Source of the DNA: Halolamina litorea
GTDB lineage: Archaea > Halobacteriota > Halobacteria > Halobacteriales > Haloferacaceae
Assembly: GCF_026616205.1 (NCBI RefSeq)
Contig: NZ_JANHGR010000001.1
Location: 1,674,001 to 1,738,000, forward strand
DNA length: 64,000 nt
Direction: 5' to 3'
Part shown: positions 1 through 64,000 of the stretch, in pieces
Position numbering within the stretch: position 1 is the stretch's first letter
Layout: every line of letters starts with the position of its first letter
The notes under the pieces: generated by a model
The model's input: only the letters and a program-made list of their open reading frames with translations
The model's database searches: none
Told to the model about the DNA's origin: nothing
Translations under genes and position numbers: made by a program

Positions 1-471
1 GGCGGCGACGACCGGAACGACAACGAGCGTCGCCGGCGACCCGAGCACGTACGCCGCGGTGGGGAGAAGTACGGCCATCGGCAGCGCGCCGTACGCAGCC
101 ACGCGGAGCGTCTCGGCGACGACGCCGCCGACAACGGCGGTTCGCGCCGAGACCGTCGTGAGGACGAACGGTTCGGCGACCAGTTCGTCGTAGGCCGTCG
201 CCGCCCGCTGGGCCAGCAGGAAGACGCCGAACAGCCAGAACAGCGCGGTACCCCCGCGGACGGCGTCGGGGACGGCGAGGTCGGTTGGGACGTCCCCCCG
301 TATCGCCGAGCCGAACAGGGCGGCCATCCCCGCGAGCAGCAGGGTGGGGAACACGACGCTGATCCCCAGCAGCACCAGTCGGGCGGTGTCCTCCCGAATC
401 GCCCGGGCCGAGCGCCGGAACTCGAAGGCGCCGGCCCGAACCGCGTGCCGGAGCCAGTTCGACTCAGCCAT
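1..471 (-). CDS. ABC-2 type exporter permease (partial, N-terminal part)
   Basis: Only the first 157 codons are visible; the gene runs off the left edge. A short Arg-rich cytosolic start (residues 1-27) is followed by hydrophobic segments at about 28-50 and 72-85 and by further ones after residue 110, as in ABC-2 family membrane subunits of exporters. Its first 8 bp overlap the end of the ATPase gene upstream, so the two form one transcription unit and presumably one exporter. The substrate cannot be deduced. The family call rests on topology and the ATPase partner rather than on a diagnostic motif. Confidence 0.75.
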   Translation of the reverse strand, partial: MAESNWLRHAVRAGAFEFRRSARAIREDTARLVLLGISVVFPTLLLAGMAALFGSAIRGDVPTDLAVPDAVRGGTALFWLFGVFLLAQRAATAYDELVAEPFVLTTVSARTAVVGGVVAETLRVAAYGALPMAVLLPTAAYVLGSPATLVVVPVVAA

Positions 472-1249
472 CGGTCGGTGCCTCGGCGCTGTGACGCGTC
501 GACGCCTCCGCATGGGCGTCGTCGGTCGTGAGTTCGAGGAACGCGTCCTCGAGCGACCGGGCCTCGCCGGTCTCGGCGCGCTGTTGGAGGTCGGCCGGCG
601 AGCCCTCCGCGACGAGGTCACCGTCGTAGAGGATACCCACGTCGTCGGCGACGGCCTCGACGACCGGGAGGATGTGCGTCGAGAGGAAGACGGTGGTCCC
701 GGAGTCGGCCCGCTCCGCAATGAGTTCCCGGAGCGTCCGGGCGGCTCGCGGGTCGAGTCCGGAGGTCGGTTCGTCGAGGAACAGCACGTCCGGGTCGTGG
801 AGCGTCGCCTGCACGTAGGCGACCTTCTGGCGCATCCCCTTCGAGTAGTCGGCGATGCGGGAGCCGGCGTCCTCGGGCGGGAGGTCGAGCCGGGAGAGCA
901 GGTCGTCGGCGCGCTCGCGGGCGGCCTCGGGGTCGAGGTCCCGGAGCCCGGCGGCGTAGTCGAGCTGTTCGTACGCCGTCGCGTGGTCGTACAGCGGCGG
1001 CTCCTCGGGGAGATAGCCGATCCGCGGCCTGAGTCGGTCGCGGTCGGTGGTCTCGACGCCGGCGACCTCGGCACGGCCGCGCGTAGGCCGAACGAGACCG
1101 GTGAGCATCCGCATTGTCGTCGTCTTCCCGGCGCCGTTGGGGCCGAGGAAGCCGAAGACCGTCCCGGCGTCGACGGCGAGGTCGAGGCCGGCGACGGCGA
1201 CGGTCGAACCGTACTGCTTGGTCAGATCGGTCGTCTGGATGGCGGGCAT
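464..1249 (-). CDS. ABC transporter ATP-binding protein (ABC-2 exporter type)
   Basis: A 261-residue stand-alone nucleotide-binding subunit. Visible motifs are Walker A GPNGAGKT (36-43), the signature YSKGMRQ (135-141, the SKGM variant typical of CcmA/NatA/DrrA-like exporters), Walker B VLFLDEP (155-161) and the H-loop histidine in STH (about 192). It should energise the membrane subunit encoded just downstream, with which it overlaps by 8 bp. The C-terminus is long and rich in Ala/Thr/Asp. The start ATG gives the normal N-terminus for the family. Drug or natural-product export is possible but not shown. Confidence 0.9.
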   Translation of the reverse strand: MPAIQTTDLTKQYGSTVAVAGLDLAVDAGTVFGFLGPNGAGKTTTMRMLTGLVRPTRGRAEVAGVETTDRDRLRPRIGYLPEEPPLYDHATAYEQLDYAAGLRDLDPEAARERADDLLSRLDLPPEDAGSRIADYSKGMRQKVAYVQATLHDPDVLFLDEPTSGLDPRAARTLRELIAERADSGTTVFLSTHILPVVEAVADDVGILYDGDLVAEGSPADLQQRAETGEARSLEDAFLELTTDDAHAEASTRHSAEAPTDG

Positions 1250-1360
1250 GGTGACGAGCGGGGACTCGCTCGTGGGTTGCTGGCGGTGCCGGCCTCAAAG
1301 GCGTACCGACGCCGTGTGGAGCCCGGAAGGGCTTTGTCGCCGGGCCATAGCCAGTCGTAC

Positions 1361-1585
1361 GTGTCCGCACCCTCAGACGGGAGCCCGCTGGTCAGCGGCG
1401 CCCGGCTCGTGACCGCCTTCGGGCTCGCCTTCCTCGCCAACCTGCTCGACTGGCAGCTACTCGGGCTGATCGGCGTCGGGGGCGTGGGAGAACTACTTCT
1501 GAACACCCTCGTCCACGGGGTCGGAATCTACGTCGGGGTCACCATCGCCGCGTGGGTCAACCGCCCCAACGAGCCGGCGGACTGA
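1361..1585 (+). CDS. small haloarchaeal membrane protein (74 aa)
   Basis: A GTG-started frame of 74 residues with two or three hydrophobic stretches (about 14-30, 33-45 and 50-66) and an Asn/Pro/Glu-rich tail. A TATA-like gctttgtc lies about 28 bp upstream, which suits a leaderless transcript starting at this GTG; longer in-frame starts would run into the ATPase gene on the other strand. No family is recognised. It is divergent from the ABC exporter operon and convergent with the next gene, with only 8 bp between the stops. Confidence 0.65.
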   Translation: MSAPSDGSPLVSGARLVTAFGLAFLANLLDWQLLGLIGVGGVGELLLNTLVHGVGIYVGVTIAAWVNRPNEPAD

Positions 1586-1593
1586 TACCCGAT

Positions 1594-1950
1594 TCAGGCG
1601 TACTTCGCGGCCGCCCGCAGCGCGGTGTCGGTCCACACAGCGACGATGATTCCCAGTTCGGCGGCAGTCGGCAGCCCGTTCGGGAAGAGGAAGTAGACGA
1701 CCAGCGCCAGCGCGATGAACACCGCGAGCGGCGGCACGTCGTCGACGGGCGTCTCGTGGGTACCAGTGTAGTAGAACGTCGCCCCGGCGACGACGCCGAC
1801 GACGACGGCCCCGGCGAGGACCGGTGCCGCAGGCAGCGCCGGCACCGCTCCACCCCAGAGTTCGAGGTAGATCAACGCCGTCGCGACGACGGCGATCAGT
1901 GCCGAGATCAGCACCGACTCCGAGATATCCGACTCCGCGTTCTCGTCCAT
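1594..1950 (-). CDS. small multi-spanning membrane protein (118 aa)
   Basis: The ATG at 1948-1950 begins an acidic N-terminus (MDENAESD) followed by hydrophobic segments at about 12-30, 40-57, 72-87 and 95-108, so three or four membrane helices are expected. An upstream extension of the frame is Ser/Arg-rich and unlike haloarchaeal protein, so this start is preferred. No enzymatic motif is present. It is tail-to-tail with the 74-residue membrane protein and head-to-head with the CBS-domain gene. Function unknown. Confidence 0.75.
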   Translation of the reverse strand: MDENAESDISESVLISALIAVVATALIYLELWGGAVPALPAAPVLAGAVVVGVVAGATFYYTGTHETPVDDVPPLAVFIALALVVYFLFPNGLPTAAELGIIVAVWTDTALRAAAKYA

Positions 1951-2031
1951 GCCGGCACCTGACACGCGAGGGGAAAAAGCGTGCCCTTCGAGCGCCGGAC
2001 GGCGCCGGGTCGGCGTATCCCGTGGGGGAAG

Positions 2032-2039
2032 GGTTATCC
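2032..2039 (+). promoter_or_regulatory. TATA-like box of the CBS-domain gene
   Basis: The octamer ggttatcc is centred about 27 bp before the ATG at 2063, the usual haloarchaeal spacing for a leaderless mRNA. It supports that ATG over the in-frame GTG at 2048. Confidence 0.5.
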
Positions 2040-2062
2040 CCATAGTCGTGTTACAGATACGC

Positions 2063-2473
2063 ATGGACGATATCGACGACCTGTTCGTTGCCCGCCTGAT
2101 GACCAGCGACCTCAAGACCGTCACTGCCGACACCCTCGTCGAGGATGCTGCCGACCTGATGCTGGATGAGAGCATCGGCTCCGTCGTCGTGGTCGACGAC
2201 GACGGCGGACTCGAAGGGATCCTCACCCGGACGGACTTCGTCGCCATCGTCGCCGGGCAGAAACCCAAGGACCAGACGCCCGTCTCCGAGTACATGACGA
2301 GGGACGTGCTCACCGCGAAGGCGGGTGACCTCGTACAGGACGTCGCCGACCAGATGGTCGAAGCCGGGATTCACCACATGCCCGTGGTCAACGGCGACGA
2401 CAAACCGATCGGGATGCTCTCCAGTTCCGACCTCACGGCGTACCTCTCGACGATCGAAGCGGCGGCGGCGTAG
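2063..2473 (+). CDS. CBS-pair domain protein
   Basis: A 136-residue protein made of two CBS motifs (about 8-62 and 72-130) and nothing else. Each has the typical core: V-x-x-D-T-L-x-x-A followed by SVVVVDDDG and GILTRTDF in the first; HHMPVVNGDDKPIGMLSSSDL in the second is split over the family pattern. Stand-alone CBS pairs bind adenosine nucleotides or S-adenosylmethionine and act as sensors; the ligand and partner are not visible here. The downstream prolyl oligopeptidase converges on it with 2 bp between the stops. Confidence 0.9.
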   Translation: MDDIDDLFVARLMTSDLKTVTADTLVEDAADLMLDESIGSVVVVDDDGGLEGILTRTDFVAIVAGQKPKDQTPVSEYMTRDVLTAKAGDLVQDVADQMVEAGIHHMPVVNGDDKPIGMLSSSDLTAYLSTIEAAAA

Positions 2474-2475
2474 GC

Positions 2476-4521
2476 TTACTCGCCCACGTCGGCGCCGAGC
2501 CGATCACAGAGCCACGTCCACTGATCGACCTGTTCTTCGACGACCATCTCCGTCGACTTCCCGACGCCGTGGCCCGTGTCCGTCTCGGTCCGCAGCGCGA
2601 TTGGGTCGTCGCCGGTCTGATGGTGCTGAACCAGCGCAGTCATCTTCCTGGCGTGGCTCGGGTGGACTCGCGTATCGCCCGCGGCGGTCTTGAACAGCGT
2701 CGCCGGGTACTCCCGGTCCTCGACGTTGTGGTACGGCGAGTACTCGCGGATGTACTCGAAGGCCTCCCGGTCCGCCGGCGAGCCGTACTCGACGGTCCAC
2801 GATTCGCCGAGGAGGAAGCGGTGGAATCGCAGCATGTCGAGCAGCGGCACCGTACAGAGGATTCCGGCCCAAAGGTCCGGTCGCTGCGTGAGGGCGGCGC
2901 CGGTGAGCAGACCGCCGTTCGAGCCACCGTAGGCGCCGAGGTGGTCGGTGTCGGTGTAGCCCGCCTCGATCAGCCCCTCGCCGACGGCGTAGAAGTCGTC
3001 GAAGACGTTCTGCTTGTGCTCGCGCATGCCGGCCTCGTGCCACGGCTCGCCGTACTCCGTGCCGCCCCGGAGGTTGGCGACGGCGAAGACGCCGCCGGCC
3101 TCGAGGAAGGGGCCGGCGAACCGCCAGAAGCTCGGCGTCTGGGGGATGCGGAAGCCGCCGTAGCCGTAGAGGACGGTCGGCGCCGAACCGTCGGGGGAGA
3201 GCCCCTCGCGGTGGACGACGAATGCGGGCACCTCCGTGCCGTCGGCGGACTCGAAGAACTCCTGTGAGACGGTCACGTCGACGCCGAGTTCGATGTCGGC
3301 CTGCCCGACCGTCTCGGCGTCGTCACCGGACCCGCCGAGCCGATAGCGGTTCACCCGGTCGGGCGCTTCGAAGTCGTGGACGACGTAGAACAGCTCCTCA
3401 CCGTCGTCGTCGCTGTCGACGCCGTCGATGGTGCAGAACTCCGGGCTCGGGAGCGTCTCGACGCGCTCGCCGTGCTCCCACACGGAGAGCTCCGAGGAGG
3501 CGTCGCGCAGGTGGTTCGCGACGAGTTGCTCACCGGCGACGGTTACGTCCTGCAACACGGCGTCGGTCTCGGGAACCGTCTCGGTGAACTCGTCGGGGGC
3601 GAGGTCCTCGCCCGTCGCCAGCGTCTCGATGTCGGCGGTCAGCACCCGGGAGAAGTCGGCCTCGTAGTTGGTGAGGAAGTGGACCTCGCCGTCGTCGAGG
3701 TGTGGGCCGAACGTGGCGTCGTAGCCCGTGAGCAGCGGCGTCAGCGGCTCCTCGGCGTTGGGGTCGGTGTCGACGCGGTAGAGCTCTGTGTGGGTCGTCC
3801 CCTCGTGGACAGCCGCCAGCAGCGTATCGGTGTCGGCGTCGTACTCGATCTGGGGCCAGGCGTGTTCGCTGAACTCGTCGGTGATGACCTCGTCTTCCTC
3901 GGGCTTGTCGCCGTGGGTGTGGCTGTAGAGTGCCTTGTAGAGCTGTTCGCCGCCGCCGGGGCCGCCGGTCCGAACGGAGAAGAAGCCGTCGTCGGTCCAG
4001 GCGAAGCCGCCGGGCGTGACCCGGCCGGCGTCGGGAACCACGTCGAGCCAGCGGCCCGTGTCGGCGTCGACGATCCGCACGTCGTACTGCTCCTGTCCAC
4101 CCTCGTCGTAGCCGTAGGCGACGCGGTCGCCGTCATCCGAGACGGTGAACCAGTTCATCGACGCCGCCTCCCCCTCGAACCCGTTGGGGTCGACCAGCGC
4201 CATCGGCTCCTCGTCGAACGAGCGCCGGACGTAGAGCACGCCGTGGTCGTCGGCGGGCTCTTCGATGGTCTGGAAGTAGCGGCCGCCGGCCGCGGTCACG
4301 GCACCGTAGTCGGTCACTCGGGCGACGTCCTCGAAGCGGGGTCGGAGGGCGTCGCGGGTGGGCGTGTCGAGCACGCCGTCCGCGTACTCGTTCTGGGCCT
4401 CGACCCACTGCTCGACTTCCTCGGTGTCGTCCTCCAGCCAGCGGTACGGATCGACGATCTCCTCGCCGTGAAGCTCCTCGGTGACAGGACGGCGCTCCGT
4501 CTCTGGGGGGCTGCCTCGCAT
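2476..4521 (-). CDS. prolyl oligopeptidase family serine peptidase (S9A)
   Basis: A 681-residue protein with the full S9A layout: an N-terminal segment with the family phrase DPYRWLEDD (about 23-31), a beta-propeller up to about residue 400 and a C-terminal alpha/beta-hydrolase domain. The nucleophile lies in GGSNGG (Ser about 534), the acidic residue in the GDTRVHP segment and the histidine in TGHGVGK near the C-terminus. No signal peptide is visible, so it should act in the cytosol on short proline-containing peptides. Length is normal for the family. It sits next to a peptide importer operon on the same strand, which fits a role in degrading imported peptides. Confidence 0.93.
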   Translation of the reverse strand: MRGSPPETERRPVTEELHGEEIVDPYRWLEDDTEEVEQWVEAQNEYADGVLDTPTRDALRPRFEDVARVTDYGAVTAAGGRYFQTIEEPADDHGVLYVRRSFDEEPMALVDPNGFEGEAASMNWFTVSDDGDRVAYGYDEGGQEQYDVRIVDADTGRWLDVVPDAGRVTPGGFAWTDDGFFSVRTGGPGGGEQLYKALYSHTHGDKPEEDEVITDEFSEHAWPQIEYDADTDTLLAAVHEGTTHTELYRVDTDPNAEEPLTPLLTGYDATFGPHLDDGEVHFLTNYEADFSRVLTADIETLATGEDLAPDEFTETVPETDAVLQDVTVAGEQLVANHLRDASSELSVWEHGERVETLPSPEFCTIDGVDSDDDGEELFYVVHDFEAPDRVNRYRLGGSGDDAETVGQADIELGVDVTVSQEFFESADGTEVPAFVVHREGLSPDGSAPTVLYGYGGFRIPQTPSFWRFAGPFLEAGGVFAVANLRGGTEYGEPWHEAGMREHKQNVFDDFYAVGEGLIEAGYTDTDHLGAYGGSNGGLLTGAALTQRPDLWAGILCTVPLLDMLRFHRFLLGESWTVEYGSPADREAFEYIREYSPYHNVEDREYPATLFKTAAGDTRVHPSHARKMTALVQHHQTGDDPIALRTETDTGHGVGKSTEMVVEEQVDQWTWLCDRLGADVGE

Positions 4522-4545
4522 ACTCGACTCGCCGCCGGGAACCGG

Positions 4546-4553
4546 TTAAAAGG
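4546..4553 (-). promoter_or_regulatory. TATA-like box of the prolyl oligopeptidase gene
   Basis: On the minus strand the sequence CCTTTTAA lies 25-32 bp upstream of the ATG, consistent with a leaderless transcript. Confidence 0.5.
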
Positions 4554-4575
4554 CCGCGAAATCGGCACAGTCGCC

Positions 4576-5094
4576 TCACTCGATCCGAAACGTCGTCTCC
4601 GCACGAAGGTTCTCGGCGCCGGTGACGGCGTCGATCTCGACGCTGAGCGTGTGTTTGCCGCGCTCGGCGGCGCGCCACTCGTTCTCGGCGACGCGGACGC
4701 GGCCGGACCAACTCCGGCGGAACCGCTTGCGCTCGCTGCGGGCGAACCGGAACGTGTTTCGGTCCTGCGGGTGGTTCGGCGGCAGTTTCGACCCCTCGGG
4801 GTTGCCGTCGACGTACCACTCCCAGGGTTTGGGCGTCCGCGTGACCAGCGTGACCGGGATCGGGAGCCGGTTCGCGAAGGTGACGCCGAAGTGGATCTCC
4901 TCGTCGGGTTCGTAGCTGTCCTTAGTGGTCTGGATGTCGACGGCGATGGCCCGCGAGCGCAGGAACTGCGGGACGATCGCGTGGCTGACGTTGGTCCAGT
5001 TGATGTGGTTGCGGCTCTTCTGTTCCTCCTCGACCGGCGAGAACGGGTCGTCGTCGTCCCGGTGGAGCGCCTCCGATTCGTACACCCGACGCAT
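4576..5094 (-). CDS. hypothetical beta-rich protein, possibly BsuPI-like
   Basis: A 172-residue soluble protein without signal peptide or membrane helix. The core (about 55-170) alternates hydrophobic and polar residues as in a beta sandwich: a D-SYEPDEEIHFGV strand, an N-R-LPIPVTLV strand, a KPWEWYVDG segment and a late GKHTLSVEID strand. This order resembles the intracellular proteinase inhibitor (BsuPI) fold, but the match is by eye only. It lies between the prolyl oligopeptidase gene and the peptide importer operon on the same strand. The ATG at 5094 was chosen because the upstream extension of the frame reads as low-quality Ser/Arg/Thr-rich sequence. Confidence 0.7.
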   Translation of the reverse strand: MRRVYESEALHRDDDDPFSPVEEEQKSRNHINWTNVSHAIVPQFLRSRAIAVDIQTTKDSYEPDEEIHFGVTFANRLPIPVTLVTRTPKPWEWYVDGNPEGSKLPPNHPQDRNTFRFARSERKRFRRSWSGRVRVAENEWRAAERGKHTLSVEIDAVTGAENLRAETTFRIE

Positions 5095-5200
5095 ACCCGT
5101 TGCTAGCGGTCGACGGGGAAAAGCGTCGCGGGCGCGCTCGCTCGGCGCGTCGAAAAACGGGAACGGGTGAGAAACGGAAACGGCGAAACCGGTCGCGCCG

Positions 5201-6247
5201 TCAGTCCGCCGCCGCGTCGATCTCGTCCTCGATCTCCTCGTGGAACGGGCAGGCGATGCTGTGGTCGCCGCCCACGTCCTCCAACTCGGGGTGGTCGTCC
5301 CACTCGGCACACTCGTCGTGTGCGATCGGACAGCGCGTGTGGAACTTACAGCCCGACGGGGGATTGATCGGCGAGGGCACGGTGCCCTCGAGGATGATCC
5401 GGTTGCCCTCCCACAGCGGGTCGGGTTCGGGGATCGCCGACAGCAGCGCGCGGGTGTAGGGGTGGTACGGCGGCGAGAAGATCTCGTCGGTCGTCCCCAC
5501 CTCCACGATCTCGCCGAGGTACATCACGGCGATTCGGTCGGCGATGTGCTCGACCACGCTCAGGTCGTGGGCGATGAACAGGTACGAGAGCCCGAACTCC
5601 TCCTGCAGGTCCTCGAGCAGGTTCAGGATCTGGGCCTGCACGGACACGTCGAGCGCCGAGACCGGTTCGTCACAGACGATGAACTCGGGGTCGACCGCGA
5701 GCGCGCGGGCGATCCCGATCCGCTGGCGCTGGCCGCCCGAGAACTCGTGGGGGTAGCGCGAGGCGTGGCTGGCCTGCAGCCCGACGGTTTCGAGGAGTTC
5801 CTCGACGCGCTCCTCACGCTCTTTCCCATCGGCGAGCCCGTGCACGTCGAGGGCCTCGCCGACGATGTCGCTGACCGTCAGCCGCGGGTTCAGCGACGCG
5901 AAGGGGTTCTGGAAGACGAACTGGAGGTCCTTGCGGTAGTCCCGGAACTCACCGGAAGACAGTTCCGTGAGGTCCTGTCCGTCGTAGTAGACCGAGCCGG
6001 CGGTCGGCTCCTCGAGACCGAGCATCGTCCGACCCAGCGAGGACTTCCCACAGCCGGACTCGCCGACGAGCCCGACCGTCTCGCCCTCTGCGATCTCGAG
6101 GTCGACGCCGTCGACGGCCTTCACCGACGAGGGGTCGCCGATGATGCGGTCGAGCAGGCCGTCGTCGGTGCTGTAGTGCTTCTTCAGCCCCTCGATCTTC
6201 ACGAGCGGCTCCTCGTCGGCGTCGGCGCCGTCGTTCTCGATGCTCAT
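5201..6247 (-). CDS. dppF: peptide ABC importer ATP-binding protein, DppF/OppF type (system 1)
   Basis: A 348-residue ATPase: Walker A GESGCGKS (62-69), Q-loop [11 protein letters not shown], signature FSGGQRQR, Walker B FIVCDEP and the switch histidine in IAHDLS. The C-terminal oligopeptide/dipeptide (oligo_HPY) region carries cysteines spaced C-x5-C-x6-C with a fourth near the end, a pattern that binds an iron-sulphur cluster in characterised relatives. It overlaps the preceding ATPase gene by 4 bp (ATGA). Together with the four upstream genes it forms one complete importer; di/oligopeptide is the family default substrate, not a demonstrated one. Confidence 0.93.
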
Positions 6248-7521
6248 ACCGACTCACCTCCGTCGGCCGCCGCGTCCTCACGGATCTGCACGTCGAAGTC
6301 GACGCCCTCCGTGAGTTCGCCGGTGTACTCGAGACACGCTGCGGAGTGGATCTCGGGATCGGGGTCTTCGACCGGCTCCCCGCTCTCGACGTCCACCAGC
6401 GGCGGTTCGTGCTGGATGCACGCTTCCTCCGCGTACGGGCAGCGCGGGTGGAAGCTACAGCCCGACGGCAACTGCACCAGGTCGGGCATCGTCCCCGGCA
6501 CGGTGTCGAGCCGATCACGCTTGTCGCCGATCCGCGGGATCGAGCTCATCAGCCCCACCGTGTAGGGGTGTTTGGGCTCGTAGTAGAGGTCCTCGACGGA
6601 ACTCCGTTCCACGGGCTTGCCGGCGTACATGACCATCACGCTGTCACACAGCTCCGCGACGACGCCGAGGTCGTGGGTGATCAGCTGGACCGCCACGTCC
6701 TCCTCGTCGGAGAGCTCCTCGAGCAGTTCGAGGATCTGAGCCTCGATCGTCACGTCGAGGGCCGTCGTCGGCTCGTCGGCCACGATCAACGACGGGTCAC
6801 AGGAGAGCGCGATGGCGATCACCGCACGCTGTTGCATCCCGCCGGAGAACTCGTGGGGGTAGTCCGAGTAGCGCTCCTCGGCGTCGGGGATGCCGACGCG
6901 TTCGAGCATCTCGATCGAGCGCTCGCGAGCCGCCTTGTCACCCAAGTCGAGGTGCTTGCGGATCGCCTCGGAGATCTGTTCCCCGACCGTGTAGACGGGG
7001 TTGAGCGCCGTGTGGGGGTCCTGGAAGATCATCGCGATCTCGTTGCCCCGCAGTTCGCGCATCGCGTCCTCGGAGGCGTCGAGCACGTCGACGTACCCCG
7101 CCTCGACGTGGAGGTCCCCGTCGTGGAGGTCCGTCGCGACCTGCTTGGGTCGGTCCCGGACCGTCGCGCCGGGGTCGTCGCCGACCGAGCCGGAGTCGGA
7201 CCGGAGTTCGGTGACGTGGACGAACCCGTCGTTGTTCTCGGTCGCGACCGCCTTCGGGAACTTCCGGGCGAGCGTCGCGACCGCACTAGCCGAGCGGAAC
7301 GTCACCTCGCCGCCCTTGATCCGGCCGGGGTCGTCGATCAGCCGCATGATCGAGAGGCTGGTGACGGACTTCCCGGCACCGGACTCGCCGACGACCGCAA
7401 AGCGCTCCCCGCGGTCGATCTGGTAGGAGACGCCGTTGACCGCCTTGACCTCCCCTTCTTCCGTGTAAAAGCTGGTCTGGAGGTTGTCCACCGAGACCAG
7501 CGGTTCGTCGTTCGTGCTCAT
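6244..7521 (-). CDS. dppD: peptide ABC importer ATP-binding protein, DppD/OppD type, with extra insertion (system 1)
   Basis: A 425-residue ATPase, about 60-90 residues longer than usual. Walker A GESGAGKS (45-52), Q-loop IFQDP (165-169), signature FSGGMQQR, Walker B LIVADEP and the ITHDLG histidine are intact. The extra length is an acidic segment at roughly residues 76-143, between the beta strand after Walker A and the Q-loop, where relatives have only a short turn. The insertion keeps the frame and haloarchaeal codon use. The C-terminal Cys motif (C-x5-C-x6-C plus a later C) is present. One-base overlap with the permease gene upstream; 4-bp overlap with the next ATPase. Confidence 0.92.
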   Translation of the reverse strand: MSTNDEPLVSVDNLQTSFYTEEGEVKAVNGVSYQIDRGERFAVVGESGAGKSVTSLSIMRLIDDPGRIKGGEVTFRSASAVATLARKFPKAVATENNDGFVHVTELRSDSGSVGDDPGATVRDRPKQVATDLHDGDLHVEAGYVDVLDASEDAMRELRGNEIAMIFQDPHTALNPVYTVGEQISEAIRKHLDLGDKAARERSIEMLERVGIPDAEERYSDYPHEFSGGMQQRAVIAIALSCDPSLIVADEPTTALDVTIEAQILELLEELSDEEDVAVQLITHDLGVVAELCDSVMVMYAGKPVERSSVEDLYYEPKHPYTVGLMSSIPRIGDKRDRLDTVPGTMPDLVQLPSGCSFHPRCPYAEEACIQHEPPLVDVESGEPVEDPDPEIHSAACLEYTGELTEGVDFDVQIREDAAADGGESV

Positions 7522-8549
7522 TATCGCACCCCCGCGTTGCCGCCGGAGTCACCCTGCGGGTCCACGGCGTCACGGACGCCGTCGCCCACGAGGTTGATCG
7601 AGAGCACGAACAGGAAGATGGCGAGCCCCGGGAACACCGTGACCCACCAGTAGCCCTGAATCAGCGTGTCGCGGCCGCGGGCGAGCATGCTGCCCCACTC
7701 GGGGGAGCCCGGTTCGAGCCCCAGTCCGAGGAAGCCGAGCGCCGCGGCGTTGAGCACGACCGTCCCGATACCGAGCGTCGCCTGCACGATGACCGGTGCC
7801 ATCGCGTTGGGGACGACGTGCCGGAAGATGATCGAGCGGTCGCGTGCGCCGAGTGCCTTCGCGGCGGTGACGTACTCGTTCTCCTTGACCGAGAGCACCT
7901 CACCGCGCAGCAGGCGGGCGTAGCCGATCCAGACCACGAGCACGAGTGCCGTGATCATGTTCCAGAACCCCTGGCCGAGCACCGCGATCAGCGCGATGGC
8001 GAGCACGAGGAACGGGAACGCATAGAGGATGTCGACCAGGCGCATGATGGCCTCGTCGATCCAGCCGCCGTAGTAGCCCGCGATGGCGCCGAGCGGGACG
8101 CCGACGGAGAGCGCGAGGCCGACGGTGATCACGCCGATCGTGAGGCTGTAGCGGCCGCCGAACAGCACCCGCGAGAGGATGTCCTTCCCGGACCAGTCAG
8201 TCCCGAAGGGGTGGGTGACCGACGGCGCCTCGTTCAGCGCGGCGAAGTTCGAGTTCGTCGGGTCGAAGGGCGCCAGCGAGAACGGCTGGACGGTGATCCC
8301 CTCGATGGCGATCGGGCGGGCGAAGACCGTCGCGAACACCATGACGGCGATGATCGCCAGCCCGAACAGGGCGGTTCGGTTCCGCTTGAACCGCTCCCAC
8401 GAGCGGGTCCACCGCGAGCGGGAGACCGTGCTCTCCTCCTGTTGCCAGTTGAAGCGGTCGTCGCGGTCCTCGAACGCGGAGGTGTCGAACCCGGTGATCC
8501 GGATCCGCCCGCGTTGATTCGTCGTCGTTCGTGATGATTCGTGAGACAT
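7521..8549 (-). CDS. dppC: peptide ABC importer permease, DppC/OppC type (system 1)
   Basis: A 342-residue inner-membrane permease. A 50-residue cytosolic N-terminus precedes the first helix (FGLAIIAVMVFATVFA, about 63-78). After a periplasm-side loop with the family phrase HPFGTDWSGKDILSRV come five more helices and an EAA-type loop (EYVTAAKALGARD) that contacts the ATPases. It pairs with the DppB-type permease encoded 3 bp upstream. Its last base overlaps the first base of the DppD-type ATPase gene. Confidence 0.93.
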   Translation of the reverse strand: MSHESSRTTTNQRGRIRITGFDTSAFEDRDDRFNWQQEESTVSRSRWTRSWERFKRNRTALFGLAIIAVMVFATVFARPIAIEGITVQPFSLAPFDPTNSNFAALNEAPSVTHPFGTDWSGKDILSRVLFGGRYSLTIGVITVGLALSVGVPLGAIAGYYGGWIDEAIMRLVDILYAFPFLVLAIALIAVLGQGFWNMITALVLVVWIGYARLLRGEVLSVKENEYVTAAKALGARDRSIIFRHVVPNAMAPVIVQATLGIGTVVLNAAALGFLGLGLEPGSPEWGSMLARGRDTLIQGYWWVTVFPGLAIFLFVLSINLVGDGVRDAVDPQGDSGGNAGVR

Positions 8550-8552
8550 GTG

Positions 8553-9503
8553 TTAGTATCGGATACGTGGGTCGAGCCACGAGTAGAGGAGGTCGGCGAT
8601 CAGGTTGACGAACACGATGGTCACGGCGATCATCAGTACGATCGCTTGCAGCACCGGGAAGTCACGCTGCGTGATGGCGTCGATGAGCAGTCGCCCCACG
8701 CCGGGCCAGGAGAACACCTGCTCGATGACGACCGAGCCGTTGACGATGAACGCGACTTGGATCGCGGCCACCGTCACGACCGACACCATCGAGTTCCGGA
8801 GCACGTGCTTGACGATCACCGTGCGCTCGGAGAGGCCCTTGGCTCGCGCAGTGCGAACGTAGTCCTTGTTCAGTTCCTCGACCATGGAGGACCGCGTCAG
8901 GCGCATGATCAGCGCCGACGACGCGGTCCCCAGCGTGATCGCCGGGAGGATGATGAACTTCAGCATCGCCGGGCTCAACACGCCAACGTCAGCTGGCGGG
9001 ATCACCCGGAAGAAGCCGAGCTGGACGCTGAACACCAGCAACAGCATCAGGCCGAGCCAGAAGTTCGGCGTCGCGATACCGAGCAGCGCGCCGACGCGAC
9101 TGACCTCGTCGATGGTGTTGCCGTTGTTGACCGCTGCCAGCACGCCCAGCGGGATGCCGATACAGATGGCGATGGCGAACCCGGCCCCACCGAGCAGGAG
9201 CGTCTTGGGGAGGCGCCCGACGATCGCGTCGGAGACGCTGCGGTCCGAGATGATCGACTGACCGAAGTCGAGCATCATCGCGTCGCGCAGCCAGAGCCAG
9301 TACTGCACGTAGATCGGCTCGTTGAGGTTGTACTGTGCTTCGAGTTGCTCACGGAGTCCGGGGGTCGTCTCCTGGAACTGGAGGATGTAGTCGACCGGCG
9401 ATCCGGGAAGCATCTTCGTGAGCGAGAACGTCAGCACTGTCACGCCGAACAGCACCGGGATCATCACCAGCAGCCGCTTGATTAAGTATCGTTGAAGAGA
9501 CAT
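8553..9503 (-). CDS. dppB: peptide ABC importer permease, DppB/OppB type (system 1)
   Basis: A 316-residue permease with the typical DppB start: a short basic N-terminus and a first helix (MIPVLFGVTVLTFSLTKMLPG) leading into an extracytoplasmic loop, then five helices. The EAA loop reads ELNKDYVRTARAKGLSER, and the C-terminus ends DPRIRY as in most DppB proteins. It is preceded by the solute-binding protein gene (24-bp gap) and followed after 3 bp by the DppC-type gene. Confidence 0.93.
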   Translation of the reverse strand: MSLQRYLIKRLLVMIPVLFGVTVLTFSLTKMLPGSPVDYILQFQETTPGLREQLEAQYNLNEPIYVQYWLWLRDAMMLDFGQSIISDRSVSDAIVGRLPKTLLLGGAGFAIAICIGIPLGVLAAVNNGNTIDEVSRVGALLGIATPNFWLGLMLLLVFSVQLGFFRVIPPADVGVLSPAMLKFIILPAITLGTASSALIMRLTRSSMVEELNKDYVRTARAKGLSERTVIVKHVLRNSMVSVVTVAAIQVAFIVNGSVVIEQVFSWPGVGRLLIDAITQRDFPVLQAIVLMIAVTIVFVNLIADLLYSWLDPRIRY

Positions 9504-9527
9504 GAAGGCGGAGGAGGGGGCTGTCGT

Positions 9528-11255
9528 CTATTCGTCCTGCGTGAGGTAGGTGAACGCGCCGTCGTAGGGCGAGTAGACCCCCTTGAACTCGCCGCCGTTG
9601 ATCGGGTACGTGCGGAAGCCGTTCACGACGGTGTTGTTGTACACGTCGGTCTCCTCACCGAACCGGATGTACGCCATCGGGGCGTCCTCGGCGAGGATCT
9701 CGACGAGGTCGGTGTAGATGTCCGCACGCTCGTCGAGGTCGTAGGTCTGCTGGCCCTCAGCGAGGAGCTCGTCGACCTCCGAGTTCTCGTAGTGGCCCAT
9801 GTTGAACCCGTTCGGGGTCATGCGCTCGCTGTCGACGAGGTCGTTGACGTACGCGTTGGGGTCCCAGCCACCGGACCAACCGACGGCGATGATCTCGTTG
9901 GTGCTGGCGGAGGATTCGCCCGAGATCTTGCCGACGTACGTGTTCCACTCGTACTGGTCGACGGACACGTCGAAGTAGTCAGTGCTGTTGAGGCTCTCGG
10001 CGATCAGCTGCACCCACTGGACACGCTGGGGGTTCTCGTTCGTGATGATCGTCGTCTCGAACGGCGCTTCCACGCCGGCCTCGTTGAACCCTTCCTCGAG
10101 GAGGGTGTTGGCCTGCTCCTCGTCGTAGCCCATGTACTCCTCACCGAGGCGGTCGTTGAGGTCGTTCCACTCGTCCGTACCGAACACCGAGGAGATCTGG
10201 GAGATGGCCATGTAGGCCGGGACCCCGAGACCCTCGTAGACGGACTTGACGATGTTCTCACGCGGGACCAGCCGCGAGATTCCGCGGCGGACCTTCGCGC
10301 TGCCGAACGGGTCGACTTCCGTGGGGAAGTACATCAGGTCGAACCCGCCGGCGAGTCGGCGGTTGACCGTGAAGTCCTCCTTCTCCGCGAAGTCGCTCAG
10401 GCTCGTCGCGGGCGGGGCGTTGGCGATGTGGATGTCGCCGCCCTCGAGTGCGCCCTGCTGAGCGGACTGCTCGATGATGATGCGGTAGGTGACCGTGTCG
10501 ATGGGCGCCGTCGCGGGGACACTGTCGTCGCCCTCGAACCAGTAGTCGTCGTAGCGCTCGATGCGGAACAGCTCGTCGGGCTGGTGCTCGACGAACTGGT
10601 AGGGGCCGGTCCCGACCGGGTTCTCCGTGAGGTCGAGGTCGCCCGTCTCGGCCTCGGCCGGGACGATGCCCACCGCGGACATGTCGAACTGGAGCGGCGC
10701 GTAGGCGTTCTTGAGCGTGAACTCGATGGTGTAGTCGTCGATTATCTCCGAGGACTCGTACCAGTTGTACACGTCCGCCGCGTTGGGGGTCCCCTCGTAG
10801 CGCTCGTAGGAGACCTGAACGTCCTCCGCGGTCAGCTCCTTGCCGTTGTGGAAGGTGACACCCTCGCGGAGCTCTGCCCGCCAAACGTTCTCCTCGCCGT
10901 CGACCTGCTCGAACGTATGAGCGAGTGCGTTGTTGATCTGGCCGTCGAAGCCGACCGTCACGAGCGTCTCGTAGGTCAGGCCGAACGCCTTCACCGAGGT
11001 GGTGTCAGTCGCGCTGGCCGGGTCGAACTGCGCCACGTCGGCGCCGAACGACGCGATCAGCTCACCGCCCTGCTGGGCGTTGCCGGGGTCGGCGGGCGTC
11101 GTCGTGCCGCCGGGGCGAGCCGGGGTCCCTTCGGTCTCAGTTCCGTCGCCGCCGCCGAGGCAGCCTGCGAGCCCGGCGACGCCCGTGATACCGAGTGATT
11201 TGACAAGATTGCGGCGGGTAAGTCCAAAGTGTCCGCCCGTGTTATCTGATCCCAT
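9528..11255 (-). CDS. dppA: peptide-type ABC importer solute-binding lipoprotein, SBP family 5 (system 1)
   Basis: A 575-residue secreted binding protein. The N-terminus has a twin-arginine motif (TRRNLVKS, 13-20), a hydrophobic stretch and a lipobox LAGC (Cys about 32), so it is exported folded by Tat and lipid-anchored outside the cell. A Thr/Gly/Pro-rich linker follows. The SBP family 5 core shows the phrases TFHNGKELTAEDV and PVGTGPYQF. It is the first gene of the importer operon; a TATA-like stretch sits about 30 bp before the ATG. Peptides are the usual ligands, but nickel, glutathione and sugar binders occur in this family. Confidence 0.92.
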   Translation of the reverse strand: MGSDNTGGHFGLTRRNLVKSLGITGVAGLAGCLGGGDGTETEGTPARPGGTTTPADPGNAQQGGELIASFGADVAQFDPASATDTTSVKAFGLTYETLVTVGFDGQINNALAHTFEQVDGEENVWRAELREGVTFHNGKELTAEDVQVSYERYEGTPNAADVYNWYESSEIIDDYTIEFTLKNAYAPLQFDMSAVGIVPAEAETGDLDLTENPVGTGPYQFVEHQPDELFRIERYDDYWFEGDDSVPATAPIDTVTYRIIIEQSAQQGALEGGDIHIANAPPATSLSDFAEKEDFTVNRRLAGGFDLMYFPTEVDPFGSAKVRRGISRLVPRENIVKSVYEGLGVPAYMAISQISSVFGTDEWNDLNDRLGEEYMGYDEEQANTLLEEGFNEAGVEAPFETTIITNENPQRVQWVQLIAESLNSTDYFDVSVDQYEWNTYVGKISGESSASTNEIIAVGWSGGWDPNAYVNDLVDSERMTPNGFNMGHYENSEVDELLAEGQQTYDLDERADIYTDLVEILAEDAPMAYIRFGEETDVYNNTVVNGFRTYPINGGEFKGVYSPYDGAFTYLTQDE

Positions 11256-11381
11256 GTGTAGTCATTACGCGGAGTGCGCGATGTATGAAGGTTTCGTTGC
11301 GGGATTGCGTGTTTCGAACCAGAATACCCCCAGAAACGGCACCTGCTGCGTTCCGCTCTGAATCCCAGAATCGTCGGGGAA

Positions 11382-11388
11382 GTATAAG
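11382..11388 (+). promoter_or_regulatory. TATA-like box of the DUF1508-repeat gene
   Basis: The heptamer gtataag lies about 34 bp before the ATG at 11419, which would leave a leader of only a few bases. Confidence 0.45.
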
Positions 11389-11418
11389 TCGTCGTGGGAG
11401 AAAGTACCGAGTGGGATA

Positions 11419-13275
11419 ATGTCTACCAAGGAATCAACTGAAGGTACACTCGAGGAACTATACCGGTCCCGAATCGGCGAACCACGGACCGACGACGAGG
11501 TGCGTGGCTACTGGGTGTTCGTCGTCGGCCTGTTCCTCGGCGTCGCCGGCGTCCTGCTGTTCCTCGCCAGTCAACCACAGGGGAGCATCAGGCAGGCGTC
11601 GATGATCGCGGTCGGGGTGGGGCTGATACTCGTGTTCGTGGGAACCGTGATCCGTCTCCCCTTGCAACCACGGGCGCTGCTCTTAGTGTATATCGGTGGC
11701 GTGGTTGCGTTCGCCGGCGTCGCCTACTTCGTCGCCGTGTTCCCCGACGGGTGGTCGCTCCGGAACGGGAACGCCGTCGTGATCACCCTCTACGGGCTCG
11801 GGCTGTTGATCATCGGCATCGGGGGCATCGCCGTCCCGCTGCTCGGGAGCGCCGACCGGAACCCGGAGGCGGCGACACTCCGGCGTGAACTGGCGGAACT
11901 CGACGACGTGCTCGAGGACGCCGCGGCCGACGAGGAGGACCTCGCCGCCGAGGTCGGAGAACTCCGACGGGAACTCGACGACTCCGAGAACGCCGCGGCC
12001 ACACTGCAGGCCGCCGTCGCGTCGCTCACCGAGGAACTCGCGGAGGCGGAGGGCGAGGAGACCGAACTCCGGCGAGAGTTGGCGGCGCTCGACGACGTGC
12101 TCGAGGACGCCGCGGCCGACGAGGAAGACCTTGCCGCCGAGATCGGCGAACTCCGGCGGGCGCTGGCCGACTCGGAGAACACGGCCGCCACGCTCGGGCA
12201 GGCCGTCACAGCACTCTCGGCGGACCTCGCCGACGTCGAGACCAGCGAGGACGACCTCATCGAGCAACTCTGGTCGCTCCGACAGAGCCAGGCCCGCTTC
12301 GAACTGTACGAGGACAAGCGCGGCGAGTACCGGTTCCGCCTCCGACACCGCAACGGCAACGTCATCGCGACGGGCGGCGAGGGGTACACACAGCGGCACA
12401 ACGCCCAGAACGGGATCGAGAGCGTCCGTCGGAACGCGCTGGGGGCGCCGGTGCTCCGGATCGAACCCGAGCCGGACGAAGCTGCCGAGACCGGCGACGC
12501 GGCGGAGTCGGCTGCGCCGGCCGAGCCCTTCGAGGAACCCGAGAGTCAGACGACCTTCGAACTGTTCGAGGACAAGCGCGGGGAGTTCCGCTGGCGGCTC
12601 CGCCACGACAACGGGAACATCGTCGCCGACAGCGGCGAGGGGTACCGCCGGAAGTCGGCTGCCACGAACGCCATCGAGCGGGTTCAGGGCTACGCCGGGC
12701 CGGCCGAATACCTCCGACTCGACCCGACCGGGTTCGAGGTCTACCGTGATGCGGCGGGCCAGTGGCGCTGGCGACTCGTCCACCGGAACGGCAACGTCCT
12801 CGCCGACGGCGGCGAGGGGTACACTCGGCGCCGCGACGCTCGCCGCGCCCTCGACCGGGTCCGTGAGGGGATGGACGACCTCGAGTTCGAGACCTACGAG
12901 GACGACGCCGGGGAGTACCGCTGGCGGTTGAAGTCCGGCAACGGACGGATCGTCGCCGACAGCGGCGAGGGCTACAGCAGGGCCTCGGCCCGCGACGACG
13001 CCGTCGAACGGGTGCGGAACTACGCCCCCGACGCTCACGCACTCGACATCGGGCCGGCCGCCTTCGAGGTGTTCGAGGACAAGGGCGGGAAGTTCCGCTG
13101 GCGGCTCCGCCACCGGAACGGCCAGATCATCGCCGACTGCGGCGAGGGCTACGCCGAGAAGTCCAAAGCCGAGGACGCGGTCGATCGGTTCAAACTGAAC
13201 GCCCCCGACGCCGAGGTGGTCGAGGAGGGCGACGGCGCGGACGACGACGAACCGGCCGCCGAGGACGCAGCGTAG
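11419..13275 (+). CDS. membrane-anchored coiled-coil protein with five DUF1508 repeats
   Basis: A 618-residue protein in three parts. Residues 30-140 hold four hydrophobic helices. Residues 150-290 form an acidic coiled coil made of two near-identical 63-residue copies (LDDVLEDAAADEEDL at 161 and again at 224). Residues 294 to about 600 hold five copies of a 45-50 residue unit starting at about 294, 380, 439, 490 and 549, each reading FE-x-[YF]-x-D-x-x-G-[EQK]-[YFW]-R-[FW]-R-L-x-x-x-N-G-x-[IV] and then GEGY. This is the DUF1508 (YegP-like) motif, usually found as one or two copies in small proteins. A 28-residue acidic Ala/Glu-rich linker separates copies 1 and 2, and the tail is acidic. The repeats are probably cytosolic. 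Function unknown. Confidence 0.85.
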   Translation: MSTKESTEGTLEELYRSRIGEPRTDDEVRGYWVFVVGLFLGVAGVLLFLASQPQGSIRQASMIAVGVGLILVFVGTVIRLPLQPRALLLVYIGGVVAFAGVAYFVAVFPDGWSLRNGNAVVITLYGLGLLIIGIGGIAVPLLGSADRNPEAATLRRELAELDDVLEDAAADEEDLAAEVGELRRELDDSENAAATLQAAVASLTEELAEAEGEETELRRELAALDDVLEDAAADEEDLAAEIGELRRALADSENTAATLGQAVTALSADLADVETSEDDLIEQLWSLRQSQARFELYEDKRGEYRFRLRHRNGNVIATGGEGYTQRHNAQNGIESVRRNALGAPVLRIEPEPDEAAETGDAAESAAPAEPFEEPESQTTFELFEDKRGEFRWRLRHDNGNIVADSGEGYRRKSAATNAIERVQGYAGPAEYLRLDPTGFEVYRDAAGQWRWRLVHRNGNVLADGGEGYTRRRDARRALDRVREGMDDLEFETYEDDAGEYRWRLKSGNGRIVADSGEGYSRASARDDAVERVRNYAPDAHALDIGPAAFEVFEDKGGKFRWRLRHRNGQIIADCGEGYAEKSKAEDAVDRFKLNAPDAEVVEEGDGADDDEPAAEDAA

Positions 13276-13300
13276 CGCCGAACGCCCCTTTTTCAGTCGG
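13276..13300. terminator. shared T-tract between convergent genes
   Basis: The 25-bp gap between the DUF1508-repeat gene and trkH holds cccctttttcag, a plus-strand T run of the sort that ends archaeal transcription. There is no hairpin. Confidence 0.35.
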
Positions 13301-14905
13301 TCAGCGACGCCAGTACTCCGGCGTGAGACAGACCAGCAGCGGCAGTATCTCCAGCCTACCCGCCCACATCAGTCCGACCATGAACAGCTTCGAGGTGTTC
13401 GGGAACGGGATGTAGCCGCCCATCGGGCCCAGTCGGTAGAACGCCGGGCCGACGTTGCCAAGCGTCGACGCCGCCGCCGAGATGAGTTCGAGGACGGTGA
13501 ACTCCATCCCCACCCGCGTACTGTCGATGGCGAGCACGAACGCCCCGAGGAAGAACACGACGAGGTACAGCAGCGTGAACGTCATGATCCCCCGGACGGC
13601 ACGGTCATCGAGGGCGTTCCCGCCGAGCCTGACCGGCCGGACCGCCTCGGGGTGGGCGCTCGTGAACAGCTCCCGCCGGACGGTTTTCGCGATGACGATC
13701 CACCGAATGATCTTGACGGCCCCACCCGTCGACCCCGCTGAGCCGCCGACGAACATCCCGAACAGCAGCGCGTACTTCGCCGCGGAGCCCCACATGTCGA
13801 AGTCGATGCTCGCGTAGCCCGTCGTCGTCACGATGGAGACCGCTTGGAACAGCGCGTGGCGGAGCGACGGTTCGAGGCTGCCCGTGAGGGCGGCGGCCTG
13901 CTCGGTCAGGTAGGCGGCGTCGAACGTCGCCCCCTCGGGGACGCCCGTCGCGAAGCCGCCGGTGAACAGCAGTCCGGTGATGATGGCCGTCAGGACGCCC
14001 ATCGCGCCGAGGTAGCCACGGAACTCGGTGTCGTTCCAGAGCTTCTCGGGCGACCCCGAGAGCGCCCGCCAGATGAGCGCGAAGTTCGTTCCGGCGATCA
14101 CCATGAACGGGATGATGACCCACTGGACCGCCGCGGAGAACGCCTCGATGCTGCGAGCCTGCGGGGAGAACCCGCCCGTCGGCATCGTCGTCAGTCCGTG
14201 TGCGACGGCGTTGTAGGCGTCCATGTTCGGGCCGGCCATCCCGGCGAGGTCGAGGCCGTAGAGCAACATGATCTCGACCACGGTGATGGCGAAGTAGGCA
14301 CCCCAGAGCACGCGAGCGGTCTCGGCGATCTTGGGGCTGAGCTTCTCTATCCCCGGGCCCGGGGCTTCGGCGTCCATCAGCTGTGCGCCCCCGACGGAGA
14401 GTTCGGGGAGGATCGCCACCGCGAGCACGACGATCCCCATGCCGCCGAGCCACTGAGTGAGCTGGCGCCAGATCATCACGCCGTAGGTGTGGTCGGTGAC
14501 GTTGATGCTGCCGAGAACGGTGGCGCCGGTGGTGGTGAACCCAGACATCGACTCGAACAGCGCGTTGGCGGGGTTGCCGAGCGTCGAATCGGGGTGGATC
14601 GGTGAGAGCAGCCCCGGGATCCCGTGGGCCTCGACGAGGTACGGGATGGTGCCGACGACGGCGACGGCGAGCCACGTCGTCGCGACCATCAGGAACGCCT
14701 CCCGCGGCCCGATGTCGGGATCGGGAGCCAACCGCTCGAGCCCACCGCCGGCGAGCAGCGTGACCGCGATGGTGAGCACGAACGGGGCGACCGTCTCACC
14801 GTAGAGCAGCGCCACGACGACGGGGAGCAGCAGGGGGACGGTGAGGTACTTCAGTACCGTCCCGACGAGGCTGAGGCTTGCACGGTAATCGACGCGTATC
14901 GACAC
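13301..14905 (-). CDS. trkH: TrkH family potassium uptake channel subunit
   Basis: A 534-residue integral membrane protein with the four-fold M1-P-M2 layout of Trk/Ktr channels. The four selectivity-filter regions are visible as SGFTTTGAT, TTMPTGGFS, VTTTGYASI and STLGNVGPA; each has the central glycine. The C-terminus (LVCLTPEYWRR) is as in other archaeal TrkH. It should import K+, the main compatible solute of haloarchaea, gated by the nucleotide-binding TrkA encoded 54 bp upstream on the same strand. Confidence 0.95.
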   Translation of the reverse strand: MSIRVDYRASLSLVGTVLKYLTVPLLLPVVVALLYGETVAPFVLTIAVTLLAGGGLERLAPDPDIGPREAFLMVATTWLAVAVVGTIPYLVEAHGIPGLLSPIHPDSTLGNPANALFESMSGFTTTGATVLGSINVTDHTYGVMIWRQLTQWLGGMGIVVLAVAILPELSVGGAQLMDAEAPGPGIEKLSPKIAETARVLWGAYFAITVVEIMLLYGLDLAGMAGPNMDAYNAVAHGLTTMPTGGFSPQARSIEAFSAAVQWVIIPFMVIAGTNFALIWRALSGSPEKLWNDTEFRGYLGAMGVLTAIITGLLFTGGFATGVPEGATFDAAYLTEQAAALTGSLEPSLRHALFQAVSIVTTTGYASIDFDMWGSAAKYALLFGMFVGGSAGSTGGAVKIIRWIVIAKTVRRELFTSAHPEAVRPVRLGGNALDDRAVRGIMTFTLLYLVVFFLGAFVLAIDSTRVGMEFTVLELISAAASTLGNVGPAFYRLGPMGGYIPFPNTSKLFMVGLMWAGRLEILPLLVCLTPEYWRR

Positions 14906-14959
14906 GGTTGTTCCCGAGGAGACGCGTTCAGCGTTTCAAGCTACTGTTTCGGGGACCGA

Positions 14960-16294
14960 CTACAGCAGCCCCGACACTTCGTCGGCGTGCTCGGAGTCGA
15001 CGAACAGCACGACGTGATCGCCGGCTTCGAGCGTCGTCGCCCCGCGGGGGACGGTGTACTCGCCGCCGCGGATGATGGCGCCGATCACCACGTCGTCGGG
15101 GAGTTCGTGGATCGACTCCTGGATCTGTTTGCCGGCCAGCGGGCTGTCGGCGGCGACCTCGATCTCGAGCACCTCCCCGCGCCCGCTCTCGACCATCGCG
15201 ACGTTCTCGGCGCCGCCGGCACGGGTAAACCGGGTGATCTCCTCGGCGACGACCTGCCGGGGGTTGATCCCCACGTCGATCCCGACCCGCTCGAACAGGT
15301 CGACGTACTCCTCCTGATCGATGACGGCCACGCTCCGGTCGGCGCCGACCCCCTCGGCCAACAACGACGCGAGCAGGTTCTTCTCGTCGGAGTCGAGCGC
15401 GGCGACGACGACTTCCGCGTCGCCGATGTGTTCGCGCTCGAGGAACTCCACGTCGGTCGCGTCGGTCTCCATCACCATCGTGTCGGGGAGCTTCTCGGCG
15501 AGTTCGCGGGCCCGCTCCGGATCGCGTTCCAGCAGCCGGGCCGAGACGCCACGCTCGCTCAGCAGGCGGGCGATGTGGTAGCCGATCTCGCTGCCGCCGA
15601 CGATCACCACCTCGCCGGAGAGGGCGGTCTCGTCTGGGGCCACGTCGCCCGCGAACGAGCGGACGCTGCGGGGCGTGCCGATGACCACCAGTCGGTCACC
15701 CGAACAGAGCTTCGTCTCCCCCGTGGGGATCTGCATCTCCTCCTCGCGGACGATGGCCGCGAACGTCAGGGCGTCGTAGGTGTCGGCCTCGGCGACGGTC
15801 TGCCCCGAGAGGGGCGACTCCTCGCCGACCTCGAACTCCGCCATCTCGACGCAGCCGTTGCCGAACGTGTCCGCGTCCCGAGCGGCCGGGAGGCCGACGA
15901 CGCGGACGATCGACTCGGCGGCCAGCAGGTACGTACAGACCATGAAGTCGATCCCGAAGGCGGACTCGGAGTGTTGCCACGTCCGGAGGTACTCGGTGTT
16001 CTTGATCCGGGCGATGGTGAACGCGTCCGAGATCGCCTTCACCGTCGAACAGACCACGATGTTGGTCTCGTCGTCGTCGGTGGAGGCGATCACCATGTCG
16101 GCGTCGGTCACGCCGGCTTCCTCGAGCGCCGAGACGCTCGTCCCGTCGCCCTGTACCGCGAGCACGTCGAGGGAGTAGTTGATCTCCTCGACCCGGTCGG
16201 GGTCCTGTTCGACGATGACGACGTCGTGAGCGTCGCTCAGGTCGGCAGCGATGCTCTCCCCGACCTGCCCGGCGCCGACGATGATCACACGCAC
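14960..16294 (-). CDS. trkA: Trk potassium uptake system protein TrkA
   Basis: A 444-residue cytosolic regulator with the duplicated RCK plan: TrkA-N (1-125, starting with the nucleotide loop GAGQVGESIA), TrkA-C (about 140-215), a second TrkA-N (about 225-345, VIVGGSEIGYHIA) and a second TrkA-C (about 360-444). Two-RCK TrkA proteins assemble as a gating ring under TrkH and respond to NAD(H) or ATP/ADP. Genes for the SRPBCC protein, TrkA and TrkH lie in this order on the minus strand with gaps of 39 and 54 bp, so they are probably co-transcribed. Confidence 0.95.
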   Translation of the reverse strand: MRVIIVGAGQVGESIAADLSDAHDVVIVEQDPDRVEEINYSLDVLAVQGDGTSVSALEEAGVTDADMVIASTDDDETNIVVCSTVKAISDAFTIARIKNTEYLRTWQHSESAFGIDFMVCTYLLAAESIVRVVGLPAARDADTFGNGCVEMAEFEVGEESPLSGQTVAEADTYDALTFAAIVREEEMQIPTGETKLCSGDRLVVIGTPRSVRSFAGDVAPDETALSGEVVIVGGSEIGYHIARLLSERGVSARLLERDPERARELAEKLPDTMVMETDATDVEFLEREHIGDAEVVVAALDSDEKNLLASLLAEGVGADRSVAVIDQEEYVDLFERVGIDVGINPRQVVAEEITRFTRAGGAENVAMVESGRGEVLEIEVAADSPLAGKQIQESIHELPDDVVIGAIIRGGEYTVPRGATTLEAGDHVVLFVDSEHADEVSGLL

Positions 16295-16333
16295 GAATGG
16301 GTCACTCGTGGGAGACGACTCGTCCGGGCCCCA

Positions 16334-16903
16334 TCACGCTTTCTCTTCGGGCGGGAACGGCGAATCGGCGGCATCGGCGCCGGTCCGGACCGTCAGGTCG
16401 ACAGCGCGCTTCCGGCCTTCGAGGTCCGCAGCGGCCCGCTCGACGATGGTCCGGGCCTCGCGCTCCACGAGGGGTTTTGCCTTCTCGATCACCCAGTCGA
16501 ACGAGACCAGCCGCGGCAGGTCGACGAGTCCGGCGTGGGCCGTCTCTGGGGCGTACTCGACCTCGAACCGGACCGACACCGCGTCTTCGGCCCACTCGGG
16601 GGCGTCGGCCGGCAACTCCCGTTCGGCCACCAGCCAGCGGCCGCCGGCGTCGAAGTCGCCCAGGACCTCCCACTCGATCCGTCGGGGGGCGTCGACCTCC
16701 ACCACCGCCGACCGCGCGGTGTAGTCGAGTTTCCACCACTCGAACCGCAGCGCGTAGCGGGCCGTTTCGCCCGGGCCGGGGTCGAGGACGTCGACGCGGT
16801 CGAGGTACTTCGAGTAGTTCGCGTACCCCGGGAAGTCCTCGAGGAACGCGAACACCTCCGACGCGGGACGGTAGACCACGGTGTCGACGGCGAGGTACTC
16901 CAT
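16334..16903 (-). CDS. SRPBCC (START-like) family protein
   Basis: A 189-residue soluble protein with the start pattern of polyketide cyclase/START-like domains: a first strand (DTVVYRPASEVFAFLEDFPGY is the typical helix-grip opening), a string of beta strands through residue 130 and a long C-terminal helix (about 140-175). The fold binds hydrophobic ligands; no ligand can be named. It lies 39 bp upstream of trkA on the same strand, so it may be co-expressed with the potassium system, though the functional link is not evident. Confidence 0.8.
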   Translation of the reverse strand: MEYLAVDTVVYRPASEVFAFLEDFPGYANYSKYLDRVDVLDPGPGETARYALRFEWWKLDYTARSAVVEVDAPRRIEWEVLGDFDAGGRWLVAERELPADAPEWAEDAVSVRFEVEYAPETAHAGLVDLPRLVSFDWVIEKAKPLVEREARTIVERAAADLEGRKRAVDLTVRTGADAADSPFPPEEKA

Positions 16904-17046
16904 GCGCCCCCCAACGCGACTCCGCCCCTTTAGCCCCGCGGGTCGCCGATACCGGCGTCGTCGGGGCCGCGATCCCCGCGCCGCAGGGCGAAACGTGTGA
17001 CTCAGCTTCGATGCCTTCTTCCGAACCGCAGAGGTTTCGGTTCGTA

Positions 17047-19002
17047 ATGAGTGCCGAAGAGGGGAGCGTCTTCGACGTGTACCGGGAACGCGTCGAACGG
17101 CCGCTCTACCGGCTTTTCACGGCGTACAGCGAGGGGCGCATCAGATGGCTGCTCCTCGGCATGGTGGGCAACGTCATCGCCCGAGCGGCCAGCCTGCTCC
17201 CGCCGGTGTTGCTGGGGGCGGCCATCGACGGCGTGTTCCGCGACGGCGAGTACTCGATCCCGCTGGTGCCGGCCGCGTGGATCCCCGAGGGCGACGCCGC
17301 ACAGTTCTGGTTCTCCGCGGAGTTGATGGTGGCCTCGTTCGTCGTGACCGCGGTGTTCACCACGGTGTACGGCATCGCCGCCAACAACTACGCCCACCGG
17401 GTGATGCACGCCGTCCGGACGGACAGCTTCGAGACGATGCAGCGCCTCGACATGACCTTCTTCGACGACAAACAGACCGGGGAGGTCATGTCGGTGCTGA
17501 ACAACGACGCCAACAACTTAGAGAACTTCCTCGACAACGGCCTGCAGAACTCCGTCCGGCTGACGGTGATGATCATCGGCATCGCGCTGATCCTGTTCTC
17601 GCTGAACTGGCAGTTGGCGCTGGTGACGCTGGTCATCGTTCCCGCACTCGTCGGGCTGACGCTGTGGTTCATGCGAGTCGTCGAACCCCGGTACGTCGAC
17701 CGACGGGCCAGCGTCGGGAACCTCAACACCCGACTGGAGAACGCCCTCTCGGGCGTCGAACTGGTCAAGACCAGCGGCACCGAGTCCTACGAGACCGACC
17801 GCGTCGAGAGCGCCTCGTGGCGCTACTTCCGGGACACGATGGCCGTCCTCCGGGTGAACTACCTCTACCGCCCGGGGATGGAACTGCTCGCCGGCGTCGC
17901 CTTCGCGGTGACGTTCATCGTCGGCGGCCTCTGGGTGTTCCAGGGGGCGCCGTGGTTCTTCACCGGCGAACTGCAGACCGGGGAACTGGTGACGTTCGTC
18001 CTGATGACCCAGCGCATCGTCACGCCGCTCTCGCAGGTGTCGAACATCATCGACCAGTACGAGAACGCCAAGGCCTCCTCTGAGCGCATCTTCGGCCTCA
18101 TGGACATCCCCTCGATGATCACCGAGACCGACGACCCGGTGGAACTGGAGAGCGTCGACGGCCACGTCGAGTACGACGACGTGAGCTTCGGCTACGCCGA
18201 CGTCCAGCAGGCAGAACCCGAGGAGATGGTGCTCGAGGACGTGAGCTTCGAGGCCGAACCCGGCGACAGCATCGCCTTCGTGGGGCCAACGGGGGCCGGG
18301 AAGTCGACGCTGCTCAAACTGCTCCTGCGGCTCTACGACCCGACCGACGGCGAGGTCCGCCTCGACGGCCACGACCTGCGGGAGCTCTCCCTCGAGACCC
18401 TCCGGAGCCACATCGGCTACGTCTCCCAGTCGACGTTCCTCTTCGACGGTACCGTCGCCGAGAACATCCGCTACGGCCGCTTCGACGCCGACCGCGAGGC
18501 CGTCGTCGAGGCCGCGAAAGCCGCCGAGGCCCACGCGTTCATCGAGGCACTGCCGAACGGCTACGACACCCGGATCGGCGAGCGCGGCGTCAAACTCTCC
18601 GGCGGGCAGCAACAGCGGCTCTCCATCGCCCGAACGATGCTGCAGGACCCCGACGTGCTCGTCCTCGACGAGGCGACCAGCGCCGTCGACACCGAGACGG
18701 AGATGCTGATCCAGCGCAGCCTCGACCGGCTGAGCGAGGACCGGACGACGTTCGAGATCGCCCACCGACTCTCGACAGTCCGGGACGCCGACACGATCCT
18801 CGTGCTGGAGGACGGACGGATCGTGGAGCGCGGCGACCACGACGACCTGCTCGAGGCCGACGGCCTCTACGCCAAACTCTGGGGGGTGCAGGCCGGCGAG
18901 ATCGACGACCTGCCCGAGGAGTTCGTGCAGCGCGCCCGAGAACGCGCCGCCGAACGAACGGACATGCTGGAGGCAGACATCGACGCGGGCGACGACGACT
19001 GA
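17047..19002 (+). CDS. ABC exporter, fused transmembrane and ATPase domains
   Basis: A 651-residue half-transporter of the MsbA/multidrug type. Transmembrane domain about 30-350 with six helices, then an ATPase with Walker A GPTGAGKS, Q-loop VSQSTFLFDGTVAENI, signature LSGGQQQR, Walker B VLVLDEAT, D-loop SAVD and H-loop AHRLST. It should work as a homodimer exporting lipids or hydrophobic compounds. The ATG at 17047 (MSAEEGSVFDVY) gives the usual haloarchaeal N-terminus; an in-frame ATG at 17011 would add 12 residues and cannot be excluded. Monocistronic by context. Confidence 0.92.
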   Translation: MSAEEGSVFDVYRERVERPLYRLFTAYSEGRIRWLLLGMVGNVIARAASLLPPVLLGAAIDGVFRDGEYSIPLVPAAWIPEGDAAQFWFSAELMVASFVVTAVFTTVYGIAANNYAHRVMHAVRTDSFETMQRLDMTFFDDKQTGEVMSVLNNDANNLENFLDNGLQNSVRLTVMIIGIALILFSLNWQLALVTLVIVPALVGLTLWFMRVVEPRYVDRRASVGNLNTRLENALSGVELVKTSGTESYETDRVESASWRYFRDTMAVLRVNYLYRPGMELLAGVAFAVTFIVGGLWVFQGAPWFFTGELQTGELVTFVLMTQRIVTPLSQVSNIIDQYENAKASSERIFGLMDIPSMITETDDPVELESVDGHVEYDDVSFGYADVQQAEPEEMVLEDVSFEAEPGDSIAFVGPTGAGKSTLLKLLLRLYDPTDGEVRLDGHDLRELSLETLRSHIGYVSQSTFLFDGTVAENIRYGRFDADREAVVEAAKAAEAHAFIEALPNGYDTRIGERGVKLSGGQQQRLSIARTMLQDPDVLVLDEATSAVDTETEMLIQRSLDRLSEDRTTFEIAHRLSTVRDADTILVLEDGRIVERGDHDDLLEADGLYAKLWGVQAGEIDDLPEEFVQRARERAAERTDMLEADIDAGDDD

Positions 19003-19188
19003 TCACGCAGGCGGCATTTTGGCCGGACGGCCGGACCATCCGGCAGCCGAGGCAGCCAGCCGCGCGGCCCATGCCGGAAGTACCCCTCCCGTCCCGTTCT
19101 TTATCCTCGTTCCGGCACGGGTTCAATCGGGAAAACTGCCGTAACGTTTCGCTTCTGTAACTTTTCTCGGGTCCCCGGTAACCAAAGA

Positions 19189-19196
19189 ACTATTAC
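19189..19196 (+). promoter_or_regulatory. TATA-like box of peptide importer operon 2
   Basis: The octamer actattac lies 29-36 bp before the ATG at 19225 at the head of a five-gene importer operon. An AT-richer stretch with gtaac repeats (19141-19182) precedes it. Confidence 0.45.
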
Positions 19197-19224
19197 CCCC
19201 GAGACAACCGATTCGAACGAACCC

Positions 19225-20904
19225 ATGCCAGATAACGACATGCACGAACGTATCAGCCGCCGTCGATACCTCCAGACCATCGGGGTCACCGGAGGCGGCG
19301 TCGCACTCGCCGGCTGTACGTCCGACAGCCCGGGGACTTCGACGGATACGGACGGACAAGACACGGGCGGCGAGCCGTCCTCCGGCGGGACGTTCGTCGT
19401 CGGCAGTTCGAGCAAGGCGTCGACGCTCGACCTCCAGAAGGCCACACGGCGCCCCGAGCAGACGATCCTGTCGGCGATCCACGAGCCGATGTTCCGGATC
19501 AACCCCGATCTGGAGCCACAGGCCCATCTCGCCGCGGACTGGACCTCGAACGAGGACGCCACGGAGTACACCTTCACCCTCAAGGAGGGAATCATGTTCC
19601 ACAACGGCGAGGAACTCACCGCCTCCGACGTGGTCTGGAGTTGGGAGCGATTCACCGAGAACTCCCCGCAGGCGTTCCTCCTCAAGCCGGCCGATTCCTT
19701 CGAGGCCAACGGCGACTACGAGGTAACGGTCAGCTTCAGCGACCCCTACCCGCTGCTCCCGCGCTACCTCACCAACCCCCTCACCGGCTTCACCTCCCAG
19801 ACCGCCTTCGAGGAGGCCGACAACTACGGCCAGGACATCGCGGTGGGTACCGGGCCGTACAAGTGGGAGAGTTGGGAGCGCGGCACCGCGGTCACCGTCT
19901 CCCGGTTCGAGGACTACGACTGGGGGCCGGAGTTCGTCAGCAACCAGGGCCCGGGCATGCCCGAGGAGTTCCGCTTCGAGCACCACCCGGAGGCGACGAC
20001 GCTGCTGAACGAGCTCACCGACGGCGGCGTCCACGGCTCCTCGTACATCACGCTGACCGACACGGGCGAGGTCGAGAACTCGAGCGACGCGACCCTCGTC
20101 CGGAAGGAGTACACCCGGCCGGGGTTCCTCGCCATCAACACCCAGAAGGAGCCCACGGACAACGTGAACGTCCGCCGGGCGATCAACCACGCGGTCAACA
20201 AGGGGCCGGTGATCGAGGCGGCCCTCGGCGGCGAGGGGTACCCGATATGGAGCATCGTGCCCCCGATCGCGGTCAACGGCCTCTCGGAGGGGACGGCCCA
20301 GGAGATGGGCGAGCAGTACAACCAACAGCGAGCCCGTGAGCTGCTGGAACAGGAGGGGTGGACCAACTCCTCGGAGGGCGAGACCCGTACCAAGGACGGG
20401 CAGGAGCTCAACCTCACCTTCTATGCCTTCACCATCCCGCGGTACGCCCAGATGGGCGAGGTGATCGCGCCGATGCTGAACCAGGTCGGGTTCAACGCCG
20501 AACTGGAGGTGTTGGAAGCCGGGACGCTGTACAACAACCTCGAGTCGAGCAACCACCACATCACCACGATGGCCTACGGTGGCAACTGGGCGGTCAACGC
20601 CATGGAGCCGATCCTGAAGGGCGAGAACACCGCGACAGAGGGCGGCTCGAACTACTCGCTCTGGGAGAACGACGAGTTCGACGACCTGATCAACCAGGCG
20701 AAGACCAGCCCGGACGAGGCGACCCGCGAGGAGGCGATCGCCCAAGCACAAGAACTGGTCCTCGAGGAGGCGCCGGTGACGCCGATCTGTGCGTTCAACA
20801 AGATCTACGGTCACAAGAACTCGATCAACGGGATGGACAACTGGACCGAGCACGACTGGTGGCCGGACCAGGAGTGGATGAACCGACTGGAGTTCAGCCT
20901 CTAG
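19225..20904 (+). CDS. dppA: peptide-type ABC importer solute-binding lipoprotein, SBP family 5 (system 2)
   Basis: A 559-residue secreted binding protein with a twin-arginine signal (SRRRYLQTIG, 11-20), hydrophobic stretch and lipobox LAGC (Cys about 31), then a Thr/Asp/Gly/Ser linker. The mature part shows the SBP family 5 phrases TLDLQKATRRPEQ, MFHNGEELTASDVVW and VGTGPYKW. It is first in a plus-strand operon with two permeases and two ATPases. Its sequence differs clearly from the system 1 binding protein, so the two importers probably take different substrates. Confidence 0.92.
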   Translation: MPDNDMHERISRRRYLQTIGVTGGGVALAGCTSDSPGTSTDTDGQDTGGEPSSGGTFVVGSSSKASTLDLQKATRRPEQTILSAIHEPMFRINPDLEPQAHLAADWTSNEDATEYTFTLKEGIMFHNGEELTASDVVWSWERFTENSPQAFLLKPADSFEANGDYEVTVSFSDPYPLLPRYLTNPLTGFTSQTAFEEADNYGQDIAVGTGPYKWESWERGTAVTVSRFEDYDWGPEFVSNQGPGMPEEFRFEHHPEATTLLNELTDGGVHGSSYITLTDTGEVENSSDATLVRKEYTRPGFLAINTQKEPTDNVNVRRAINHAVNKGPVIEAALGGEGYPIWSIVPPIAVNGLSEGTAQEMGEQYNQQRARELLEQEGWTNSSEGETRTKDGQELNLTFYAFTIPRYAQMGEVIAPMLNQVGFNAELEVLEAGTLYNNLESSNHHITTMAYGGNWAVNAMEPILKGENTATEGGSNYSLWENDEFDDLINQAKTSPDEATREEAIAQAQELVLEEAPVTPICAFNKIYGHKNSINGMDNWTEHDWWPDQEWMNRLEFSL

Positions 20905-20925
20905 GCGGTCCCTCCCTCCACATCA

Positions 20926-21867
20926 ATGCTCAAGTACGTCACTAGACGGTTGCTCGTAACGATCCCGGTCCTGATCGGCGTCACTATCGCGATATCGCTG
21001 ATCATCTACCTCGCACCCGGGAACCCCGCACGCATCGCGCTGGGGATGAACGCTCAGCCGGAAGCGGTTGCTGAGTTGGAACGACAGATGGGGCTGGACC
21101 AGCCCCCGTGGATCCGCTACCTCGAGTGGCTCTGGGGGGTTCTCCACCTCGACCTGGGCGAGTCGGTCCGGACCGGCCGCTCGGTAACGTCGATGATCGC
21201 CGAGCGACTGCCACCCACGCTCGAACTCGCCGTGGGGTCGATGATGCTGACGCTGATCATCGCGCTCCCGCTGGGCGTCATCAGCGCGGTGAAACAGTAC
21301 ACGTGGGTCGACACCAGTTCGATGCTGTTCGCCATCTTCTGGCTGTCGATGCCGTCGTTCTGGCTCGCGCTCATCCTGCTCCTGCTGTTCTCGGTGGAGT
21401 TGAACGTGTTCCCGATATCCGGGCGGGGGACGCCGGTGTTGGGGATGACCTGGCTGATGTCACTGATCCTCCCGGCGGTGGCGACCGGGACCAGACGGGC
21501 CGGCTTGCTCACACGGATGACCCGGTCGTCGATGCTCGAGATCCTCAACGAGGACTACATCCGCACCGCACGCGGGAAGGGCATCGGCGAGCGCGCGGTC
21601 ATCTACACCCACGCGATGAAGAACGCGATGATCCCCATCGTGACGCTGATCGGCCTCCAGATCCCGTTCATCTTCTCGGGCTCGGTCATCATCGAGACCG
21701 TGTTCTCGTGGCCGGGGATGGGGCGGCTGCTGGTCAACTCGGTGTTGCAGCGCGACTACCCGATCGTACAGGGACTCGTGCTGGTGTACGCCGTGATCGT
21801 GATCGCGTCGAACCTGCTCGTGGACCTCGCGTACGGCTACTTCGACCCGCGGATCGAGTACGAGTAA
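20926..21867 (+). CDS. dppB: peptide ABC importer permease, DppB/OppB type (system 2)
   Basis: A 313-residue permease: first helix at about 9-30 (LLVTIPVLIGVTIAISLIIY), extracytoplasmic loop, then five helices. The EAA loop reads ILNEDYIRTARGKGIGER and the C-terminus is FDPRIEYE. It begins 21 bp after the binding-protein stop and ends 3 bp before the next permease gene. Confidence 0.93.
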   Translation: MLKYVTRRLLVTIPVLIGVTIAISLIIYLAPGNPARIALGMNAQPEAVAELERQMGLDQPPWIRYLEWLWGVLHLDLGESVRTGRSVTSMIAERLPPTLELAVGSMMLTLIIALPLGVISAVKQYTWVDTSSMLFAIFWLSMPSFWLALILLLLFSVELNVFPISGRGTPVLGMTWLMSLILPAVATGTRRAGLLTRMTRSSMLEILNEDYIRTARGKGIGERAVIYTHAMKNAMIPIVTLIGLQIPFIFSGSVIIETVFSWPGMGRLLVNSVLQRDYPIVQGLVLVYAVIVIASNLLVDLAYGYFDPRIEYE

Positions 21868-21870
21868 TCA

Positions 21871-22836
21871 ATGACTACGGACACACCTGACGACACGACC
21901 GACGACGCGAGAACCGACGGCGGGGCGGCAGCCACGGCTGGCGACTCCGCCCCCGGCGAGGAACGGTCCCGCGACACGCGGGCGGCGACCGGCCGGATCG
22001 CCCGGACCAAGACCGTCCTCGCCCGGGTGATGCAGAACCGGTTTGCGGTGTTCGGCCTGTTCGTGGTGGCGCTGTTGCTGTTCACCGCGATCTTCGCCGA
22101 CTTCATCGCCCCCTACGGCGCCGCCGAACAGAACTACGAGGCGCTCAAACAGCCACCCAGCCTCGATCACCCCTTCGGGACCGACCAGTACGGCCGGGAC
22201 GTGTTCTCCCGGGTGGTCTACGGCACTCGCTACGCGGTGTTCCTCGGGGTCGTCATCGTCGGCATCGAGATGCTGCTCGGCGTGACCCTCGGCCTGATCG
22301 CCGGCTACTACGGCGGCTACACCGAGTCGTTCATCATGCGACTGGTCGACATCGCGCTCTCGATGCCCGCGCTGGTGTTGGCGCTGGCCATTGCCGGCAT
22401 GCTCGGGGGCGGCCTCTTCCCCTTGATCGTAGCGGTGAGCCTCGTCGGCTGGCGCGGGTTCGCCCGCCTCGTCCGCGGGGACGTAAAGAGCGTCATGGAG
22501 GAGGAGTACATCGAGTCGGCCGACGCCGCCGGGTTGAGCGACTTCCGGACGATAACCCGGTACGTGCTGCCGAACGCCGCCTCGAGCATCATCGTCTACG
22601 CCACGCTGACCATCCCGACGGTGATTCTCTGGAGTGCCGGTCTCTCCTTCCTCGGGATGGGCGTCCAGCCCCCGCGACCGGAGTGGGGTGCGATCCTCGC
22701 CGCCGGCCGCGGCGAGATCGATTCGGCGTGGTGGATCGCGACCTTCCCCGGCCTCGCCATCATGGTGACCGTGATCGGCTTCAACGGGCTGGGCGACGGT
22801 CTCAGAGACGCACTCGACCCACGACAGGTCCGCTAA
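21871..22836 (+). CDS. dppC: peptide ABC importer permease, DppC/OppC type (system 2)
   Basis: A 321-residue permease. A cytosolic acidic N-terminus of about 50 residues precedes the first helix (FAVFGLFVVALLLFTAIFA). The family phrase HPFGTDQYGRDVFSRV follows, then five helices and the EAA loop EYIESADAAGLSDFR. The C-terminus ends with ALDPRQVR, as in most DppC proteins. It pairs with the DppB-type permease upstream; the DppD-type ATPase starts 3 bp after its stop. Confidence 0.93.
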   Translation: MTTDTPDDTTDDARTDGGAAATAGDSAPGEERSRDTRAATGRIARTKTVLARVMQNRFAVFGLFVVALLLFTAIFADFIAPYGAAEQNYEALKQPPSLDHPFGTDQYGRDVFSRVVYGTRYAVFLGVVIVGIEMLLGVTLGLIAGYYGGYTESFIMRLVDIALSMPALVLALAIAGMLGGGLFPLIVAVSLVGWRGFARLVRGDVKSVMEEEYIESADAAGLSDFRTITRYVLPNAASSIIVYATLTIPTVILWSAGLSFLGMGVQPPRPEWGAILAAGRGEIDSAWWIATFPGLAIMVTVIGFNGLGDGLRDALDPRQVR

Positions 22837-22839
22837 CTT

Positions 22840-23943
22840 ATGTCTAATCAACGAACTTCGACCCGACAGAACGGGGCCCGCGAGAGCGGCCCCGAACCGC
22901 TCCTCGAGATCGACGACCTCCACGTCCACTTCCACACCGAGGAAGGGACCGTCGAGGCCATCGACGGCGTCTCGCTGACTATCGGGCGCGACGAGGTGCT
23001 CGGCGTCATCGGCGAGAGCGGCTGTGGGAAGTCAGTCACCGCCCTCTCGACGATGGGGCTGCTGAAGTCCCCGCCTGCCGACATCGTCAGCGGCTCGATC
23101 CGGTACGACGGCACCGAACTCCTCGACCTGAGCGATCAGGAGCTGAACGACGTGCGCGGTGACGACATCACGATGATCTACCAGGACCCGATGTCGTCGC
23201 TGAACCCGGTTCTGACCATCGGCCAGCAGGTGATGGAGCCGCTGCTCGCCCACCGCGACGTCTCGAAGGAGACCGCACGGGAGCGCGCACTCGAGATGCT
23301 CAAGTCGGTCGGCCTCGCCGACGCCGAGCGGCTGATGACGGAGTACCCCGACGCGCTCTCGGGCGGGATGCGCCAGCGGGTCGTGATCGCCATGGCGCTG
23401 ATCACCGAACCCAAACTGCTCATCGCCGACGAGCCGACGACGGCCCTCGACGTGACCATCCAGGCCCAGATCATGGACCTGCTGACCGACCTCCGCGAGG
23501 AGTTCGAGATGAGCATGCTGTTCATCAGCCACGACCTCGCGGTCATCTCGGAGATCGCCGACCGAATCGGCGTGATGTACGCCGGGAACGTCGTCGAACA
23601 GTGTGAGATGCGGGAGCTCTTCGAGTCGCCGCTGCACCCCTACACCCGAAAGCTCGCCGAGAGCATCCCCTCCGTCGAGGGCCGGGCCGACCGGCTACCG
23701 ACGATCGAGGGGACCGTCCCCGAACTGATCGACCCGCCCTCGGGCTGTCGGTTCGCCGGGCGGTGCCCCCAGTACATCGGGGAGGTCTGTGACTCGGTCG
23801 ACCCGAGCCTCGAGACGCCGCCGGCGCTGGAGGGGGGCGACCAGAAAGTCGCCTGCCACCTCTACGACGAAGAGCGCGAGGGCGGGCCGCCGTGGCCGGT
23901 CGGTGAGGAGGCCGTGGGGCACGAGGGGGTGGACGGCGCATGA
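22840..23943 (+). CDS. dppD: peptide ABC importer ATP-binding protein, DppD/OppD type (system 2)
   Basis: A 367-residue ATPase of normal family length with Walker [10 protein letters not shown]-loop IYQDPMSSLNP, signature LSGGMRQR, Walker B LLIADEP and the ISHDLA switch. The oligo_HPY C-terminus has cysteines C-x5-C-x7-C and a fourth near the end. Unlike the system 1 counterpart it has no insertion between Walker A and the Q-loop. It overlaps the next ATPase gene by 4 bp. Confidence 0.93.
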   Translation: MSNQRTSTRQNGARESGPEPLLEIDDLHVHFHTEEGTVEAIDGVSLTIGRDEVLGVIGESGCGKSVTALSTMGLLKSPPADIVSGSIRYDGTELLDLSDQELNDVRGDDITMIYQDPMSSLNPVLTIGQQVMEPLLAHRDVSKETARERALEMLKSVGLADAERLMTEYPDALSGGMRQRVVIAMALITEPKLLIADEPTTALDVTIQAQIMDLLTDLREEFEMSMLFISHDLAVISEIADRIGVMYAGNVVEQCEMRELFESPLHPYTRKLAESIPSVEGRADRLPTIEGTVPELIDPPSGCRFAGRCPQYIGEVCDSVDPSLETPPALEGGDQKVACHLYDEEREGGPPWPVGEEAVGHEGVDGA

Positions 23944-24953
23944 GCATCGAAACCTCCCGTGCCGACAGCGAGGTCAGCCCGGACGACGGCCTCCTGGTGG
24001 CCGACGACGTGCGCAAGTACTTCCCGGTCAAGGGCGGCGTGTTGAACCGTCACGTCGGCGACGTGAAAGCCGTCGACGGCGTGAGCTTCAGCATGGAGGG
24101 CGGCGAGACCCTTGGGCTGGTGGGCGAGTCCGGCTGTGGGAAGTCCACCCTCGGGAAGACCCTCGTCCGACTCCACGACGCGACCGACGGGAGCGTCTAC
24201 TTCGACGGCGAGGATATCACCGCGGCGTCGAAGGGGCGCCTGCGAGAACTCAGACGGGACGTCCAGATCATCTTCCAGGACCCCGGCTCCTCGCTGAACC
24301 CCCGGATGACCGTCGCCGACCTGATCACCGAGCCGATGCGGGCACTCACCGACTGGGACAAGGAGAAGCGACAGGACCGGCTCCACGAACTGATCGAGGA
24401 GGTCGACCTGCAGGAGAACCACCTCAAGCGCGCGCCCCACGAGTTCTCCGGCGGGCAGCAACAGCGCATCGCCATCGCGCGGGCGCTGTCGGTGAACCCG
24501 AAGCTCATCGTCGCCGACGAACCGACGAGCGCCCTGGACGTGAGCGTGCAGGCGAAGATCCTGAACCTCATGGAGGACCTGCAGGACACCTACGACCTCA
24601 CCTACCTGTTCATCAGCCACGACCTCAGCGTCATCCGGCACATCTGTGACCGCGTGGCCGTGATGTACCTCGGCGAACTGGCCGAGGTCGCCCCCGCGGA
24701 TCAGCTGTTCGACGAGCCGAAACACCCCTACACGCAGGCGCTGCTGTCCAGCCTGCCCCGGGCGACGCCGGAGCCGATGAGCGACCGGATCATCCTGCAG
24801 GGCGACGTGCCGAGCCCCGAGGAGCCGCCGTCTGGCTGTCGGTTCCACACCCGGTGTCAGGAGTACATCGGCGACGTGTGTGAGACCGACGATCCGAAGC
24901 TGCGCGAGGTCGGTGAGGGCCGCGTCTGTGCCTGCCACCACTACACCGACTGA
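23940..24953 (+). CDS. dppF: peptide ABC importer ATP-binding protein, DppF/OppF type (system 2)
   Basis: A 337-residue ATPase with Walker [10 protein letters not shown]-loop IFQDPGSSLNPR, signature FSGGQQQR, Walker B LIVADEP and ISHDLS. The C-terminal cysteines again follow C-x5-C-x7-C with a CACHHY end. It is the last gene of importer operon 2. The creatinase-like M24 gene begins 55 bp downstream with its own TATA-like box. Confidence 0.93.
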   Translation: MSIETSRADSEVSPDDGLLVADDVRKYFPVKGGVLNRHVGDVKAVDGVSFSMEGGETLGLVGESGCGKSTLGKTLVRLHDATDGSVYFDGEDITAASKGRLRELRRDVQIIFQDPGSSLNPRMTVADLITEPMRALTDWDKEKRQDRLHELIEEVDLQENHLKRAPHEFSGGQQQRIAIARALSVNPKLIVADEPTSALDVSVQAKILNLMEDLQDTYDLTYLFISHDLSVIRHICDRVAVMYLGELAEVAPADQLFDEPKHPYTQALLSSLPRATPEPMSDRIILQGDVPSPEEPPSGCRFHTRCQEYIGDVCETDDPKLREVGEGRVCACHHYTD

Positions 24954-24979
24954 GCGGCAGCTTGCCGTTTGCCGTAACA

Positions 24980-25009
24980 CTATATGGGGGAATTCGCAAC
25001 CCCCATGTA
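24980..25009 (+). promoter_or_regulatory. TATA box and overlapping inverted repeat before the M24 gene
   Basis: The TATA-like ctatatgg (24980-24987) lies about 25 bp before the ATG at 25009. It is the left part of an inverted repeat: tatatggggg, a 9-base spacer, then cccccatgta, matching at nine of ten positions. The right arm reaches the start codon. A protein bound here would cover both TATA box and start site, so it is a candidate operator; it could also be chance. Confidence 0.45.
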
Positions 25010-26220
25010 TGGTGTTAACAACCGTACCCCAGACCGAGTTCGAGGCCCGAATCGAGACCGTCCGCGACGAACTCGCGGCGGGTGACTACGACGCCCTCTG
25101 TCTGTTCTCCGCGACGAGTATCCAGTGGCTCTCCGGGTTCCACCACCTCCAGACCGAGCGGCCGGTCTGTCTCGCGGTCACGCAGGACGCCGTCGAGGTG
25201 ACGGTGCCGCGGCTGGAGGCCGACCGGGCCGAGAGCGACGAGTTCCCGCAGATCGGCGCCGTCCACACCTACTTCGACTACCCCGGGAACAACGGCGGCG
25301 AGTACTACGTCAACCCCGGCCGGACGCCGGAGGACACCATCGCCCTGATGCTCGACGAACTCGGCGTCGAATCGGTCGCCGCCGACAGCAACGGCGCGCC
25401 GGGGTTCTGGGGCTACTCGGGGCCGAGCCTCGAGGAACTCGCCGGCGTCGACGTCGACACCGTCGAGTGGATCACCGAGATGCGCAAGGAGAAGTCAGAG
25501 GTCGAGTTCGACCTGATGCGCCACTCCGCCCACTGGGGCAACCTCGCACACCGAAAGCTCGCGGAGTACGCCGAGCCGGGGAAACACGAACTCTGGGTGG
25601 CAAAGCGGGCCAGCCTCGACGCCTCGATGGCGATGTTCGACGCGCTCGGGGACCGCTACGACTCCCAGCAACGCGGGGGGTTCCCCGCCCGCTGTGGGTT
25701 CCTCTCCGGGCCGAACACGGCACTCCCCCACGGCCTCACCGTCAATCGGCGGCTGGAGGAGGGTGACGTACTCGTCACCGGCGCCTCCTCGAACGTCGGC
25801 GGCTACAAGAGCGAGCTCGAACGCACGATGTTCGTCGGCGAACCCACCGACGAACAGCGCAACCGCTTCGAGATCATGCTCGAAGCCCAGACCATCGGGA
25901 TCGAGGAGAGCGGCCCGGGCGTGCCCTGTTCGGCCGTCGATCAGGCCGTCCACGACTACATGCGCGAACAGGGGGTACTGGAGTACGCCCAGCACCACAC
26001 CGGCCACAACCTCGGGATGGAGGCCCACGAGCGGGAGTTCATCGACCGCGGCAGCGACGAGGTCATGCAGCCCGGACACGCCTACTCGATCGAACCGGGT
26101 ATCTACTACCCCGACGAGGCGGGCTACCGCCACTCCGACACCATCCTGATCACCGAGGACGGCGTCGAACAGATCACCCACTACCCGCGGGACCTCGAAT
26201 CGAACATCATCCGCTGGTAG
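25009..26220 (+). CDS. M24 (pita-bread fold) family protein, creatinase-like
   Basis: A 403-residue protein with an N-terminal creatinase domain (about 1-150) and a C-terminal pita-bread domain. The His and two Glu positions of M24 metallopeptidases are kept (HHTGHNLGMEAHE, SIEPGIYY, ITEDGVEQ). The two aspartate ligands are not: the usual D-x10-D run is replaced by VTGASSNVGGYKSELERT, where the first Asp is Gly/Thr and the second Glu. Metal-free creatinase has a similar Y-x3-LERT stretch. An amidinohydrolase or amidase is therefore as likely as an Xaa-Pro aminopeptidase. No signal peptide. It follows peptide importer 2, which may feed it. Confidence 0.85.
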   Translation: MVLTTVPQTEFEARIETVRDELAAGDYDALCLFSATSIQWLSGFHHLQTERPVCLAVTQDAVEVTVPRLEADRAESDEFPQIGAVHTYFDYPGNNGGEYYVNPGRTPEDTIALMLDELGVESVAADSNGAPGFWGYSGPSLEELAGVDVDTVEWITEMRKEKSEVEFDLMRHSAHWGNLAHRKLAEYAEPGKHELWVAKRASLDASMAMFDALGDRYDSQQRGGFPARCGFLSGPNTALPHGLTVNRRLEEGDVLVTGASSNVGGYKSELERTMFVGEPTDEQRNRFEIMLEAQTIGIEESGPGVPCSAVDQAVHDYMREQGVLEYAQHHTGHNLGMEAHEREFIDRGSDEVMQPGHAYSIEPGIYYPDEAGYRHSDTILITEDGVEQITHYPRDLESNIIRW

Positions 26221-26236
26221 GGCGCGACCCACCGCT

Positions 26237-26710
26237 ATGGTCACCATCGAGTACGACACCACGGGCGCCTACGTCGACGACTGCCTCGCCGTCGCCCGCG
26301 GGCTGGATCGGGGCTTCAACGACGCCGGGCTGGCGTCGATGGCCGAGGACCTTCCGGAACAGCGCCAGTTCCTCGCGTTCGCGGACGGCGAACTGCTCGG
26401 GTTCGTCTCCATCGACGACAGCGGGCCGGCGGTGGCGGAGGTGGCGTGGTTCGCGGTCCGGTCGGACAGTCAAGGGGCCGGGATCGGTAGCCGGCTGCTC
26501 GAGGCGGTAACCGACCGACTGGCGGCTGGGGGCGTCCGCCTCCTGAGCGTCAAGACGCTCGCAGCGACCGTCGACGACGACCACTACGCGCGTGTGCGTT
26601 CGTTCTACGAAGGGGCCGGGTTCCATCACGTCGAGACTATCGACCCCTATCCCGAATGGGAGCCGGGGAACCCCTGTGCCATCTACGTCAAGCCGCTCGC
26701 TGCCGAGTGA
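26237..26710 (+). CDS. GNAT family N-acetyltransferase
   Basis: A 157-residue single-domain acetyltransferase. The acetyl-CoA loop is seen as the strand VAWFAVRSDSQGAGIGSRLLEAV (about 73-95), with Q-G-A-G-I-G matching the Q/R-x-x-G-x-G/A consensus. A later AGFHHVET segment is the typical GF motif. The substrate is unknown. It starts 16 bp after the M24 gene on the same strand and is probably co-transcribed with it, so a role on the same substrate class is possible. Confidence 0.85.
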   Translation: MVTIEYDTTGAYVDDCLAVARGLDRGFNDAGLASMAEDLPEQRQFLAFADGELLGFVSIDDSGPAVAEVAWFAVRSDSQGAGIGSRLLEAVTDRLAAGGVRLLSVKTLAATVDDDHYARVRSFYEGAGFHHVETIDPYPEWEPGNPCAIYVKPLAAE

Positions 26711-26722
26711 GCATCGACGAGG

Positions 26723-27415
26723 TCAGTACCGCATCTGAAACTCGGCGATGGACTCCTCGAACCCCTCGCCCCACTCCGCCGCGAGGTCGTCGGTGTTCTC
26801 GACGGCCTCGGCGTGGTCGCGACCGGCCTCGTAGGCGTCCCAGAGCCCGTCGATGGGGTTCCCGGGCTGGTCGACCCGCATGTTGTGGTACAGTTTCGAC
26901 TCGGGAGCATGGACCAGCACCGCCGCGCTGAGGTTGTCGCCGCGCTTGTCGCCGCCGGCCGCCTCGCCCGCGGTCAGCGCGGTCAGGAGCCGCTCGGTCA
27001 GCGGGCCGTCGGCGTCCTCGAACGCCTCGTGCATCTTGGTCACGACCGCCTCGCCGGCGAGCGTGTTGCCCGCCGCGGTGTGGTTCTCGCCGACGACGTG
27101 GCCCGCCCACTCCGTCGCCTTCTCGCCGGTGTAGGCGTACGTCTCGCCGTCGACTTCGGTGCCATGGAGTTGCGTGCCGGCGCTGCCGGGACGGTTCGCC
27201 AGCACGGCCTCCGCGGCGCTTTCTAGGCGGATGTTCCGGGCCAGCATCTCCAACAACGGTTCGCCGTAGTCGGCGCCGGAGTCCCACGCCTGCGTCGATA
27301 GCCCAACGTCCTCGCTGACCCACGGGCAGACCGCCCCGACCGACGGGAACACCGACGCGATGGCGACGCCCGTTTTCCCCGTCTCGGGATCGGCTGCGGT
27401 GATGGAGAACGTCAC
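26723..27415 (-). CDS. DUF1028 family protein (Ntn-hydrolase-like)
   Basis: A 230-residue protein beginning MTFSITAADPETGKTGVAIAS, the standard start of DUF1028 proteins (GTG start codon). A strong purine-rich ribosome site, ggagggggag, lies 4-5 bp upstream. The family adopts an N-terminal-nucleophile hydrolase fold, with Thr2 exposed after Met removal as a possible nucleophile; activity has not been settled for the family. No signal peptide. It converges on the acetyltransferase gene (12 bp between stops), close to the importer/M24 group. Confidence 0.85.
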   Translation of the reverse strand: MTFSITAADPETGKTGVAIASVFPSVGAVCPWVSEDVGLSTQAWDSGADYGEPLLEMLARNIRLESAAEAVLANRPGSAGTQLHGTEVDGETYAYTGEKATEWAGHVVGENHTAAGNTLAGEAVVTKMHEAFEDADGPLTERLLTALTAGEAAGGDKRGDNLSAAVLVHAPESKLYHNMRVDQPGNPIDGLWDAYEAGRDHAEAVENTDDLAAEWGEGFEESIAEFQMRY

Positions 27416-27790
27416 GATGCTCCCCCTCCGGAATGTAGGGTTGGTACCATACCACGCGCTTGGGGAGGGCGAGTATCACTCTTTGGATCGTTCGGCGGCG
27501 ACTCCGCCGACCTGTTCGAAGCCGACGGGCTCTACGCCGAACTTTGAACTCCAAGCCGCGGCGAGCGACTGATCGCCGTGACACGCCGGCAGCCGCGGTG
27601 GGTGACTGATCCACGTGGTGTCGCTGGCCGCTCTTCAAGTACGATCGGGCACGCACCAGCGCCGTGGCCTGAGAGGGACCCGGAGTGGGGAGCGCGAGAG
27701 CGGTGTGTCGCTCCGGGAGGGGAAGCACCGCCTGTCCGCTATCGTGGGGGAGTAGCAACGCTTTCCTCCGCGAACCGGGAACGTCGGGTC
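27416..27790. other. 375-bp intergenic stretch with relic sequences
   Basis: No intact gene is seen. The left end holds the DUF1028 promoter. At 27509-27547 lies a short frame matching the end of an ABC exporter (listed separately). At 27556-27628 there is an imperfect tandem duplication of about 36 bp (period 37); the first copy can form a 7-bp stem, gcggcga/tcgccgt, around gcgactga. The rest has no clear codon bias. Confidence 0.6.
27485..27547 (+). pseudogene. relic of an ABC exporter C-terminus
   Basis: The frame ending at 27547 reads DLFEADGLYAEL-stop. The exporter at 17047-19002 has DLLEADGLYAKLW at the matching place, and 31 of 36 bases agree over these twelve codons (27509-27544). 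Upstream of this core the similarity fades, so it looks like the remains of a second exporter gene whose body has been lost. Confidence 0.5.
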
Positions 27791-28081
27791 GTGGAAACCA
27801 CGACGAAGTGGCTGGTCGCGGCCGCCGCGTTCGGCCTGTTCCTCCCGATCGCGTTCGTCCTCGGGAACGCGCTGTTGGGCGGCGTCGCGGCGGGGACGGT
27901 GGTCTGGGCCGCCATCACCCACGACCGCGACGGGAGCCTCTCGGCGTTCCCGGTGCTCGTCGCCGGGGGCGTCGTCTGTCTCGGGGTGCTGAGCGACGGC
28001 TACCTGCTCTACGCGCTGGTCGGAGCGAACGTCGTGCTCTGGATCGGCCGGAACGGGATCCCGGGACTCCGAAGTGCCTAA
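27791..28081 (+). CDS. small membrane protein (96 aa)
   Basis: A GTG-started frame of 96 residues with hydrophobic helices at about 6-22, 24-38, 49-66 and 69-83, so three or four membrane spans. No recognised family. Sequence upstream of this GTG in frame is Arg-rich and unlike a haloarchaeal protein. The FAD protein gene follows after 25 bp on the same strand. Confidence 0.65.
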   Translation: METTTKWLVAAAAFGLFLPIAFVLGNALLGGVAAGTVVWAAITHDRDGSLSAFPVLVAGGVVCLGVLSDGYLLYALVGANVVLWIGRNGIPGLRSA

Positions 28082-28106
28082 CTCGGTGTAACGGCTCTGC
28101 GAGGCC

Positions 28107-28913
28107 ATGCCCGAACCCATCGAGACCGACAGCGACGATGAGTCACAGCACCGGGACGTGCTGATCGTCGGCGGCGGCGTCGCCGGCCTCACGGCGGCGC
28201 TCTACACCGCCCGCGCGGGGCTCGACACGCTCGTCTACGACGGCGGCGAGTCGATCCTGCGCCGGAACGCGCACCTGGAGAACTTCCCCGGCTTCCCCGC
28301 CGGCGTCAACCCCCGGCTGTTCGCGGACATGCTCCACGCGCAGGCGACGCGGAACGGCGTGGACCTCGTCGCCGGTCGGATCACCGATATCGATCACGCT
28401 GGGAGCGACGGCGACGACGAACCCGGCTTCCTCGCGACCGACGAGGACGGCGACACGGTCCGTGCCGACCGGGTCGTTGCCGCGTCGTGGTCCGACGTCG
28501 AGTACCTGAACACGCTCGACCCCGAGATCCGCTCGGCCGGGAGCAAGGCGTACCTCGACGAGGACGGCAACGGCCGGACGAGCGTCGACGGCCTCTACGC
28601 GGCGGGCCGACTCGCCGAACGCTACCACCAAGCCGTCGTCGCCGCCGGCGACGGGGCGGCGACCGGGATCACGCTGATCCACGACTCCGAGACGCCGTTC
28701 TACCACGACTGGGTCACGCCCGAGGGCTACTTTACCGACCGCGGCCGGGAGGTACCGCCGGGCTGTGAGGAGATCGACGAGACCGAGCGCGCCGCCCGCC
28801 GGGCCGAGTCCCGAGCGGCGATGCGGGAGTACTTCGCCGAGGAGCACGAGCAGGACCAGCGGACCCACCCGAGCCTCGTCGACGACGAGAAGGGTCGACT
28901 GAGTGAACAGTGA
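28107..28913 (+). CDS. thioredoxin-reductase-like FAD protein, shortened
   Basis: A 268-residue protein with the FAD dinucleotide loop GGGVAGLTAALYTARAG (about 24-40) and the second FAD motif DGLYAAGRLAERYHQAVVAAGDGAA (about 164-188). The NADPH domain and the CxxC redox centre that lie between these in true thioredoxin reductases are missing, and about 70 acidic residues trail the second motif. It may oxidise or reduce an unknown partner with FAD only, or be a structural relative. A similar, even shorter protein is at 39239. Confidence 0.8.
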   Translation: MPEPIETDSDDESQHRDVLIVGGGVAGLTAALYTARAGLDTLVYDGGESILRRNAHLENFPGFPAGVNPRLFADMLHAQATRNGVDLVAGRITDIDHAGSDGDDEPGFLATDEDGDTVRADRVVAASWSDVEYLNTLDPEIRSAGSKAYLDEDGNGRTSVDGLYAAGRLAERYHQAVVAAGDGAATGITLIHDSETPFYHDWVTPEGYFTDRGREVPPGCEEIDETERAARRAESRAAMREYFAEEHEQDQRTHPSLVDDEKGRLSEQ

Positions 28914-28986
28914 AACAACCGTGTAAGGCCGACACACCCCCGATACAGACCGCCACGTTTTAGCGCTGGCCTCCGGAACGGGCGAC

Positions 28987-29550
28987 ATGGATCAACTGCG
29001 CCGGTCGCTCCTCGACGCGCCGATCATCGAGAAAGGCGAGTACCAGTACTTCGTCCACCCGATCAGCGACGGGATCCCGACGCTCCAGCCGAGCCTCCTG
29101 CGGGAGATCGTCATCAAGATCTGCCGGAAGGTCGAACTCGAGGACGTCGACAAGATCGTCACCCCCGCCGCGATGGGGATCCACATCTCGACGGCCGTCT
29201 CGCTGATGAGCGACGTGCCGATCGTCGTGATCCGCAAGCGCCAGTACGGTCTCGACGGCGAGGTCGCGCTCCATCAGGAGACCGGCTACTCCGAGTCCGA
29301 GATGTACATCAACGACGTGGAGGAGGGCGACACAGTGCTCGTGCTCGACGACGTGCTCTCGACGGGCGGCACGCTCACGGCCATCACCGAGGCCATCGAG
29401 GGTATCGGCGCCGAAGTGTCGGACGTGCTCGCGGTGATCAAGAAGGCCGGCGAGAACGAACTCGACGGCGTCGTCGACTACAAGACGCTGATCAACGTCA
29501 GCGTCGAGGACGGCGAAGTCGTCATCGTCGACGAGGAAGGTGACGGGTAA
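28987..29550 (+). CDS. hpt: hypoxanthine/guanine phosphoribosyltransferase
   Basis: A 187-residue cytosolic enzyme of the archaeal HPRT/APRT-like group. The PRPP-binding motif [13 protein letters not shown] lies at 117-129, and the flexible-loop region (RKRQYGL) at about 83-89. It should salvage hypoxanthine or guanine with PRPP to give IMP or GMP. Length and N-terminus ([14 protein letters not shown]) match the haloarchaeal proteins annotated Hpt. It stands alone; the next gene on the strand starts 42 bp later. Confidence 0.92.
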
Positions 29551-29592
29551 CTGGACAGTCACGCTTTAGAGGGTCCTCTCCTACGGGCCGGT

Positions 29593-30045
29593 ATGGCCGG
29601 CGAATCGACGCTGCCGGGCTGGCTCGACCGGTGGCTGACCCTCAAGCAGCCGGTGACCTACTGGTCGTTCTGGGCGGCGCTGCTCCGACTCCTCCCGTTG
29701 TTCGTGCTCCCGTTTCTCGTCACCGTCGCCGTCGTCACCCCGGCGTTCGCGGTCCGGGCGTTCGCGCCGCTCCCGTTCGTGTTGGTCGCGGCGACGCTCG
29801 GCTACGCGGTCAGGGCGTTCGACGGCGTGGGCGCGCTTGTTTCGGTGCTGATCGCCGCCCTCTATAGCTTCCTCCTGGGGGTCACCGGCGTCGGCGAGTC
29901 GGTGGTCTCTCAGCCGACGCCGTTGCTGTCCGTGCTCGCCGTTCTCGCCTTCGTCGCGCTGCTCGCCGGTTTCGGCTCGCCGACGCTCCACGGCCAGCGC
30001 GGCGACGACGAGTTCGCGGCGGCACGGCGCCGCTGGGAGGACTAA
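29593..30045 (+). CDS. multi-spanning membrane protein (150 aa)
   Basis: Hydrophobic helices are seen at about 30-52, 57-72, 78-98 and 110-128, after an amphipathic N-terminus (MAGESTLPGWLDRWLTLKQP). The C-terminus is charged (DDEFAAARRRWED). No family is recognised and no catalytic motif is present. Its stop overlaps the stop of the small zinc-finger-like gene on the other strand by 4 bp. Confidence 0.75.
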   Translation: MAGESTLPGWLDRWLTLKQPVTYWSFWAALLRLLPLFVLPFLVTVAVVTPAFAVRAFAPLPFVLVAATLGYAVRAFDGVGALVSVLIAALYSFLLGVTGVGESVVSQPTPLLSVLAVLAFVALLAGFGSPTLHGQRGDDEFAAARRRWED

Positions 30046-30248
30046 GCCTGTTCGTGGGTGTGGTGGTAGAAATCGATCCGGCCCTGCGGGCCGTCGTCGG
30101 TGACGACGGTCACGGGGTCGAAACAGACCCGCGCGTAGCGTTCGGTCTCCCGCAGCGAGACCATCAGCCCGTCGGCGTGCCGCGAGACCGAGTCGTAGGG
30201 CGCGCCACAGACCGGGCAGTCGTCGGGGGCGTCGTCCGGGACTTCCAC
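30042..30248 (-). CDS. small CPxCG-type putative zinc protein (68 aa)
   Basis: A 68-residue protein with one CPVCG knuckle (12-16), a later single Cys (about 42) and an HHTH cluster near the end (about 62-65), which together could hold one zinc ion. Haloarchaea carry many such mini-proteins, some affecting biofilm formation or swarming. The S9 peptidase gene ends 30 bp further on the same strand, upstream of it. Confidence 0.7.
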   Translation of the reverse strand: MEVPDDAPDDCPVCGAPYDSVSRHADGLMVSLRETERYARVCFDPVTVVTDDGPQGRIDFYHHTHEQA

Positions 30249-30278
30249 GCCCCGAATCGGTCTCCCGGCTACTTCGCT

Positions 30279-32414
30279 CTACTCCTCGTCGGCGTCGCGG
30301 CCGTGCGGGTCGTCGGCCTCGGCGTCGGTGACCGCGGGGTCGTGGCGGCGGTACCACGAGGTGATCTCCTCGAGTCGGTGGATGGCGCGGTCGGGGTCGC
30401 CGACGTTGTGGTGTTCGTCCTCGTAGATCACCAGCCGACACTCCGCGCCGGCCTGCTGGGCCGCGACGTAGAACTGTTCGGACTGGGAGGGCGGACAGCG
30501 CCAGTCGGCGCCGCCGGCGGCGACCAGGAGCGGCGTCTCGACGTTCCCGATGTCGTTGATGGCCGAGGAGGCGTCGATCTCGTCTTGATTCTCCCACGGG
30601 TAGCCGTACTCGTTCTCCATCCAGATGTGGGAGTCGTCGGTGCCGTAGGCCGAGCGCAGGTCGTAGATCCCGTGTTCGGGCGCGGCGGCGGTGAACAGGT
30701 CGGGGTACTGCGTGACCAGGTAGCCCTGTGCGATCCCGCCGTAGGAGAAGCCGTAGCCGAACACGCGGTCGGGGTCGGTCCAGCCGCGGTCGACCAGGTC
30801 CTCGATCCCGGCGGCGATGTCGCTGGCCTCGACGGTTCCCCAGCGGCCGTGGAGCGTCTCGCAGAACTTCCGGCCGAACGAGGAGCCCCCGCGGTAGTTC
30901 GGGCGGAAGACGAGGTAGCCACGCGAGGTGAACGCCGCGTGGGTGAAGTCGAACACCGGCTCGTCGTAGGAGACGGGGCCGCCGTGGATCGCACACACCG
31001 TCGGCGCCGGGTCGGACTCGCCGGGCTCGTACTCCGGCGGGTGGTAGAGCACGCCCGAGATGTCCCAGCCGTCGTTCTCGAAGGTAACGCGGGTGACCTC
31101 CGGCATCTCGTACTCGTCGGTAAGGTCGGCGTTGACCGAAGCGAGTCGCGTGAGCGAGTCAGGTTGCTCGTCGGCGTCGAGGTCGTCGACGGGCAGCGCG
31201 TAGGGGTCGTGGCCCTCGCTCGGATGCGAGAGCCCCATCGCCGCCGTGTCGCCGCCGATGGAGAGGCCCGCCACTGCGCGGTCGTCGCCCTGTGCCTCGA
31301 ACGTCCGCTCCCACTCGGCGTCGGAAGCGTCGCACTCCAGAATTCGGGTTCGGGCCTCGTCGCCGACGAGCGTGTAGAAGACAGCGTCGTCGACCCACTC
31401 GAAGCTGGAGCCGCGTGCGAGCGTTCGGTCGAGGTCGCCCGTCACCGAGACGTGTTCCTCGCCGTCCCAGACGCGGGCTTCGGTCGGGATACACCAGTTC
31501 GTCTCGTCGCCCGCGGAGAACGCCAGCCGCTCGCCGTCGGGCGACCACGTCGGCGCGTTACAGCTCAGGCCGCCGTCGGTGATCGCGGTCGCGTCACCGC
31601 CTTCGGGCGAGACCGTGAACACGTCGGTCGCGAGCGTGCTGTCGGGGTCCTCGCCGCGGTAGGAGACGAACGCGATCTCGTCGCCGGCGCCCCAATCCGG
31701 CTGGAGGCCGCTCAGTCCCTCGAACGCGCCGCGACCGTAGGCGTCCTCCAGCTTCCGGGCGGAGTCGGCGTCGGCGGCTGCGGACCCGAGGACGGCGTCC
31801 TCGCCGACGACGAACAGGTAGCTCCTGACGGTGTCGAGGTAGCCGACGCCGTCCAGTTTGTGCTGGACGCGCTCGGTCTCGATCGGTCCGCCGTCCCGGC
31901 GCTCGTCGAGGTAGGCCGACTCGGCGTCGGTGGGGTCGCGGGCGGTGACGACGATGCGTTCGCCGTCGGGCGCCCAGTCGAACTCGCGGACGCCCTCCTC
32001 GAAGTCGGTGATCTGGCGGGCGTCGCCCCCGAGCGCGAGGTCGAACGCCCAGACCTGGGACTTCGGCTCTGCCTCGCCGTTGCCGCCGCCGTTCTCGGCC
32101 GCCGCCTCCTCGTCTTCGTCCTCGTCCTCGCTCTCCCGACCGACACGGAGGTCGCTGTCCTCGTCGCGGGCGGCGAGGAACGCGAGTCGATCGCCGTCTG
32201 GCGACCACGTCGGGGAGCCGGCGCCGGAGACGCGGGTGAGTCGGTGGGGGTCGCGGCTGCCGTCGGTGGGGACGACGAACAGCGACGACACCGACTCGTC
32301 GGCGTCGGGGTCGTTCTCGGAGGTAGTGAACGCCGCGCGCTCCCCGTCGGGGGAGACGGCGACGGCGCCGACCTGCGTGAGGTCGTAGTACGCGTCGAGT
32401 GGTAGCTCGCTCAT
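30279..32414 (-). CDS. S9 family peptidase (acylaminoacyl-peptidase/DPP-like)
   Basis: A 711-residue serine peptidase: a WD40/TolB-like propeller (about 1-430, several SPDGERLAF and WSPDGDRLAF blades) followed by an alpha/beta-hydrolase domain (about 440-690). The nucleophile is in GFSYGG (Ser about 557). The Asp is expected in the GADWRCPPSQSEQ region and the His in EDEHHNVG. No signal peptide, so cytosolic; it should cleave short or N-acylated peptides. A TATA-like cgcttttcg lies about 26-33 bp upstream on the coding strand. Confidence 0.93.
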   Translation of the reverse strand: MSELPLDAYYDLTQVGAVAVSPDGERAAFTTSENDPDADESVSSLFVVPTDGSRDPHRLTRVSGAGSPTWSPDGDRLAFLAARDEDSDLRVGRESEDEDEDEEAAAENGGGNGEAEPKSQVWAFDLALGGDARQITDFEEGVREFDWAPDGERIVVTARDPTDAESAYLDERRDGGPIETERVQHKLDGVGYLDTVRSYLFVVGEDAVLGSAAADADSARKLEDAYGRGAFEGLSGLQPDWGAGDEIAFVSYRGEDPDSTLATDVFTVSPEGGDATAITDGGLSCNAPTWSPDGERLAFSAGDETNWCIPTEARVWDGEEHVSVTGDLDRTLARGSSFEWVDDAVFYTLVGDEARTRILECDASDAEWERTFEAQGDDRAVAGLSIGGDTAAMGLSHPSEGHDPYALPVDDLDADEQPDSLTRLASVNADLTDEYEMPEVTRVTFENDGWDISGVLYHPPEYEPGESDPAPTVCAIHGGPVSYDEPVFDFTHAAFTSRGYLVFRPNYRGGSSFGRKFCETLHGRWGTVEASDIAAGIEDLVDRGWTDPDRVFGYGFSYGGIAQGYLVTQYPDLFTAAAPEHGIYDLRSAYGTDDSHIWMENEYGYPWENQDEIDASSAINDIGNVETPLLVAAGGADWRCPPSQSEQFYVAAQQAGAECRLVIYEDEHHNVGDPDRAIHRLEEITSWYRRHDPAVTDAEADDPHGRDADEE

Positions 32415-32486
32415 CAGCCGCGAGGTCCCCCGGCACGGCGAAAAGCGTTCGGCAAGCGGAAGCGCCGGGGGTAACTCGGTCGCCGA

Positions 32487-33452
32487 CTACTCGTCGCGGT
32501 CCCCTGCCGAGGGCTCGCTCTCCTCGTCGACTTCCGCCTCGTCCCCGGCACCGTTACCGCCGCGGATCGACGGCAGCCCGCCCCCGAAGAGTCGGCGAGC
32601 CACCAGCGCCAGCCCGACCAGCGGGACGCCGAACGCGATCAGGTACGGGAGCGCGTACGCCAGCCCGACGACCGCCGCCCGCAGGGCGACGAGCGCACCA
32701 TCGACGGACTCGAGGAACGCGTCGATCACGCCGGTGTCGTACCACCGGTCGGGATCGTACTCCACGTCGGGGCGCTCCTCGTGGAACTCGACGGTGACGG
32801 TGGCGTAGGCGATCTGGTTGTCCAGGCTCTCCAGTCGGGCCTCTGTCGCCTCGATCTCGCCCTGCACGTCCGAGAGTTCGCGCTGGACCGCCAGCACGTC
32901 CTGCGTGTCGTTGGCCTGCTCGTAGAGCTCCCGCAGGCGGTCACGCTCGGCCCGGAGGTTCTCCAGCCGGGCTTCGAGGTCGGCGTGCTGGCCGGTCACG
33001 TCCCGTGCGTCCTCCTCGAAGTTGACGACGGTCCCCTCCTCGCGGACGGCCGCGGTGAACGCCGAGTAGTTCTCGCTCGGCACACGGTAGACGATCCGAG
33101 CGTCGTGGTACGTCTCGTTGTTCCGCTCGGTCGTTGAGACCCGCGAACTCCCGACGTAGCCGCCGTGGTCGGCGAGCGTCGTCGAGAGGTTCGCCCGTGT
33201 CGTCTCGAAGTCGTCGACGCGCAGCCGGGCGTTGGCGGTGTAGATCCACAGCCGGTCGCCCGCCGCTTGCGCGCCGCCCGTGGCGTCGTCGGCGTCGGCG
33301 TTGGTCGCCTCCGGCGCCGCCGTCCCCATCTCGTTCCCGTCGCCGCCGTCGAGGGCCGCCTGCGTGGCCCCGTCGTTCCCCCCGCCGGCACAGCCCGCGA
33401 GGACGAGCAGGCAGGCGAGCGCGAGGGCGGCGAGTGCTCGGTTCCGTGGCAT
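32487..33452 (-). CDS. DUF4349 domain lipoprotein
   Basis: A 321-residue secreted protein. The signal peptide ends in the lipobox LAGC (Cys about 21). After an acidic linker comes the DUF4349 domain (about 70-290): a beta-rich part, a long coiled coil (about 150-215, with LEARLENLRAERDRL) and a C-terminal transmembrane helix (about 245-280). The tail is acidic. DUF4349 proteins are envelope proteins of unknown role. A TATA-like CCTTTTACC lies about 24-32 bp before the ATG. Confidence 0.9.
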   Translation of the reverse strand: MPRNRALAALALACLLVLAGCAGGGNDGATQAALDGGDGNEMGTAAPEATNADADDATGGAQAAGDRLWIYTANARLRVDDFETTRANLSTTLADHGGYVGSSRVSTTERNNETYHDARIVYRVPSENYSAFTAAVREEGTVVNFEEDARDVTGQHADLEARLENLRAERDRLRELYEQANDTQDVLAVQRELSDVQGEIEATEARLESLDNQIAYATVTVEFHEERPDVEYDPDRWYDTGVIDAFLESVDGALVALRAAVVGLAYALPYLIAFGVPLVGLALVARRLFGGGLPSIRGGNGAGDEAEVDEESEPSAGDRDE

Positions 33453-33516
33453 GAGTTACACTGTGTCGGGATTCCGGTAAAAGGTTGGCTAGCCACAAAG
33501 AGCGGTTTGACTCATC

Positions 33517-33556
33517 GAGCGCGGCAGGTCGTTCGCCGCAACTCACCACGGCCGAC
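33517..33556. repeat. direct repeat, copy 1
   Basis: A perfect 34-bp unit (33523-33556, starting ggcaggtcgttcgccgcaac) recurs at 33595-33628, 72 bp further on. Both copies are preceded by gagcgc, with two extra bases in the second. Both lie between the DUF4349 and DUF2071 genes. Confidence 0.9.
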
Positions 33557-33586
33557 TCGCGGCGTTGTCTCCGCGGCCCCGTGACG

Positions 33587-33628
33587 GAGCGCGGGGCAGG
33601 TCGTTCGCCGCAACTCACCACGGCCGAC
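33587..33628. repeat. direct repeat, copy 2
   Basis: Second copy of the 34-bp unit (33595-33628), ending about 33 bp before the DUF2071 start codon. The first 13 bases of its core, ggtcgttcgccgc, also occur at 41084-41096 beside the short-chain dehydrogenase stop codon. Confidence 0.9.
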
Positions 33629-33661
33629 ACCGGGAAGGGATGGCCGGTCGAAGTGGCGTGC

Positions 33662-34426
33662 ATGCAGCGCCATTACCTCTCGATGGACTGGCGCGACGCG
33701 CTGTTCGCACACTGGCCCGTCGACGCCGCCGCCGTCGAGGAACGACTGCCGACGGGGATCACCCCCCGAACGAAAGCGGGCAGCGCGTGGCTCGGCGTCG
33801 TCGCGTTCGTCATGGAGGACATCCGGCCGCGCGGGGTACCCCGACCGCTCGGACTCACGTTCGGCGAGGCGAACCTCCGGACGTACGTCGAGGGACCCGA
33901 CGGCGGCGAGGGCATCTACTTCTACAACCTCGACGCCGCCGACCGCATCGGGGTTCCGGTCGCCCGGCGGCTCTACCAGTTACCGTACTACCGTGCCCAC
34001 ATGGATATCGACCGCAGCGGCGCACTCCCTGGCGATACCGGCCCCCACGAGCGCAGCGTCGCGTTCGTGAGCCACCGCACCCACCCGGGCGTACCCGACG
34101 CCCACCTCGACGTCACGTACGGCCCGACCGGTGGCCGGTTCCGGCCCGAGCAGGGTTCGCTCGAACAGTTCCTCGTCGAGAACTACCGCTTTTACCTCGC
34201 GGAGGGCGACGTGAGCGCCGAGGACGAGGCGGGCCAGGAAGGGTCCGGCGGCCTGTTCTACGGCGACGTGGCCCACCCGCCGTGGGACGTGTACGAGGCC
34301 GACCTCGACCTGCGCTCGACTGATTTCTTCGAAGCCAACGGCTTCGAACGGCCCGACGCCGAGCCGTTGGCACACTACTCCCCCGGCGTCCCCGTGAAAG
34401 CCGACCGAGTCCGGCGGGTCGACTGA
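33662..34426 (+). CDS. DUF2071 (YqjF-like) family protein
   Basis: A 254-residue cytosolic protein with the family opening MDWRDALFAHWPVDAAAVEERLP and the later phrases WLGVVAFVM and NLRTYVEG. DUF2071/YqjF proteins have an acetoacetate-decarboxylase-like fold, but their reaction is not known. The ATG at 33662 was taken because the family similarity starts at once; upstream lies the direct-repeat region. The aminotransferase gene follows after 42 bp on the same strand. Confidence 0.85.
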   Translation: MQRHYLSMDWRDALFAHWPVDAAAVEERLPTGITPRTKAGSAWLGVVAFVMEDIRPRGVPRPLGLTFGEANLRTYVEGPDGGEGIYFYNLDAADRIGVPVARRLYQLPYYRAHMDIDRSGALPGDTGPHERSVAFVSHRTHPGVPDAHLDVTYGPTGGRFRPEQGSLEQFLVENYRFYLAEGDVSAEDEAGQEGSGGLFYGDVAHPPWDVYEADLDLRSTDFFEANGFERPDAEPLAHYSPGVPVKADRVRRVD

Positions 34427-34468
34427 GTTCGGCGGCAGATTCACGGTGGTCCGGTCCGGAGCGCCGCC

Positions 34469-35569
34469 ATGACTCCCGAAGAGCTGCGAGCGGATATCCC
34501 CGTCTGTGAGTCCGGGACGTACCTCAATACCGGCGCGTCGGGGCCCGCGAGCCAGTCCGTCGTCGACGCCGTCGGCGAGTTCGTCGCCTACCACGAGACC
34601 GAGGCCCCCGTGAACGAGGGTGCCTACCCCGCGGCGTTCGACGCGCTGGACGGCGCGCGCGAGACGGTCGCCGGGTTCCTGAACGCCGACACCGAGGAGA
34701 TCGCGCTCACCGAGAGCACCGCGGACGGCATCGCCCGGGTCGCCGCCGCCATCGACTGGGAGGACGGTGACACGGTCGTCCGAACGGACCTCGAACACAG
34801 CGCCGGCGTCCTCCCCTGGTGGAACCTCCGGGAACGTGGGGTGGACGTGGACGTCCTCCCGACCGAGCACGGTCGCGTGGACACGGCAGCGTTGAGAGCG
34901 GCCGTCGCCGACGCGCGGTTGCTCTGTCTGAGTTCGATCACGTGGAACTACGGCACCCGATTCCCGATCGCCGAGATCGTGGATATCGCCCACGAGAACG
35001 ACTGTCTGGTGCTCGTCGACGCCGTGCAGACGTTCGGTCAGCAGCCCCTCGACGTGCGTGCCTGGGGCGCGGATTTCGTCGTCGGCGCCGCCCACAAGTG
35101 GCTGCTTGGCCCATGGGGGGCCGGCATGCTCTACGTCGATCGCGCGGTCGCCGAGGGCTTGCGCCCGGCCCAGGTCGGCTACCGGTCCGTCGAGTCGCCC
35201 ACCGACGACGAGCCGGCGTTCAAAGCCGGCGCGATGCGCTTCGAGGTGGGCACGACCAGCCCCGCGCCCTACGTCGGCGCCGAGACGGCGATCGGGATCG
35301 TCGAGTCGGTCGGGTTCGACACGATCCAAGCCCGGATCGAACGCCTGACGAACCGACTGAAAGATGGTCTCGGGGACCGCCTGCTCTCGCCCGAGGCGTA
35401 CGAATCCGGGCTCGTCACCTTCGCCGCCGACGAACCCGAGGCCACGGTCGAACGGCTCGCCGACGAGGACGTGTTCGTCCGGACCCTGCCCGATCCCGAC
35501 GCGGTCCGGGCGTCGGTCCACGCCTTCAACACCGAAGCGGACGTGGACACACTGCTCTCGGCACTCTAA
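34469..35569 (+). CDS. class V aminotransferase family (PLP-dependent) protein
   Basis: A 366-residue fold-type I PLP enzyme. The Schiff-base lysine is in GAAHKWLLGPWG (Lys about 210). The preceding Asp-x-x-Gln of the cofactor site is in LVDAVQTFGQ (about 184-193), and the N-terminal phrase is TYLNTGASGP. Relatives include cysteine desulfurases and isopenicillin-N epimerase-like proteins. There is no obvious cysteine-desulfurase active-site loop, so an aminotransferase, epimerase or lyase is more likely. Its stop overlaps that of the VOC gene on the other strand by 4 bp. Confidence 0.88.
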   Translation: MTPEELRADIPVCESGTYLNTGASGPASQSVVDAVGEFVAYHETEAPVNEGAYPAAFDALDGARETVAGFLNADTEEIALTESTADGIARVAAAIDWEDGDTVVRTDLEHSAGVLPWWNLRERGVDVDVLPTEHGRVDTAALRAAVADARLLCLSSITWNYGTRFPIAEIVDIAHENDCLVLVDAVQTFGQQPLDVRAWGADFVVGAAHKWLLGPWGAGMLYVDRAVAEGLRPAQVGYRSVESPTDDEPAFKAGAMRFEVGTTSPAPYVGAETAIGIVESVGFDTIQARIERLTNRLKDGLGDRLLSPEAYESGLVTFAADEPEATVERLADEDVFVRTLPDPDAVRASVHAFNTEADVDTLLSAL

Positions 35570-35925
35570 CGGAACGTCTGGAACTCCGCGGTCCGGCCGT
35601 CGGGGTCGGTCGCGAAGAACTGGTAGATGTCGTAGGTCTCGTTCTCGTGGGGAGCCTCGTCGGCCGCGTCGCCGACCCGGTCGTGCATGGCGTCGACGTC
35701 CGCTTCGGAATCGTAGACGAACGTCAGGATCCCGTCGTCTTCGGTCTCCTCGGCGTCACAGAAGCCGAACCGGAACCCCCGGAACTCGAGGATGGTGCAG
35801 CCGGGCTGTTCGAGCCACGTCTCGGCGCCGACGACCTCACGGTACCACGCGACGACGGTCTCTCGGTCGGCGGTTCGGAAGAAGACGATCCCCCCGGCTC
35901 CTGCCGGCGATGCTGAGTCGCTCAT
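35566..35925 (-). CDS. VOC (glyoxalase/bleomycin-resistance) family protein
   Basis: A 119-residue single-domain protein with two beta-alpha-beta-beta-beta modules. The end YDIYQFFATDPDGRTAEFQTF is the typical closing strand with a metal-ligand Glu. The first module starts at IVFFRTADRETVVAWY. The substrate is unknown; the family includes lyases, dioxygenases and binding proteins. Confidence 0.85.
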   Translation of the reverse strand: MSDSASPAGAGGIVFFRTADRETVVAWYREVVGAETWLEQPGCTILEFRGFRFGFCDAEETEDDGILTFVYDSEADVDAMHDRVGDAADEAPHENETYDIYQFFATDPDGRTAEFQTFR

Positions 35926-35988
35926 ACCCCCGCTCGGGCCGGCCGAGGCTTAAAACGAGGCGACCGCGAGCGGCTCCCGACCGGGAAC

Positions 35989-36879
35989 CTACCGCGGGCG
36001 CCCCTCGACCACGAGGCCGTCGGCGCCGACGGCGAACACCGTGCCGTCGGGGGCGAGCGTCACCGCGTAGAGGCCAGCCGGCCCGTCGATTCCGACGCGC
36101 TGGAACCCCGGGTCCCGGCCGCGAGCGAGGATGTCTCCGCGGCTCCCGACCACCACGGCCGTGTGGCCCACCCCGGCCGCATCGGTCGGACGGACGCCGT
36201 CCGGCAGCGGCGCCAGTCGGTCCGGCGGCGCGTCGAACGACCGGACGCCGGTGTAGACGGTGCCGCCGCGGTTCGTCGCCAGGAGCCCGTCGGCGTCGAT
36301 GGCCAGCGCCGTGACCATCGCCGCGGAGAGAGTGTCGGTGCGCCACTCGCGACCGTCGTCGGACTGGTGGACTCGGCCGGAGGTGTCGCCGGCGAACCAC
36401 ATGTTGTCGGCGCCGCGCAGCGCGGTGATGGGTGCGCCCGGACCCGGGAGCGCGACCCCACGGACGTTCGTCTCGCGGCCGTCGACGGCGAGCCGAGCGA
36501 TCCGACCCTGATCGTCGCCGACGTGGACCCGTTCGTCGCCGGCCGACCCGGCGACGGCGAGTGTTCGGAAGGTCGTCGCCAGGCCGTAGGGTGTCGAGCG
36601 GTCCCGGAGGTTCCCGGTCTCCCGGTCGTAGTAGCCGAGTGCGCCACGGGTGCCACAGAGCCAGAGTCGGCGGCCGTCGTCGGTGGCGGCGATGTCGAGC
36701 AGTCCCCGCGAGCCGCCGGCGACCCCGTCGTCGAACAGCGGCTCCCAGCCGACCCGGGTCCGAGAGAGGAGGACCCCGCGGTTGCCGACGGCGTAGGCCC
36801 GGCCGTCGGCGACGGCGACGCCGTTGAGTTGGGCGCGGGTACGGCTTTCGGGGACGGTCCACCGACGACTGCGCAGCAT
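35989..36879 (-). CDS. beta-propeller protein (WD40/Ycf48-like blades)
   Basis: A 296-residue protein with about six or seven repeated four-strand blades, each with a G-x-x-G-x-[VIL] turn: AVGNRGVLL, LCGTRGALGYY, VGDDQGRIARL, FAGDTSGRVHQS, ATNRGGTVYTG, VGSRGDILARG and VGADGLVVEG. No signal peptide or membrane helix, so probably a cytosolic scaffold. The start at 36879 is supported by a TATA-like CTTTTTGCC about 30 bp upstream. Function unknown. Confidence 0.78.
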   Translation of the reverse strand: MLRSRRWTVPESRTRAQLNGVAVADGRAYAVGNRGVLLSRTRVGWEPLFDDGVAGGSRGLLDIAATDDGRRLWLCGTRGALGYYDRETGNLRDRSTPYGLATTFRTLAVAGSAGDERVHVGDDQGRIARLAVDGRETNVRGVALPGPGAPITALRGADNMWFAGDTSGRVHQSDDGREWRTDTLSAAMVTALAIDADGLLATNRGGTVYTGVRSFDAPPDRLAPLPDGVRPTDAAGVGHTAVVVGSRGDILARGRDPGFQRVGIDGPAGLYAVTLAPDGTVFAVGADGLVVEGRPR

Positions 36880-36968
36880 TCCCCGGCCAAACGAATCGGA
36901 TCGGCAAAAAGGCGCGTACCGGGGGGAGCGTGTGCGGGGCGGCGTCCCGTGGCGGGTTCGCGCTGGCC

Positions 36969-37748
36969 CTACTCGCTGTAGGGGACCGCGTAGGCCCCGA
37001 CGACGAAGAACGCCAGCGAGAGCGCGGCGAGGATTCCCAGTTGGGTCAGCGCGAGCGCCGTCGCGTCGCCGCCGGCCGAGGCCCCGTCGTAGGTCAGGTA
37101 GCGCACGCCGCGTGCGAAGTACGTCAGCGGCGAGAGGTTCGTGATCGGCTGGAACCACGCCGGCAGCAGGTCGGGCGTGACGAACGTCTCCGAGAGGAAC
37201 AGCAGCGGGAGCGCCACGGAGTTACTGGCGGCGATGACGCCGTCCTGTGAGTCGGCGAGGCGGCCGAGGATGGCGCCGAGGCCACAGAACAGCGCGACCC
37301 CGAGGGTCACGAACGGCACCAGCAACAGCAGGCTCGCGCCGACGACGATCTGTGCGTCGACGAGCAGCACCACCAGCCCGAAGATCAGCAGCGAGGCGGC
37401 GCCGATGACGAGCACGTTCACCAGCGTGTGTGCCAGCAGCCACTCCCACCGGCGCAGCGGCGTCGTCGCCAGCTTCTCGAACCGACCGCCCTCGCGATGG
37501 CGCGCGAACTCGCTGCCGACCCGCGAGAGCGGCGTGAACAGTACGACGACGGCGAGGTAGCCCGGGAGGTAGTAGCCCGGCGGCTCGGCGAACAGGCCGC
37601 CGCCGGTGGGCTGGGTCCCGACGAGCACGCCGAAGATCAGGACGATGATCACCGGGAAGAAGAAGGTGAAAAACACCGCCGTCCGGCGGCGCAGGAACGC
37701 CTTCGCGCCGGCGCGAATCTCGCTGGCGACCCGTCCGGTCCGGCTCAT
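36969..37748 (-). CDS. ABC-2 type exporter permease
   Basis: A 259-residue membrane protein: basic N-terminus (about 1-22), first helix FFTFFFPVIIVLIFGVLVG, a G-rich outer loop (LFAEPPGYYLPGYLAVV) and five further helices. The late loop PAWFQPITNLSPLTYFARGVRYLTYDG is the conserved ABC-2 signature. It works with the ATPase encoded upstream, which it overlaps by 4 bp. Confidence 0.9.
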   Translation of the reverse strand: MSRTGRVASEIRAGAKAFLRRRTAVFFTFFFPVIIVLIFGVLVGTQPTGGGLFAEPPGYYLPGYLAVVVLFTPLSRVGSEFARHREGGRFEKLATTPLRRWEWLLAHTLVNVLVIGAASLLIFGLVVLLVDAQIVVGASLLLLVPFVTLGVALFCGLGAILGRLADSQDGVIAASNSVALPLLFLSETFVTPDLLPAWFQPITNLSPLTYFARGVRYLTYDGASAGGDATALALTQLGILAALSLAFFVVGAYAVPYSE

Positions 37749-38698
37749 CGCTCCGCCTCCGTCTCGGTCTGCACGGCCCCGGCCGTCGCGCCGTCACCCG
37801 GGGCGCCGAGCCCGCGGAACGCCTCGCCGGTCAGTTCGAGGTAGACGTCCTCGAGGGTCGGTTCGGTCCAGGTGAACGATTCGTACTGGATGCCGGCGGC
37901 CGCGAGCGCGTCGACGGCGTCGTCGATGTCCGCGGCGTCGATATCGTGGAGCGTGAGTCGGCCGGCCGAGGACTCGACGCGGAACCGGCTGTCCGCGAGC
38001 ACGTCGGCGCTGGCTTCGGTGCGGACCACGAGTCGCGAGTCACCGCCGTGCTTGGCGATCAGGCTGCTCGGGGTGCCGGCGGCGACGATCTCCCCGGCGG
38101 CGAGCATGGCTACCTCGTCCGCGAGGCGCTCGACCTCGTCCATCGAGTGGCTGGTGAGGAACACCGTCGTCCCCGCCGCCGCGAGGTCCTCGATCAACGT
38201 CCAGAGGTCCCGACGGCCGACGGGGTCGATCCCGGTCGTCGGCTCGTCCAGAAAGAGCACGTCGGGGTCGTTGACCAGCGTGATGCCGACGCAGGCCCGG
38301 CGCTGCTGGCCGCCGGAGAGCTCCTCGTACCACGTGTCGGCCGCTCCCTCCAGTCCGACCTCCGCGAGCACCGACGCCGGGTCGCGAGCCTCGTCGTAGA
38401 GGTCGGCGTAGTAGCCGAGAAGCTCACTGACGGTCAAGCGTTCGGGTGGGGAGAACGACTGCGGGAGCAGCCCGATACGGTCGCGTTCGACGGTTTCGGG
38501 CGGGGAGCCGAGTAGCGAAGCCTCGCCGTCGTACGCCGTGGTGCCGGTGAGACAGCGCACGAGCGAAGTCTTCCCGGCGCCGTTTGGGCCGATGAGCCCG
38601 AAGACGGTCCCTTCTGGTACCGAGAGCGAGACGCCGTCGACGGCGACCGTGTCGCCGTAGCGTTTAGTCACGTCCTGGGCGAGGACTGCCGCGTCCAT
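37745..38698 (-). CDS. ABC transporter ATP-binding protein (ABC-2 exporter type)
   Basis: A 317-residue ATPase with Walker A GPNGAGKT, signature LSGGQQRR, Walker B VLFLDEP and the H-loop in TSHSMDEV. A C-terminal extension (about 220-300) of the DUF4162 type follows. It forms an exporter with the permease downstream. This is the second ABC-2 exporter in the window; the first has the SKGM signature variant. Substrate unknown. A short TATA-like gctttaccc lies upstream. Confidence 0.92.
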   Translation of the reverse strand: MDAAVLAQDVTKRYGDTVAVDGVSLSVPEGTVFGLIGPNGAGKTSLVRCLTGTTAYDGEASLLGSPPETVERDRIGLLPQSFSPPERLTVSELLGYYADLYDEARDPASVLAEVGLEGAADTWYEELSGGQQRRACVGITLVNDPDVLFLDEPTTGIDPVGRRDLWTLIEDLAAAGTTVFLTSHSMDEVERLADEVAMLAAGEIVAAGTPSSLIAKHGGDSRLVVRTEASADVLADSRFRVESSAGRLTLHDIDAADIDDAVDALAAAGIQYESFTWTEPTLEDVYLELTGEAFRGLGAPGDGATAGAVQTETEAER

Positions 38699-38743
38699 AC
38701 CCGAAGTCGTCGGCGGGCGAGGGTAAAGCGTTCGTTCCGCGTG

Positions 38744-39085
38744 TTAGGCCGGCGCCGCGCCGACGCCCGCCGACAGCGAGGGACGGTACGGCGCGGGGTA
38801 GTCCGCCAGCGCGCTCCGCCCGGCGATGGCCCGGAGCGACGACGACAGCCGCGAGCGAGTCAGCGACAGCGTGCCGCGGCGCCAGCGGCGGGCCAGCACG
38901 GCAGCCGAGAGGCCACCCCGGCCCCACGCGTACGCGCCGCCGACGACGGCCGCCGGCACGTTACCCATCCCGAGCGCCGAGAGGAGTTCGACGCCCCCGA
39001 TCCACGACGGAACGAGCGTGAGCACCGACGCGACCAACAGCAGGTCGCCGGTCACGCTCGCCGCGAAGCGATCGCTCGTCACCAT
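38744..39085 (-). CDS. hypothetical protein with membrane segments (113 aa)
   Basis: A 113-residue protein with two hydrophobic stretches (about 12-34 and 38-52) followed by an Arg/Ser-rich second half (RRWRRGTLSLTRSRLSSSLR) and a C-terminal Pro/Ala tail. It is less acidic than its neighbours, so either a membrane protein with a basic cytosolic face or a decayed gene. No family recognised. Confidence 0.55.
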   Translation of the reverse strand: MVTSDRFAASVTGDLLLVASVLTLVPSWIGGVELLSALGMGNVPAAVVGGAYAWGRGGLSAAVLARRWRRGTLSLTRSRLSSSLRAIAGRSALADYPAPYRPSLSAGVGAAPA

Positions 39086-39238
39086 TCACTCGGGCCGACG
39101 GCATTCTCGGGTATAAATGTTTTGTGGAACGTGTCCCTATCTGGCACGCTTCCGGCCGGCGACCGGCCCACACCCCCCGCGTCGACTCGACCTGCCACCG
39201 TGCAAAGAGTTAGGGGACGAGCGACAGAAGGGCAGGGC

Positions 39239-39823
39239 ATGGCAGACGTACTCGTCGTCGGCGGTGGTCCCGCCGGCCTGAGCGCCGCACTGTTCGCCGA
39301 GAAGAACGACCTCGAAACGACGGTGTTCGACACCGACAAGACGTGGATGCACAAGGCCCACCTGTTCAACTACCCCGGAATCGGCTCGCAGGACGGCAGC
39401 GTGTTCCTCGACACCCTCCGGAACCAAGTCGACAACTTCGGCGTCGAGCGCAAGCAGGGCGAGGAAGTCACCGCGGTCACCGAGAACGGCGACGGCTTCA
39501 CCGTCACGACGGCGGAGGGCGAGTACGAGGCGCCCTACGTCGTGCTGGCGACAGGTGCGAGCCGTGACCTCGCCGAGGAACTCGGCTGTGAACTCACCGA
39601 CGAGGGCGTCGTCGACGCCGACGTGACGATGGAGACCAGCGTCACGGACGCCTACGCGACGGGCGCGATGGTCCGCGCCGAGGAGTGGCAGGCGGTCATC
39701 TCCGCGGGCGACGGCGCCGCCGCCGCCCTCAACATACTCAGCAAGGAGAAGGGCGAACACTACCACGACTTCGACGTGCCCGCCGACGCGAAAGCGACGT
39801 TCGGCGGCGCCGACGAGGAGTAA
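39239..39823 (+). CDS. short thioredoxin-reductase-like FAD protein (194 aa)
   Basis: A 194-residue protein with the FAD loop GGGPAGLSAALFAEKNDLET (6-25) and the second FAD motif AYATGAMVRAEEWQAVISAGDGAAAALN (about 141-168). As in the protein at 28107 the NADPH domain and CxxC are absent; only one FAD domain remains. Such short forms recur in haloarchaea as I recall, which argues against a simple deletion. Possible TATA-like aaagagttagg lies 26-36 bp upstream. Electron partner unknown. Confidence 0.82.
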   Translation: MADVLVVGGGPAGLSAALFAEKNDLETTVFDTDKTWMHKAHLFNYPGIGSQDGSVFLDTLRNQVDNFGVERKQGEEVTAVTENGDGFTVTTAEGEYEAPYVVLATGASRDLAEELGCELTDEGVVDADVTMETSVTDAYATGAMVRAEEWQAVISAGDGAAAALNILSKEKGEHYHDFDVPADAKATFGGADEE

Positions 39824-39850
39824 GCCGACTGGCGGCCGCGACAGCCGCCT

Positions 39851-40450
39851 TCAGCGGTCCCAGTTCCACGTACCCGCCCGTTCGAGTTCTCGCAGAACCT
39901 CCCCGAAGTGGTACTTCTTCTCGAACAGCCGTGAGAGCAGCGAGAGATCGTCGAGGGGCTGATAGTGGTCGTACTGGTGGCCCACGGCGTCGGCGGCTTT
40001 CAGAAACGGGTCCAGCGCCGCCTCGAACTCGTCGGTCCCCTGCCAGCGGTCCGATTCGTCCTCGTACTCGGCGTAGATCGCGCGGGCCCGTCGGTGGTGC
40101 TTGCGGTGACCCTTCCGGCCGGCGATCAGCCGGAAGTCCCCGCGGAGTTCGTGGGCCAGCGCTTCGAAGGGCTCGCGCTCGTACAGCAGGGCATCGAGTT
40201 CGTCGACGACGCTCTCGCCCTGCCGACACCGGATCGAACACCGGCGGTCGTGGCCGCCGATCCGGTAACAGATGGCCGCCTCCGTGAGCGTCGTCACCGC
40301 CGTCAGGAGTTCGTTTCGGTCGCCGAGTTCCGAGCCCCCGAGCAGTTCGTAGGCGGCGAGGCTGAACGTCGTGCCGGCAGCCTCGTTCCGGCCGTCCATC
40401 CGGTAGGTCTCGGCCGCCTGATAGCGGAGGCGGTATTTCTCGTGGGACAT
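39851..40450 (-). CDS. helical (TPR-like) haloarchaeal protein (199 aa)
   Basis: A 199-residue soluble protein, probably all helix, with paired-helix spacing as in TPR-like folds (AAETYRMDGRNEAAGTTFSLAAYEL, about 12-36). It has two cysteines in RRCSIRCRQGE (about 70-78). It also has aromatic and basic residues unusual for the window. No known family is recognised. A TATA-like GAATAATG lies about 33 bp upstream on the coding strand. Confidence 0.7.
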   Translation of the reverse strand: MSHEKYRLRYQAAETYRMDGRNEAAGTTFSLAAYELLGGSELGDRNELLTAVTTLTEAAICYRIGGHDRRCSIRCRQGESVVDELDALLYEREPFEALAHELRGDFRLIAGRKGHRKHHRRARAIYAEYEDESDRWQGTDEFEAALDPFLKAADAVGHQYDHYQPLDDLSLLSRLFEKKYHFGEVLRELERAGTWNWDR

Positions 40451-40578
40451 CGCTCCCCTCGAAGTTCACAGGAGAGCGGCATTATTCGTTCGGTGGCGCA
40501 GTTCGATCCGTCCTCGGACCGGTCGATCGCCGCGAGGCAGCCGATCCGGGCCTCGGTCGTCGCCGACACCCCGGAAAC

Positions 40579-40586
40579 GAATATGC
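40579..40586 (+). promoter_or_regulatory. TATA-like box of the 35-residue zinc-ribbon gene
   Basis: The octamer gaatatgc is centred about 28 bp before the ATG at 40611, which supports a leaderless mRNA for the mini-protein. Confidence 0.45.
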
Positions 40587-40610
40587 CCCTCCAGTCCCGA
40601 ACATCGGACG

Positions 40611-40718
40611 ATGGGCGACGACGCGTGCTACCGGGACTACTGCCCGGACTGTGACCTGCAAGTGACGGTCGTCGACGAGGCCTGCCCCGAGTGTGGCGCC
40701 GACCTCCCCGAGGCGTAG
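40611..40718 (+). CDS. 35-residue zinc-ribbon mini-protein
   Basis: A very short frame that is easily missed by gene finders: 35 residues with two perfect knuckles, CPDC (11-14) and CPECG (25-29), which together make one four-cysteine zinc site. It is acidic and has its own TATA-like box at leaderless spacing. It belongs to the CPxCG mini-protein class common in haloarchaea; partner and role unknown. Confidence 0.75.
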   Translation: MGDDACYRDYCPDCDLQVTVVDEACPECGADLPEA

Positions 40719-41102
40719 GCCGCCCCGACGCGCCGACCGCCCCGCTCGACGCATCGGAGGGGTTTTGTAGCGATAGCCGGGAGGATGAGGTGGACGGCAC
40801 GGTCGGCGGCTCCTTTCGCCCCGCGTGCTCTGCACGTCGGGTAAGTCGACCGGCCTACCCCGTCTGCTCAACAAACTGAGCGACGGCTATCCCGATGTCC
40901 TGACTGGCGCCCACTCCGAGCGTAAGCCAGCGGTGAGACGCGACCGACGTTCGTCAGGGATCGCTCCCGAGCGTGGCGTCCCCCGGAAAAGTGTGGGACC
41001 GTTCGAGTTGTCGCCGGTCGCACGCAGATCGACAACGTACAGTCACGGCATCGGCTCCGACAAGCGACACGGCGGTCGCTTGTGGTCGTTCGCCGCGACT
41101 GA
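40719..41102. other. 384-bp intergenic stretch without a clear gene
   Basis: No frame here has the acidic codon usage of the neighbours; the longest ones are Arg/Ser-rich. The right end (41084-41096) has ggtcgttcgccgc, identical to 13 bases of the 34-bp repeat at 33523. No tRNA, hairpin or T-tract terminator stands out. It may contain decayed sequence. Confidence 0.6.
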
Positions 41103-41894
41103 CTAGAGGTTCGACGCGCCGGCGCCGCCCTCGATGGGCAGTGCGACGCCGTTGATGTAGGAGGACTTCGGCGAGGAGAGGAACGCCACCGTGTCGCCGA
41201 GCTCCATCGGGTCGCCGATGCGGCCGACGGGGATGCCGTCGCCCCAGTCGGCGAGGCCCTCCTCGTAGTCCTCGTAGTCGCCGCGGTCGACGGCCTGCTC
41301 GACGAGGTCCTCGATCCGGGAGGTCTCGTGGGGGCCGGGAAGCACCGCGTTCGATCGGACCTCCGGGGCCAGTTCCTTCGAGAGCGTCTTCTCCAGCCCG
41401 ATGACGGCCATCCGGACGGAGTTCGAGAGCACGAGTGAGTCGATCGCCTCCTTCACCGATCGGGAGGTGACGAACGTCATCGTCCCCTGATCGGACTCCT
41501 TCAGGTGGGGGGCGGCCGCGCGGACGGTCCGGACGGCGCTCATCACGAGCAGGTCGAACGCCTGGTACCAGTCCTCGTCGTCGGTGTCCATGAACGCCCC
41601 GCTGGGCGGGCCGCCGGCGCTGGTGACGAGCGTGTCGATGCCGCCGAACTCCTCCACGGTACGCTCGACGAGGTGTTCGATGTCCTCTTTCTCGGTGAGG
41701 TCGCCCTGCACGCCGACGACCTCGCCGTCGCCGGCGGCGTCGATCTCCTCGACGGCCTCGGCGAGTCGCTCCTCGTCCCGGCCGTTGACGACGACGTGTG
41801 CCCCCTCGCGAGCCAGCGCCTCCGCCGACGCTTTCCCGAGACCGCTGCTCGATGCCGTGACCAGTGCGCTCGTCCCTTCGAGTTCGAGATCCAT
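41103..41894 (-). CDS. short-chain dehydrogenase/reductase (SDR) family oxidoreductase
   Basis: A 263-residue Rossmann protein. The cofactor loop is TASSSGLGKASA (about 14-25), with NGRDEER (about 37-43) suggesting NADP(H). The catalytic Ser falls in FVTSRSV. The usual Tyr-x3-Lys is not present in its plain form: the matching stretch reads LVLSNSVRMAVIGLEKTL, with Ser/Arg where Tyr/Lys are expected, as in several SDR proteins annotated 3-oxoacyl reductase-like. So activity is uncertain. The start is supported by a TATA-like TTTAAGG at 41918-41924. Confidence 0.88.
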   Translation of the reverse strand: MDLELEGTSALVTASSSGLGKASAEALAREGAHVVVNGRDEERLAEAVEEIDAAGDGEVVGVQGDLTEKEDIEHLVERTVEEFGGIDTLVTSAGGPPSGAFMDTDDEDWYQAFDLLVMSAVRTVRAAAPHLKESDQGTMTFVTSRSVKEAIDSLVLSNSVRMAVIGLEKTLSKELAPEVRSNAVLPGPHETSRIEDLVEQAVDRGDYEDYEEGLADWGDGIPVGRIGDPMELGDTVAFLSSPKSSYINGVALPIEGGAGASNL

Positions 41895-41917
41895 ACCCGC
41901 CCCTGTGGCCGCAGGCA

Positions 41918-41924
41918 CCTTAAA
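41918..41924 (-). promoter_or_regulatory. TATA-like box of the SDR gene
   Basis: TTTAAGG on the minus strand lies 24-30 bp before the ATG at 41894, favouring that start over an upstream in-frame ATG at 41969. Confidence 0.5.
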
Positions 41925-41983
41925 CCCGGTTCGCTCCGGAAACGCCGGCCGGGTTCTCGGCTCGGTCACAGTTTTTCGGCAGG

Positions 41984-41991
41984 CCTAAACC
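41984..41991 (+). promoter_or_regulatory. TATA-like box of the GT2 gene
   Basis: The octamer cctaaacc is centred about 26 bp before the ATG at 42014. It is back-to-back with the SDR promoter. Confidence 0.45.
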
Positions 41992-42013
41992 AGTCCAGCA
42001 CGACCCCAGAATC

Positions 42014-42715
42014 ATGAGTGAGTACACGCTGGACGACGTGAGCGTGGTGATGGGCAGCTACAACGAGGCGGAAGCGATCGGGCCGGTGCTCGACGACATC
42101 GACGCCGCCACCGACGGCCGCGCGGAGGTGGTCGTCGTCGACGGCTCCAGCGACGGGACCGCCGATATCGCCCGGGAGAAGGGCGCGACGGTGATCGAGC
42201 AGGAGCCGCGGGGCTACGGTTTCGCGGTCTGTAAGGCGCTCCTGTCGGCTTCGAACCCCGTTCGGATCACCACCGACTGCGACGGCACCTACCCGATGGA
42301 GCGGATCCCGGACTTCCTCGACCTGATCAACGAGGGTTACGACGTGGTCAGCGGCGACCGACTCTACCACGGCGCCGAGACGATGCCGACGATGAACCGC
42401 TACGGGAACCTCGCGTTCGCGGCGCTGTCGAGCGTGCTCGCCGGCGACCACCTCCACGACGTGACGACGGGGATGCGCGCCTACCACGAGGACGTGATCG
42501 AGGAGATCACGTGGACCGAGAACACCGGCCTCTCCGCGGAGCTACTGATCCGCCCAGTGATGCGGGGCTACGACGTGCGCGAGGAACCGATCGCCTACGA
42601 CGAACGCCTCGGCGAGACCAAACTCGACCCGTTCTCGGGCGGCGCCGAGATCGCGGGGTCGATCCTCCGGGTCTGTGCACAGGAGCGAAAACGCCAACTC
42701 ACGTCGCTGTTCTGA
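42014..42715 (+). CDS. GT2 family glycosyltransferase (dolichol-phosphate-sugar synthase-like)
   Basis: A 233-residue cytosolic GT-A enzyme. Nucleotide-sugar site VVVDGSSDGTADIA (about 40-52) and the metal motif TDCDGTYP (Asp about 88 and 90) are in place. Further phrases are DVVSGDR and the acceptor-side LSAELLIRPVMRGYDVRE. There is no C-terminal membrane domain, so it resembles short dolichyl-phosphate mannose/glucose synthases. A role in lipid-linked sugar or N-glycan assembly is likely by family. Confidence 0.9.
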   Translation: MSEYTLDDVSVVMGSYNEAEAIGPVLDDIDAATDGRAEVVVVDGSSDGTADIAREKGATVIEQEPRGYGFAVCKALLSASNPVRITTDCDGTYPMERIPDFLDLINEGYDVVSGDRLYHGAETMPTMNRYGNLAFAALSSVLAGDHLHDVTTGMRAYHEDVIEEITWTENTGLSAELLIRPVMRGYDVREEPIAYDERLGETKLDPFSGGAEIAGSILRVCAQERKRQLTSLF

Positions 42716-42748
42716 CCGGCACGGCCGCTACCCGGCGTGCCCACGTCC

Positions 42749-42952
42749 TCAGGCCGCAGAGAGGGTGACGGTGTGTTCCATCACGGCGTGACAGCTGGGA
42801 CACTCGTAGTGGTACATCACCACGCTCCCGTTGGTCTCGCTCACCCACGAGCCCTCATCGACTTCGAACCCACAGGCCGTGCAGACGCGTTCTCTGGTGT
42901 CGTAGTAGGCCCGCAGCCCTTCCAGTGCGGATCGAATGCTGCGTGTTACCAT
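42749..42952 (-). CDS. small zinc-ribbon protein (67 aa)
   Basis: A 67-residue protein with a four-cysteine ribbon: CTAC (24-27) and CPSC (51-54), joined by beta-type sequence (DEGSWVSETNGSVVMYHY). The N-terminus is a basic helix. It resembles small haloarchaeal zinc-finger proteins of unknown role. A TATA-like CGCTTTTGG lies about 30 bp upstream of the ATG. Confidence 0.8.
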   Translation of the reverse strand: MVTRSIRSALEGLRAYYDTRERVCTACGFEVDEGSWVSETNGSVVMYHYECPSCHAVMEHTVTLSAA

Positions 42953-43002
42953 GACTCAGTATTCTCGCGGGAGGCCAAAAGCGTTCCCCCGATAGCGGAC
43001 TC

Positions 43003-45243
43003 CTACCGACTGTTAGTCCCGTTTTGAGCCGACGCGGTGCCGACGATCGTCGCGTCGACGAACGTTCCCGGCGGCGATGGACCGAGTCCGGCGGGGACAC
43101 ACCGGGCCGGCACGGGGCACCGTTCCCGCGTCGGCGAGAGCGCCCGAACCGTCTCGCCGCCCGTGTCGACCGGGAACGTCAGGTCGTAGCTGAACCCCGA
43201 ACTCGGGCCCGTCCCGACGAACACCGTCAGCGTGAGTTCGTCGCGGTCGTCGACCGGGAACGCGGGGTCCACGCTCCCGTTCGTCGACGACCGCCCGCCG
43301 CTGGCCGCGATCCCCTCGCCGCTGAGCCGCGCCTCGCCGTCAGCGACGACGAGTGAGAGGTTCAGCGTTCCGGGGCTCGCGTCCGCGATCGCGTAGGTCT
43401 GGCCGTCGTCGCCGCCGACGCGGATGGAGACCGACTGGGCCCCCTCGGGGACCCCGACGGCAGTGTCGAGACGAACCGACTCGCCCGAGACACGCTCGAC
43501 CGGGCGCAGTTCCGCGGTCACGGCGTCGCCGCCGGCCGGCGACCACGCCCCCCGGACCACGTACCGACGGAGCCGGTACTCGGGGTGAGCCGCCGCCACG
43601 TCCAGTTCGTCGTCGTCGCCGAGCGCGTACAACGAGCGGCCGTCGAAGTCTGGGTCGTTCCGGACTGCCTGAAACGGATGGTTCAGCCACGGGCCGTACA
43701 CGGGGGGGAGGAACGTCAGCGTACGTTCCTCGGTCGCGTTCCCGTGGAGGGCGGCGTTGCCGGCTGAGAGCCCCCCCTGCTCCTGGAACGGCTCGTAGGC
43801 GACTTCGAGTTGATCGCTGACCGCGGCGTTGCGCTCGATCGGGTCTTGGGCGGCCCCGACTGCGACGGCGCCGCCGACGCCCGCCGCGACGACGAGGAGG
43901 CCGACGGCGAGGCGATCGGCGGCAGCACGGTCGACGGGGAGGGAGTCCGGCAGTCGATCCGCGGCGACCGCCCGGAGCCGCTCCCCGCCGCGGACCGCCG
44001 CGACGGCGCCGAAGACAGCTGTCGGGACGAGCAGGTCGTAGTGGTAGTACGGCCCGAGGTGGTAGATCAGGCCGTCAGTGGCCACGTCGAGGCGGCCGAG
44101 GACGTTGTAGTTCCCCCAGAAGCCGACGTTCCCGGCCGTGATCGAGAGGAACAGCCCCGCGAGAACCCCGCGTCGCCACGCGAGCGCCGTCGGCCGTCGA
44201 CGCCCCGTGCGGGCGGTCCAGCCAACCCCGACCGCGGCCAGCACGGCCCCGAGGCTCCCCATCGCCACCCAGTCGGTGAACAGCGTCTCCAGTACGAGCG
44301 CGTTCGCTTCCAGCCCCAGCCCGAGCGTGTAGTCGACCTCGTGACCGAGGAGCGACCGCTCGCCGAAGCCGATCCCGTCCTCGGGGGCGAACGCCGCGAA
44401 CGGGAACTCCAGCGGGTCGCCGGTCATGACGGCGTTGTAGCCGAGCGCGACGACGACGCCCGCGGTGCCGAGCCCCGCGGTCGCCAGCCGACGCGCGAAC
44501 AGGTCGCGTCGGGCGTCGTCGACGGCCCGGAACGGCCTACGCCACGCGCCCGAGCGGACGAGCGTGACCACCGCGTGGGCGACGAACGGCGCCGCGAACA
44601 GCACGGCGGTGTAGGGTCGGCCGAAGAAGGCGACGCCGATCGCCGCGCCCGCGACGGCCGCGAGTCGGCGGCTCCCGGTGCGTTCGCCCCGGAGGTAGGC
44701 GTAGGCGAAGACGAGTTCGAACGCGGCGGTGACCGCGTAGGGGAGGTAGGTCCCCGACTGGACCAGGAACAGCGGTGAGGCGAGGACGAGTAGGCCCGCG
44801 ACGACGCCGACGCGGGCGTCGAACAGCTCCCGGGCGACCGCGGCGGTGCCGCCAACGACCGTCGCCGCGATCCCCGCGAGCGCGATCGGGTACGCGCCGA
44901 GCGCACGACCGAGCGCGAACACCGCCGCCGGGACCGGCGCGTACTTCGAGTAGAGCCCCTCGGGGCCGTCGACGAAGAACCACGGCCGGAACGGGCCGTC
45001 GACCGGCGGCCGGAGGAACAGCCGACCGGAGAGCAGCAGTTCCGCCTGCTGGATGTAGACGCCCTCGTCGTGGTTGAGCGAGTGGTACGGAAAGACGCGG
45101 GTGGCGACGAGGAAGGAGACGGCAGCGGCGACGAGCGCGAGCAGGAGGATCGCGAGCCAGCCCCGGTCGAGGCGGTCGCTGGCGGCGTCAAGAGAGGAGA
45201 GGGCGCGGGGAACGCGGCCGGAGGAGGGGGACCGATCGGGCAT
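43003..45243 (-). CDS. GT39/ArnT-like membrane glycosyltransferase
   Basis: A 746-residue membrane protein. After one helix (about 29-48) comes the lumen-side motif SLNHDEGVYIQQ (Asp59-Glu60), the acidic site of polyprenyl-phosphate-sugar-dependent GT-C enzymes. About ten further helices follow to residue 470. A C-terminal beta-rich extracytoplasmic domain (about 490-746) ends without an anchor. It should transfer a sugar from a lipid carrier outside the membrane. It begins directly after the stop of the iron-type ATPase gene (0-bp gap), so it is the last gene of the five-gene operon. Confidence 0.88.
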   Translation of the reverse strand: MPDRSPSSGRVPRALSSLDAASDRLDRGWLAILLLALVAAAVSFLVATRVFPYHSLNHDEGVYIQQAELLLSGRLFLRPPVDGPFRPWFFVDGPEGLYSKYAPVPAAVFALGRALGAYPIALAGIAATVVGGTAAVARELFDARVGVVAGLLVLASPLFLVQSGTYLPYAVTAAFELVFAYAYLRGERTGSRRLAAVAGAAIGVAFFGRPYTAVLFAAPFVAHAVVTLVRSGAWRRPFRAVDDARRDLFARRLATAGLGTAGVVVALGYNAVMTGDPLEFPFAAFAPEDGIGFGERSLLGHEVDYTLGLGLEANALVLETLFTDWVAMGSLGAVLAAVGVGWTARTGRRRPTALAWRRGVLAGLFLSITAGNVGFWGNYNVLGRLDVATDGLIYHLGPYYHYDLLVPTAVFGAVAAVRGGERLRAVAADRLPDSLPVDRAAADRLAVGLLVVAAGVGGAVAVGAAQDPIERNAAVSDQLEVAYEPFQEQGGLSAGNAALHGNATEERTLTFLPPVYGPWLNHPFQAVRNDPDFDGRSLYALGDDDELDVAAAHPEYRLRRYVVRGAWSPAGGDAVTAELRPVERVSGESVRLDTAVGVPEGAQSVSIRVGGDDGQTYAIADASPGTLNLSLVVADGEARLSGEGIAASGGRSSTNGSVDPAFPVDDRDELTLTVFVGTGPSSGFSYDLTFPVDTGGETVRALSPTRERCPVPARCVPAGLGPSPPGTFVDATIVGTASAQNGTNSR

Positions 45244-46458
45244 CTACGCCGCGGGGTACCAAGCGAGCGTGTGGTCGGCGACCAGCCGAACGCTCACGCG
45301 CTCGCCGATGCCGACCTCCTCGGCGTGATTGTGCAGACACCTGACGACCGGACCGTCGTCGAGTTGGACGTGGTAGACGAACGACGGGCCGGTGTACTGG
45401 CGTTGGATCACTTCGCCGTCGGCGGTCCCGACCGTGCCGCCGTCGGCGGTCGTCAGCGGGTCGGCCTGTGCGGAGATGGGGCCGGCCTCCCCGTCGACGG
45501 GGGCGAGCCGGAGGTCGTCGGGGCGGACCAGTACGTCCACCTCGGCGCCGACGTACTCGTCGGTGACCCCCTCGAGCAGGTCGCGGCCGTAGGAGCCGAT
45601 GGTCGTCTCGACGGTGTCCTGGGTGATCTTGCCGGGGACGAAGCTCGCCTGCCCGAGGAAGGAGGCGACGAACCGGGACTCGGGGTGTTCGAACAGCGAT
45701 TCGGGGCTGCCGACCTGTTCGATCTGTCCCTCGGCCATCACGGCGACGCGGTCCGAGATGGAGAGCGCCTCCTCCTGGTCGTGGGTGACCGAGACGGCGG
45801 TGACGCCGGCCTCGTTGAGAATGCGGCTGACCTCCTCGCGCATCTCCACGCGGAGGGCCACGTCGAGGTTCGAGAACGGTTCGTCGAGCAGCAACACGTC
45901 GGGTTCCGGGGCGAGCGAGCGCGCGAGGGCGACCCGCTGGCGCTGCCCGCCGGAGAGCTCCGTCGGCGAGCGGTCGCCGTAGCCGTCGAGGCCGACGAGG
46001 TCGAGGAGCTGTTCGACCCGTTCGGTCGCTTCCTCGCTGTCGGGGTCGTCGAGGCCGAAGGCGACGTTCTCGGCGACCGAGAGGTGCGGGAACAGGGCGA
46101 ACTCCTGGAACACCATCCCCACGTCGCGCTCCTCGGGCGGGACGACCGCCCCGTCGCCGGCGACGACTTCGTCGGCGACGCGGACGGTTCCCGAGGTGGG
46201 CGTTTCGAGGCCCGCGATCGTGCGCAGCGTCGTCGTCTTTCCACAGCCCGAGGGGCCCAACAGCGTGAGCAGTTCGCCCTCCCTGACCGAGAGGTCCACG
46301 CCGTCCACGGCGGTCTCGCCGGCGAAGCGTTTGACGACGTTCGACAGTTCGAGCACGGTCGGGGGTCCGTCGTCGCCCTCACCGTCGGTGTCGGCCGTCG
46401 ACGCCGCGGGGTGCTCGCTGGTCGTTTGCTCCGTCGTGGGTGTGGCGTGGTCGCTCAT
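45244..46458 (-). CDS. Fe(III)-type ABC importer ATP-binding protein (FbpC-like)
   Basis: A 404-residue ATPase: a disordered acidic Thr/Ser/Glu-rich N-terminus of about 35 residues, then Walker A GPSGCGKT, Q-loop VFQEFALFPHLSV, signature LSGGQRQR, Walker B VLLLDEP and H-loop VTHDQEEA. The C-terminal part (about 280-404) is a TOBE-type regulatory domain (VDVLVRPDDLRL). It belongs to the FbpC/PotA-type importers. Its ATG overlaps the permease stop (ATGA), and the GT39-like gene follows at once. Confidence 0.92.
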   Translation of the reverse strand: MSDHATPTTEQTTSEHPAASTADTDGEGDDGPPTVLELSNVVKRFAGETAVDGVDLSVREGELLTLLGPSGCGKTTTLRTIAGLETPTSGTVRVADEVVAGDGAVVPPEERDVGMVFQEFALFPHLSVAENVAFGLDDPDSEEATERVEQLLDLVGLDGYGDRSPTELSGGQRQRVALARSLAPEPDVLLLDEPFSNLDVALRVEMREEVSRILNEAGVTAVSVTHDQEEALSISDRVAVMAEGQIEQVGSPESLFEHPESRFVASFLGQASFVPGKITQDTVETTIGSYGRDLLEGVTDEYVGAEVDVLVRPDDLRLAPVDGEAGPISAQADPLTTADGGTVGTADGEVIQRQYTGPSFVYHVQLDDGPVVRCLHNHAEEVGIGERVSVRLVADHTLAWYPAA

Positions 46459-48116
46459 GTGTCGCGGCGTTGAACGAGGAGGGGGATCATCGAGAGTCCG
46501 GAGATCAGCACCAGCACCAGCGCCGGTAGCGCCGCCCGGCCGTAGTAACCCCCTTCCTGAACTCGCCAGATGTACGTCACCAGCGTTGTAAACCCTGTCG
46601 GGTGCAGGATCAACGTGGTGTCGAGTTCCTTCATCGTCGTGAGGAAGACGAGCGCGGCACCCGCCAGCACGCCCGGCGCGATCAGCGGCAGCGTCACCCG
46701 GCGGAACACCTGCCGCGGCGGCGTCCCGAGCACGCGAGCGGCACCGATCAGCGAGGGATCGACGCCCAGCACCGACGACCGGGTGGCGCCGACGGCCTGC
46801 GGTAGGAACCGGACCACGTAGGCGAACACCAGCAGCGGCAGCGACTGATAGACCGCCCGCGAGACGCCCGGCCCGAACAGTTCGGTGAGTTGCGTGCTGC
46901 TGAAGAACACCAGCGCGAGCGCGAGCACGACGCCGGGCATCGCGTATCCGAGGTAGGTCGCCCGCTCGGTCAGCCAGGCGAACCGCGAGCGCGACCGGCC
47001 CGAGTAGTACGCCACCGGGAGCGCGACCGCGATGGTCGCCACCGCCGCCAGTGCGGCGACGTAGACGGAGTTCAGCGCGAACCCCGTCTCGAAGGCCCGG
47101 CCGCCCACGTCGTAGGTGAGCGCCTCCGCGCGCAGGAACCACATCGTCAGGATCCCCACCGGGAGTGCGAGCGTGAACACCGACACGAGCGCCGGGAGCA
47201 GCATCGCGACCCAGCGCAGCCGACCCAGCGAGACCATCGCCGTCGACGAGGCGGGGGTGCCGTAGCCCGAGTCGGCGTCGCCGCCGATCCGGGACTCCAG
47301 CGCGACGACGACGGCGGTGACGGTGAGCAGCTGCAGCGAGAGCAGCGTCGCGTTCGCCCGGCCGTCACCGAAGCTGTTGAGTTCGACGTAGATCGTCCGT
47401 GTGAACACGTCGTACTGCATGATCGACGGTGTCCCGAAGTCCGAGAGCGCGTAGAGCGCGACCAGCAGCGCGCCCGCCGTGACGGCGGGCAGCACCTGCG
47501 GGAGGATCACGCGCCGGAACGCCTCGGGGTAGCCGACGTTGAGCGTGCGGGCAGCCTCCAACTGCGTCTCGTCGAAGGAGAGCAGCGCCGCCCGGGTCGT
47601 CAGGAACACGTAGGGGTAGACGAAGAGCGTCAGCACCAGCGCGGTGCCGCCGAGCCCGTACACCTCCGGAATACCGATACCCAGCGGCGCGAGCGCGTCG
47701 GCGAGCGCGCCGTCGGGGCCGAACGCCGAGACGTACGCGAAGGCGCCGACGTAGCTCGGCACCACCAGCGGAAGTGCGACCACGACGGTCCAGAAACGCC
47801 GGAACGGCAGGTCCGTCTGTACGGTCAGCACCGCCAGCGGCACGCCCAGCACGATCGACGCCGTCGTGACGACGGCGACGAGCGCGATACTGTTGGCGAA
47901 CACGTCCGTCGAGCCACGGAGCAGCGAGAGCGCCTCGCCGGCCGGCACCTCGCTAGCCCGGAGCAGCAGCCAGAGCAGCGGCGACAGCACCGCTGCGGCG
48001 ATGGCTCCGGAGAGCAGCACGAGCGGGACCGACACCTCGTCGTCGTCGACGCCGACGAACCGGCGGAGCAGCGCCCGGACGCCCCTGTCCGGTACGGTGT
48101 CGCCAACGGTGCCCAT
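46455..48116 (-). CDS. Fe(III)-type ABC importer permease (FbpB-like, duplicated)
   Basis: A 553-residue permease with two homologous halves of about six helices each. Each half has its EAA loop: EAARTLNVGYPEAFRRVILP in the first and GAARVLGTPPRQVFRRVTLP in the second. This duplicated form is the rule for FbpB/SfuB iron permeases. Its first base overlaps the last base of the binding-protein gene, and its stop overlaps the ATPase start by 4 bp. Confidence 0.93.
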   Translation of the reverse strand: MGTVGDTVPDRGVRALLRRFVGVDDDEVSVPLVLLSGAIAAAVLSPLLWLLLRASEVPAGEALSLLRGSTDVFANSIALVAVVTTASIVLGVPLAVLTVQTDLPFRRFWTVVVALPLVVPSYVGAFAYVSAFGPDGALADALAPLGIGIPEVYGLGGTALVLTLFVYPYVFLTTRAALLSFDETQLEAARTLNVGYPEAFRRVILPQVLPAVTAGALLVALYALSDFGTPSIMQYDVFTRTIYVELNSFGDGRANATLLSLQLLTVTAVVVALESRIGGDADSGYGTPASSTAMVSLGRLRWVAMLLPALVSVFTLALPVGILTMWFLRAEALTYDVGGRAFETGFALNSVYVAALAAVATIAVALPVAYYSGRSRSRFAWLTERATYLGYAMPGVVLALALVFFSSTQLTELFGPGVSRAVYQSLPLLVFAYVVRFLPQAVGATRSSVLGVDPSLIGAARVLGTPPRQVFRRVTLPLIAPGVLAGAALVFLTTMKELDTTLILHPTGFTTLVTYIWRVQEGGYYGRAALPALVLVLISGLSMIPLLVQRRDT

Positions 48117-49321
48117 CAGAGGACGCCGACCTCACGCATGAGGTCGACCGTCGGCCCGATCTCGGAGAGTCGGGCGAGGTCGAACTCTGGTGGGTTGAGT
48201 TCGTCGATGCGCGGGAGCCCGCCGACCGGCGGGACGCCCGGGATCATCGGGTAGGCGTACGCTCTGGTGGCGAAGAACTCCTGTGCCTCCGCCGAGAGCA
48301 GATGGCGCACGAAGTTCATCGCGAGCTCCTGCTGGGGGCTCGCCTCGAGCACTGCCGCGCCGGCGACGTTGATCAGCGCGCCCGCGTCGCCGCTGGTGAA
48401 GGCGAGGTCGATCGGCGCGTCGGGGCGGGCCTCCTGCACCCGGAGGGCGTAGTAGTGGTTCGCGAAGCCGGCCTGCAGTTCGCCGTCGGCGACGGCGTTG
48501 GAGACGAAGAACTCGTTGCCGTACTCGGTGGTCCCGGCGTCGACCATCGACTGGAGCCAGTTCCGGGTGGCCTCCTCGCCCTCGGTGATCCGCATGGCGG
48601 TGATGAACGCTTGGAACGCGCCGTAGGTCGGCGCCCAGCCCATCTGGCCGGCGATGCCGGAGTCGGGCAGGTCCATCACGGAGTCGGGTACATCGCTCTC
48701 GTCGAGTGCCTCGGTGTTGTACGGGATCGCGCGGGCGCGGCCGGCGGTGCCGACCCACGCCGAGTCGGGGTGGAACTCCTCGGGCACCGGATCGACGACT
48801 TCGTCGGCGAGCGTCGCCGTCAGGTCCTCGGCGGCGACGGCGGCAAGCGACCCGGCGTCGACCGACCAGAACACGTCGGCGGGCGTCGAGGCGCCCTCGG
48901 TGATCAGCGTGTTCGCGGCCTCGCTGGTGCCGTAGGCCCGGGGCGTGGCGGAGAAGTCGGGGTAGATGTTCTCGAGTTTGCCGATCAGGTCGCGGTAGAG
49001 CCCGCCCTCGCCGCCGCCGAGGTAGACCGTCAGTTCGCCCGACAGCGCCGGTAGCTCCTCGATCCGGGTGCCGCCGATCTCGGTCCGACCCTCCGCGAGC
49101 GCGCCGGAGCCACGGAACTCCGAGAACTCCGCGGAGCCGCTGGTGTCGACACCGCTGCCGCCCTCGCCGGGCGTGTCGGTGCCGGCGTCGGTGCCGTCGG
49201 CCGTCGATTCGGTCCCGTTGTCGTCGCTCCCACCGGAACAGCCGGCGACGCCGACGAGGCCGACGCCGGCGATGGTGCCGAGGAGACGGCGCCGTCGCTT
49301 CGAGGTCGGTTCGTCAGTCAT
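48116..49321 (-). CDS. Fe(III)-type ABC importer solute-binding lipoprotein
   Basis: A 401-residue secreted binding protein of the FbpA/FutA group. The N-terminus has an Arg-rich Tat-like motif (KRRRRLLG, 8-15) and a lipobox VAGC (Cys about 28), then an acidic linker. The mature part shows DVFWSVDAGSL and NHYYAL, in which the paired tyrosines (about 290-291) are the Fe(III) ligands of the family. Its start overlaps the end of the GT75-like gene by 8 bp, so the two are translated from one mRNA. Confidence 0.92.
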   Translation of the reverse strand: MTDEPTSKRRRRLLGTIAGVGLVGVAGCSGGSDDNGTESTADGTDAGTDTPGEGGSGVDTSGSAEFSEFRGSGALAEGRTEIGGTRIEELPALSGELTVYLGGGEGGLYRDLIGKLENIYPDFSATPRAYGTSEAANTLITEGASTPADVFWSVDAGSLAAVAAEDLTATLADEVVDPVPEEFHPDSAWVGTAGRARAIPYNTEALDESDVPDSVMDLPDSGIAGQMGWAPTYGAFQAFITAMRITEGEEATRNWLQSMVDAGTTEYGNEFFVSNAVADGELQAGFANHYYALRVQEARPDAPIDLAFTSGDAGALINVAGAAVLEASPQQELAMNFVRHLLSAEAQEFFATRAYAYPMIPGVPPVGGLPRIDELNPPEFDLARLSEIGPTVDLMREVGVL

Positions 49322-50474
49322 CGGCGGGCACCTCCACGGGGTCGGCGGCCGTCGCTCCCACGGCGTCGAGACAGTCGAGCCAATCGTTCATGTATTCACC
49401 ACAGTAGTTCAGGAAGTCACCGTTGTTCCATCCTTCGAAATCGCCTGTCGCCAGCGCGTCGGCCATCTCGGCGAAGACCTCCCGGTAGGAGGTGGCGTCG
49501 GCGCCGGCGTCGTCCAGCACCTCCCAGACGTGTTCGTTGAGTTCGAGGCCGGCGACCTCGTTCTGGAGGTCGTCGAACGTCGAGCGGGGCGCCTTGTTGT
49601 GCTCACAGAGCGGGCCGCCGTTGTACACCTGCGCGCCGAGCACGTCGGCGGCGCGCTTGAGGAACAGCCCCGACCAGATGTCGTCGAAGCGACCCACGTC
49701 CCAGCGGTTGTCGTCCATCGGCAGTTGGTAGAACGCCGGGATGACCTCCCGGCGGAACGCGAGGTTCATCGAGCAGACCGTCAGGTACTGGCCCTCGGCG
49801 GCGACGAAGTCCTCGCCGAAGTCGTCAGCGGTCGTCCGGGTCTGGGCCTGCCCCTGCAGGTCACCGTCCATCAGGATGCGGACGGCGTCGAGGTCGGGCA
49901 CGTTCGTCCAGAGGCCCTGCGAGGCGACCACGTTGTCCACCTCCGCGGTCTCGGTCGTCTGCTCCTCGTCCATCGCTGCGTAGGGGTAGCCGCGCGGGTA
50001 GAGGTCGCCGTCGGCGCCGTCGAGGACGTTCACCCACGACTCGTCGGAGGCGCGGGACTCGATCTCGCCCTCGTAGGCGAGGTTGCGCAGGTGGGTACCG
50101 AAGAAATCCTCGTCGTGGGGGAGCGTATCGTCGTCGATGAACACGCCGTACTCGAAGCGCTCGTTGGCCCACATGTACAGCAGCCCGAAGGAGGTCTGGG
50201 CGTGGCTGGCCTCGGGGATGAGGTGGCTGTACTCGCTGGCGTCCCGCTCGGCGAACCAGTCCTCGCGGGCGGTGCCGTCGAACACCGCGCCGTCGACGCC
50301 CAAGTCGTCGAGCATCGCCTCCATCGCCTCGGTGTCACAGAAGTCCTCGGTGACGAGGACGAGGAACAGTCGGTCGGTGTCGAAGCCGTGATCGCGGGCG
50401 TTGGCGACGTACTCCCGCATACAGTCCCACTCCCGGATCGTCGGAACGATGACGCAGATGTCCTGCTGACTCAT
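49314..50474 (-). CDS. GT75 family protein (reversibly glycosylated polypeptide/UDP-arabinopyranose mutase-like)
   Basis: A 386-residue cytosolic protein (388 from the alternative ATG at 50480). The opening CVIVPTIREWDCM and the acidic triplet in FIDDDTLP (about 116-118, counted from 50480) match the GT75 group, called alpha-1,4-glucan-protein synthase in many archaeal annotations. In plants the family interconverts UDP-arabinose ring forms and self-glycosylates. A late stretch KAPRSTFDDLQNE is also typical. It is the first gene of the iron importer operon and overlaps the binding-protein gene by 8 bp. The TATA box position favours the ATG at 50474. Confidence 0.82.
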   Translation of the reverse strand: MSQQDICVIVPTIREWDCMREYVANARDHGFDTDRLFLVLVTEDFCDTEAMEAMLDDLGVDGAVFDGTAREDWFAERDASEYSHLIPEASHAQTSFGLLYMWANERFEYGVFIDDDTLPHDEDFFGTHLRNLAYEGEIESRASDESWVNVLDGADGDLYPRGYPYAAMDEEQTTETAEVDNVVASQGLWTNVPDLDAVRILMDGDLQGQAQTRTTADDFGEDFVAAEGQYLTVCSMNLAFRREVIPAFYQLPMDDNRWDVGRFDDIWSGLFLKRAADVLGAQVYNGGPLCEHNKAPRSTFDDLQNEVAGLELNEHVWEVLDDAGADATSYREVFAEMADALATGDFEGWNNGDFLNYCGEYMNDWLDCLDAVGATAADPVEVPADD

Positions 50475-50487
50475 TACCAACCCGTTG

Positions 50488-50503
50488 TTTAGGACGTCCT
50501 AAA
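50488..50503. promoter_or_regulatory. 16-bp perfect palindrome over the TATA box of the iron/GT operon
   Basis: tttaggacgtcctaaa is a perfect palindrome. The minus-strand TATA-like TTTTAGGA (50497-50504) lies inside its right half, about 26 bp before the ATG at 50474. The arms TTAGG/CCTAA resemble half sites of DtxR-family iron-dependent repressors. A dimer bound here would block TATA recognition, so iron-dependent repression is a reasonable guess. Confidence 0.6.
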
Positions 50504-50547
50504 ACAGTACCGATTTTTTGGGCGGCCAAAAACGGACAGCGCGTTGA

Positions 50548-51705
50548 CTATCGGAGTCGCTCGGAGGTGATCTCGGCGCCCTCGACGAGCGCTTCAAGTT
50601 TCGGCCACGCGATGTCGGGGTGGACCATGCCGAGGCCGGCCTGCGTGCCGAACCCACAGTCGGGCGCGGCGACGATATCGGTGTCGTCGTCGACGACGTT
50701 CGCGACGCGCTCGATGCGGTCGGCGATCGTCTCGGGGTGGTCGATGATGTTCGTCTTCACGTCGACGACGCCGGGGATGAGCGTCCAGCCGTCGGGCAGC
50801 GGGTGCTCGGCGAACGCGCGGTACTCGTGCTGGTGGCGCGGGTTCGCTTGCTCGACGCTCAGGCCGGAGATGTCGGCCTCGTACAGCGTCGGCAGCATGT
50901 CGACGAGGTCGGTGTCGTAGTGGTGGGGCCCCTCGTAGCTCCCCCAGCAGGTGTGCAGGCGGACCTGCTCCTCGGGGATGCCCGAAAGCGCCTCGTTGAG
51001 CGCCTCGACGTGGAGTTCGACCACGTCGCGGAACTCGTCGACGGAGTGGTCCGCGAACAGGTGCGTGTGCCCCGTCGCGAGCAGGTCCGGGGCGTCGATC
51101 TGGATGGTCGCGCCAGTGTCCGCGAAGATCTGGTACTCCTCGGCCATCGCCTCGGCCACGTCGAAGACGTACTCGGCGTGGTCGTCGTAGTGCTCGTCGA
51201 CGTGGGTCGCGGCGACGACGCTCGGCGACGCGGTGGTGAAGAACGTGTCCTCGATGTCGACGCCGGTACCGTCGAGCGCCTCGCGGAACTGGTCGACCTC
51301 ACGCTCGGCCTCCGCGTGGCCGTCGTATCGGACCTCGCCGGTGACGGTCGGCTGCTTCGCGAGGTCGATCACGTCGGTCTCGAACGTGTCCTCGGCGACC
51401 GCGGGGTACTCCGCGAGGTCGGCCCAGAGCGGCTGTTCGACCTTCCCGCCGATGTTGGTGAGCCGGTCGCCGACGTAGTAGTTGAACGAGACGCGGGGCT
51501 GCTCGCCGTTGTTGATCTCGTCGATCCCGGTCTCGAGTTGCTTGTCGACGATGTCGTCGGTCGCCGCGCGGCTGACGCGGTCCCACTCCTCGGGGTCGAC
51601 CTCGCCGCCCTGCTCGCGGGTGCGCAGGAGGTCGAGCAGTTCCGGGGGCCGCGGGAGGCTTCCGATGTGTGTGGTACCGATCCGGTTGGACTCGTCTGTC
51701 GCCAT
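50548..51705 (-). CDS. cobalamin-independent methionine synthase (MetE C-terminal type) family protein
   Basis: A 385-residue TIM-barrel enzyme with only the catalytic half of MetE. The zinc site is complete: HTC (His251, Cys253), Glu285 in SVEQANPRH and Cys350 in DCGFGTQAG. The opening NRIGTTHIGSLPRP is typical. In archaea such short forms make methionine from homocysteine with an unknown methyl donor; related proteins transfer to coenzyme M or other thiols. The ATG at 51705 was chosen from the TATA box aaatataa (51728-51735), 23-30 bp upstream. Confidence 0.9.
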   Translation of the reverse strand: MATDESNRIGTTHIGSLPRPPELLDLLRTREQGGEVDPEEWDRVSRAATDDIVDKQLETGIDEINNGEQPRVSFNYYVGDRLTNIGGKVEQPLWADLAEYPAVAEDTFETDVIDLAKQPTVTGEVRYDGHAEAEREVDQFREALDGTGVDIEDTFFTTASPSVVAATHVDEHYDDHAEYVFDVAEAMAEEYQIFADTGATIQIDAPDLLATGHTHLFADHSVDEFRDVVELHVEALNEALSGIPEEQVRLHTCWGSYEGPHHYDTDLVDMLPTLYEADISGLSVEQANPRHQHEYRAFAEHPLPDGWTLIPGVVDVKTNIIDHPETIADRIERVANVVDDDTDIVAAPDCGFGTQAGLGMVHPDIAWPKLEALVEGAEITSERLR

Positions 51706-51727
51706 ACTTGGTAATATCCAGTCGAAC

Positions 51728-51735
51728 AAATATAA
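51728..51735 (-). promoter_or_regulatory. TATA box of the MetE-like gene
   Basis: On the minus strand TTATATTT lies 23-30 bp before the start codon, one of the best TATA boxes in the window. Confidence 0.6.
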
Positions 51736-51808
51736 CTGGTGGTTTTCCCACCGCGCCCTCCCGGACCGAATCCGTCCTTTCAAGCCACTCCCCATCGGCA
51801 GGTGACTC

Positions 51809-53062
51809 ATGGACGGAAACGACCGACGTATCGTGGGGCTCACGGGGACGGCCCACGCCCTGCTCCACACGTACGAACTATCGGTGCCGATCCTCGTGGT
51901 CATCTGGCTGACGGAGTTCTCGACGACCCCGGCGGAGCTCGGCATCGTCGTCTCGGTGGGGATGGCGCTGCTCGGCCTCGGCGCGCTGCCGGGCGGGGTG
52001 CTCGCGGACCGCTACGGCTCCCGGAAGCTGATCGCACTCTGTCTGGTCGGGATGGGCGGCTCGTTCCTCGTGCTCTCGGCGGCACCGACGACCGCCGCGG
52101 ACCTGCTCGGCTCGCTCCCGCTGCTCTCGGTGAGTCCGGCGGTCGTGGCCATCGCGATCGCGCTCGTGCTCTGGGGTGCTGCGGCGAGCGTCTACCACCC
52201 GGCGGGGCTGACCCTCATCAGCACCGGCGTCGACGAACGGGGCCGCGGCTTCGCGCTCCACGGGATGGCCGGCAACATCGGCATCGCCGCTGGCCCGCTG
52301 GCGACGACGGTGCTGCTCGCGTTCATGCCCTGGGAGACGGTGACCGCCGTGCTCGCGGTGCCGGCGTTCGTCGCCGCCGCCGCGGCGCTGGTCATCGACG
52401 TGGAGGAGCGCGAACTCGACGAGGACGAGGAGGACGAGACCCCCGACTCGATCGGGGAGTTCCTCGACATCTCCGGGACCGTCGTCCGGAGCGCCTTCGC
52501 GTTCGTCTTCGTCGTCGTCGCGATGAACGGCCTCTACTACCGCGGCGTGCTGACGTTCCTGCCGGACCTCCTCGCCGGCCTGGAGACGTTCCAGCCCATC
52601 GACATCGCCGGCGAACCGCAGGAGCCCGCGAACTACGTCTACTCGGGCCTGCTCGCCGTCGGGATCGCCGGCCAGTACGTCGGCGGCCGACTGACCGACC
52701 GGATGCCGCCCGAACGCGGGATCGCCTTCGCCTTCGGCGGCCTGTCGCTGCTCGCGCTGATCTTCCTCCCGCTGGCGTCGATGGGCGCGGTCCCGCTGCT
52801 GCTCGTGAGCGCCGTGCTCGGCTTCGCGCTGTTCATCGTTCAGCCGATGTACCAAGCCGCCGTCGCCGAGTACACCCCCGAGGCCGCCCGTGGGCTCTCC
52901 TACGGCTACACCTACCTCGGGAACTTCGGCATCGGCGCGCTCGGCGCCGGGATGGCCGGCGCGATCCTGACGTACTCGAACCAGACAGTGCTGTTCCTCG
53001 TCTTCGCGGCCATCGCCGCGATCGCGAGCGGGATCGGCGTGCTGCTGATGCGGCGGGACTGA
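51809..53062 (+). CDS. MFS transporter (fosmidomycin-resistance-like)
   Basis: A 417-residue permease with twelve expected helices and a charged central loop (about 195-215, ELDEDEEDETPDS). The loop 2-3 motif A reads GVLADRYGSRKLI. The opening GTAHALLHTYELSVPILVV and the phrase YHPAGLTLIS are typical of the Fsr-like subgroup. It is divergent from the MetE-like gene (103 bp apart). Substrate unknown; drug or metabolite export is the family default. Confidence 0.9.
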   Translation: MDGNDRRIVGLTGTAHALLHTYELSVPILVVIWLTEFSTTPAELGIVVSVGMALLGLGALPGGVLADRYGSRKLIALCLVGMGGSFLVLSAAPTTAADLLGSLPLLSVSPAVVAIAIALVLWGAAASVYHPAGLTLISTGVDERGRGFALHGMAGNIGIAAGPLATTVLLAFMPWETVTAVLAVPAFVAAAAALVIDVEERELDEDEEDETPDSIGEFLDISGTVVRSAFAFVFVVVAMNGLYYRGVLTFLPDLLAGLETFQPIDIAGEPQEPANYVYSGLLAVGIAGQYVGGRLTDRMPPERGIAFAFGGLSLLALIFLPLASMGAVPLLLVSAVLGFALFIVQPMYQAAVAEYTPEAARGLSYGYTYLGNFGIGALGAGMAGAILTYSNQTVLFLVFAAIAAIASGIGVLLMRRD

Positions 53063-53095
53063 ACGGCAGTCCTCCGTTCGCTGTTCTCTCCCGAC

Positions 53096-53686
53096 TCAGT
53101 CGATATCCACCGGACAGCCGGCGACCTCGCCGCCGCGCATCCCCTGTGTGATCCAGTGAACCGACAGCAGCGTCGCCGCCACCGCGAGCAGGGAGATCTC
53201 CAGCCCGTGCAGCGGGAGCGCCGTCAGCCCGACGCCGACACCGAACACCGCGAGCAGCCCCGCGAGCATCGCCGAACCACAGGCCGCACAGCCCGCGCCG
53301 AGCATCCCCAGCACGACACCGGCGAGGCTGCCCCCACCCTCGCGTGCACCCAGCCCGTGTTCGCGGAAGTGGTAGGTCACGAGCGCGATGTTCAGCCCGA
53401 CCAGCGCCGAGGTGACGACGATCAGCGTCGCCGACGCCGGCGAGTAGCTGCCGGCGAATCCCGGGTAGAGTCCGAGCAGCGCCTGCAGTCGGCCGACGAG
53501 GGGACCGTCGTTGAAGACGACCACCGCGCGCACGAAGCCGAGGTTCTGTGAGAGCGTGAACGTCGAGAGCGCGGCGACGGCGGCGACGACCGCCAGCGCG
53601 GCGTAGCCCGGAAGCGAGAGCACCAGTCGGCTCGTCCGGGCCATCAGCCGCCAGTCCCGGCCGCGAGTCGGGACGGAGGGAGCCAT
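53096..53686 (-). CDS. CxxC membrane protein, likely redox or metal partner of the DsbA-like lipoprotein
   Basis: A 196-residue membrane protein with about five helices (23-42, 46-58, 84-104, 120-150 and 157-177). The fourth contains GAGCAACGS (Cys133, Cys136), and a third cysteine (191) lies near the C-terminus. The gene overlaps the stop of the DsbA-like gene by 1 base in an ATGA junction, so the two are translationally coupled. A membrane protein with a CxxC pair next to a DsbA suggests a DsbB- or CcdA-like electron partner, but no known family is recognised. Confidence 0.75.
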   Translation of the reverse strand: MAPSVPTRGRDWRLMARTSRLVLSLPGYAALAVVAAVAALSTFTLSQNLGFVRAVVVFNDGPLVGRLQALLGLYPGFAGSYSPASATLIVVTSALVGLNIALVTYHFREHGLGAREGGGSLAGVVLGMLGAGCAACGSAMLAGLLAVFGVGVGLTALPLHGLEISLLAVAATLLSVHWITQGMRGGEVAGCPVDID

Positions 53687-54336
53687 CAGAGCCCCAACGC
53701 CCCCGTGATCGAGTCGTAGCCGACCGGTCCCGACACGTCCGTCACGAAGCCGTCGGCGTCGAAGAGGAACAGCGTCGGCGTGGCGGAGACGCCCGCCGAC
53801 TCCGACGCCCGGAGGTCGAGGTCCACGGCGTCCTGAAACGCGCCGGCCTCGGTGTCCGCCCGCACCGCGGCGGCATCGATTCCGGTTTCGTCGGCGAGGA
53901 ACGACTCGGTCAGGTCGAGGACGTTGTCGCTGTCGAAGGCGTCCTGCTGGGCGTAGTAGTGGCTCTTGAGTGCCCAGAACGCCGACTCGTCGCGGTCGTA
54001 CGTCGCCTCCAGCGCCATCGTCGCCGGCTCGCCCCAGTCGTAGATGATCGGGATGGAGCGGAAGACGAACGAGACCCGCCCCTCGTCGATGAGGTTCGAC
54101 CGGAGCTGTGGGAACGTCGAGCGCTCGAAGCGTGCACACGTCGGACAGGAGGGGTCCTCGAAGGCGACGATGGTCCCCTCGGCCTCGCCGGGAGCCGGGC
54201 CGAGGGCGGGTTGGCTGTCGATCCCTTCGCCGGAAGGGTGTTCCCGGACCGACTGTGCGCCGTCGCTACCGGTGCTGCAGCCCGCGAGTGCCGTCAGCGC
54301 GGCGAGACCACCGAGGTAGCGGCGTCGACTCGTCAT
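53686..54336 (-). CDS. DsbA-like thioredoxin-fold lipoprotein
   Basis: A 216-residue secreted protein. Signal: RRRYLGG then lipobox LAGC (Cys20). The thioredoxin fold starts at GTIVAFEDPSCPTCARFE with active-site CPTC (64-67), and the cis-proline loop is VSATPTLFLF. The helical insertion typical of DsbA lies between (about 100-165). It should act outside the cell as a thiol oxidase or isomerase. It is coupled with the CxxC membrane protein downstream. Confidence 0.9.
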   Translation of the reverse strand: MTSRRRYLGGLAALTALAGCSTGSDGAQSVREHPSGEGIDSQPALGPAPGEAEGTIVAFEDPSCPTCARFERSTFPQLRSNLIDEGRVSFVFRSIPIIYDWGEPATMALEATYDRDESAFWALKSHYYAQQDAFDSDNVLDLTESFLADETGIDAAAVRADTEAGAFQDAVDLDLRASESAGVSATPTLFLFDADGFVTDVSGPVGYDSITGALGL

Positions 54337-54456
54337 TCCGTGAACGGAGGGGCGCCCGGGGCATAACGGTGTCCCAGCCGTGCGTCCGGCGGACACGACG
54401 GGAGAAAGGGAGGGTGGTCCGTGGCGGGGTTCGGGGTTCGTCGGGGGGCGTCGGCC

Positions 54457-55425
54457 TCAGTTCGTCGAGACGGCCAGCGACTCCCCGTCGGACTCGAAGA
54501 GCGCGTCCACCACGTGTTGGACGCGGTTCGCCTCCGCGAAGCTGACCAGGTCCCCACCCTCGCCGTCGAGGGCGGCGACGAACTCCTCGACCAGCCGGCC
54601 GGTCGAGTCGCCGGCGTCGTCGACGACGACGGTCTGGTCCTCACCCTCGGCGTTCTCGGCGAGTCGGAACCAATCGAGCAGTTTCAGCGTCCCCTCGGTG
54701 CCGACGACGGTCATCGAGTTCTCCTCGTCGGTGCCACAGTCGGTGAGGAGGTCGATCGTGCCGCCGATCCCCTCGACGCCGAAGTAGCCCGTGATGGACT
54801 CCTCGTACCGCCCCGGCGCGGTATAGTCGATCTCCGCGTTGACCCACTCGATCCCCGCGAAAGCCTCCTGCACGCCGAAGAGGTAGTGGGTGCCGACCTC
54901 CCGGAGGGGGCCGCCCTGCTCGTGGCCGGCGAGCCACTCCACGTCCTGCCACTCGCGGGGCCACTGCGGGAAGCGGAACGTGAGTTCGATGCGCTGTGGC
55001 TCGCCGATGTCGCCAGCCTCGACACGGTCGATCAGTTCACGCACCCCGGGGGTGTAGCGGAAGGGGAGGTTCACCGCGGTCGGCTGGTCGGTGGACTCCT
55101 CCAGCGCCACGATATCGGCGCCGACGGCGGCGTCCTCGGCGATGGGTTTCTCACAGATCACCGCCTTGTCGGCCCCGATTGCCGCCTCGACGACCTCGTG
55201 GTGGACCGTCGGCGGCACGCCGGCGTAGACGATGTCGACGGCGTCGTCGTCGATCATCGCTTCGTAGTCGGTGAAGGCCGCACAGTCGTACTCTGCGGCG
55301 AACGATTCGACCCGCGACTCGACGAGGTCACAGGCGGCGTAGACGCTCGTGTCCTCGTTGGCCGCGAACGCCTCGGCGAGTCGGTTCCCGATCACGCCAC
55401 AGCCGACGATAGCGACGTTGTACAC
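54457..55425 (-). CDS. Gfo/Idh/MocA family oxidoreductase
   Basis: A 322-residue NAD(P)-dependent enzyme. Rossmann loop GCGVIGNRLAEAF (about 8-20) and the catalytic-lysine motif CEKPIAED (about 92-99) are clear, and the C-terminal beta domain (about 120-320) is of normal length. Start codon is GTG. Substrates of the family are sugars, sugar acids or myo-inositol; nothing here narrows it. The 70-residue gene at 55551 is divergent from it. Confidence 0.92.
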   Translation of the reverse strand: MYNVAIVGCGVIGNRLAEAFAANEDTSVYAACDLVESRVESFAAEYDCAAFTDYEAMIDDDAVDIVYAGVPPTVHHEVVEAAIGADKAVICEKPIAEDAAVGADIVALEESTDQPTAVNLPFRYTPGVRELIDRVEAGDIGEPQRIELTFRFPQWPREWQDVEWLAGHEQGGPLREVGTHYLFGVQEAFAGIEWVNAEIDYTAPGRYEESITGYFGVEGIGGTIDLLTDCGTDEENSMTVVGTEGTLKLLDWFRLAENAEGEDQTVVVDDAGDSTGRLVEEFVAALDGEGGDLVSFAEANRVQHVVDALFESDGESLAVSTN

Positions 55426-55519
55426 ACCGGGACGTGGGTACGGGTCGGCTTGTAGCTTCAGTTTCCGACACGCGAGCGGCGTGTGGGGATCGACGCCGAA
55501 GGCTGGGGAAGGTGGGTGG

Positions 55520-55527
55520 GTTTATCA
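55520..55527 (+). promoter_or_regulatory. TATA-like box of the 70-residue gene
   Basis: gtttatca is centred about 27 bp before the GTG at 55551, which supports that start. Confidence 0.5.
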
Positions 55528-55550
55528 GTCGGCGCGGCGACCCCGGAGGT

Positions 55551-55763
55551 GTGCAGACGACCGACCGCGGCGTCTTCGGCAGGCTCCCCGAGCGCTACGC
55601 CCACGCCTATCTCGTCGTGGCCTTCTTCGTTCTCCCGGCGCTCGCGGTCGTACTCAGCGGCGGCGGCGTCCGGCGCCCGCCGGGACCGGTCCCGACAGCG
55701 CTACTGGCGCTGGTGGTGGTCCACCACGGCCTGTTCGTCGTCGTCTCGGTACTGCTGGATTAG
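55551..55763 (+). CDS. small membrane protein (70 aa)
   Basis: A GTG-started 70-residue protein with two helices (about 19-38 and 49-68) joined by a GGGVRRPPG turn. The TATA box at 55520 supports the start. No family recognised. Its stop overlaps that of the zinc-ribbon membrane protein on the other strand by 4 bp. Confidence 0.65.
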   Translation: MQTTDRGVFGRLPERYAHAYLVVAFFVLPALAVVLSGGGVRRPPGPVPTALLALVVVHHGLFVVVSVLLD

Positions 55764-56155
55764 CTCCCCAGTGGCGGTTCGCGCCCGTCGGCGACGACGT
55801 AGGCGTCGTAGACCGCGTACAGCCAGACCGCGGGGTAGAGGACGAACCCCACGAGCGCAAGCATCGAGAGGACGGCAACGAAGCTGGCGACGACGATGGC
55901 CGCCCCTTTCGCCGGCTCCCGGTTGTAGAACTGCCCCAGCCCCGGCAGGATCGCCGAGTACACCGCCGCGACGAAGGGGTTCTCTCCGTTGGTCAGGACC
56001 TCGATGATGTCGTCGGCGGACGTCGACGCCGACTGCTGGCGAACGCCACACTCCGGGCAGATCTCGGCCTTCTCGCTGATGATTTCCCCGCAGTCACGGC
56101 AGTACACCTCGCCCTCGCCGGGCGTCCGGTCGTCGGTGGTCTCGCTGTCGCTCAT
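55760..56155 (-). CDS. zinc-ribbon membrane protein (TM2-like)
   Basis: A 131-residue protein: a zinc ribbon with CRDCG (19-23) and CPECG (33-37), a short linker, then the phrase NPFVAAVYSAILPGLGQFYNREPAKGA (about 59-85) and two helices (about 84-103 and 106-123). The PGLGQFYNR phrase is the mark of TM2-like or related small membrane domains. Function unknown. Confidence 0.82.
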   Translation of the reverse strand: MSDSETTDDRTPGEGEVYCRDCGEIISEKAEICPECGVRQQSASTSADDIIEVLTNGENPFVAAVYSAILPGLGQFYNREPAKGAAIVVASFVAVLSMLALVGFVLYPAVWLYAVYDAYVVADGREPPLGS

Positions 56156-56240
56156 AGTGTCGAAGGTGGTGCCCGCGCAGGCGTATCTCTTGTGGCTGGG
56201 TTCCGAACGCTTTCGTGGGTGGAACCAGCCAGTTCTGCTA

Positions 56241-57449
56241 ATGCCTCCGGCTGCCGTCGCTCGGTACTACGCCTACAAGGCCGTGAACGCCGTCGAGCTC
56301 TACCGGCCGATCATGTATCTCTACTTCGCGAGCGCGGGGCTCTCCTTCTTCCAGATCACCGTCCTCGAAGCCGCCTACAACGTCACGACGGTGCTCGGGG
56401 AGGTCCCCACGGGCTACCTCGGTGACCGACTGGGGCGCCGGAACGGCCTCGTGCTCGGGACCACCATCATCGCGCTCACGCTCGCCGGGATCGGGTTCGT
56501 TGGACGGCTCGACGAGTCGCTCGCCTTCCCCGCCTTTCTCGCTCTCTACGTCTGCTGGTCGCTCGGGTACACGTTCCGCTCGGGCACCGAGGACGCCTGG
56601 CTCTACGACTCGCTCGTCGAGGACGGCGACTCCTTCTCGGAGCTGCGTGGCCGCGGCGAGTCGCTCGCGCTCGGTGCGGGCGTCGTCGCCGCCGTCGCCG
56701 GTGGCTACCTCGCCTCGGTCGATCTGGCCGTCCCGTTCTACGTCGCCGCGGCCGTGACGTTCGTCGGCGCGCTGATCCTGCTCACCGTCGACGACGACCG
56801 CGCCGACGCCGACAACCCGAGCGACGGGACCACCCTCTCGGTCAGCCTCGACGCCGTCAGGGTGGCGTTCTCTGACCGGCGGCTCCGGGCGTTCATCCTC
56901 CTCTACTACGTGCTGTTCTCGGCGGCGACGTACCTCGCGTTCATCTTCCTCCAGCCCCGCTTCGAGGCGGTCGTCGGCGGCTACGGGCTGGGCGACGTGG
57001 AGACGCTGCTTGGCTGGTACTACGCGATCATCAGCCTCACCGCGGCCGGCTTCACCTACCGGGCGGGGTGGATCCGCGAGCGGGTCGGCCTCCGCCTGTG
57101 GTTCCTCGGGGTCCCGGTCGGCGTCGGCCTCCTCCTCGTCGGTCAGTGGCTGCTCCCGGTGTCGGCGTTCCTCGCGTTCGTCCTCGTACGGGGGCTCTCG
57201 GAGGCGACACGAGTGTTCGCGGGCCAGTACGTCAACGACCGCATCGACGCCGTCGGGCGGGCGACGACCCTCAGCGCGATGTCGATGGTGAGCGGGCTGA
57301 CGGTGATCCCGTTCCAACTCGGGAGCGGGCTGCTCTCCGACGCCGTCTCACCGGGGGGCGCGCTGGCGGCGGCCGGCGGGCTGTTAGCCGTCGGTGCTAT
57401 CGCAGTCCACCTCGTCGTCGCGCCGGTGGCGACCGAAGCCACCGGCTAA
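56241..57449 (+). CDS. MFS transporter
   Basis: A 402-residue permease of about twelve helices. The loop 2-3 motif A reads TGYLGDRLGRRNGLVLG. The N-terminal stretch ELYRPIMYLYFASAGLSFFQITVLEAAYNVTTVLGEVPTG is typical of a bacterial/archaeal MFS subgroup; it is quoted here only as a region, residues about 15-54. Substrate unknown. The ATG at 56241 removes an implausible upstream extension of the frame. Confidence 0.88.
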   Translation: MPPAAVARYYAYKAVNAVELYRPIMYLYFASAGLSFFQITVLEAAYNVTTVLGEVPTGYLGDRLGRRNGLVLGTTIIALTLAGIGFVGRLDESLAFPAFLALYVCWSLGYTFRSGTEDAWLYDSLVEDGDSFSELRGRGESLALGAGVVAAVAGGYLASVDLAVPFYVAAAVTFVGALILLTVDDDRADADNPSDGTTLSVSLDAVRVAFSDRRLRAFILLYYVLFSAATYLAFIFLQPRFEAVVGGYGLGDVETLLGWYYAIISLTAAGFTYRAGWIRERVGLRLWFLGVPVGVGLLLVGQWLLPVSAFLAFVLVRGLSEATRVFAGQYVNDRIDAVGRATTLSAMSMVSGLTVIPFQLGSGLLSDAVSPGGALAAAGGLLAVGAIAVHLVVAPVATEATG

Positions 57450-57478
57450 GCGCTCGGGTCGGCGAAAACGGGAGGGGG

Positions 57479-57682
57479 TTACTCCAGCGGCGCGGAGACC
57501 GTCGACTCCTCGGCCGCGTCGAGCGCCTCGGAGACCGGCTGGTCCAGACACTCCGGACAGTGACGCAGGTCGATGTCTTCCAAGGCTTCTTCGGAGAAGT
57601 CCTCGAGGGGGATCCAATCCCGCGTGTTCTGGAGGTCGTCACATCCGGTTTCGTGCACCATTCCGAAGCGAAGGACAAGCAC
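57479..57682 (-). CDS. cysteine-containing mini-protein, paralogue A (67 aa)
   Basis: A GTG-started 67-residue acidic protein: MLVLRFGMVHETGCDDL, then NTRDWIPLED and HCPECLDQ. Cysteines at about 14, 42 and 45 plus His 10 and 41 could bind zinc. A very good TATA box (57704-57711) lies about 25 bp upstream of the GTG. It shares its whole plan with paralogue B, which lies 82 bp upstream on the same strand, so the pair arose by tandem duplication. Confidence 0.72.
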   Translation of the reverse strand: MLVLRFGMVHETGCDDLQNTRDWIPLEDFSEEALEDIDLRHCPECLDQPVSEALDAAEESTVSAPLE

Positions 57683-57703
57683 GATTCGCCGAACGAACTA
57701 TCT

Positions 57704-57711
57704 CTATATAA
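57704..57711 (-). promoter_or_regulatory. TATA box of mini-protein paralogue A
   Basis: TTATATAG on the minus strand is centred about 25 bp before the GTG at 57682, the classical spacing for a leaderless transcript. Confidence 0.6.
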
Positions 57712-57764
57712 GAATACTGCCGGGATTTCGCGGGACGATCACGACACCGCTCGGGTCGGTGACC

Positions 57765-57908
57765 TCACGGTCCACAAACGGCACACCGCTGTACGTCGAG
57801 GTCCGTCAACGACCCGTCCGGCAGGTCGTCGATGGCGACCCAATCACGCGTCGTCGACAGTTCCGGGCAGTCGTCCTCGTGGACGACGCCGAAGTGTAAC
57901 ACGAGCAA
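57765..57908 (-). CDS. cysteine-containing mini-protein, paralogue B (47 aa)
   Basis: A 47-residue frame starting at a TTG that lines up with the GTG of paralogue A: LLVLHFGVVHEDDCPEL, then TTRDWVAIDD and RCAVCGP at the end. It keeps the first Cys, the TRDW core and the CxxC, but lacks A's 20-residue tail. The start is uncertain: a GTG two codons on, or an upstream start near 58001, are possible. An AT-rich gattttt lies about 30 bp upstream of the TTG. It is divergent from the repeat-protein gene. Confidence 0.6.
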   Translation of the reverse strand: MLVLHFGVVHEDDCPELSTTRDWVAIDDLPDGSLTDLDVQRCAVCGP

Positions 57909-58001
57909 TACCGGAGGGCAGGGCCGCATGCGGAAAAATCTGCCGGGGACCCCGACCCACGTGGTACTTTTTTGGCCGTATGTTACATTCTCTACTGGCA
58001 A

Positions 58002-60335
58002 ATGGAGTCAGCGGACGGGAGCCAAGGTGGGGAGCCGGGTATCGAGCGGGCGTACGTTTCTGCGGATTCGGGCATCGCGGCCGGCGTCGACGGGGGGAGC
58101 ACCGCCCCCGACCAGATCTACGTCGAGTTCAGCGACGCGGTCGTCGTCGAGGACGCCGACGGCCGGGCCGTCCCGGCGGACGGCTTCGCCCTCGACGGAA
58201 CGATCGCGGGGATCGAAACGGTACAGCAGGCCGCCGTCGCCGGGAGTCCGGAGGGGATGGGCTCGCGCGTTCTCGTGCTCACGTTGTCGACGGGGATCGC
58301 CGCGAACGAACACCCGACGTTGAGCTACCGGCCGGAGTCCGGGAACGTCCGGACGCCGTCGGGGTCGGTGCCGGCGGCGTTCTCGGACCTCGACGTGGAA
58401 CCGGGCTCCCCCCGGGTGCTCGACGTGTCGGTCCCGGGCGACCGCGGCGACGCCGTCCGGGTCCAGTTCGACCGGCCGGTCGTCACCCGAACCGAGGATG
58501 CGACCATGTTCTCGCTCACCGACGACAACGGGAACGACCTGCTGGACGGCGATATCGCCGTCCAGGGCCCGCGGGTGACGCTCCCGCTGACCCGGGATAT
58601 CGTCGACATGCTGAGCAGCAGCGACGAGGCTGTGTCCCTCCAGTATCGGGAGGGTGGCAGCGACACCGAGCGAATGCACAACCTCGCGGGCGAGTCCGAC
58701 ACGCTCGTCCAGCGGTTCAGCCAGGAGATCACCTTCGAGGTCGCGCCGGGCGGCTTCGAAATCCTCGAAGCGAGCGTCCCGCGGAGCCGGAACGGTAGCG
58801 GGAACATCGACCGCACCCGGATCGAACTGTGGTTCGCGCCGTCGGTGACCGCCGACAGCGCTGCCGGCTACGAACTCCGGAACACGCTCGCGACGGTGAC
58901 CGGAGCGGTGGACACCGACTCCGACAACCCCAACAGCCCGGACGTAACGCTCGACCTCGACAGCCCGATCGACCCGGAAGACGAGGGCGACGCGACGGTC
59001 CACTACGATCCGGAACGGGGCGACACTATCGCCGCCAGCAACGAGGCGCCGACGGAGCCGCTCTCGGCGTCGGTCGAAGCGCTCGCAGCGCCGCCCTCGG
59101 CGCTGAACGCCCGGCTCGGCCCCGACGGCGAGTCGATCTCGCTGTCGTTCGATCGCTCGGTGCGGAGCCAGTTCGGCGACGCGACCGGCTTCACCCTCTC
59201 GGGCGCCGGCGGCGTCTCGCTCTCCGGGGTCATCAGGGACTCGGACGACCTGAAGCTCAGCCTCACCGACCCTCTCGACCTCGACGACACCAGCAACACG
59301 GTGATGCTCTCCTACACCACGCAGGGCAACAACGGGCCGAAGTACAACATCGTCGGGGCTTCCGACGGCATGCCGGTGGACGCGTTCAAGCTGGCCGTCG
59401 ACCGGTCGAACGACGCCCCCGAAGTCGAGCAGGTCCGGCTGCCACAGGACCAGCGCGACCGCGTGGTGGTCCGCTTCGACCGGCCCGTCGAAGCCGAGAA
59501 CACGGTCGGCTTCTCCCTCGACGGGGCGGTCTCGCGGGTCGAGCGGCTGGCGAAAGTCGACGGGATGGACGACGAACTGGTACCACGAACGGTCGTGCTC
59601 GGCCTCCACGTCGACGTGTCGTCGGCGGCCGCGACGCTGAGCTACGACGCCGAGGAAGGTACCGTCGAGAGCCGGGACGGCGGCGCCCCGGCGAGCTTCG
59701 AGGCCGACGTCGAGATGCTCCCGCCGGCGCCGACGCTCGAACGCGCGGTCGCGCGAAGCGGCGAGGCAGCGATCCGCGTCGAGTACGACCGTGAGGTGAT
59801 GCTGAACCGCGGCACCGCCGCCGGGTTCGACGTCAGCTACGAGCAGGACCGGGACGACCTTCCGCGACTAACCGGCGACGCGAGCGTCGAGGGCAGTACG
59901 GTCGTCCTCGGGATGGACGACCCGGTCGCCCTGATCGCGGAGCCGACCCTGCACTACGAGCCGGACGACGAGGGGGCCAACGTACTCGGGACCGAGGAGG
60001 GCGTGCGGGCGGAGGCGACCAGCGAGATGGTCGTCGAAGCCGAATCCGGCGGCGACGGCGGATATGACGACGGAACCGACGAGGCTGGGAACGGCGGATC
60101 CGCCGGCCCCGCCCCGACGCTCGTGGGCGCCGAGATTCCCGACGACGCACCCGACCGGGTCGTCTGTACGTTCGACACGGCCGTCGACGCCGACACCGGG
60201 ACCCTAACCGTCGAGGGGGCCGACCTGACCATCGAGAGCGTCGTCGACACGGGTGGGGAGGCCGAACTCACGCTCGAACTCACCCGACCGGTCCCTGCCG
60301 GCGCCACCCTGAACGTCATCTACGAGTCGCCGTAG
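58002..60335 (+). CDS. seven-repeat Ig/SwmB-like protein without signal peptide (777 aa)
   Basis: A 777-residue acidic protein made of about seven divergent units of 75-125 residues. Each opens like [VI]-x-F-D-x-x-V (FSDAVV, FDRPVV, FDRSVR, FDRPVE, YDREVM, FDTAVD) and closes with a strand like LSYR/LHYE/VIYE. This is the pattern of SwmB/bacterial Ig-like repeats; the last unit ends VPAGATLNVIYESP, close to the SwmB consensus. A Gly/Asp linker precedes the last unit. Such repeats are usually secreted, yet no signal or membrane helix is seen at either end. The ATG at 58002 suits the T-rich box at 57965-57973. Confidence 0.82.
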   Translation: MESADGSQGGEPGIERAYVSADSGIAAGVDGGSTAPDQIYVEFSDAVVVEDADGRAVPADGFALDGTIAGIETVQQAAVAGSPEGMGSRVLVLTLSTGIAANEHPTLSYRPESGNVRTPSGSVPAAFSDLDVEPGSPRVLDVSVPGDRGDAVRVQFDRPVVTRTEDATMFSLTDDNGNDLLDGDIAVQGPRVTLPLTRDIVDMLSSSDEAVSLQYREGGSDTERMHNLAGESDTLVQRFSQEITFEVAPGGFEILEASVPRSRNGSGNIDRTRIELWFAPSVTADSAAGYELRNTLATVTGAVDTDSDNPNSPDVTLDLDSPIDPEDEGDATVHYDPERGDTIAASNEAPTEPLSASVEALAAPPSALNARLGPDGESISLSFDRSVRSQFGDATGFTLSGAGGVSLSGVIRDSDDLKLSLTDPLDLDDTSNTVMLSYTTQGNNGPKYNIVGASDGMPVDAFKLAVDRSNDAPEVEQVRLPQDQRDRVVVRFDRPVEAENTVGFSLDGAVSRVERLAKVDGMDDELVPRTVVLGLHVDVSSAAATLSYDAEEGTVESRDGGAPASFEADVEMLPPAPTLERAVARSGEAAIRVEYDREVMLNRGTAAGFDVSYEQDRDDLPRLTGDASVEGSTVVLGMDDPVALIAEPTLHYEPDDEGANVLGTEEGVRAEATSEMVVEAESGGDGGYDDGTDEAGNGGSAGPAPTLVGAEIPDDAPDRVVCTFDTAVDADTGTLTVEGADLTIESVVDTGGEAELTLELTRPVPAGATLNVIYESP

Positions 60336-60377
60336 CGGAACCGCCCGGGGTGGGGAGAAGCCGGCGAACGCGGCAGG

Positions 60378-61874
60378 ATGGACAAGCCTCTTCGCGGTCC
60401 GGGGAGAACGACCCGACGAGTGTCCCGTACTGCAGACGTTCTCCGGTTGCCGATCCTCTACATCGGGCTCGCCCTCGCCCGGTTCGGCGTCATCGACCGC
60501 GAGCGGGCGGTCGAGACGGCCGACCTCGCGTGGCCCCGGATCGTCACCGGTGTCGCCCGGATGTCGAAAAACGCCGCCGACGTGGCTATGGTCGGCGCCG
60601 TCCTCGGCGCCGACGCCATCTCCGGTGTCGGCGTCGCCGGCCCGTTCTGGGGGCTCGCGTTCGCCATCGGCGGCGGCGTCGCCGGCGGGACCATCGCGCT
60701 CGTCTCCCAACGCTACGGCGCCGAAGCCTACGGTGAACTGGGACTCGCCGTCCGCTCCAGCACGCTGCTGGTGGTCGTCGTCTCGCTGCCCGTGGTGGTC
60801 GTGTTCTGGTTCTTCCCGGTACAGTTGGTGAGCCTGATCAACAGCGACCCCCAACAGATCGAGTACGCCGCCCAGTACCTCAGAGTGGTTGGGCTGGGTA
60901 TCCCCTTCGCTGGCCTGAACCTCGTCGGCAGCCGTGTCCTCGTCGGCGCCGACGACGCCTACACCGCCATGCAGGTCCGTGCCGGCGGTGCGTTCGTCAA
61001 CATCGCGCTGAACGCCGTCTTCATCATCGGGCTCGGCTGGGGCGTCGCCGGCGCCGCGCTGGGGACCGTGCTCTCGAACATGTTCGCCGTCGCGGCGTTC
61101 GCGGTCGGCATCACCCGGGGGAGCGCGCCCGGCTTCGGCGACTTCCCGGTGGAGATCAACCCCGTCGGCACGTACGTCGACGGCGAGACGCTGGCGGACC
61201 TCGTCCGGATCGGCACTCCCGTGGGCGCGCGGAACCTGGTCTGGACCGTCGCGGAGTTCCCGATGCTCTACTTCCTCGGGTTCTACCGCGAGGGGACGCT
61301 GGCGGCGTTCGTCGTCGCCCGGCGTATCTGGGGGATCATGAACACGCCCGGCTGGGGCTTCGGCCTCGCGGCCTCCAGCCTCTCCGGACAGGCGCTCGGG
61401 CAGGGCAAGGAGGCGCTCGCGGAGGCCTACGGCCGGGACATCATCCGGTTCTCGACGGTCACCTACGCGGTGTCGGCGGTGATCACCGCGATCTTCGCGG
61501 TGCCACTGGTGGGGGTCTTCATCAACCCCGATTCGCCGCCGGCGACCGAACCCATCGCGATCAGCCTGATCTACGCGGCCTGTATCGCGATGCTGTTCCG
61601 CGGGATATCCGGCTCCTCGATCGGCCCGCTCGACGCCAGCGGCGACACCCGGGTCCCCTTCCTGAGCCAGCTACTGGGGATGTTCGGCGGCTCGATTCCG
61701 CTGGTCTACATCGGCTCGGTGACCCCGCTGGGCATCTGGGCGATCTACCTGGCGTTCATGGCCGAGACCATCGTCCCCGCGGCGATCAACTACTGGCGCT
61801 TCAACAGCGGGAAGTGGAAGGCGATCAGCCGCGAGATACGGCCCGAACAGGACGACGCGGGCGCCGTCGACTGA
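60378..61874 (+). CDS. MATE family efflux transporter
   Basis: A 498-residue membrane protein with twelve expected helices. The N-terminal half opens LAWPRIVTGVARMSKNAADVAMVG, which corresponds to the family's first helix and the P-x-x-x-x-x-L/x-x-D region. The phrase GLGIPFAGLNLVGSRVLVGADDAYTAM and the second-half ARNLVWTVAEFPM are typical. It should export organic cations or drugs against Na+ or H+. It starts 42 bp after the repeat-protein gene on the same strand. Confidence 0.9.
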   Translation: MDKPLRGPGRTTRRVSRTADVLRLPILYIGLALARFGVIDRERAVETADLAWPRIVTGVARMSKNAADVAMVGAVLGADAISGVGVAGPFWGLAFAIGGGVAGGTIALVSQRYGAEAYGELGLAVRSSTLLVVVVSLPVVVVFWFFPVQLVSLINSDPQQIEYAAQYLRVVGLGIPFAGLNLVGSRVLVGADDAYTAMQVRAGGAFVNIALNAVFIIGLGWGVAGAALGTVLSNMFAVAAFAVGITRGSAPGFGDFPVEINPVGTYVDGETLADLVRIGTPVGARNLVWTVAEFPMLYFLGFYREGTLAAFVVARRIWGIMNTPGWGFGLAASSLSGQALGQGKEALAEAYGRDIIRFSTVTYAVSAVITAIFAVPLVGVFINPDSPPATEPIAISLIYAACIAMLFRGISGSSIGPLDASGDTRVPFLSQLLGMFGGSIPLVYIGSVTPLGIWAIYLAFMAETIVPAAINYWRFNSGKWKAISREIRPEQDDAGAVD

Positions 61875-61946
61875 CGGGTGCGCGACGCCAGAAGCCGACA
61901 GTCGGTGCGTGCGAACCCTTAACTCCCAGCCAGCCCCCGCGCCGGT

Positions 61947-63500
61947 ATGTCCGAACTCCTGTTGCGCGGCGGCACCGTCCACACCCTCGACGACGAGCGG
62001 ACGGTGACCGACGCCGTGCTGTTCCGCGACGGCCGGGTCGCCGCGCTCGGCGACGACGCGGGAGACGCCGCGGGCGACGCCGAGACCATCGACCTCGACG
62101 GCCGAACCGTCCTCCCGGGGTTCAACGACGCCCACACGCACGTCTTCTCGGTCGGTATCGGCCTGCTGGAGACCGACCTCTCGGCGGCCGACGACCGCGA
62201 GGAAGCGATCAGCCTGCTCGGCGAGAACGCCGCATCGACGCCCGCGGGAAAGTGGGTGCTCGGGTTCAGCTACGACGAGAGCACGTGGCCCGCCGGCGAG
62301 CGCGGCTACCTCACGAAATCGGAACTCGACGCCGTCTCGGAGGAGCACCCCGTCGTCGCCGTCCGCGTCGACGGCCACTCGGCGACGCTGAACAGCGCGG
62401 GGCTCGACGCGGTCGATTTCTCCGGCGTCGAACACGACGTACGGACCGAGAACGGCGAGCCGACGGGCCGGGTCGTCGAGGACGCCACCGGCCGCGTGCG
62501 GGCGGCCTCCTACCCCGACGTACCGAAAGCCCGCGACGCGCTCGACGCCGCCATCGACCACTACCACGAACTCGGCGTCACGTCGATCCAGACCGTCGCC
62601 GGCCTCACGCGGGTTCGGGACCACGGCTACGTCCAGCAGGAGGCGCTGTTCGCCCACTGGCGCGAGGACGCCCTCGACCTCCGGACGACGTTCTACGTCC
62701 CGCAGTGGCAGGCGAAGTCGCTCTCTGACCTCGAGATCGCCTCGGGGTTCGGCGACGAGATGCTCCGACTGGGCGGGCTCAAGACGTTCTCCGACGGCTC
62801 CATCGGCTCGGAGACGGCCAAGACCCACCGCGAGTTCGTCGGCGGCGGCCACGGGGAGATGGTCAACGACCGCGAACAGCTACGGGAGTGGTTCGCCCAC
62901 GCGGCGCGCACGAACCAACAGATCGTCACCCACGCCATCGGCGGCGAGGCCATCGACGTCGTGATCGACGAGTACGAGCGCGCCCTCGAGGCGTACGAGG
63001 ACGGCTTCGATCCGCGGCTCCGGATCGAACACGCCGAACTGGCCACCGACGAGGCCATCGAGCGCATGGCCGAGTCCGGTATCGTCGCCTCAATGCAGCC
63101 GAACTTCCTCCAGTGGAACGGGGAGGACGGCCTCTACGAGAACCGCCTCGGCAGCGAGGTCCGGTCCGAAAACAACCGCTACCGCGACGTGCTGGACGCC
63201 GGCGTCCCGCTGGCGTTCGGCAGCGACAAGATGCCGCCCGGACCGCTCTACGGGATGGGCTTCGCCGTCGGGTCGCCGTACGAGAGCCAGCGTCTCTCCG
63301 TCGACGAGGCGCTCGCGGCCTACACCCGCGACGCCGCCTACGCGGAGTTCCAGGAGGACGAGAAAGGCACCCTCGAACCGGGTCGCGTCGCCGACGCCGT
63401 CGTGCTCGACACCGACCCCTACGAGAACCCCGAGTCGTTCGACGACATCGGCGTCGACCTCACGATACTCGGCGGCGACGTGGTCTACGACGGGCGCTGA
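61947..63500 (+). CDS. metal-dependent amidohydrolase (YtcJ-like, amidohydrolase 3 family)
   Basis: A 517-residue TIM-barrel hydrolase. Metal ligands HTH (His63, His65) follow the short beta domain; later landmarks are KTFSDGSIGSETAK, THAIGGEAIDVV and RIEHAEL, and the C-terminus rejoins the beta domain (DAVVLDTDPYE). The family cleaves amide or imidic bonds; the substrate is not known. No signal peptide. Two bases separate it from the cyclase-family gene, so the two are probably one operon for the breakdown of an amide or cyclic compound. Confidence 0.9.
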   Translation: MSELLLRGGTVHTLDDERTVTDAVLFRDGRVAALGDDAGDAAGDAETIDLDGRTVLPGFNDAHTHVFSVGIGLLETDLSAADDREEAISLLGENAASTPAGKWVLGFSYDESTWPAGERGYLTKSELDAVSEEHPVVAVRVDGHSATLNSAGLDAVDFSGVEHDVRTENGEPTGRVVEDATGRVRAASYPDVPKARDALDAAIDHYHELGVTSIQTVAGLTRVRDHGYVQQEALFAHWREDALDLRTTFYVPQWQAKSLSDLEIASGFGDEMLRLGGLKTFSDGSIGSETAKTHREFVGGGHGEMVNDREQLREWFAHAARTNQQIVTHAIGGEAIDVVIDEYERALEAYEDGFDPRLRIEHAELATDEAIERMAESGIVASMQPNFLQWNGEDGLYENRLGSEVRSENNRYRDVLDAGVPLAFGSDKMPPGPLYGMGFAVGSPYESQRLSVDEALAAYTRDAAYAEFQEDEKGTLEPGRVADAVVLDTDPYENPESFDDIGVDLTILGGDVVYDGR

Positions 63501-63502
63501 CC

Positions 63503-64000
63503 GTGCAGGACCTCACTCACCCCGTCGAGAGCGGGATGCCCGTCTACCCCGGCGACCCCGAGGTGACCGTCGAGGCGGCCGACACGTTCGAGGCCGACGG
63601 CTGCCGGGTCAGCCACCTCTCCATCGGGAGCCACGCCGGCACCCACGTCGACGCGCCCGCCCACACCGAGGCCGAGGGGAACACGCTCGCGGACTACCCC
63701 GTCTCGGCGTTCGTCCGCGACGCGGCCGTCGTCGACTGTACGGACCTGGACGCGCGGGAGCCGATTCCTGCCGACCGAGTGCCGAGCGGGGAGCGCGCGG
63801 GCGACGCCGACTGCATCCTCTTCCGAACCGGCTGGGACCGCTACTGGGGGAGCGATCGGTACCGGGATCACCCCTACCTCTCGGTCGAGGCCGCCGAGCG
63901 CTGTGGGCAACGGAACCTGGCCGTCGGGATCGACGCGTTCAGCCCCGATCCGACGCCGCCGGCGGAGGGCTCGCTATCGATCGGCGACCGTGATCCGTTC
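63503..64000 (+). CDS. cyclase/kynurenine-formamidase-like hydrolase (partial)
   Basis: The first 166 codons are visible; the gene runs off the right edge. The family motif HAGTHVDAP with His44, His48, Asp50 and His54 marks the metal site of the cyclase (PF04199) family, which includes arylformamidase and isatin hydrolase. The opening DLTHPVESGMPVYPGDPE is also typical. The GTG start lies 2 bp after the amidohydrolase stop, suggesting translational coupling and a shared catabolic pathway. Confidence 0.9.
   Translation, partial: MQDLTHPVESGMPVYPGDPEVTVEAADTFEADGCRVSHLSIGSHAGTHVDAPAHTEAEGNTLADYPVSAFVRDAAVVDCTDLDAREPIPADRVPSGERAGDADCILFRTGWDRYWGSDRYRDHPYLSVEAAERCGQRNLAVGIDAFSPDPTPPAEGSLSIGDRDPF

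Follow-up and report, generated by a model that had tools for sequence, protein, structure and literature searches.

What five copies of DUF1508, the YegP-like domain, might be doing on one membrane-anchored chain is the question raised by an open reading frame of the window (the whole 64,000-nucleotide stretch of Halolamina litorea DNA analysed here). DUF1508/YegP proteins are widespread and several of their structures have been solved, yet they have so far not been assigned a function, and the papers searched contain no description of an array family of this kind, the domain that precedes the array (DUF7139) being named in none of them and DUF1508 in two only. A sequence-only reading had placed the frame at positions 11419-13275 and had described it as four membrane helices and an acidic coiled coil followed by five DUF1508 units. 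The frame is indeed present on the + strand and encodes 618 residues; the existence of homologues in five congeners, 67-73% identical to it, rules out a chance or spurious frame, and among named relatives the best hits are H. pelagica and H. rubra, which agrees with a place in or close to Halolamina. Its features are as follows.

11419..13275, + strand: whole gene, DUF7139, coiled coil and five DUF1508 units; 618 residues, ATG start (Pfam, orthologues)
11446..11832, + strand: DUF7139 (PF23600) membrane domain, residues 10-138; Pfam E 7.7e-25, four helices in the AlphaFold2 (AF2) model
11863..12282, + strand: acidic stalk, predicted coiled coil, residues 149-288; AF2 helices at 149-169 and 179-288, hydrophobic period
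11872..12249, + strand: 63-residue (9-heptad) duplication covering most of the stalk, with copies at residues 152-214 and 215-277 that share 45 of 63 residues and have 76% DNA identity
12292..12447, + strand: DUF1508 unit 1, residues 292-343 (Pfam); C-terminal strand unformed in the AF2 model
12448..12549, + strand: flexible acidic linker between units 1 and 2; pLDDT <50 at residues 344-367, joint variable in orthologues
12550..12705, + strand: DUF1508 unit 2, residues 378-429 (Pfam); spaced 59 residues from unit 3 in all 120 orthologues
12727..12879, + strand: DUF1508 unit 3, residues 437-487 (Pfam); 51 residues before unit 4, as in two-unit YegP
12883..13035, + strand: DUF1508 unit 4, residues 489-539 (Pfam)
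13057..13212, + strand: DUF1508 unit 5, residues 547-598, then an acidic tail (Pfam); nearest to HVO_2922 (6q2z), E 5.5e-16

Pfam matches DUF1508 (PF07411) in five separate stretches of the protein (292 bits in total, E 6.4e-89), and each unit searched singly scores 51-76 bits against a cut-off of 22, so that the profile search named beforehand as the check by which the five units could fall has instead placed every one of them in the family. The NCBIfam model for HVO_2922 (NF041908) likewise matches five stretches (357 bits, over its cut-off), and the labels that NCBI gives to array proteins are "DUF1508 domain-containing" or "HVO_2922 family". Despite this match, we do not class the window protein as an HVO_2922 orthologue: that model describes a small soluble protein of a single unit, and the window protein has 618 residues, a membrane domain and five units. 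Five UPF0339 proteins, among them HVO_2922 from Haloferax volcanii, came out of a PDB comparison as its nearest solved relatives.

The four membrane helices are borne out by AF2, which places long helices at residues 25-50, 56-79, 84-107 and 119-143, and the region proves to be a known domain left unnamed by the earlier reading, DUF7139 (87.7 bits against a cut-off of 30). Positive residues at the N-terminus and in the loop between helices 2 and 3, which would lie inside, together with the even number of helices, suggest that the array is cytoplasmic. The stretch between the membrane part and the units (about residues 146-291) is acidic as described, with 45 D/E against 10 K/R, and its hydrophobic residues recur with a period of 3.5 residues (score 5.03; 1.9 or less at the other periods tested), on which grounds we regard it as a coiled coil. 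At 151 residues the stalk of the window protein is longer than that of its congeners (86-93 residues, with a single copy of the 63-residue segment), and it was lengthened in this species through a duplication of exactly nine heptads, which is visible at the protein level; a tandem-repeat search of the DNA found no long array. Some orthologues have a stalk of no more than 18-35 residues, so that dimerisation through it is not general.

The arrangement had also been thought exceptional, and here the earlier reading does not hold. A search for multi-unit architectures, which it had proposed, recovered a conserved family in two fixed-size classes, DUF7139-DUF1508 proteins of five and of 13 units, across the haloarchaea. 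DUF7139 occurs in 277 of 293 haloarchaeal genomes, mostly without DUF1508; the five-unit profile matches 198 of 392 haloarchaeal genomes, of which about 119 reach E 1e-60 or better and are counted as having five-unit orthologues, and the 13-unit profile matches 105 of 392. Single frames with DUF7139 comprised 46 five-unit and 24 thirteen-unit proteins in a first set of loci, and a second set, overlapping the first in part, held 73 five-unit frames; the loci were picked with the profiles of these two classes, and the sample is biased towards both. Forms with one, two, three or four units were also matched by the class profiles, though they were few, and numbers other than five and 13 mostly reflect split or reduced genes. 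Five-unit and 13-unit proteins are thus sister classes of an ancient haloarchaeal family and the window protein is no one-off. Among 197 genomes of the phylum that were searched, those outside the order returned only short single-unit DUF1508 matches, one per genome, and the annotated YegP-family proteins examined in plasmid and phage records were small. DUF1508 arrays therefore look haloarchaeal, bacteria having been covered through those plasmid and phage records, and the generalisation that one or two copies of DUF1508 are usual stands outside the haloarchaea in the sample searched and fails within them. A phage origin was considered and set aside: one weak single-unit phage match was found, and viral DUF1508 models were short only. 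Other combinations were met with along the way. A shortened remnant, part of DUF7139 with one unit, lies beside intact TrkH and TrkA genes in one Halolamina genome (G002; L046:6150-6575, - strand). A second 13-unit form, without DUF7139 (L143-L153), accompanies the membrane form in some genomes and has a Cdc6/Orc gene upstream of it at 5 of 12 loci. Four DUF1508 units stand at the C-terminal end of a family-2 glycosyltransferase (L054:4921-7227, + strand), and an Amphi-Trp domain is fused to one or two units (L064, L066, L072, L073), those of the two-unit fusions being spaced 70 residues apart.

Spacing was measured between the conserved Trp residues of successive units, using 120 five-unit proteins of which 102 are unique. 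Units 2 and 3 are 59 residues apart in all 120, and units 4 and 5 are 59 residues apart in 116 and 58 in the other four. The two remaining joints vary, from 65 to 137 residues between units 1 and 2 and from 49 to 85 between units 3 and 4, where 51 is the commonest value. The 13-unit class has one clearly free joint, between units 5 and 6, and otherwise mostly spacings of about 57-59 residues with no clean pair pattern. Clean gene splits fall at the variable joints. In several lineages (Haloparvum, Halopenitus with its relatives, two Natronomonas, one Halorubrum and one uncultured lineage), the membrane frame ends just past unit 3 and the next begins with a Met at unit 4, the two lying anywhere from a 4-base overlap to 111 bases apart; one further locus (L162) is split after unit 1 with a 4-base overlap, and among the loci examined there was no clean split between units 2 and 3 or between units 4 and 5.

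The units also keep their identities. In 495 of 510 cases the nearest relative of a unit in another, not closely related protein was the unit at the same position, and the array must therefore be old and has not been reshuffled. Taken with the invariant 59-residue spacing and the sites of the splits, this positional identity shows a fixed modular order of unit 1, then 2-3, then 4-5. A repeated platform at the membrane, the interpretation proposed at the outset, is a fair reading in so far as it goes, except that for these same three reasons the units are not equivalent, independent repeats. That unit number and spacing are fixed across haloarchaea suggests a scaffold with a precise fold, lying on the cytoplasmic side of the membrane.

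How the units might fold together is best approached from their relatives. In the YegP-like fold, which has three strands, a helix and a fourth strand, partners exchange C-terminal strands (SCOP), so that two units make up one whole. In the PDB, single-unit members are deposited as two or eight chains with one sequence and the two-unit proteins YegP and SO_3888 as one chain, which is consistent with an obligate pairing of units. The AlphaFold model that had been called for, computed by AF2 from the window protein and 46 orthologues (mean pLDDT 83, with a low pTM of 0.44), shows the four helices, long stalk helices and DUF1508 units 2-5 mostly at pLDDT >90. The model builds the C-terminal strand in units 2, 4 and 5, whereas unit 3 leads directly into strand 1 of unit 4 and no such strand follows unit 1. 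In Foldseek the full-length model matches YegP over 115 columns (TMt 0.79, rmsd 3.0), and the model should therefore contain at least one two-unit YegP arrangement. We had initially favoured pairs of neighbours, 2 with 3 and 4 with 5, on account of the exact 59-residue spacing, and have dropped them because the AF2 model of a natural protein consisting of units 4-5 is not YegP-like: both of its C-terminal strands are disordered and only its single units, each taken separately, can be superposed on YegP (TMt 0.41, rmsd 15.1), so that units 59 residues apart seem not to pair with each other. The units of YegP and SO_3888, which do pair, are spaced 51 residues apart, which equals the joint between units 3 and 4. 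The models, the PDB comparison and this spacing suggest that units 3 and 4 may form a strand-swapped pair of the YegP type and that 2 pairs with 5, the latter by elimination, given that the C-terminal strands of 2 and 5 are ordered, with unit 1 left for another chain. Residue identity to YegP and SO_3888, compared by unit pair, did not single out the pair 3-4, and a coupling analysis between units had an effective 43 sequences, too few for the purpose, its top couplings between units 3 and 4 being an artefact of overlapping windows. An argument from parity, according to which the odd numbers 5 and 13 would leave one unit to pair between chains, was also dropped, as natural one-, two-, three- and four-unit forms exist; it is further weakened in that each of the two main classes may stem from one event.

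Our preferred reading, to which we give a probability of about 0.45, is that the protein is a cytoplasmic, membrane-tethered haloarchaeal scaffold whose array folds back on itself and which either cross-links with its own kind or holds soluble partners. The four-helix DUF7139 domain would provide the hold on the membrane and the coiled coil a spacer of variable length, probably dimerising. The five YegP-like units would make up a fixed structure in which a unit is complete only when paired, as partners swap their C-terminal strands. Units 2-3 and 4-5 would be two rigid arms of a hairpin, with the turn between units 3 and 4 able to tolerate insertions and gene splits. Unit 1, flexibly tethered at the end of the stalk, would lack a partner in its own chain and might find one in a second chain, whose own unit 1 the coiled coil would bring near, or in a soluble protein of the HVO_2922 type, with the result that the protein would cross-link itself, or keep soluble partners, at the membrane. 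What weighs most against this is that some reduced forms lack unit 1 and others have no real coiled coil; orthologues with one, two, three or four units mean that neither unit 1 nor an odd number of units is essential. A more specific version, in which the fold-back is nested (3 with 4, 2 with 5) and the tethered unit left over is an open half-site for a soluble one-unit protein or another chain, making this an archaeal membrane assembly built by strand swapping, is in our view doubtful as a whole. Should the nested fold-back be correct, lineages in which the gene is split into three units and two would build the same object from two separate proteins; should the open half-site be correct, controlled assembly at the membrane would be the first concrete role for YegP-like units. 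That two joints vary and the others are exact makes for a clear structural prediction, and the natural split versions make the pairing testable.

Gene neighbourhoods offer the five-unit class no conserved partner, no neighbouring gene being conserved beyond the genus. Potassium genes were tried in this capacity and rejected. In every Halolamina locus read, TrkH and TrkA genes (13301-16294 of the window, - strand) run convergently towards the array gene, and in Haloarcula weak, distant TrkA-like genes lie about 4 kb from many copies, with one beside the plasmid copy of Haloarcula marina; outside these two genera the Trk genes are absent. In the 13-unit loci (n=24; L123-L142 and others) the pantoate kinase gene adjoins in 17 of 24 and the phosphopantothenate synthetase gene in 15 of 24, on the same strand. 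The 13-unit gene between these CoA enzymes is often followed by Thi4. Since the two enzyme genes are directly adjacent in many genomes without a 13-unit gene, the latter sits within an old CoA-synthesis gene pair. All seven Halolamina genomes (G000-G006) lack phosphopantothenate synthetase (PF02006), which is present in 31 of 33 other relatives searched, and CoA synthesis may thus be different in this genus.

Pairing within the chain could be dispensed with altogether if the array were a multivalent docking rod, each unit a half-site for a soluble HVO_2922-type protein and up to five of these gathered on one chain. The multimers formed from one sequence in single-unit DUF1508 structures, the two further DUF1508 frames of the same genome (70 and 127 residues) and the unpaired state of isolated units 4-5 in AF2 agree with such a rod. 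We nevertheless think it rather unlikely, because the full-length model, with no partner present, has confidently ordered C-terminal strands in units 2, 4 and 5 and matches YegP as a two-unit whole. Nor do we favour a drifting tandem array, without a precise fold, whose unit number is merely inherited: each size class may come from one ancestor and a few lineages have lost units, yet drift would not spare two joints only, and across proteins 41-72% identical to the window protein two joints are exact and two are free while the units retain their positional identity, which makes this explanation very improbable.

Other readings give the array something to sense or to dock. A transmembrane domain joined by a coiled coil to cytosolic domains is a common layout of sensors, and the units might bind a small ligand or stress signal whose state the coiled coil would relay to the four-helix domain. 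This layout, the convergence of TrkH and TrkA on the gene in Halolamina and the presence of HVO_2922 among the genes up-regulated under perchlorate stress in Haloferax volcanii (PMC12175516) speak for a sensor. It is nonetheless unlikely given that Pfam and NCBIfam scans found no catalytic or known output domain in the protein, that the Trk linkage is lost in most genera, and that stalk length is not conserved, a lineage-specific 63-residue duplication being odd for signalling even if nine whole heptads keep the register. Least probable of all, and by our estimate very unlikely, is that the array serves defence or contractile injection by docking a stress-induced or phage-tail-like machine at the membrane. 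In 57 loci close to immune operons, YegP homologues come after capK-capS (PMC13373217), and tandem YegP-like units are detectable in Cis12 (All3315), whose extra domain is a wide connector contacting the membrane in the thylakoid-anchored injection system of Anabaena. Against this, the array is found in about a third of haloarchaea with no conserved neighbour; the best PADLOC matches are noise from the coiled coil, and the single match that covers a unit reaches a weak E 6e-4 with no stretch of its own; the Pfam scan found no baseplate domain, and no contractile-injection gene family is conserved around the gene.

Set beside known systems, the scaffold that we favour is closest at the level of the unit to HVO_2922 (PDB 6Q2Z; NF041908; UPF0339/DUF1508), every unit of the window protein matching that family with the same predicted fold; HVO_2922, however, is a soluble single unit of 60 residues, whereas the window protein strings five position-specific units on a stalk and a membrane domain. 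Escherichia coli YegP (2K8E) and SO_3888 (2K49) are two-unit chains with the spacing of 51 residues seen between units 3 and 4, and differ from the window protein in being soluble, in having two units only and in their lower identity to it. With other DUF7139 proteins (PF23600) it shares the four-helix N-terminal domain, although most of these are found in open frames of about 270-370 residues without DUF1508. One ordinary paralogue is encoded in the same genome (L068:5758-6942, - strand) and ends in a DUF7140 motif (PF23601); this DUF7140-ending protein suggests a paralogue family with one membrane domain and different tails. The 13-unit DUF7139-DUF1508 proteins, mostly of family f7, resemble the window protein in domain order, fixed copy number and position-specific unit signatures, and depart from it in their 13 units, in having no real stalk and in their usual place between the pantoate kinase and phosphopantothenate synthetase genes. 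Beyond the UPF0339 set, just one solved protein matches well, namely Cis12/All3315 (7B5H), which has tandem YegP-like units (profile E 4.3e-6, Foldseek probability 1.00) but is a baseplate protein without membrane helices and of very low identity, no single matched stretch being significant. Its membrane-contacting extension (PDB 7b5h chain AD, residues about 680-1161) appears to hold the tandem units, and a marginal YegP-like match (E 0.05) was seen in Algo12/Alg12. Cis12, while no evidence of membership in such a system, is a precedent for tandem YegP-like units serving as a structural arm.
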